A stretch of DNA of 21,218 nt from a virus. The notes under the pieces are model-generated. The model did not search any database. It was not told the origin of the DNA and saw only the letters and a list, made by a program, of their open reading frames with translations. A program made the position numbers and the translations under genes. This document shows, one piece after another, positions 1 to 21,218 of the stretch. Where the stretch lies: IMG/VR virus record IMGVR_UViG_3300006928_000124, positions 1-21,218 of that record; one strand, given 5' to 3'. Positions within the stretch are counted from its first letter, which is position 1, and every line of letters begins with the position of its first letter.

Positions 1-642
1 ATCTATATCTGCTCTTTCATAATCATCATCAAGTACAGCCTGTAATTCTGCAGGAGATTTACCTGAAAGTAAAGCTGCTGTCTGTAAAGCTTCTTCGCTT
101 TCTCCTCCTGCCCATCCAAACTGATTTCTAAGTGAATTTCTAAAGCTGTTACTAAAATTTTGTTCTTCCTTACTACTTTTAAATTTATTTGGATTTACTG
201 TTCCCATGATATCATTAAGAAGCGAATCTTCCCAATCACTATAACTCATTGGATCTGTTTTAGTTATACCTCTTGCTGTTTCATCTACAGGCATAGAAAT
301 ATATGAAGCCGCATCAAAAGGTTTTGTTTCTAATTTTGCCTTTTTTTGACCCTCTTCTATTGAAAGTAGTACTTGATCTAATTTTTTTTCAGGTAAAGAA
401 GCTAACATCCTAATATCTTGTCGATTAAAATTCATTCCACTAAGTGTGGAAATTTTATCTTTTAGTTTGTTTCTCTCATCTCTACGTGCATTAAAAAGTG
501 TAGTACCTTGTTGAAACATAATATTGGCTCTTTCATCAATAATGTTTTGTCTTCTTTCTCTTGCTCTCTGTTGATCTAGTCTAACCTCTTGCCCTACTTT
601 TGCTAAAGCACCACTAGCAACTTCTCCCCAAATTATGCCCAT
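1..642 (-). CDS. Partial structural/internal virion protein candidate (N-terminal 214 residues)
   Basis: The frame opens with ATG at 642 and stays open for 214 codons to the left edge, so the C-terminus is missing. A GAGGA ribosome-binding site lies inside the end of the preceding gene, whose TAG stop is one base upstream. The protein starts MGIIWGEVASGALAK and continues with a charged, strongly helical stretch (residues about 18-75, rich in Arg, Gln and Glu) that looks like a coiled coil. A more mixed region follows with several Trp, Asp and Asn residues (about 125-190). I do not recognise the family. Its position at the end of the structural block, after the Gln/Ala-rich 720-aa protein, fits a large internal or ejection protein as found in short-tailed phages. 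That role is inferred from context only. Confidence 0.75.
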   Translation of the reverse strand, partial: MGIIWGEVASGALAKVGQEVRLDQQRARERRQNIIDERANIMFQQGTTLFNARRDERNKLKDKISTLSGMNFNRQDIRMLASLPEKKLDQVLLSIEEGQKKAKLETKPFDAASYISMPVDETARGITKTDPMSYSDWEDSLLNDIMGTVNPNKFKSSKEEQNFSNSFRNSLRNQFGWAGGESEEALQTAALLSGKSPAELQAVLDDDYERADID

Positions 643-643
643 T

Positions 644-1162
644 CTACATATCCTCTTCGTTTACTTTTTTAGCCATAAGACCACCAGAAGTTCTATCAAT
701 TGCATCTGTTAATCTATCTAGTTCTTCCTCATTGAACTCTTCTCTAATTTCTTCTGCTTCAGGTTCTTTAAAAGCACGTTCAATCATAAAACTATCTGGA
801 CTACCATCATCCTCTGAAGTTAATCCTTTTTTATATTCAATACCAGCATTATCTGCTACAGCAGTTATTAAATCAAATAATGATGGCGATATAATAATAG
901 CTGTATCAATACTGTGTAATCCCTCCATAACTCCAGCAAGCGTTATACTATCAACTAACTTTGCAGCAGGTAAACCTGACTCTAAAACTTCTAGCATATG
1001 TGCTGTTCTGTCTGCTGTACCTATTTGAGATACATAATATGTAAGAGCATCTTCTGGATCACTATATTTAGCAGGGGTTTCCCAAGGTCTTCCCTGTGGT
1101 TCTGTAGTCAAAGATTGGCCCGGAATAGGGGCAGTAAATTGTGCAGCATCGTGATCAAACAT
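644..1162 (-). CDS. Acidic 172-aa protein of unknown function
   Basis: The ATG at 1162 directly follows the TAA stop of the upstream gene (TAAATG), so the two are probably translationally coupled. The protein has no signal peptide or membrane segment. The N-terminal 30 residues are Pro/Gly/Thr-rich and look disordered. The middle (about 35-110) is predicted mixed helix with hydrophobic stretches such as IISPSLFDLITAVAD. The C-terminal 50 residues are very acidic (many Glu/Asp around EEIREEFNEEELDRL), typical of a helical assembly or chaperone-like tail. I do not recognise the family. Its place between the 153-aa protein and the partial left-edge gene suggests a small structural or morphogenesis protein of the internal-protein cluster. 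Confidence 0.8.
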   Translation of the reverse strand: MFDHDAAQFTAPIPGQSLTTEPQGRPWETPAKYSDPEDALTYYVSQIGTADRTAHMLEVLESGLPAAKLVDSITLAGVMEGLHSIDTAIIISPSLFDLITAVADNAGIEYKKGLTSEDDGSPDSFMIERAFKEPEAEEIREEFNEEELDRLTDAIDRTSGGLMAKKVNEEDM

Positions 1163-1624
1163 TTAAGCTACTCCTTCTTCTTCTGTAGGTATATTTGCAG
1201 CTTGAGCTAACTGTTGTTCAATTGCTCTTTTCACAGCACCATAAGCATTTTCAGGGGCAACTGCTGCTCCTGTAAACCCTTTAGGTTTGTCCATTAAACT
1301 AGATAAAAAATCTCCTGTTCTATCGTCATCTTTTCCTGCTGGTCTAGTTCCTGTTCTTTGTCTAGTTTTAGCTATAGCAGCACTTATTGATTGTACAGAT
1401 TTTGGAGGAAGTCCTGCTTTTTCTAATCCTTCACCAATAAGATCAAGACTAAGATCTTTGTTTTGCGACAAACTATTTACAAGCTTTTCCATATTACCTC
1501 CTTTTACGTATTCAGTAATTGCTGATGCTTGTTTTGCTCTAGGATTATTTTTATTAGAATTAGAGTATGCCTTTACTTCATCAAAATAACTAGATTTAGC
1601 TAGTGCTGTATGATTAACTGTCAT
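1163..1624 (-). CDS. Small helical 153-aa protein, function unknown
   Basis: The ATG at 1624 is preceded by a strong AAAGGAG ribosome-binding site in a 33-base gap after the 720-aa gene. The sequence is hydrophilic, with many Lys, Asn, Ser and Gln residues. It has helical stretches around residues 40-85 (a leucine-rich segment near LVNSLSQNKDLSLDLIGEGL) and a final Ala/Gln/Glu-rich helix (about 128-150). The central part, with RQRTGTRPAGKDDDRTGD, is probably a flexible linker. There are no catalytic motifs, Cys clusters or membrane segments. It belongs to the same transcription unit as the internal-protein candidate and the 172-aa protein. A role as a small virion or assembly protein is inference. 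Confidence 0.8.
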   Translation of the reverse strand: MTVNHTALAKSSYFDEVKAYSNSNKNNPRAKQASAITEYVKGGNMEKLVNSLSQNKDLSLDLIGEGLEKAGLPPKSVQSISAAIAKTRQRTGTRPAGKDDDRTGDFLSSLMDKPKGFTGAAVAPENAYGAVKRAIEQQLAQAANIPTEEEGVA

Positions 1625-1657
1625 TATTATCTCCTTTTAGTTTTTTGTATTAATTCT

Positions 1658-3820
1658 CTAGGGAAAAAGACCGCCAAGGAAACCTCCTATACCAGATTGA
1701 GGATTAAATACATCTTTTGCTAACGAGGACACTCCTGCTACAGCAAACGGAGCTATTATATCTCCTACAAAACCTGCTACATTTGCAGAATTTTGTCTAT
1801 CTGCAGTAAATTCTGCTAAGTCTCTATTTGCTCCTATATTAAGTCCAGCAAGTTGTAACCCTGCAACTCTATCTGCTTCATTTTCTGCAGATGTAAAAGC
1901 AAACTCAAGTAAATCTCTATACTCTTGCCAAAGATTATCGTATGCTTCATTGCTAATATCAAGTAAGTTTTGAGCATTGAATTGATTTTGAAAATTTAAA
2001 GCTGCTGTATCTGCAGTAGCAATTTGTCTACGCCATACTGCATTGCTTTGTTTAATTGCTAATTGATTACGAGCATTAAATTGATCTCTTTGATTAGCAA
2101 TTTCTGAATTAAACCTTTGAATTGCATTGACTTCACCTGTATTAAATTGATTTATAGCATTAGTTTGAGAAGTATTATTTTGTGCTACAGACGCAACAAG
2201 ATTAGCATAAAACTGATCTGTCTGTTGTTGATTAGTAGCATTTATTTGTCTTGCAGTATTTTCTGCTGCTGCATCGGTTAGAATACTTTGAATTTGAGTT
2301 TGAGAGTTAAACAAAGCTGCAGCTTGACTATTATCTAAATTTTTAGCATCTATCTGTAAAAAATTCTGTGCATTTTGTACTGCTGCTTGTTGCCTATTAT
2401 TTAAATTAGAAATATCCAGATTAGCTAATGCTGCAGCATTTGCCATTACAAGAGCTTGATTATTATTTAAGTTTGATAAATCTACTGTCTGAGCAAATTT
2501 AGCATTTTCTAAAGCAATTTGTTGATCTGCAGTAAAGTTTCTATTTGCAATGTCTGCTATATTAGCTGCATTTCTAACACGAGTTTGAAAAGCTTGGTCA
2601 AACTCTTGGTTTAAAAACTGTGCTCTGTACTGCCCTGTTAGCATAGCAGATTGTTGCCTGTTTGTCAAGTTCTGTGCTTCAAAAGAAGCGACTGTTCTTG
2701 CATCTGCTTGAGCTATTGGTAAGGAAGCTTCAAGAGCAGCTTGTACAATAGCTTGTCCTGCTATACTACTTGCGCCTAATCCTCTAGCTGAAAGTTTTTG
2801 TGTAGCTGCACGTACTGCACCTGAAGCCCAAAAAGGTACTTCTCCTTGTACAAACTGTTCAGATAGTATTGCAAGTTGTCCTTGAACTGTAGCAGCTAAA
2901 CTTGGATTAGCTTGAGCAGCTTGTAATGAAGGTTCTATAAAAGCTGCAGCTTGTACTGCTTGTTGGTTAGGACCAGAAATTTGTTCATTGGCTTGCAACA
3001 CTCTGTCCGTAGGAGCTTGAACTTGAGTAGCTTCAGCTTGTTGAGCAGCTTGTAAATTAGCTACTTGTGTTTGTGCTTGTTGTTGTGCTTCTATAGTTTG
3101 CGTAGGTGCAGCAAGTTGTTGTGCTTGTACTCCAGCTTGAGCTACAGCAGGTGCAGCTTGAGCAGCAGCTACTTGTGCTGCTTGTGTAGTTGTAGGAGCA
3201 GCAGTTTGTGCGATAGGTGCTTGAGCAGCATCTGTAATACTTAAATCTCTTGCTACTTGCCCTGTAGCTGGATCAATATTTTGCGATTGTTCAAAAGGAG
3301 TAAATGCCGCTTGAAATTGTGTACCAAAAGGAAGTGCAGGAGCATCAATTCTTCCTGATGTAATTTGCCCTATGTTTGGATTAGTAGCTTGTTGAGCAGT
3401 AACACCTGTAGTAGTACTTCCTGCAGTAGTAGTAGGAAGGTTAGTGCTAGGTATATCCGTAGGCGTAGCAGTAGTAGCTGCAGGTGTAGTTGTGGTAGGA
3501 GGAGTAGCTGCTTGTTGTTGTTGCTGCTGATTAAAAACAAATAAATTTTGAGCATTTACAGCTTCTGCTTGAGTGTTGTATATTGCCTCATTAAATCTAA
3601 ATTTTGACGTTCCCTGTCCAGAAGCTACTTGTTCTATGGGAGGAACAAATCCCCCTACAGCAAAGCTAGGAGTTTTATCTATATTTTGATTTTGTTCCTG
3701 AAGATATTTTTGTGCTAGGGTTGGATTTTGTTCTAAATACGCTGGAAATCCTGCCATATCCCCTTCATAGCCCATCTGTCTTGCTTTTTGAGCCAACATC
3801 TCTTGATTATAACCTACCAT
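1658..3820 (-). CDS. Gln/Ala-rich 720-aa internal virion (ejection-type) protein candidate
   Basis: The ATG at 3820 has an AAGGA ribosome-binding site about 9 bases upstream. The first 60 residues form a small helical region (MVGYNQEMLAQKARQMGYEG). Low-complexity sequence follows: a poly-Gln run near residue 99, a Thr/Pro/Ala-rich linker (about 105-150), then Ala/Gln-rich helix to about 310. Residues 320-640 are long amphipathic helix with few breaks and approximate 22-residue repeats containing NLNNxQA or NLDNSQA. The last 50 residues are Gly-rich with hydrophobic stretches (GFVGDIIAPFAVAGVSSLA), as seen in proteins that insert into or cross membranes. This composition matches internal core or DNA-ejection proteins of podoviruses. 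No peptidoglycan hydrolase motif is visible. The role is inferred from composition and genome position. Confidence 0.8.
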   Translation of the reverse strand: MVGYNQEMLAQKARQMGYEGDMAGFPAYLEQNPTLAQKYLQEQNQNIDKTPSFAVGGFVPPIEQVASGQGTSKFRFNEAIYNTQAEAVNAQNLFVFNQQQQQQAATPPTTTTPAATTATPTDIPSTNLPTTTAGSTTTGVTAQQATNPNIGQITSGRIDAPALPFGTQFQAAFTPFEQSQNIDPATGQVARDLSITDAAQAPIAQTAAPTTTQAAQVAAAQAAPAVAQAGVQAQQLAAPTQTIEAQQQAQTQVANLQAAQQAEATQVQAPTDRVLQANEQISGPNQQAVQAAAFIEPSLQAAQANPSLAATVQGQLAILSEQFVQGEVPFWASGAVRAATQKLSARGLGASSIAGQAIVQAALEASLPIAQADARTVASFEAQNLTNRQQSAMLTGQYRAQFLNQEFDQAFQTRVRNAANIADIANRNFTADQQIALENAKFAQTVDLSNLNNNQALVMANAAALANLDISNLNNRQQAAVQNAQNFLQIDAKNLDNSQAAALFNSQTQIQSILTDAAAENTARQINATNQQQTDQFYANLVASVAQNNTSQTNAINQFNTGEVNAIQRFNSEIANQRDQFNARNQLAIKQSNAVWRRQIATADTAALNFQNQFNAQNLLDISNEAYDNLWQEYRDLLEFAFTSAENEADRVAGLQLAGLNIGANRDLAEFTADRQNSANVAGFVGDIIAPFAVAGVSSLAKDVFNPQSGIGGFLGGLFP

Positions 3821-3842
3821 ATTGTTTTTTCCTTATTATATT

Positions 3843-4001
3843 TTAATCTTCTTTATTTTCATCAGCACTTTCAAGGCTCTTTATTTTTTGTTCAAGCTCT
3901 ATATTAAGTGCTGCAGAACTAGCAAGTTTATTAAATGCGTCATTTCTTTGCTCCATTAATACAGCAATAAGAGTTTTTGGGTTTATTTCTTGTGTAGACA
4001 T
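3843..4001 (-). CDS. 52-aa helical small protein
   Basis: This short gene fills most of the 216-base gap between the protease and the 720-aa gene. The ATG at 4001 is preceded by GAGG at a normal distance, and the TAA stop lies 22 bases before the next ATG. The peptide begins MSTQEINPKTLIAVLMEQRN and is almost wholly helical: a hydrophobic heptad-like half (residues 10-35), then a charged Glu/Lys/Asp tail ending ENKED. It has no Cys, no signal peptide and no membrane segment. Heptad spacing suggests oligomerisation. Position directly upstream of the internal virion protein candidate suggests a small chaperone or assembly partner for it, which is inference. I do not recognise a family. Confidence 0.7.
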   Translation of the reverse strand: MSTQEINPKTLIAVLMEQRNDAFNKLASSAALNIELEQKIKSLESADENKED

Positions 4002-4011
4002 ATTATACCTC

Positions 4012-4032
4012 TATAAAAGTTCTCCAAGTGCG
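4012..4032 (-). repeat. Short leader motif, copy 1 (second copy at 4889-4907)
   Basis: The leaders of the 52-aa gene and the protease gene share a motif that reads, on the minus strand, CTTGGAGAA followed closely by an A/T-rich TTTATA element and then the ribosome-binding site. The second copy is at 4889-4907 with a 2-base length difference. It could be a shared regulatory or RNA-processing element or a remnant of duplication. The exact match is only about 9-10 bases, so chance is possible. Confidence 0.3.
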
Positions 4033-4036
4033 TAAT

Positions 4037-4876
4037 TTATTTTATTTCTTGTTCTTCTTCTACTTCAGGCTCATCTCCTAAAATAAAGCCATAGCTATTA
4101 TCGCGTAGAAAAATTCTTATTTCAGATATGGGTCTAGACCAAGCCATATGACTAACAACATTTCCCCAACCATATGCAGATACCATACTTGGAACACCAA
4201 TCAATTCATATTTATGTCTAGGACTATATACATACAAGCTTCCTCCAGAATTTCCAAATATGATAGGTGCGCTGGCAAGATACAAGTCTCTTCCATCTTG
4301 ATCTCTAGAGTACCCTGCGAGAAGTCCCACAGTTGGAAACGGAGGTTTTCCAAGTCCTGCACCAACGGCATATACTGTTTGAAATATCCACGGTCCATCG
4401 TCCTCCCCTTCAGGATAAATATTTGCTACATACGGCATTTGTCTTTCATTGTCATTTATTTCTAAAAGAGCTAAATCTCTACCTTTATCGTATGCCACTA
4501 TATTTGCTAATCTTCCTACTGTACCAACTGCACTACTAAAATTATTATATTCCCATAAATCTATATTTACAGGTCTTCTAGTTTCAATCTCTATTCTTTC
4601 TTTTTTCTCAGAGTCCCACTCTTTTTTTATAATAACATTACTTTGTATTACATGATAGTTAGTAAGAACATAGCTTTTGTATTCTCGATTTTCATCTTGT
4701 TCTGAATAAATCACTGTTCCAGAACCAGACCCTGACCTACCAACTCTTACAAGAACAGTAGGATATAGCATTTCAATGTGTTCTTTTTCTGGAATAGTTC
4801 CTCTATCATTAGCAAAACTTGGTATTGCTATACACATAGAAATAATTAATGCAATCGTCAATATAAATTTATTCAT
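4037..4876 (-). CDS. Exported trypsin-like serine protease
   Basis: This is a 279-aa protein with a classical type I signal peptide: MNK, a hydrophobic core (residues 4-18) and probable cleavage after SFA at 22. The mature part is a chymotrypsin/HtrA-like protease domain with the full triad visible: His75 in LTNYHV, Asp134 in GRDLALLEI, and Ser210 in FGNSGGSLY. No PDZ domain follows; after the protease fold there is only a short acidic tail (EPEVEEEQEIK). The family cleaves peptide bonds by a serine nucleophile. The signal peptide places it in the periplasm or outside the cell, not in the cytoplasm where capsids assemble, so a prohead protease role is unlikely. The ATG at 4876 has AAAGG upstream. 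Possible roles are envelope remodelling, degradation of host surface proteins or fibre maturation, none provable here. Confidence 0.9.
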   Translation of the reverse strand: MNKFILTIALIISMCIAIPSFANDRGTIPEKEHIEMLYPTVLVRVGRSGSGSGTVIYSEQDENREYKSYVLTNYHVIQSNVIIKKEWDSEKKERIEIETRRPVNIDLWEYNNFSSAVGTVGRLANIVAYDKGRDLALLEINDNERQMPYVANIYPEGEDDGPWIFQTVYAVGAGLGKPPFPTVGLLAGYSRDQDGRDLYLASAPIIFGNSGGSLYVYSPRHKYELIGVPSMVSAYGWGNVVSHMAWSRPISEIRIFLRDNSYGFILGDEPEVEEEQEIK

Positions 4877-4930
4877 AATTTTACCTTTTATAAATTCTCC
4901 AAGCGAGGAAGTTGTTTTATATTTATTTTA

Positions 4931-5227
4931 TTATAATGGTTTATATCCATTATCAGCCATCCAAGTTCCTACATCTTCATTACTGTAAACACCATCTGAA
5001 CCTAAACTATCGCAAGGAATGTTTGCTCTAGTTTCATACACCTCTACAAAATGAGAATTTTCTAAATTTCCATATTGGTAAGATGCATATATATTTTCAC
5101 TATTTGGGTTTTGAGTAAATTTTAATCCTCTTTGAGCAACTTTATAAACAGTAACTGTTCCGTTTACAGTAACTTCAAGATTAGAAGTTGAACCATTAGC
5201 GTTGATATTTTCGTAAACATGTGACAT
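4931..5227 (-). CDS. 98-aa protein following the tail fibre, unknown function
   Basis: The ATG at 5227 has a clear AAGGAG site and lies only 10 bases after the stop of the fibre frame. The first half is predicted beta (NLEVTVNGTVTVYKVAQRG), and the second half contains aromatic and acidic residues with a single Cys and the ending GTWMADNGYKPL. No signal peptide or membrane helix is seen. Genes at this position, immediately after a fibre, often encode fibre-associated or fibre-assembly proteins, but no homology is recognised. The link to the fibre is inference from adjacency and co-transcription. Confidence 0.75.
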   Translation of the reverse strand: MSHVYENINANGSTSNLEVTVNGTVTVYKVAQRGLKFTQNPNSENIYASYQYGNLENSHFVEVYETRANIPCDSLGSDGVYSNEDVGTWMADNGYKPL

Positions 5228-5237
5228 TTATCTCTCC

Positions 5238-7598
5238 TTAATTTGATCTCATAGTAACAAACCATGCTGATGTAGCATGTGAACCAGAACCATAGGCTAA
5301 TTGTAAAGAACTACCTGAAGCGGAATAAGTTCTAGCTGGAGGGCTATTTTTAACAACAGAAGAAATTGTAGCAGGGGTTCCACCACTACTATGAAACAAA
5401 ACAAGATCCGTAAAAGTATTTGGATCACTTCCTCCAGTAACAACAGCTAAAAGTCCACTCACACCAGCAATAGTTACAGTAGCAATAGTGGTAGCACTTG
5501 TTCCTACAGTAGTTTTTTGATTAGCTATAATTTGTCCAGTATCTTTACCTTGGCATTTAATAAGATCATATTGCGTTCCTAAAGAAGCAGACTCTGGCCC
5601 AACTTTAAGAAACTCTGTGTTACCCGGATCACACCCTATTCCTACAGCATTATTAGCAGCATTAACTTTAAGCATACTGGTATTATCATTACTTTCAACT
5701 CTAAAATCTATGTCTGCTGAACCTTCATTAAATACTGTTTCTGCTGCTGCTAAGTGTATTAAATCTGCAGTAGTTGCATTTCCTATTGTTTTACCATCTG
5801 CTAGAACAAGGTCATCTGATATTGTTAATAATCCAGTAGAGCTAAGAGACATTTTTTCAGCAGCAGCTTCACTAGCCCCTGTTTTAAAACTTAACTTTGT
5901 AGCATTATTACTTGAACTAAAATCTCCTTCAGATACAGCAGCTATACCAGCAGCAACTAATATTGCATCTGTGCCTGTACCTTCATCTGGTGCTTGAAAA
6001 TCAATTTGTCCAATAACATCATCTTGAGCAATGTCTGTTTCACCAGTTTGTAGAGTTAGTACAAATGGGTTATTATCTCCAGTAGCTATGCTTTTTAAGA
6101 ACAAACCATCATCAGGGTCATGTGTTACAGTTACATCTTGGTCATTACCAAAATAAATTATACCTCCGTCTGCAAGAAATAAATCAGACCATTCAGCAGA
6201 TGCTGTACCTAATGAATCTCCATCAGCAGAAGATGGATCAGCAGAACTAGCTGCTTCAGCCCAAGATATATCTGTTCCATCAGAAGTTAATACATAGTTT
6301 GCAGAACCAGCAGCAAGGGCTGTTGGATCACCAGATGCATCACCAATAATAAGTTTACCTCTTGCCAAACCTGCCATCTTAGCAAGAGTTACAGCATTGT
6401 CTTGAATATCAGCAGTTTCAATTGTGTCGTTGGGAAGCAACGGAACTTGACTAAATGTTACTACGCCTGTAGAGGCAATAGTTATTGCATCGGCATCACT
6501 AGCAGAACCTATTGTACCACCATCTTTAATTAAAATGTCATCTACAAATGTAACTATACCAGTAGAGGCTACTGTTATTGCAGTAGCAGCAGAAGCTGAA
6601 CCTATTGTTCCACCATCTTTAATTAAGATGTCATCTTTAAAAGTTACAATACCTCCAGAGGAAACTGTCATAGCATCTGTAGCTGAAGTTACACCGATTG
6701 TACCTCCATCTTTAAATACAATATCATCTGCAACTGTAAGCAAACCAGCAGAACTTAAAGACATTTTTTCAGAAGCAAGTTCACTAGCAGCAGTTTTAAA
6801 ACTTAACTTTGTAGCGTTATTATCTGCTGCAAAATTACCTTCCGATACAGCCTCGATACCAGCAGCAACTAATACAGCATCTGTTCCTGCTCCTTCGTCT
6901 GGTGCTTGAAAGAAAATAGAACCAAGCACATCATTAACTGCAATATCATTGTCTCCTGCTTGAAAAGTAAGAGAAGGTTCTTTACCGTCACCTGTGCCTA
7001 CATGCTTGAGAATAAGTCCATCATCAGGAGCGTGTGTAAGTGTAATTTCTTGATCACTACCAAAATAAATAGCACTATTGTCTGCAAGATAGATATCATT
7101 CCATTCTGCACTAGTAGTACCAATATCCCTTGTTCCACTTCCATCAGGAACAATATTTGAACCTATACTAGTAAGATCTGTAGTTCCTATATATGTTTTA
7201 AGTCTAGAAGCTGCAGTTTTTCTGTTTGTTCCTCCTGCTCCATTATCAATTATAAACAGGTCAGCATCTACAATAGCTTCTCCAATATCTGTACCACCAT
7301 CTATGTCTAAAGCAGTTAAAGGAAACCCTCCAGCAGTTTGAACTAAAGTATTAACTCTAGATAAAGCAGCTTTTCTATTAGTACCTCCAGCACCATCATC
7401 TACAATGATTAAATCAGAAGTAGTTAAATCTGCCCCGATATCTGTAGCACCATCAATATCTAAATCAGCAAGTGGTACACCACCGTCAGGAAATACTGGA
7501 CTTTGAGAAAATGTAACTACACCAGTAGAACTGATAGCAATAGCATCTGTATCAGAAGCAGAACCTATATTACCTGCATCTGGTATTACAATATTTCC
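5238..7598 (-). CDS. Downstream part of tail fibre, continuous in frame after internal UGA
   Basis: From the UGA at 7599-7601 the same frame continues for 786 sense codons to TAA at 5238. For the first 223 codons there is no ATG, GTG or TTG; the first is a GTG at 6929, which lies inside a repeated 145-residue module and is therefore unlikely to be the real start. The sequence is low-Cys, Ala/Gly/Ser/Thr/Asp-rich beta repeats: two LDIDG-TDIG modules, two 145-residue modules, three plus one 31-residue units, then a distinct C-terminal domain (about the last 170 residues) with TTVGTSATTIATVTI and SAWFVTMRSN. This is typical of trimeric marine phage fibres in which the C-terminus binds the host. 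It would be made only by readthrough, or the gene is broken. Confidence 0.7.
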   Translation of the reverse strand, partial: GNIVIPDAGNIGSASDTDAIAISSTGVVTFSQSPVFPDGGVPLADLDIDGATDIGADLTTSDLIIVDDGAGGTNRKAALSRVNTLVQTAGGFPLTALDIDGGTDIGEAIVDADLFIIDNGAGGTNRKTAASRLKTYIGTTDLTSIGSNIVPDGSGTRDIGTTSAEWNDIYLADNSAIYFGSDQEITLTHAPDDGLILKHVGTGDGKEPSLTFQAGDNDIAVNDVLGSIFFQAPDEGAGTDAVLVAAGIEAVSEGNFAADNNATKLSFKTAASELASEKMSLSSAGLLTVADDIVFKDGGTIGVTSATDAMTVSSGGIVTFKDDILIKDGGTIGSASAATAITVASTGIVTFVDDILIKDGGTIGSASDADAITIASTGVVTFSQVPLLPNDTIETADIQDNAVTLAKMAGLARGKLIIGDASGDPTALAAGSANYVLTSDGTDISWAEAASSADPSSADGDSLGTASAEWSDLFLADGGIIYFGNDQDVTVTHDPDDGLFLKSIATGDNNPFVLTLQTGETDIAQDDVIGQIDFQAPDEGTGTDAILVAAGIAAVSEGDFSSSNNATKLSFKTGASEAAAEKMSLSSTGLLTISDDLVLADGKTIGNATTADLIHLAAAETVFNEGSADIDFRVESNDNTSMLKVNAANNAVGIGCDPGNTEFLKVGPESASLGTQYDLIKCQGKDTGQIIANQKTTVGTSATTIATVTIAGVSGLLAVVTGGSDPNTFTDLVLFHSSGGTPATISSVVKNSPPARTYSASGSSLQLAYGSGSHATSAWFVTMRSN
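5781..6215 (-). repeat. 145-codon fibre module, copy 2
   Basis: This unit begins SLGTASAEWSDLFLADG and ends LADGKTIG. It aligns without gaps over its whole 145 residues with copy 1 at 6693-7127. About two thirds of the residues are identical by eye, including FQAPDEG, LVAAGI and NNATKLSFKT. It is an intragenic duplication within the fibre. Confidence 0.9.
6453..6731 (-). repeat. Three tandem 31-codon fibre repeats
   Basis: Three consecutive units of exactly 31 residues share the pattern xDDIxxKDGGTIG, then a Ser/Ala/Thr-rich strand, then GxVTF. A fourth diverged unit (GNIVIPDAGNIGSAS through TGVVTF) starts right at the internal UGA codon (7599-7601) and has the same length if the UGA counts as its first position. 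These are shaft-like beta repeats. Confidence 0.9.
6693..7127 (-). repeat. 145-codon fibre module, copy 1
   Basis: This unit begins DIGTTSAEWNDIYLADN and ends FKDGGTIG. The first 66 of its 145 residues lie upstream of the GTG at 6929. Its full-length gapless match with copy 2 at 5781-6215 shows that the coding frame upstream of 6929 is real. Confidence 0.9.
7185..7475 (-). repeat. Two tandem LDIDG-TDIG modules (51 and 46 codons)
   Basis: Both units share LDIDGxTDIG, a DLxII(V/I)D(D/N)GAGGTNRK core and an xAxSRxxT end. The same motif style recurs in structural proteins of marine phages (from general knowledge). Both lie in the stretch after the UGA that lacks any start codon, which supports translation of that stretch. 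Confidence 0.85.
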
Positions 7599-7601
7599 TC
7601 A
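7599..7601 (-). other. In-frame UGA within the fibre reading frame
   Basis: The codons read ACT-ATG-ACT-ACA-TGA-GGA-AAT. UGA followed by G terminates the 312-aa N-terminal part, while the same frame continues open for 786 codons. A single base change to GGA would restore one protein of 1,099 residues. UGA is a true stop elsewhere in the window (portal end, 19500-19502), so genome-wide reassignment is unlikely. Readthrough, a nonsense mutation or a sequencing/assembly error remain possible. Confidence 0.85.
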
Positions 7602-8537
7602 TGTAGTCATAGTACCACCACCAGTATAAGTACCAGCACCAGTTACATTAGCACCACTAAACGTCATTGCAGTAGTAGGTGTAGAACCAGATTTAATTAC
7701 AAGTTCACCACTACTATTTGTCAAACTTCCAAAAGTAGTTCCATCATCTTTCAATGTTACATCTGCTCCACCTGCATCAAGAATAATATCTGCTGCAGCA
7801 TCAACCGTAACATTATTTGAAGTTGAAATGGTCAAATTAGTGCCATCACCTTCTATCTTTTCGCCATCGTCACCAAAAGTTACACCTACTCCAGAAGGAA
7901 TATTTACATCACTCGTAGCTGTTAAATTAATATCTGCTCCAGAAGTTACGGTTAGATCAGTACTATCTCCTTCTATCTTTTCACCAGAACCAAACGTAAT
8001 GCCTACATCAGCAGGAATTACTACATCAGCCGTAGCAGTAAGATTAATATTGTTACCAGAGATAGTTAAATCTGTACCATCACCTTCAATCTTTTCACCG
8101 TCATTACCAAATGTCATACCAATATTTGCAGGTATGTTAATATCTGCTCCTGATACTAAATATAAATCTGTACCATCACCATAAATGTACTCTCCACCTT
8201 CATCATTTAAGTATAATCGTTTAGTACCATCTATTACTATATCATCTGAGAATTTAAAATGATCTTCATCTTCCATCCAAGTTAAAACACCATCACTTGT
8301 TTCACCATCAAAAGTTACTGCAATGTCTGTACCAGAAGTGCCATCTCCTATTGTAATAGCTGTACCTAAAAGTTTAGTTACAGGACCACCTTCAGCAGTT
8401 GTACCATCATGGCTATGTCCAGTAGATACAGCAAAAGCAGAGACAAGTTGCTCAAACTCATTATTAAAATCTGATGCTTGAATAACTTCTCCATCTACAA
8501 TTTCTGTACTACTTTGTCTTGTATACGTTGAACCCAT
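7599..8537 (-). CDS. Tail fibre, N-terminal (tail-attachment) part, 312 aa, ends at UGA
   Basis: The ATG at 8537 overlaps the upstream TAA stop as TAATG, indicating coupled translation. The N-terminus (MGSTYTRQSSTEIVDGEVI followed by ASDFNNEFEQLVSAF and TGHSHDGT) is the type I know from marine podovirus fibres and probably attaches to the tail. From about residue 133 come three shaft repeats of 39-40 residues with FGxxGEKIEGDGTDLT. The last residues before the stop are GAGTYTGGGTMTT, a Gly/Thr-rich stretch with no sign of a natural C-terminal domain. This is unlike a complete fibre, and the missing host-binding part is in the same frame downstream. If termination is efficient, this short form would lack a receptor-binding tip. 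Confidence 0.85.
   Translation of the reverse strand: MGSTYTRQSSTEIVDGEVIQASDFNNEFEQLVSAFAVSTGHSHDGTTAEGGPVTKLLGTAITIGDGTSGTDIAVTFDGETSDGVLTWMEDEDHFKFSDDIVIDGTKRLYLNDEGGEYIYGDGTDLYLVSGADINIPANIGMTFGNDGEKIEGDGTDLTISGNNINLTATADVVIPADVGITFGSGEKIEGDSTDLTVTSGADINLTATSDVNIPSGVGVTFGDDGEKIEGDGTNLTISTSNNVTVDAAADIILDAGGADVTLKDDGTTFGSLTNSSGELVIKSGSTPTTAMTFSGANVTGAGTYTGGGTMTT
7788..8141 (-). repeat. Three tandem 39-40-codon fibre shaft repeats
   Basis: The three units begin INIPANIGMTFG, VVIPADVGITFG and VNIPSGVGVTFG. Each continues with GEKIEGD-T-LT and a beta-rich end. Period and composition fit a beta-structured fibre shaft. Confidence 0.9.
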
Positions 8538-10045
8538 TATCTACGTCCTCCAGTTGTAAATTCTAATTGATATGAATGTAAAGTAAAAGGATTATTAGAA
8601 CTATTATGATTAAGTTTAACAGCAATTAAAAATCCTGATCCCTCAATAGATCTTCTAAATATAGGAGCACCGCTTGATCCATATACTGCATTATTATAAG
8701 TAGAAGAAGAACTACCAAATATTGCTATTCCACCGGGAGAGGTAATATCAAATTTTGCAGGTTGTGCCACCTCTTTATCATCTGAATCATATCTAACCCT
8801 AAGTTCCGCTTCTATAGTTCCTTCAACTTCATAATTTAAAATAACTCTTTGCATAAGCTTTCTAATACCTGTATCTCCAAGAGATAAATCAGGAGAACGA
8901 TATACCGCTATAACATTTGATCCATCAAAGGTATCTCCACTTTCTTGCCTACGTACATATCCATCATATCCTCCTTCAATAATGTACTCTGTATTACTAA
9001 TAAAGCCAGAGTTCATAGCTGAAGGTTTTATTCCTACTAAATCTGAATACTCAAATCCAATACTTCCTTGTGGTGTTCTTTTTAATGTAGCTAGAATACC
9101 ATTACTATTTTCTGTAGTTCCTCCTGTTTTGGGGTAAAACAATCTGTATTGACTTTTTCCTCTTACAATTACAGAACTAATATTATCAAAACCAATATCT
9201 TCAATACGTGCTTGTATGGGCTTAGATACAGTTCCCAATTCTATATCACCAATTCTAGCCGTAGCAGCAATTGTTCTTAACCCATCTGGAGACAGAAATA
9301 AAAGATCTCCTCCTATTTCTTGTACCGAAAAACCATCAGCACAACCTAATGTTCTTGTTACAGGAACTACTTGCCAATCTGCTATGCTTGTACCTGTAAG
9401 CCTATATATTTTATCTTTCCCAAAAATAAATAAAGCATCACGGAATACTTTTAATTCCACAATGCTTGTATCAACTTTTATAGATCCTGCTCCATTTGCA
9501 GCAGTAAAATCATTTTCAAGAAAAGGTGCTGTAAATACAATTTCTTGTGGATTAGTAGACATTCCTCCAAAAAAGATATGATCTCTAAATACAGCTACAG
9601 AAGATGGATCAGCAGGAGCACCAGTACTACTTAGTAAAGTATATGTAGAACCATCATAGGTAGCAGCTTGATTTACATCATCTACCATTACTACTTTTTC
9701 AGCATTAGTAAAATTAAAATTATCAAATTTATAACGACCAGCAGAAGTTCTTGTAGCAATACTAGAAGACCAACCACTTCCTGTGCTAAACTTTAGCAAA
9801 TTACCTGAAGCTGCTAATACTCCGCTATTAAATACTTTAACTCCTAAAACTGCACTTGTACCATTTACTTGATTACTATCAAACTTACTACTTCCTGTAA
9901 GTCGTCTGTACCCACCTTTTATACTTGGTTCAAAGTTTTGAAGAGTTACTGCTGCTCCGGGAGGAATAGAAAAGTCGTCCTTATCTAAAATAAGACCACC
10001 ACCTAAAGAAACTGTAACTGGAGATATACTTGAAGTATCTGGCAT
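8537..10045 (-). CDS. Tail/DNA-stabilisation protein, beta-propeller type (P22 gp10-like candidate)
   Basis: This is a 502-aa soluble protein dominated by short beta-strands. Early residues (SLGGGLILDKDDFSIPPGAA, then QNFEPSIKGGYRRLTG) match the style of phage stabilisation and tail-hub proteins that close the portal channel. Repeated blade-like segments follow: VAVFRDHIFFGG (about 150), LKVFRDALFIFGKDKIYRLTG (about 205), IGGDLLFLSPDGLRTIA (about 245) and IVRGKSQYRLFYP (about 293). The C-terminal 150 residues carry a further beta domain (EAELRVRYDSDDKE). It lies between a small connector-region protein and the fibre, with which it shares a TAATG overlap, so it probably forms the tail hub to which the fibre binds. 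Family assignment rests on motif style and context. Confidence 0.75.
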   Translation of the reverse strand: MPDTSSISPVTVSLGGGLILDKDDFSIPPGAAVTLQNFEPSIKGGYRRLTGSSKFDSNQVNGTSAVLGVKVFNSGVLAASGNLLKFSTGSGWSSSIATRTSAGRYKFDNFNFTNAEKVVMVDDVNQAATYDGSTYTLLSSTGAPADPSSVAVFRDHIFFGGMSTNPQEIVFTAPFLENDFTAANGAGSIKVDTSIVELKVFRDALFIFGKDKIYRLTGTSIADWQVVPVTRTLGCADGFSVQEIGGDLLFLSPDGLRTIAATARIGDIELGTVSKPIQARIEDIGFDNISSVIVRGKSQYRLFYPKTGGTTENSNGILATLKRTPQGSIGFEYSDLVGIKPSAMNSGFISNTEYIIEGGYDGYVRRQESGDTFDGSNVIAVYRSPDLSLGDTGIRKLMQRVILNYEVEGTIEAELRVRYDSDDKEVAQPAKFDITSPGGIAIFGSSSSTYNNAVYGSSGAPIFRRSIEGSGFLIAVKLNHNSSNNPFTLHSYQLEFTTGGRR

Positions 10046-10051
10046 TAAAAT

Positions 10052-10393
10052 TTATCCTGTAACATTTAGTTCTTCTTCAATAAATAATGATACTGTAAGA
10101 TCATCTGCAGCAGAAGCTTGTGCTTTAAAAATATCTCCTGCTTCTAAAATAATATTTGCATCAGAAAGTTGTAGATAGTTATCTGCAGCTACACTAAAAG
10201 TACTAAGTAAATCATACGTAGCACTTGCAGAAGTATCTGTCCATTTTAATGTTATATTAGCTGCACTTGAACCGTCTACATTTGTTACCCATACCTCTTT
10301 TATTCTTGCCGTAAAGTTTGTAGGGCAAGTATATATAGAGGTAAGATTAGTGCTAGATAATGCTGCTGCTGCATTTTTTAATCTTAACGCCAT
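10052..10393 (-). CDS. 113-aa beta-rich virion protein candidate
   Basis: The ATG at 10393 lies inside the 3' end of the Cys-rich gene (10-base overlap) with AAGG upstream. The sequence is mostly alternating strands (LTSIYTCPTNFTARIKEVWV, ANITLKWTD, DLTVSLFIEEELNV) and resembles small jelly-roll or Ig-like sandwich proteins that decorate phage heads or tails. There is one Cys and no signal peptide. It sits directly before the tail-hub candidate. Small beta proteins at this position in short-tailed marine phages are usually virion components. No specific family is recognised. Confidence 0.8.
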   Translation of the reverse strand: MALRLKNAAAALSSTNLTSIYTCPTNFTARIKEVWVTNVDGSSAANITLKWTDTSASATYDLLSTFSVAADNYLQLSDANIILEAGDIFKAQASAADDLTVSLFIEEELNVTG

Positions 10394-10518
10394 TCATTTT
10401 TACCTTCACTACATCCACAAGGGTTTTCAATAGAACATTGACAATTCTCACATGTGCAATTTATACATTTACAATTTTCATTGCCACATTTTGCAACAGC
10501 AGCATTACTATCTTTCAT
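10384..10518 (-). CDS. Metallothionein-like Cys-rich small protein (44 aa)
   Basis: This short gene occupies what would otherwise be an empty 124-base gap. Its ATG at 10518 shares a base with the upstream TAA (TAATG), and its end overlaps the next gene by 10 bases, so it is embedded in the operon. It encodes 44 residues with nine cysteines spaced C-x4-C-x-C-x2-C-x-C-x2-C-x-C-x5-C-x-C (core NCKCINCTCENCQC). The repeated CxC and CxxC pairs, absence of aromatic residues except a Trp near the end, and small size are hallmarks of metallothioneins, which bind Zn, Cu or Cd through thiolates. It lacks the His residues seen in cyanobacterial SmtA-type proteins. Possible roles are metal buffering during infection, metal supply to a virion protein, or a structural metal-binding part. 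Function is inferred from the Cys pattern only. Confidence 0.8.
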   Translation of the reverse strand: MKDSNAAVAKCGNENCKCINCTCENCQCSIENPCGCSEGKNEWR

Positions 10519-11114
10519 TAAGATACAGAAGCACTAAATGGTGTAGCTTCAGTTCCAGAAGCATTAAGCAATCCACTAACCGTATATTGATTTGTAGCAA
10601 TATCGGTCAGTAAAACATAATCACCTATATTTACACCACCAGTAGTCGTACCATCAAGAGTAATAGTATCTGTAGCAGCTAGAGTAGGCCATGAAATAAG
10701 AGAAGCCGTACCACCATCCGTACTATCGTTAGTTACAACTACTGAACCATCTATGGTATCTGTAGCATCTGCAACTTTAATTACGTAGTTAGAGGTATTA
10801 ACTACAGACACAATAAACTTATATTCATCACCAGAACCTGTAGCTGCTGGAAGGGTAAAGGTACAGGCAGCATCACCACCTACTTCACCCATAAGCAAAA
10901 TACGTCCTGCATGTTCTGCTTGAGTAATAGCATCCGTTGCAGTAAGTGTTACAACATCACGAACAAACGACCCTCCTAGAGTAGTTGTTCCTGCTGTAAC
11001 TGTAACGCCACCTGCAGTAACTGTTAAACCGCCTGAAGTTACAGTCATTCCATCTTCAACAAAGACATCTTCAGGTACACGAGATATACCCTGTGTCATT
11101 TTAAAACTTGCCAT
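10518..11114 (-). CDS. 198-aa beta-rich structural protein, paralogue of the next gene upstream
   Basis: The ATG at 11114 has an AAGGAAAGG site. The first 50 residues include GGLTVTAGGVTVTAG, a short beta-helix-like repeat. Residues about 53-198 align along their length with the 161-aa neighbour (shared LLMGEVGGDAA, FTLPAATG, VADATDTIDG, NQYTVSG versus NQYSVSG). Both end in a hydrophobic/Ser strand (FSASVS versus FSATVS). The protein is soluble, without Cys clusters except one Cys. It is probably a head-decoration or tail-surface protein. The extra N-terminal repeat is the main difference between the two paralogues and may add an oligomerisation segment. It is followed with a one-base overlap by the Cys-rich gene. 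Confidence 0.8.
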   Translation of the reverse strand: MASFKMTQGISRVPEDVFVEDGMTVTSGGLTVTAGGVTVTAGTTTLGGSFVRDVVTLTATDAITQAEHAGRILLMGEVGGDAACTFTLPAATGSGDEYKFIVSVVNTSNYVIKVADATDTIDGSVVVTNDSTDGGTASLISWPTLAATDTITLDGTTTGGVNIGDYVLLTDIATNQYTVSGLLNASGTEATPFSASVS

Positions 11115-11181
11115 TTTGTATTCCTTTCCTTGGTTATGTAGTATTAACAGTTTAGCGTGTTGTCAATCCACGTAGTATTTA
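11115..11181 (-). promoter_or_regulatory. Intergenic spacer with TTGACA and direct repeat, weak promoter candidate
   Basis: This 67-base gap between the two paralogous genes carries a perfect TTGACA (minus strand, 11161-11166), but no good -10 box at 16-18 bases. It also holds a direct repeat AATACTAC at 11138-11145 and 11172-11179. Promoter activity is doubtful; the repeat may be a trace of the duplication that made the two genes. Confidence 0.2.
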
Positions 11182-11667
11182 TTAAGATACAGTAGCACTA
11201 AACATAGTTGCAATATTTGAACCTGCTGCACAAGTTACCATACCGCTTACTGAATATTGATTAGAGGCTATATCTATTAACTCAATATAATCACCAATTG
11301 CACCCCCACCGCTAGTTGTGCCATTAAGTGTAATTGTATCCGAAGCAGAAGCTGTTACAAAAGAAGTAGCAGCAGTACCATCTGCATCAGTAATTATAAT
11401 TTGTCCATCTATTGTATCTGTAGCATCTGCTACCTTGATTAAGTAGTTAGATGTGTTAATTACTGAAACTACAAACTTAAATACACTGCCAGTTCCTGTA
11501 GCTGCAGGAAGAGTAAATGTAGCAGCAGCGTCACCACCCACTTCGCCCATAAGAAGCGTTCTTCCTGAATGATCGGCTGTAGTTATTGAAGCCGTTGCAG
11601 TAAGAGTTATAATATCTTGGGTATGCCTGTCAACATTTTCATTTATAAGTCCTGCTAAAATTCCCAT
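11182..11667 (-). CDS. 161-aa beta-rich structural protein, first of a tandem paralogous pair
   Basis: The ATG at 11667 is preceded by AAGGAG. After a short N-terminal helix (MGILAGLINENVDRH) the rest is beta-rich with the motifs LTATASITTADHSG, LLMGEVGGDAAATFTLPAATG and VADATDTIDG. It is clearly homologous to the next gene (198 aa). The GDYIELIDIASNQYSVSG end motif resembles beta-sandwich or beta-helix proteins on phage particles. No enzyme motif is visible. The pair lies between the adaptor region and the tail hub, so surface decoration or tail accessory roles are likely, by context only. Confidence 0.8.
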   Translation of the reverse strand: MGILAGLINENVDRHTQDIITLTATASITTADHSGRTLLMGEVGGDAAATFTLPAATGTGSVFKFVVSVINTSNYLIKVADATDTIDGQIIITDADGTAATSFVTASASDTITLNGTTSGGGAIGDYIELIDIASNQYSVSGMVTCAAGSNIATMFSATVS

Positions 11668-11677
11668 TTTGTTCTCC

Positions 11678-11977
11678 TTACGATAAAACTAGACGCATAG
11701 TTACATCAGTGCCACCTACACGAGCATAATTTAAATATTGACTATTTCCTACCTGTTTTGGAACAGTTAATGCATGAAGCCCTGCAGCCAGTTTGATATC
11801 ATTTGCTGTACTTACTGCAGCAGTACTTGAACTACTAAAATTAACATATGCTTCTCCATTTAAGTGTACTGTAGCTACGTTATAATTTGAAACATTTGTT
11901 TGGGCTGCGCTAGAGCCTACAGTAATTACAGACTGCACATCCCAAAACATATTGTTACCTTGAGGTATTTGCGTCAT
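11678..11977 (-). CDS. 99-aa small virion protein candidate
   Basis: The ATG at 11977 has AAAGGAAA upstream. The peptide is beta-rich with strands SVITVGSSAAQTNVSNY, ATVHLNGEAYVNFS and TMRLVLS. It has no Cys, signal peptide or membrane helix. It follows the adaptor gene by 21 bases and precedes the paralogous pair by 10. Size and composition fit a single-domain jelly-roll or sandwich protein on the head or tail. No family is recognised. Confidence 0.75.
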   Translation of the reverse strand: MTQIPQGNNMFWDVQSVITVGSSAAQTNVSNYNVATVHLNGEAYVNFSSSSTAAVSTANDIKLAAGLHALTVPKQVGNSQYLNYARVGGTDVTMRLVLS

Positions 11978-11998
11978 TTTATTTTCCTTTCTTTGACT

Positions 11999-12934
11999 TT
12001 AAAAAGATGAAGATGTGGTATATGCAGAATTAGTTGAACGAGGAATATATGTTGAACGCATATAATCATATCTGTTTATCAATAATGTTTGCATAAATTT
12101 TATTCCTTCATTAAATAATGCAAAACTTCTTTCGTATAAAGGGACTTCACTTCTGTATAAATACATATAAGATACTGCCCCATCTGTAATTATATGTTTA
12201 AATCTATCAGGAATAGTTGTTGTATCTCCATGAGCAGATAAATCTGATGTTGGAAATGTATAATAATCAAAGGCCAATGTGTATGCCTTATTCGGATAGG
12301 GAAATAAACCATATCTATCATCTGGAGTACGAAAGACATGTGTAGGTATACTGCCACCATCAAATTGTGTTACAGTATCGTCATCTGAATGAGCAGCAGC
12401 AGTAGTTCCTCCTGCTCCTCTTGTAGCTCCAGTAAAAGTAGTTGAACTAGTTCCTGTATAAGTAATTTCTTCAGTGCCAACAACAATTGTACCAGTAGAG
12501 TCAAATCCTGAAGTAGAGTCTACTGTTATTGTAGTGACAGAATCTGTATGAGATCCATTTAATGCTGTACTAACTACTTCATCTTCTTGATTAATATGCT
12601 TATCTAAATATTCATGGTAATCTAGAACAGATAAATGTTGTGTAGCATTTCCTAATGTATCACTTTTTTGTACTCTAAAAGAAGAGTAATTAACCCATTT
12701 TGTAGAAGTAGGTAATGAGTATCTAGTAATTCCTGCTGTGAGTGTTTTTGAAGCCTCAGAAGCATTAAAAGGCCAAGTAAATTCTCTTTGGTTTATGTAA
12801 CGGATAGCTTGATTTACAGCATTTTTTGCTTGTGTTTGAACACCACGAGAACTACTAAAATCAGATGAGGTTAATTGTACTTCATTCATTTTTGCTAAAA
12901 CATCGTTAGTGTATATTAAAAAAGTGTTTGCCAT
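11999..12934 (-). CDS. Head-to-tail adaptor/connector candidate with inserted beta module
   Basis: This is a 311-aa protein with AGGA before the ATG at 12934. The helical N-terminus (residues 1-55, AKNAVNQAIRYINQREFTWP), a beta middle (SLPTSTKWVNYSSFRVQ) and a helical C-terminal half (PDRFKHIITDGAVSYMYLYR, then ERSFALFNEGIKFMQTLLI) match the layout of podovirus adaptor proteins that join portal and tail. Between about residues 122 and 191 lies a Thr/Ser/Gly-rich insert with VVGTEEITYTGTS and TRGAGGTTAAAHSDDDTV, a beta module I recognise as recurring in many phage virion proteins. The position after capsid and decoration-type genes supports the role. The assignment is by layout and context, not by a proven family match. 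Confidence 0.7.
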   Translation of the reverse strand: MANTFLIYTNDVLAKMNEVQLTSSDFSSSRGVQTQAKNAVNQAIRYINQREFTWPFNASEASKTLTAGITRYSLPTSTKWVNYSSFRVQKSDTLGNATQHLSVLDYHEYLDKHINQEDEVVSTALNGSHTDSVTTITVDSTSGFDSTGTIVVGTEEITYTGTSSTTFTGATRGAGGTTAAAHSDDDTVTQFDGGSIPTHVFRTPDDRYGLFPYPNKAYTLAFDYYTFPTSDLSAHGDTTTIPDRFKHIITDGAVSYMYLYRSEVPLYERSFALFNEGIKFMQTLLINRYDYMRSTYIPRSTNSAYTTSSSF

Positions 12935-12958
12935 CGGTTATCCTATATGTAAGTATGA

Positions 12959-12984
12959 TGGGGAGAAGAATATTCCCCTCCCCA
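12959..12984 (-). terminator. GC-rich stem-loop between capsid-side and tail-side genes, no U-tract
   Basis: A perfect 7-bp stem (TGGGGAG/CTCCCCA) encloses a 12-base loop in the 60-base gap between the 177-aa and adaptor genes. No T-run follows on the minus strand, so it is not a standard intrinsic terminator. It may stabilise the 3' end of abundant capsid mRNA or reduce read-through to tail genes. Confidence 0.4.
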
Positions 12985-12994
12985 CCAAAATTAA

Positions 12995-13528
12995 CTACGC
13001 AAGCTGATCTCTATCAACTTCATCTGCGTCCTCTGCATAGCCATTTACGTCAGCTATACAAGCGTATACTCGCAGTCTTCCTTCAGTAACGTCAGCAGAA
13101 CTAGCAATTAACTTAACGTCAATTGTGTCTGTGGTCGTTATGAAACATTCAAACAAAGAATCAGCACCAGTAATAACGTCATTGGACTGACCGTTTGTTC
13201 CTTCAGCGAGTATGCCTGTTGAGGTAACATCTCCACCATCAACAATATCATCACCAGCAGCAAAATCAATATCTACTGTTGGGGAGCTACCGTCAAAAGC
13301 TTTAAGAACTTCTGCTCCAGCAAATAAAACAAAAGTATTTGCAGGAATTTCTAGAAGTTGGAAAATATCACCATTTGTACAGCTATAGCCATCTGCAGCT
13401 AAAGCATCTATATCAAGAATGGCATCTACCATTCTCATAGCACTTCCGGGACGAGTAACTTGATTAGATGCAATAGAGTTAGCACTTACGCCAGTGGTTG
13501 ATTTTAATGTCATATCAAAAGTTGCCAT
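12995..13528 (-). CDS. 177-aa probable capsid decoration/virion protein
   Basis: The ATG at 13528 has a strong GGAGG site and lies 15 bases after the capsid stop, so both share the capsid promoter. The protein starts MATFDMTLKSTTGVSANSIA and contains beta segments (DIFQLLEIPANTFVLFAGAEVL, TTDTIDVKLIASS, GRLRVYACIADVNG) with Asp-rich loops, compatible with Ca-binding or charge on a particle surface. Two or three isolated Cys do not form a metal site. A small Asp-rich beta protein encoded directly after the coat gene is often a decoration or cement protein. That role is inferred from position. Confidence 0.8.
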   Translation of the reverse strand: MATFDMTLKSTTGVSANSIASNQVTRPGSAMRMVDAILDIDALAADGYSCTNGDIFQLLEIPANTFVLFAGAEVLKAFDGSSPTVDIDFAAGDDIVDGGDVTSTGILAEGTNGQSNDVITGADSLFECFITTTDTIDVKLIASSADVTEGRLRVYACIADVNGYAEDADEVDRDQLA

Positions 13529-13543
13529 TGTACTATACCTCCT

Positions 13544-14617
13544 CTATGCTATATTGTAGATCGCTGTAGCAATTGCCTCTGGACGTAAAATCTTACGACC
13601 ATAAAGGTGCATACCACGCACGATATCAGCAAAGCTATCAGGATCACGATACGCTTCCGTTTTCGTAATCTGGCTTGCGGTGGCTACTGAAGATGAATGT
13701 CCAGCAACAATAACCCCATAATTAGATTTCTGGTTTGCCGTACCACTTGTTCCGGGACCAGTACCTATTGAGGGTAGATTGTTAGAGACAAAAACTTGAA
13801 AGCCGTAAAGATTGTTGAGAACAAGACCGTTGCGTAATGCACCTGATTCACCAAAATCTTGATTTAAAAGACGCGAATCTTCATCCATCAAAACTTCCAT
13901 GAAATGTGGTGACACAACTAACCAACGACCATCTTTATCAACAAACTGAGTGTCTAAAAGACGCGCCATTCTAGCAATAACCATGTTGGGCGAAGCCGTA
14001 GCAGTCGGAAGCGCACTAGCTCCCGGCAACCTAGCAGCAATAGGAATCGAATGATCTCCTGCCGAACTGGTTGTAATATTACCAAAAAAATCTTTCCTCA
14101 CTTTCATTGTAGTCAGCAATTCATCTGTACCAGCAGTAGAAACAGCTTTGGTTCCAGAAACCGTAGTATTAGCGGTACTGGCTACAGAGCTAATAGAAGC
14201 TTGAGCATGCCCCGAAAGGTATCCCAATACTTCCATATCATACTGATCTTTGAGGCGATAACCTGCTCGATCAGATGCTACTGACTGAAAATTCACATGT
14301 GAATGTGCTTCTTCAATGTCATCAACCTTGAAAGCAAAGTAGTTAGCCTGATCTACGACCAAACTAAAATCTTCATCATCAAGATCTTGAGGAGAGATTT
14401 GAGTACCACGAGCATATGATCTGACCGTGATCTCAGGCTCTTTGATAATACGTACTGTATCACCAAAGCTTGCGATATCACCAAAATAGTCGTTATTGCT
14501 GATACCTTCAGCTACAGAACTCTTACGAAAAGCGACCTGTACCTGTTTAGAATAAATAACAGGGCTAAAATTGCCATTAGGCAAATTGTTATACCCTGCC
14601 GCACGTTGAAAAGCCAT
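13544..14617 (-). CDS. Major capsid (coat) protein
   Basis: This is a 357-aa protein starting MAFQRAAGYNNLPNGN at 14617, chosen because AAGGAG lies 6 bases upstream; an in-frame ATG 12 codons earlier has no such site. Landmarks are VIYSKQVQVAFRKSSVAEGI (25-40), GDTVRIIKEPEITVRSY (52-70), DDEDFSLVVDQANYFAFKVDD (80-100) and the C-terminal KILRPEAIATAIYNIA. These match HK97-fold coat proteins of P22/podovirus type, which assemble around a scaffold into the icosahedral shell. The gene sits after the scaffold candidate and has its own promoter and structured leader. Codon and base use looks less AT-rich than its neighbours, fitting high expression. There is no N-terminal delta-domain or adjacent prohead protease. 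Confidence 0.9.
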   Translation of the reverse strand: MAFQRAAGYNNLPNGNFSPVIYSKQVQVAFRKSSVAEGISNNDYFGDIASFGDTVRIIKEPEITVRSYARGTQISPQDLDDEDFSLVVDQANYFAFKVDDIEEAHSHVNFQSVASDRAGYRLKDQYDMEVLGYLSGHAQASISSVASTANTTVSGTKAVSTAGTDELLTTMKVRKDFFGNITTSSAGDHSIPIAARLPGASALPTATASPNMVIARMARLLDTQFVDKDGRWLVVSPHFMEVLMDEDSRLLNQDFGESGALRNGLVLNNLYGFQVFVSNNLPSIGTGPGTSGTANQKSNYGVIVAGHSSSVATASQITKTEAYRDPDSFADIVRGMHLYGRKILRPEAIATAIYNIA

Positions 14618-14642
14618 AATCTTTCTCCTTTTCTCGTAACGA

Positions 14643-14660
14643 GTGAGCAGCAAGGCTCAC
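14643..14660 (-). promoter_or_regulatory. Leader hairpin 3, just upstream of the capsid ribosome-binding site
   Basis: A perfect 6-bp stem (GTGAGC/GCTCAC) with a 6-base loop lies about 15 bases before the capsid ribosome-binding site. It may protect the 5' part of the mRNA or affect translation initiation. Confidence 0.4.
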
Positions 14661-14662
14661 AA

Positions 14663-14682
14663 GTGTAACATAAATGTCACAC
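14663..14682 (-). promoter_or_regulatory. Leader hairpin 2 upstream of the capsid gene
   Basis: A 9-bp stem with one G-U pair in the RNA (GTGTGACAT with ATGTTACAC on the minus strand) and a very short loop. It lies next to hairpin 3. The near-palindrome could also be a protein operator. Confidence 0.35.
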
Positions 14683-14755
14683 CACAAGGTTTAACTTTTC
14701 TAGGGCCAGATACAGTGAGGGTAAGATAAATAATGATCAAAAATTTATCGGCCTT

Positions 14756-14770
14756 GTTTACTGGGTAAAC
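14756..14770 (-). promoter_or_regulatory. Leader hairpin 1 upstream of the capsid gene
   Basis: A perfect 6-bp stem GTTTAC/GTAAAC with a 3-base loop lies about 70 bases downstream of the promoter -10 box. No T-run follows, so it is not a terminator. Confidence 0.35.
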
Positions 14771-14837
14771 TGAAAAGAATAGTATAAAGAACTAGAGGTA
14801 GCATACTAAGTATGGGCCTAATTCTTTTAATGATACC

Positions 14838-14865
14838 TTTATAGTTAAATATCATCATTTGTCAA
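14838..14865 (-). promoter_or_regulatory. Sigma70-type promoter for the capsid gene
   Basis: On the minus strand TTGACA (perfect -35, 14865-14860) is followed after 16 bases by TATAAA (5 of 6 -10, 14843-14838). It sits at the start of the 263-base gap between the scaffold and capsid genes, so transcripts would have about a 215-base leader. It would let host RNA polymerase boost capsid over portal and scaffold. Confidence 0.65.
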
Positions 14866-14880
14866 GCTAAAAATGTAAAA

Positions 14881-15765
14881 TTATCTAGCTTCTCCAGATA
14901 GATCGTAAATAAACTTTCCTGATCTAATTGCTTCCATGATTTCTTCTGAATTTTTTTCATATTCATCAGCACTCATTTTATCTACGGTAGATTCTCTCCA
15001 TTGGGAAGAGTTTTGTTTATTTTCAGGATTGCTTTTTTTATTTCTTGTATTTACCTGTTCAGCAGCAGATTTGTTATTAGAAGTTTTTTTAGACTTAGGT
15101 ACAATCATATCTTTGTCTACTTTATACAAATCAATTGCTCTAGCTGCAGAACGAGCATCTGTTTCATTTTCATATAGAGCTTCTTGAACCCACTTTGGTT
15201 GTTCTTCTGCCCATTGATGAAAGTCATCAGTAGAACGAATATCTTCAAAATCAGGGTGTATAGAAAAAAGCTCTGCTTCTGCCTTTTCTTTTTTTGCTAA
15301 AGTTTGAAGATTATTTATTTCCTTCATCTTAGTTTCTAAATCTTCAGATTGTTCTTTTGCTTTTTTAATTGCAATTGTTTCTATTATTGCAGCTACATCA
15401 GGATATTCTTTTGACCATACATCAATCTCTTCTTCTGACTTAGGTAATTGTATCTGTGCTTTTGTAGCTTCAGAAAGTTGAGACTCTAAAGAAGAAAGCT
15501 TTTCAGCATACTCTTCTTTTTGTTTTTGGTTATGTCTACGTAAATCACCATATCGTTTTTTAAAAGTTCTTTCTTCTGCATTGTCAGGTTCTATATCATC
15601 TTCAATTGCTTTTTGTGCTTTATCTTCTTCTGCACTTTGTTCTTGTTTTAATTCTTCTAGTTCTTTTTCTTCATCTTCAACTGTTTTTCTTGCATTGTAT
15701 TTTTCACCTGCAAATCCTGCAACTTTTTTTACAGGTTCTACTGTGCCTACTACTTCTTCTGCCAT
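14881..15765 (-). CDS. Scaffolding protein candidate
   Basis: This 294-aa protein is highly charged (Glu, Lys, Gln, Asp) and almost fully helical. It has coiled-coil stretches at about residues 26-60 (EDEEKELEELKQEQSAEED) and 75-165, and a Lys/Asn/Ser-rich flexible region around 225-260. The C-terminus, SGKFIYDLSGEAR, is short and partly basic; scaffolds bind coat with a C-terminal helix. It is encoded immediately upstream of the major capsid gene, the usual scaffold position. AGGAG precedes the ATG at 15765. No protease motif is present, so it is a scaffold rather than a scaffold-protease fusion. The acid-rich N-terminal part is typical of scaffolds that exit or are removed before DNA packaging. 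Confidence 0.8.
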   Translation of the reverse strand: MAEEVVGTVEPVKKVAGFAGEKYNARKTVEDEEKELEELKQEQSAEEDKAQKAIEDDIEPDNAEERTFKKRYGDLRRHNQKQKEEYAEKLSSLESQLSEATKAQIQLPKSEEEIDVWSKEYPDVAAIIETIAIKKAKEQSEDLETKMKEINNLQTLAKKEKAEAELFSIHPDFEDIRSTDDFHQWAEEQPKWVQEALYENETDARSAARAIDLYKVDKDMIVPKSKKTSNNKSAAEQVNTRNKKSNPENKQNSSQWRESTVDKMSADEYEKNSEEIMEAIRSGKFIYDLSGEAR

Positions 15766-15779
15766 ATTCTTACTCCTGT

Positions 15780-15802
15780 GTTGGGGCCAACCGTAGCCTA
15801 CG
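15780..15802 (-). repeat. Two adjacent short palindromes before the scaffold gene
   Basis: GTTGG-GG-CCAAC (15780-15791) and CGTAG-C-CTACG (15792-15802) lie side by side in the 70-base gap between the 158-aa and scaffold genes, next to a run of seven G. The loops are too small for ideal RNA hairpins. They may fold as a cruciform or serve as a protein site. Nothing else is seen in this gap apart from the scaffold ribosome-binding site. Confidence 0.35.
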
Positions 15803-15835
15803 AGGGGGGGTTAGGTAAAGCCAACAAAATGAGGA

Positions 15836-16312
15836 TTATTGTGGTAAGGCTAATCCTCTGCCTTGCTCCATTTGTGCTGGAGGTTGTTCTGCCTGTACTG
15901 GCATCTGTTGTGGTTGCATGGGTTGTGCTTGAATATCTTGTTCTGCAGCCATAGCTTCTTCACCACCATATTTTAACATTAATCGTTTATTAGCTTCTGG
16001 ATCACCTATTGCAGCATCAAACAAATCCTTTAATTCTTCAGGTGGCATTTGTAAAGTTTCTAATACAGCTTCTGTTATAAGAGGAAAACGCATTACAAAA
16101 GATTTTAATGTATTAATTTTTTCAGGTTGCAAATTTATTAAAAATTGAGCAAGTGTTCCTAACGCTACTTTTGGATCATCTTGACGCAATCCCGAATCTG
16201 TAAGTTCTTCTTGAGGTTCTTCCATAGCCATTTCTTCTGGCATAGGTTCAGCCATTTCTCTAGGCCGATTAAATACTTCCATTTGTTCTTGAGGTACAAC
16301 TTCATCTACCAT
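15836..16312 (-). CDS. 158-aa acidic, Met/Pro/Gln-rich morphogenesis protein candidate
   Basis: The ATG at 16312 overlaps the upstream stop (TAATG) with AGGAG before it. The N-terminal 45 residues are acidic and Pro/Met-rich. A compact helical core (about 48-115, ALGTLAQFLINLQPEKINTL and LKDLFDAAIGDPEANKRLML) follows. The end is a low-complexity Gln/Pro/Met tail (PMQPQQMPVQAEQPPAQMEQ). It lies between the large mosaic protein and the scaffold. Similar short helical proteins near the portal in other phages serve as assembly factors. I do not recognise a family. Confidence 0.8.
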   Translation of the reverse strand: MVDEVVPQEQMEVFNRPREMAEPMPEEMAMEEPQEELTDSGLRQDDPKVALGTLAQFLINLQPEKINTLKSFVMRFPLITEAVLETLQMPPEELKDLFDAAIGDPEANKRLMLKYGGEEAMAAEQDIQAQPMQPQQMPVQAEQPPAQMEQGRGLALPQ

Positions 16313-19300
16313 TATTTATCTCCTAATACTAAATTTGTATTTTTTTGTTTAAAGGGCAACATAGCTGCTCCTAATACTGCACAAATAGGAATAGCTATAG
16401 ACAGCATAGCTAATCCTATTTTAGAACCTTTACCTACTCCCATCTGATGAGCAATTTCTTTTGTTACAGGAGTTGCTAACCAATTTATTTTTTTAGTTAA
16501 ATTAGAACTTTTTTGCATTTGTTTTACTATTGGTTTTGCCCATAAATGATATCCATCTTTAACTATACTAGGAATAACTTCACCCCATTCTTCATCTGCT
16601 TTAAATATAATATCATCAAGTAGTCCTTGCTTATAAAGTTCTGTACAAATAACTGTACCACTACCACCTGTACCACCTCCACTCATACCACCACTTTGTA
16701 TGCCTTGAATCCCTTCAGCACCTGTAGAAGAGATACCAGCAGCAGCATCTTGTCCTGTAGCTGCTGTACCGGGTGGACCTAAACTTGGTTGATTTGCTGA
16801 CATTGCTGCGTTCATTTTAGCTACGTTTAATGCTGTTTGTGCCTCTGCTTCTGCTTCTGCTTGTGCTTGTGCTTGTGCTTGTGCTTGTGCTTCTGCTTGT
16901 GCATCTTTCATACCTTTAAAACCTTCAGATAAAGACTTCTGCTGTTGAGCTAATTGTCCTTTAGAAAGTGCTTTTGCTCCTTGTTCAGTTGCCATTCCAT
17001 GTACAGAAGTCATTCCTTTCTTACCAATCTTACCTGCTACAGAAGGATCAATATTAGGCTCTGTAGATATTGCTCTTACGACTGCAATGTCGTTTTGTTG
17101 CTCCTCACTTAAATTGGGCAAATCTTTTTGAATATCAGGAAGTAAAGAGTTCATTTTATTTTGAAGAGCAATGGCCTTTGGTGTCATATAACTTTGCTCT
17201 ACGCCTATAAGAAATGAAAGAGGATGCTTACTTCGCTTAAATGATATAGTAGCTTGATCTTGATAACTCAAACTCTGAAAATCTGATTTATATCCTGTAG
17301 CAGATACATTACCATTATTATCTGTAAATGAACCATCACTATTAAAGCTTCCATTTTCTGTGCTTATACCTACTGGTCCTGAGTATGACCAATTTCCTGT
17401 TTTTTTATTTATACTAAAGTATAAGTCTGCTATGTTATCTGTAGATTTAAGACCTGTTAAATCTGCCTTACGAGCAATAGCCATTTGAGTAAAACCTTCA
17501 GTGGGGGACAGAGCATCAGTAGGATTATTCATATTATAAGCTGCTAGAACAGGCATACCAAAAAGTGTACTTACAGCATGAATAGATATTCCAGTTATAG
17601 GATCAAATCCAGTACCCGGAATACCCATAACAGCTTGATCTACTGCCGTTTGGGGTTGACTAGCATGATTAGCTATAGCATTTGCAACTTTTATTCCTAC
17701 CCCTATTGGTCCCAAAAACCCACTTTTTAAACCAAGAACAGATGGTACTATATTTGCTGCTGCTTCTAGTCCAAAATCAGATATATCCGTTGCAGAAACA
17801 CTAAGTTCTCCAATGCCCTCTACTTTTCCTAAATTAATTGCAGGAGCATCGGGAGTATCTGTAGCTAATCCTGCAACAGTTTGTGCAAATGATGGAGGTT
17901 GTGTACTAGATATTATATCTGCTGTTGTAGGAGTAGGAACTGGAGACATTACACTAGGAGCTTTAGAACCACTAATTTCAGCACCAGTAGCTACTGCTTG
18001 TGCAGAAGGAGTAGGAGTTGATACAGAAGGAGGACCACTTACTGAAACTCCACCACCACCTCCACTTCCTGTAACACCACTTGGAGGCCCACCAACAGGT
18101 ACTTCTTTTGGAGTTATTGTTTGAAGTTGTTTTGATATATCTACTTGTTGATCTGTAGCTGGAAAATATCCAGAAGGAATACTTCCCTGTATTTGCCCAC
18201 CTATGCTAGTTGCATAAAAAATATTACCAGAAGAATTTACATAAGGAATAACTTTATATTCTCCTGCAGTTAAAAGACTTGTTTTTTGTTGAGTAGGACT
18301 ATATGTATAATTAGGACCATATGTTTGAAAACTTGGTCCGTATACAGATTCAGGAGTAGTTCCTACAGGAGCAATAATAGAATTACCTACTTGTGCTCTT
18401 GTGTATATATCTGTATACTGTTTTTCTGCTCCCGGAGGAGATACAAATTTATATTGATCTGCTCCTACCTCAATAAAATAACCATTAGGATATTGAGACA
18501 TTACAGGAGTACTTTGTATACTTGTAGGTCTTAACGGTTGAATTAAAGGAGTATTAGAAATATTAGATGGTGTTAAAGTAGGAACTGAAGAAGGAGTTTC
18601 AGGAGGAAGTTGTGGAATAGGGGTTGAAGCTAGTCCACCAAATTGATATTCAGGAACATCTTCTTCATCCTGCATTTTAGGTAAAGGTTCACTCTCATCC
18701 ATTATTGCTTCATCAGGATTTCCCATTAATCCCATGTCTTGCATTTGCTGGTAACCTTCTTGTGCTTTTTGAATAGAGTCTATGTATGTTTCTACACCAT
18801 GATAGTTTACAGCATACTCAGGAATTACCATTTCTCCCGAACTAAGTTTTGCATCTATATCATCTCTTACACCTTCAGGTGTACCGCCTAATGGTACTTC
18901 ATTGCCACTTACAGGATCAATTTCTTGTTCTTTAGGCTCAAATCCCATTATGTTCATTTGCTCATTTGCTTTAGCCATGTTTAAGCCCCCACTTTGAAAA
19001 TTCTTCCTAGCGTTTGTTATAAGAACATCACTAATATATCTAGAAAGATTTGTAGCTCTAGCTGCTGTTTCTGGTCCCTTTGGTCCTTTTACAAGTATAT
19101 AATCTTTCTTAGCAATGGCTTCTTTAAAAGGATTATCTGGCTTATATAGTCCTTTCTTTCCCATTCGTATTGTTGGAACAAGAACTTCTCCTCCCAAATC
19201 TTCTGAGTAACCACTTTTAGTTCTAACAGTTTCATTTGCTTTTGTTGTAGATGTTGCAGGGTCCATTGCACGTATCAACCACTTAGGCTTTTTTTCTGGA

Positions 19301-19365
19301 ATTAAAGATTCTAGTGCTTTCATTTCTGGTGGTGGAATACTTAGTAATGAATTTTTGTTAGCCAT
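16312..19365 (-). CDS. Large mosaic virion structural protein (1,017 aa)
   Basis: The start MANKNSLLSIPP at 19365 is preferred; an in-frame ATG at 19380 is possible but AAAGG then touches it directly. Segments in order: an N-terminal region with KPKWLIRAMDPATSTTK; residues about 168-186 with DDIDAKLSSGEMVIPEYAV, a motif I know from phage structural proteins; a Pro/Ser/Thr/Gly-rich linker (about 230-490); a mixed region to about 780; an (Ala-Gln/Glu) low-complexity run at about 821-842; a Gly-rich linker; and from about 905 a compact C-terminal region beginning ICTEL, with GYHLWAKPIV and a hydrophobic segment LAMLSIAIPICAVLGAAML near the end. The same C-terminal pattern recurs in phage virion genes, but its function is unknown to me. 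Location between portal and scaffold is unusual for so large a protein. It may be an internal, portal-vertex or tail component. Confidence 0.8.
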   Translation of the reverse strand: MANKNSLLSIPPPEMKALESLIPEKKPKWLIRAMDPATSTTKANETVRTKSGYSEDLGGEVLVPTIRMGKKGLYKPDNPFKEAIAKKDYILVKGPKGPETAARATNLSRYISDVLITNARKNFQSGGLNMAKANEQMNIMGFEPKEQEIDPVSGNEVPLGGTPEGVRDDIDAKLSSGEMVIPEYAVNYHGVETYIDSIQKAQEGYQQMQDMGLMGNPDEAIMDESEPLPKMQDEEDVPEYQFGGLASTPIPQLPPETPSSVPTLTPSNISNTPLIQPLRPTSIQSTPVMSQYPNGYFIEVGADQYKFVSPPGAEKQYTDIYTRAQVGNSIIAPVGTTPESVYGPSFQTYGPNYTYSPTQQKTSLLTAGEYKVIPYVNSSGNIFYATSIGGQIQGSIPSGYFPATDQQVDISKQLQTITPKEVPVGGPPSGVTGSGGGGGVSVSGPPSVSTPTPSAQAVATGAEISGSKAPSVMSPVPTPTTADIISSTQPPSFAQTVAGLATDTPDAPAINLGKVEGIGELSVSATDISDFGLEAAANIVPSVLGLKSGFLGPIGVGIKVANAIANHASQPQTAVDQAVMGIPGTGFDPITGISIHAVSTLFGMPVLAAYNMNNPTDALSPTEGFTQMAIARKADLTGLKSTDNIADLYFSINKKTGNWSYSGPVGISTENGSFNSDGSFTDNNGNVSATGYKSDFQSLSYQDQATISFKRSKHPLSFLIGVEQSYMTPKAIALQNKMNSLLPDIQKDLPNLSEEQQNDIAVVRAISTEPNIDPSVAGKIGKKGMTSVHGMATEQGAKALSKGQLAQQQKSLSEGFKGMKDAQAEAQAQAQAQAQAEAEAEAQTALNVAKMNAAMSANQPSLGPPGTAATGQDAAAGISSTGAEGIQGIQSGGMSGGGTGGSGTVICTELYKQGLLDDIIFKADEEWGEVIPSIVKDGYHLWAKPIVKQMQKSSNLTKKINWLATPVTKEIAHQMGVGKGSKIGLAMLSIAIPICAVLGAAMLPFKQKNTNLVLGDK
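16841..16903 (-). repeat. Hexanucleotide microsatellite encoding Ala-Gln/Glu repeats
   Basis: Repeats of GCTTGT with interspersed GCTTCT (plus strand) code for alternating Ala with Gln or Glu inside the 1,017-aa protein. Unit-number changes stay in frame (6-base unit), so length can vary without loss of function. Confidence 0.85.
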
Positions 19366-19573
19366 GTGAATTAACTTCATCCTTTAATTGTTTTATTTTA
19401 CGTAAAGTAGCAATTGATCCCTGTGCTCTACAAAAAATTACAGAGTTATCTGTTTGTTCTAAAGTAGCTTGTTGTTGCATAATCATCCAATCAATATAAT
19501 CATTGAACGCGACCCACTGGCGTTTGTTGTTGACCAGTGTTTTGAGCTTGTTGAGGAGCTTGTTGTGTTCCAC
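19358..19573 (-). CDS. Small protein overlapping the portal 3' end (71 aa, GTG start preferred)
   Basis: The frame is open from upstream of the portal stop to TAA at 19358. The GTG at 19573 has GGAGG about 9 bases upstream; an ATG at 19645 gives 95 aa but lacks a ribosome-binding site, and an ATG at 19486 would leave only 42 residues. The part after the portal stop is protein-like: FNDYIDWMIMQQQATLEQTD, then VIFCRAQGSIATLRKIKQLK, a helical sequence similar in style to small portal-adjacent proteins of other short-tailed phages. The first part overlaps the portal's repetitive Gln-rich tail and may be constrained by it. It overlaps the next gene by 8 bases (ATGGCTAA). Function is unknown. Confidence 0.6.
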   Translation of the reverse strand: MEHNKLLNKLKTLVNNKRQWVAFNDYIDWMIMQQQATLEQTDNSVIFCRAQGSIATLRKIKQLKDEVNSHG

Positions 19574-21218
19574 TAAATTGTCCCTCCATAGGTGTAGGTG
19601 CAGCCCCAACTCCAATAGTGCCACCACCACCGCCTTGTAAATCATTAGGATTTAAGCCGGGAGCTTGTTGTTGAGGTTGCTGTTGTTCAGCGAGAGGTTG
19701 TTCAGCTTGTTGTTGTTGTAGTATTTTTGCCTGTCTCATTGCTTCTTCAGGAGTATTACAAACCTTGTCAGGATCAAGACCCATTGAATTTGCAATCTCA
19801 CGAATAATAGAGGTAAACTTAGCAAAAGGAGCAAGAGCAGGATTACCTACAACTTGCAAGAATTGTAATAGACGTTGACTTCTTACCTCATTAGCCATTA
19901 AACTTTCAGTTCCACGAGCTTTAATTTCAAGATCTCCTTTAATGTCAGGATCAAAATCAAACTGCATATTAAAACTATAGAAAGATTCTCCTAATGGACG
20001 TAATAGATAATCGTCAAAGTTTTTAACGACTGTTTTAATGCTTCCTGCAGCAGCACCCATAAGCATAGACATTCCTGCAGCAGTTCTTCCTGTACCTGTT
20101 ACTCCTGTCTGTCCATGTGAAAAACTAGGAAGTCCTGTAGCTTCATCTGAAAGCTGTCTAGCTTTGTCAAACAACTGCATGTTTTCGTTACTTACATTTG
20201 GAAACTTTGTACCAAACACAGCTTGTCCCGGAGCACCGCCTTGTCTACGAAATATTTTACCGGGATATACTTGCAAGTCCTGTCCCGGAACAAGATTAGT
20301 TTCATCTACTTCAATAAGAAGATTTCCACTAAGCACAGCATTATCTACTGCCATACGCATAAACCCATTCATTAAAGTTTGCGTATCGTCCATATTCTCA
20401 GCAAGGCCAATACCAAAGAAGCTATAAGGATTAAGTTCATAAGGTACAGCATAATAAGGAATACGAGCAGGTTTAAATGGATTTACAACAAGGCGTAGAA
20501 TAAAGTTATTACATACCCAACAATTAACTTGTATTTGATCTACATTTTTAAATGCTTTAGGTAAGTCTAATCCAAATTCTTCTGCCATATCAGTATCCAT
20601 TGTTCCCCAATATTCAAGAACTTCATACCGTTCAGGATGATCATTTAAGTAATAATCTTTTAAGTCATCTTCCCAATATTCACTTGAGTATACTTCTCCC
20701 ATTTCAATACATTTATCAATGGCTTCATCCCTAAAATGAGGTCTATCTTTTAATGCACGTAATTTAGATTTAGAAAGCTTATGACGTTCAATTACATATG
20801 TAACTTCATCCATGTTACTTGCATCTGGATCAGGATATAAATCCCAACAAGATACACTACTTACTTTAGGTACAGTTTTAATTGTAGGATTATACTCTCC
20901 ATCTTCTTCCCAATTAGCATATTCTTTATTAACGGCAAATGGACCCTTAATAATTCCTGTACCAAATAAAGCACACTCAAAAGAAGCAGATCGTAAATGC
21001 TTACTTGCACCTGATTCTTCTAATTGATCCATTATTTTCTTTTCCATCTTTTTAGCTGCTACTGTTGCAGGATGAAATGTTACTGCAGAAGGTGTAAGCC
21101 CTTCTCCTTCTTTTAGTCCCTCAATATCTGAAAGTTTGTCTTCCAAAGGACCAAGTTTTAGTTTACGTTCAGATAAACTTTCAGCAGTATCTCCGGGTTC
21201 TAAATCTTCTCCATCTCC
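19500..21218 (-). CDS. Portal protein (head-to-tail connecting protein), 5' end beyond window
   Basis: The frame is open from the right edge; 572 residues are visible and no stop or ATG precedes the TTG at 21146, so that TTG is not the real start. Landmarks include TFHPATVAAKKMEKKIMDQL, SASFECALFGTGIIKGPF, SSVSCWDLYPDPDASNMDEV, IPYYAVPYELNPYSFFGIG and MDDTQTLMNGFMRMAVDNAV, all typical of large podovirus portal proteins, which form the dodecameric DNA channel. The stretch TGRTAAGMSMLMGAAAGSIK is conserved in this group. The C-terminal 90 residues are Gln/Gly/Pro-rich and low-complexity. The gene ends with TGA at 19500, showing UGA is used as a stop in this genome. The terminase is expected beyond the right edge. 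Confidence 0.92.
   Translation of the reverse strand, partial: GDGEDLEPGDTAESLSERKLKLGPLEDKLSDIEGLKEGEGLTPSAVTFHPATVAAKKMEKKIMDQLEESGASKHLRSASFECALFGTGIIKGPFAVNKEYANWEEDGEYNPTIKTVPKVSSVSCWDLYPDPDASNMDEVTYVIERHKLSKSKLRALKDRPHFRDEAIDKCIEMGEVYSSEYWEDDLKDYYLNDHPERYEVLEYWGTMDTDMAEEFGLDLPKAFKNVDQIQVNCWVCNNFILRLVVNPFKPARIPYYAVPYELNPYSFFGIGLAENMDDTQTLMNGFMRMAVDNAVLSGNLLIEVDETNLVPGQDLQVYPGKIFRRQGGAPGQAVFGTKFPNVSNENMQLFDKARQLSDEATGLPSFSHGQTGVTGTGRTAAGMSMLMGAAAGSIKTVVKNFDDYLLRPLGESFYSFNMQFDFDPDIKGDLEIKARGTESLMANEVRSQRLLQFLQVVGNPALAPFAKFTSIIREIANSMGLDPDKVCNTPEEAMRQAKILQQQQAEQPLAEQQQPQQQAPGLNPNDLQGGGGGTIGVGAAPTPMEGQFSGTQQAPQQAQNTGQQQTPVGRVQ

Follow-up and report, generated by a model that had tools for sequence, protein, structure and literature searches.

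The cysteine-rich gene and its surroundings

The window analysed here is the whole 21,218-nucleotide stretch of IMG/VR record IMGVR_UViG_3300006928_000124, which its sequence identifies as part (21 kb) of an HMO-2011-like phage. Besides the capsid and adaptor genes it holds a portal-type gene, and a 502-aa protein of the window has its nearest relative in pelagiphage HTVC033P (48%), followed by HMO-2011 (45%). A short cysteine-rich open reading frame (hereafter the Cys ORF) lies among the following features.

10052..10393, minus strand: 113-aa gene, downstream of the Cys ORF; predicted beta-sandwich virion-type protein with a cement/virion-protein-like fold (AlphaFold2 pLDDT 86, Foldseek, phrog_1276)
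10384..10518, minus strand, stop codon included: Cys ORF, 44 aa with nine cysteines, metallothionein-like (ORF and translation, conserved frame, Cys-specific purifying selection)
10403..10407, minus strand: GAAGG, likely Shine-Dalgarno sequence of the 113-aa gene, inside the Cys ORF (sequence)
10411..10488, minus strand: cysteine core, residues 11-36, C-x4-CxC-x2-CxC-x2-CxC-x5-CxC, common to a wider phage family (alignments; likeness beyond the cysteines by shuffles)
10516..10520, minus strand: TAATG, stop of the 198-aa gene overlapping the start of the Cys ORF, probably coupling the two (sequence; identical -1 overlap in all relatives keeping the upstream gene)
10518..11114, minus strand: 198-aa gene on the upstream side of the Cys ORF, similar to the 161-aa gene at 11182-11667 (ORF list and alignment)
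11999..12934, minus strand: SU10-type adaptor gene (PF24175, E 7.5e-13)
13544..14653, minus strand: HMO-2011-like major capsid protein gene (phrog_267; 72% identity to Roseobacter phage CRP-1, 71% to Puniceispirillum phage HMO-2011)

The 44 codons of the Cys ORF translate to MKDSNAAVAKCGNENCKCINCTCENCQCSIENPCGCSEGKNEWR. Nine residues (20%) are cysteines, arranged in four CxC and two CxxC motifs; there is one Trp, no Phe, Tyr or His, and no signal peptide is apparent in the sequence. An earlier note on this DNA had described the length, the nine cysteines with their spacing, the TAATG start and the 10-base overlap with the 113-aa gene, and all of these are present. When the window was shuffled 500 times with its dinucleotide content preserved, a short ORF with at least nine cysteines arose in three shuffles, and in one a short ORF reached the CxC/CxxC motif count of the Cys ORF. 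Judged on the single sequence, a chance origin is unlikely, though its odds are not negligible; the evolutionary evidence outweighs that of the shuffles and is decisive.

The Cys ORF has no Shine-Dalgarno sequence of its own and starts on the TAATG overlap, hence its translation would be coupled to that of the 198-aa gene by reinitiation. The GAAGG of the 113-aa gene sits within the ORF, so that conservation of the SEGKNE tail is confounded.

The earlier note placed the gene between two virion-type genes. This holds for the 113-aa side, where the predicted fold matches phage virion structural proteins, the best PDB match being the trimeric cement protein of Helicobacter phage KHP40; the model of the 198-aa neighbour (pLDDT 52) was too poor for use. 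No known metalloprotein was found among the neighbours of the Cys ORF in the window, which weighs against both a metallothionein-like and a metal delivery role.

Some other features of the window may be recorded here. The 198-aa and 161-aa genes (10518-11114 and 11182-11667, both minus strand), directly upstream of the Cys ORF, are tandem paralogues with 59% identity over the aligned part, and both are missing in loci L009 and L015-L017. Residues ~120-200 of the adaptor form an internal Gly/Thr-rich stretch matching segments of phrog_708, phrog_2885 and phrog_4406, which are baseplate-wedge and virion-protein families; it has the look of an inserted small domain shared with them. At 4037-4876 (minus strand), among late phage genes, a 279-aa protein with a signal-peptide-like start looks by eye like a trypsin-like protease; its sole PHROG match is phrog_11383, a family of unknown role.

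Conservation of the frame and of the cysteines

Relatives were taken from IMG/VR via the genes neighbouring the Cys ORF. Of the 45 loci on the tree of the 113-aa protein, 18 carry the ORF, and since these carriers form one clade (SH-aLRT 99), a single gain without loss is indicated. The reading frame is intact in 18 of 18 loci, all loci that retain the upstream gene share the start overlap of -1, end overlaps measure -10 or -4, and length variants are exact, in-frame steps of five residues (CENCT-type units). L009 and L015-L017 have lost the 99-, 161- and 198-aa genes, so that the adaptor gene comes to lie right against the Cys ORF; from an internal ATG this ORF still encodes MCNNENCTCENCQYSLGNPCGCSEGKNECH. 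L014 has the same junction in a locus cut short upstream. The intact frame, constant start overlap and whole-codon length changes bear out the earlier view of a true operon member.

Over four separate pairs, pN/pS of the ORF was 0.36 (Fisher p 1e-4), and it was 0.40 (p 0.0015) when the tail with the ribosome-binding site of the next gene was left out. Within residues 1-36 of these pairs, pN/pS was 0.04 at the cysteine codons, with six synonymous and two non-synonymous differences, against 0.66 at the other codons, a value not significantly below 1. The earlier note had named a dN/dS below 1 as a check and had made its proposal depend, for the part open to computation, on conservation of the cysteine pattern and frame in related phages; both were found, with selection concentrated on the cysteine codons. 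The difference between the two codon classes indicates that selection acts on the thiols, as a metal-thiolate peptide predicts, and spacer residues drift while frame and cysteines stay under selection. Homologues carry 6-10 cysteines, with three C-to-Y losses and one variant with six; together with the unit indels, this varying number fits a capacity-type thiolate peptide.

It is very improbable that the ORF is non-functional, that is, a spacer or low-complexity repeat with a tail that is kept for the ribosome-binding site of the next gene alone. Such an explanation would agree with the Shine-Dalgarno sequence inside the ORF and with the hairpin or other small genes that relatives hold in the same slot. 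It does not agree with indels in multiples of three, with a pN/pS below 1 even without the tail, with cysteine codons nearly immune to replacement or with similar peptides in unrelated phages. Moreover, no RNA structure was found over the ORF (z 0.85) and no Rfam match. The Cys ORF is a genuine gene.

A variable slot in the late operon

Outside the Cys clade, the slot is either empty or taken up by a short hairpin, by a 61-aa or 193-aa gene, or by a basic gene (MPLTKKGKK...). Because it is occupied otherwise in relatives, the Cys gene is to be regarded as accessory cargo of one clade and not as a core virion-assembly gene; HMO-2011-like phages have here a cargo slot where small accessory genes turn over. 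The family profile gave no match in the isolates HMO-2011, HTVC033P and CRP-1 in a run without positive control, and this profile did match nine of nine records known to hold a member.

The distribution bears on the idea that the peptide is a small virion component, held by metal clusters or disulfides and made in step with the surrounding virion proteins. Absence from the checked isolates of the same phage group and from most relatives implies that it is dispensable for the particle, and similar peptides are also encoded behind a NifU-like gene, where no identified virion gene is near. We therefore consider this role quite improbable, despite the late-gene position in the window and the neck, hub and virion gene neighbours found elsewhere.

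In sister phages (L020, L021, L023, L024, L026, L027, L031, L033, L034, L036-L038, L040 and L041) the slot upstream of the 113-aa gene consists of 82-89 bases with a perfect hairpin (GCTTGCTCATC...GATGAGCAAGC-type arms). Its arms match the flanks of the MPLTKKG gene start in L019, L028 and L030, and the hairpin appears to be what a deletion of that gene left behind, retained as a terminator-like element.

A wider family of phage peptides

A scan with the clade alignment revealed one outsider, L115, with the peptide MECDNPECKCKNCTCENCECSTDNPCGEECQ. Its ORF starts on TAATG behind one gene, and the neck gene that it overlaps has relatives in T4-like cyanophages. Two pattern scans then gave many tiny Cys ORFs; numerous hits fell in antisense or low-complexity frames and were discarded. 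The best-defined group, with L412, L377, L115, L375 and L414 among the family members, has the consensus MCNNPECxCENCTCDPCECxxxNPCGCE (alignment A5). Example loci are L412:7245-7355 (minus strand), L414 at ~8722-8834 (minus strand) and L375:5895-5990 (plus strand), with others within L368-L420; peptides of this type form a coherent unannotated family in T4-like marine phages. In isolate S-N03, the small gene preceding the PAAR gene was rejected as a member, as its product is not Cys-rich.

The front half of the group motif was fixed by the search pattern, while the NPCG back half and the gene contexts were free of this selection. The back halves of the window peptide (TCENCQCSIENPCGC) and of L412 (TCDPCECSSENPCGC) share 11 of 15 residues. 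With the cysteines held fixed, the non-Cys identity of the window peptide to peptides from NifU, neck and spanin contexts exceeded that of shuffles (p 1e-5 to 1e-4). The window peptide has the MCNNP-type register C-x4-CxC-x2-CxC-x2-CxC-x5-C with NPCG (alignment A5), eight to nine cysteines being largely in register and the L414 type needing a one-residue gap. In contrast to the window peptide, the MCNNP-type peptides have no N-terminal extension such as MKDSNAAVA, and they occur in other phage lineages beside other neighbours. We read the two as probably homologous across phage lineages, with the reservation that such short Cys-rich sequences may converge.

Gene contexts were counted as contigs, which within one group may be near-copies and hence are not independent events. 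In about a dozen, a NifU-like Fe-S scaffold gene (phrog_8429, E 5e-38 for the copy tested) precedes the peptide gene at a distance of 45-53 bases. In ten, the peptide gene overlaps both the gene for a baseplate hub/lysozyme (phrog_430) and that for a PAAR spike tip (phrog_281), and a few further contigs show the hub gene alone. Overlap with a T4-type head-closure Hc2 gene occurs in three (L115, L375, L407). In eleven, a phrog_14802 virion protein gene is followed by MPCNNPNCQCENCTCENCTC, a shorter peptide that lacks the NPCG half. Other peptides adjoin an SNase-like gene and once also a glutaredoxin gene. Looser CENC peptides were found next to an SU10-type adaptor (L167), beside a spanin-like gene (weak match, E 0.004) upstream of a terminase (L126 group), beside a weak gp15-like gene (L209) and near GH108 endolysin regions.

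Since the family adjoins NifU-like Fe-S scaffold and PAAR spike-tip genes in other phages, the idea of metal handling becomes more specific. The peptide could be a dedicated metallochaperone or assembly factor, supplying one phage product (such as a spike-tip/connector protein or a phage-encoded Fe-S enzyme) with Fe/Zn or an Fe-S cluster, and not buffering metal generally. Members that overlap the PAAR and baseplate hub genes or the head-closure gene, or follow the NifU-like gene, would suit such a factor, and gene overlap suggests production matched to one partner. On the other hand, the neighbours vary among phages, the window shows no known metalloprotein beside the gene, and a variable cysteine number with drifting spacers would be odd for docking on one client, which makes a dedicated factor rather unlikely. 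Given the NifU and PAAR contexts, a delivery role is plausible in other phages, with no client evident in the window.

Comparison with known metal-binding proteins

In size, cysteine content, CxC/CxxC spacing and scarcity of aromatic residues the 44-aa peptide agrees with metallothioneins, and its cysteines are preserved by selection. The description as metallothionein-like given in the earlier note therefore stands. The label refers to the predicted function class, yet by sequence there is no match to a metallothionein family: eleven clade members gave no matches to the curated metallothionein models of Pfam-A and NCBIfam at E up to 10. Neither the window peptide, which was rightly called unannotated, nor the wider family is covered by a model in Pfam, PHROGs or NCBIfam. 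A tblastn search of isolate phages with the 44-aa peptide and the 31-aa L115 peptide gave no match, a result that says little, as low-complexity masking may hide Cys repeats, and a search limited to open-licence papers found no phage metallothionein.

Like the bacterial metallothioneins (SmtA/BmtA of cyanobacteria, PmtA of Pseudomonas), the window peptide is small, Cys-rich, spaced by CxC/CxxC and likely cytosolic; unlike them it is shorter, phage-encoded in a late operon and not matched in Pfam or NCBIfam. A small metallothionein that banks zinc is known from a marine organism, namely BmtA in Synechococcus WH8102 (PMC9337993).

Two other classes were rejected. A zinc finger or zinc ribbon has four fixed Cys/His ligands, as opposed to the 6-10 cysteines, unit indels and C-to-Y losses among the homologues. 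A ferredoxin-type 4Fe-4S protein would show CxxCxxC, instead of which CxC and CxxC alternate, and there is no Pfam Fer4 match.

The cysteines might also serve as reducing equivalents instead of metal ligands, making the peptide a thiol/redox buffer or oxidant scavenger. That selection falls on the cysteines and that one relative lies beside a glutaredoxin gene would be in line with this, but the regular CxC/CxxC spacing conserved across phages is needless for a plain thiol pool. We regard this function as improbable; it is not an exclusive one, as metallothioneins buffer redox too.

Proposed role

A metallothionein-like reading of the Cys peptide is the best supported by the sequence data. In its favour we count 20% cysteine, one aromatic residue and no His, retention of the ORF despite deletion of three upstream genes, and relatives adjoining NifU-like, PAAR, glutaredoxin, head-closure and baseplate-hub genes; against it stand the 6-Cys variant, the C-to-Y losses, the Trp in the window copy and the lack of a curated model match. 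We propose that this accessory late-operon gene probably encodes a small cytosolic metallothionein-like peptide, a putative Zn/Cu/Fe buffer or metal donor to phage metalloproteins. The peptide would be made late, via translational coupling to the upstream gene, and would owe its fold to thiolate bridges with bound metal. By analogy with the nine-cysteine beta domain of vertebrate metallothionein, its nine thiols might take up about three divalent ions. The peptide may then buffer Zn/Cu/Fe freed while the host is dismantled, or hand metal to phage metalloproteins.

More tentatively, and as something we hold possible but not probable, marine tailed phages of several unrelated lineages may share a mobile, mostly viral metallothionein-like family, that of the MCNNP consensus, in late virion, spike and Fe-S assembly operons, where it would control the metal supply to phage metalloproteins and spike tips. 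A wider phage family with Fe-S and spike-tip neighbours would be a more interesting outcome than a single gene.

In the open ocean metals are scarce, and phage particles have been suspected as iron carriers (the 'Ferrojan Horse' idea). To our knowledge, phage metal-handling genes have hardly been described. Phages appear to carry their own metallothionein-like putative metal binders, in a family of tiny thiolate peptides that gene callers with a length filter will easily overlook and that has no entry in Pfam, PHROGs or NCBIfam. Such a family, mobile and under selection, would offer a testable route to the metal bound, to virion metal (PAAR spike, connector) and to remodelling of the host metal pool.

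Similar peptides in cellular genomes

In cells, the family profile matched 2 of 297 Pelagibacteraceae genomes, and a tighter profile 1 of 385 Alphaproteobacteria, a lower bound since the Pelagibacteraceae peptide escaped it. With these counts, a common host source in Alphaproteobacteria is unsupported.

Other phyla carry other CENC peptides. Those of Flavobacteriaceae (MKNxECTCNCDGCKxGNCxNCTCENCSCNNCNC) resemble the window peptide in being tiny, about one third cysteine and built of CxNC repeats, but they have another cysteine register and lie on bacterial chromosomes. Kinship was rejected for the peptide tested, its ungapped likeness being no better than that of shuffles (p 0.96). This 33-aa CENC-repeat peptide is widespread on the chromosomes of Flavobacteriaceae (L238-L355, e.g. 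L263, L289, L324) and is a probable separate metallothionein-like family.

A peptide from a Pelagibacteraceae MAG, MSCDNPKCNCKNCNCENCSCDGSKDCSCSTSGSNCCCNS (L243), resembles the phage family in its start, CDNPxCxCxNCxCENCxC, but has a different tail, is rare in Pelagibacteraceae and shows weak non-Cys likeness to the window clade (p 0.02). Its gene (~5560-5690, minus strand, MSCDNPKCNCKNCNCENCSC...) lies between a metallo-beta-lactamase-like gene and genes that look by eye like cysE/cysK, and it is a possible host metallothionein in a cysteine-synthesis neighbourhood.
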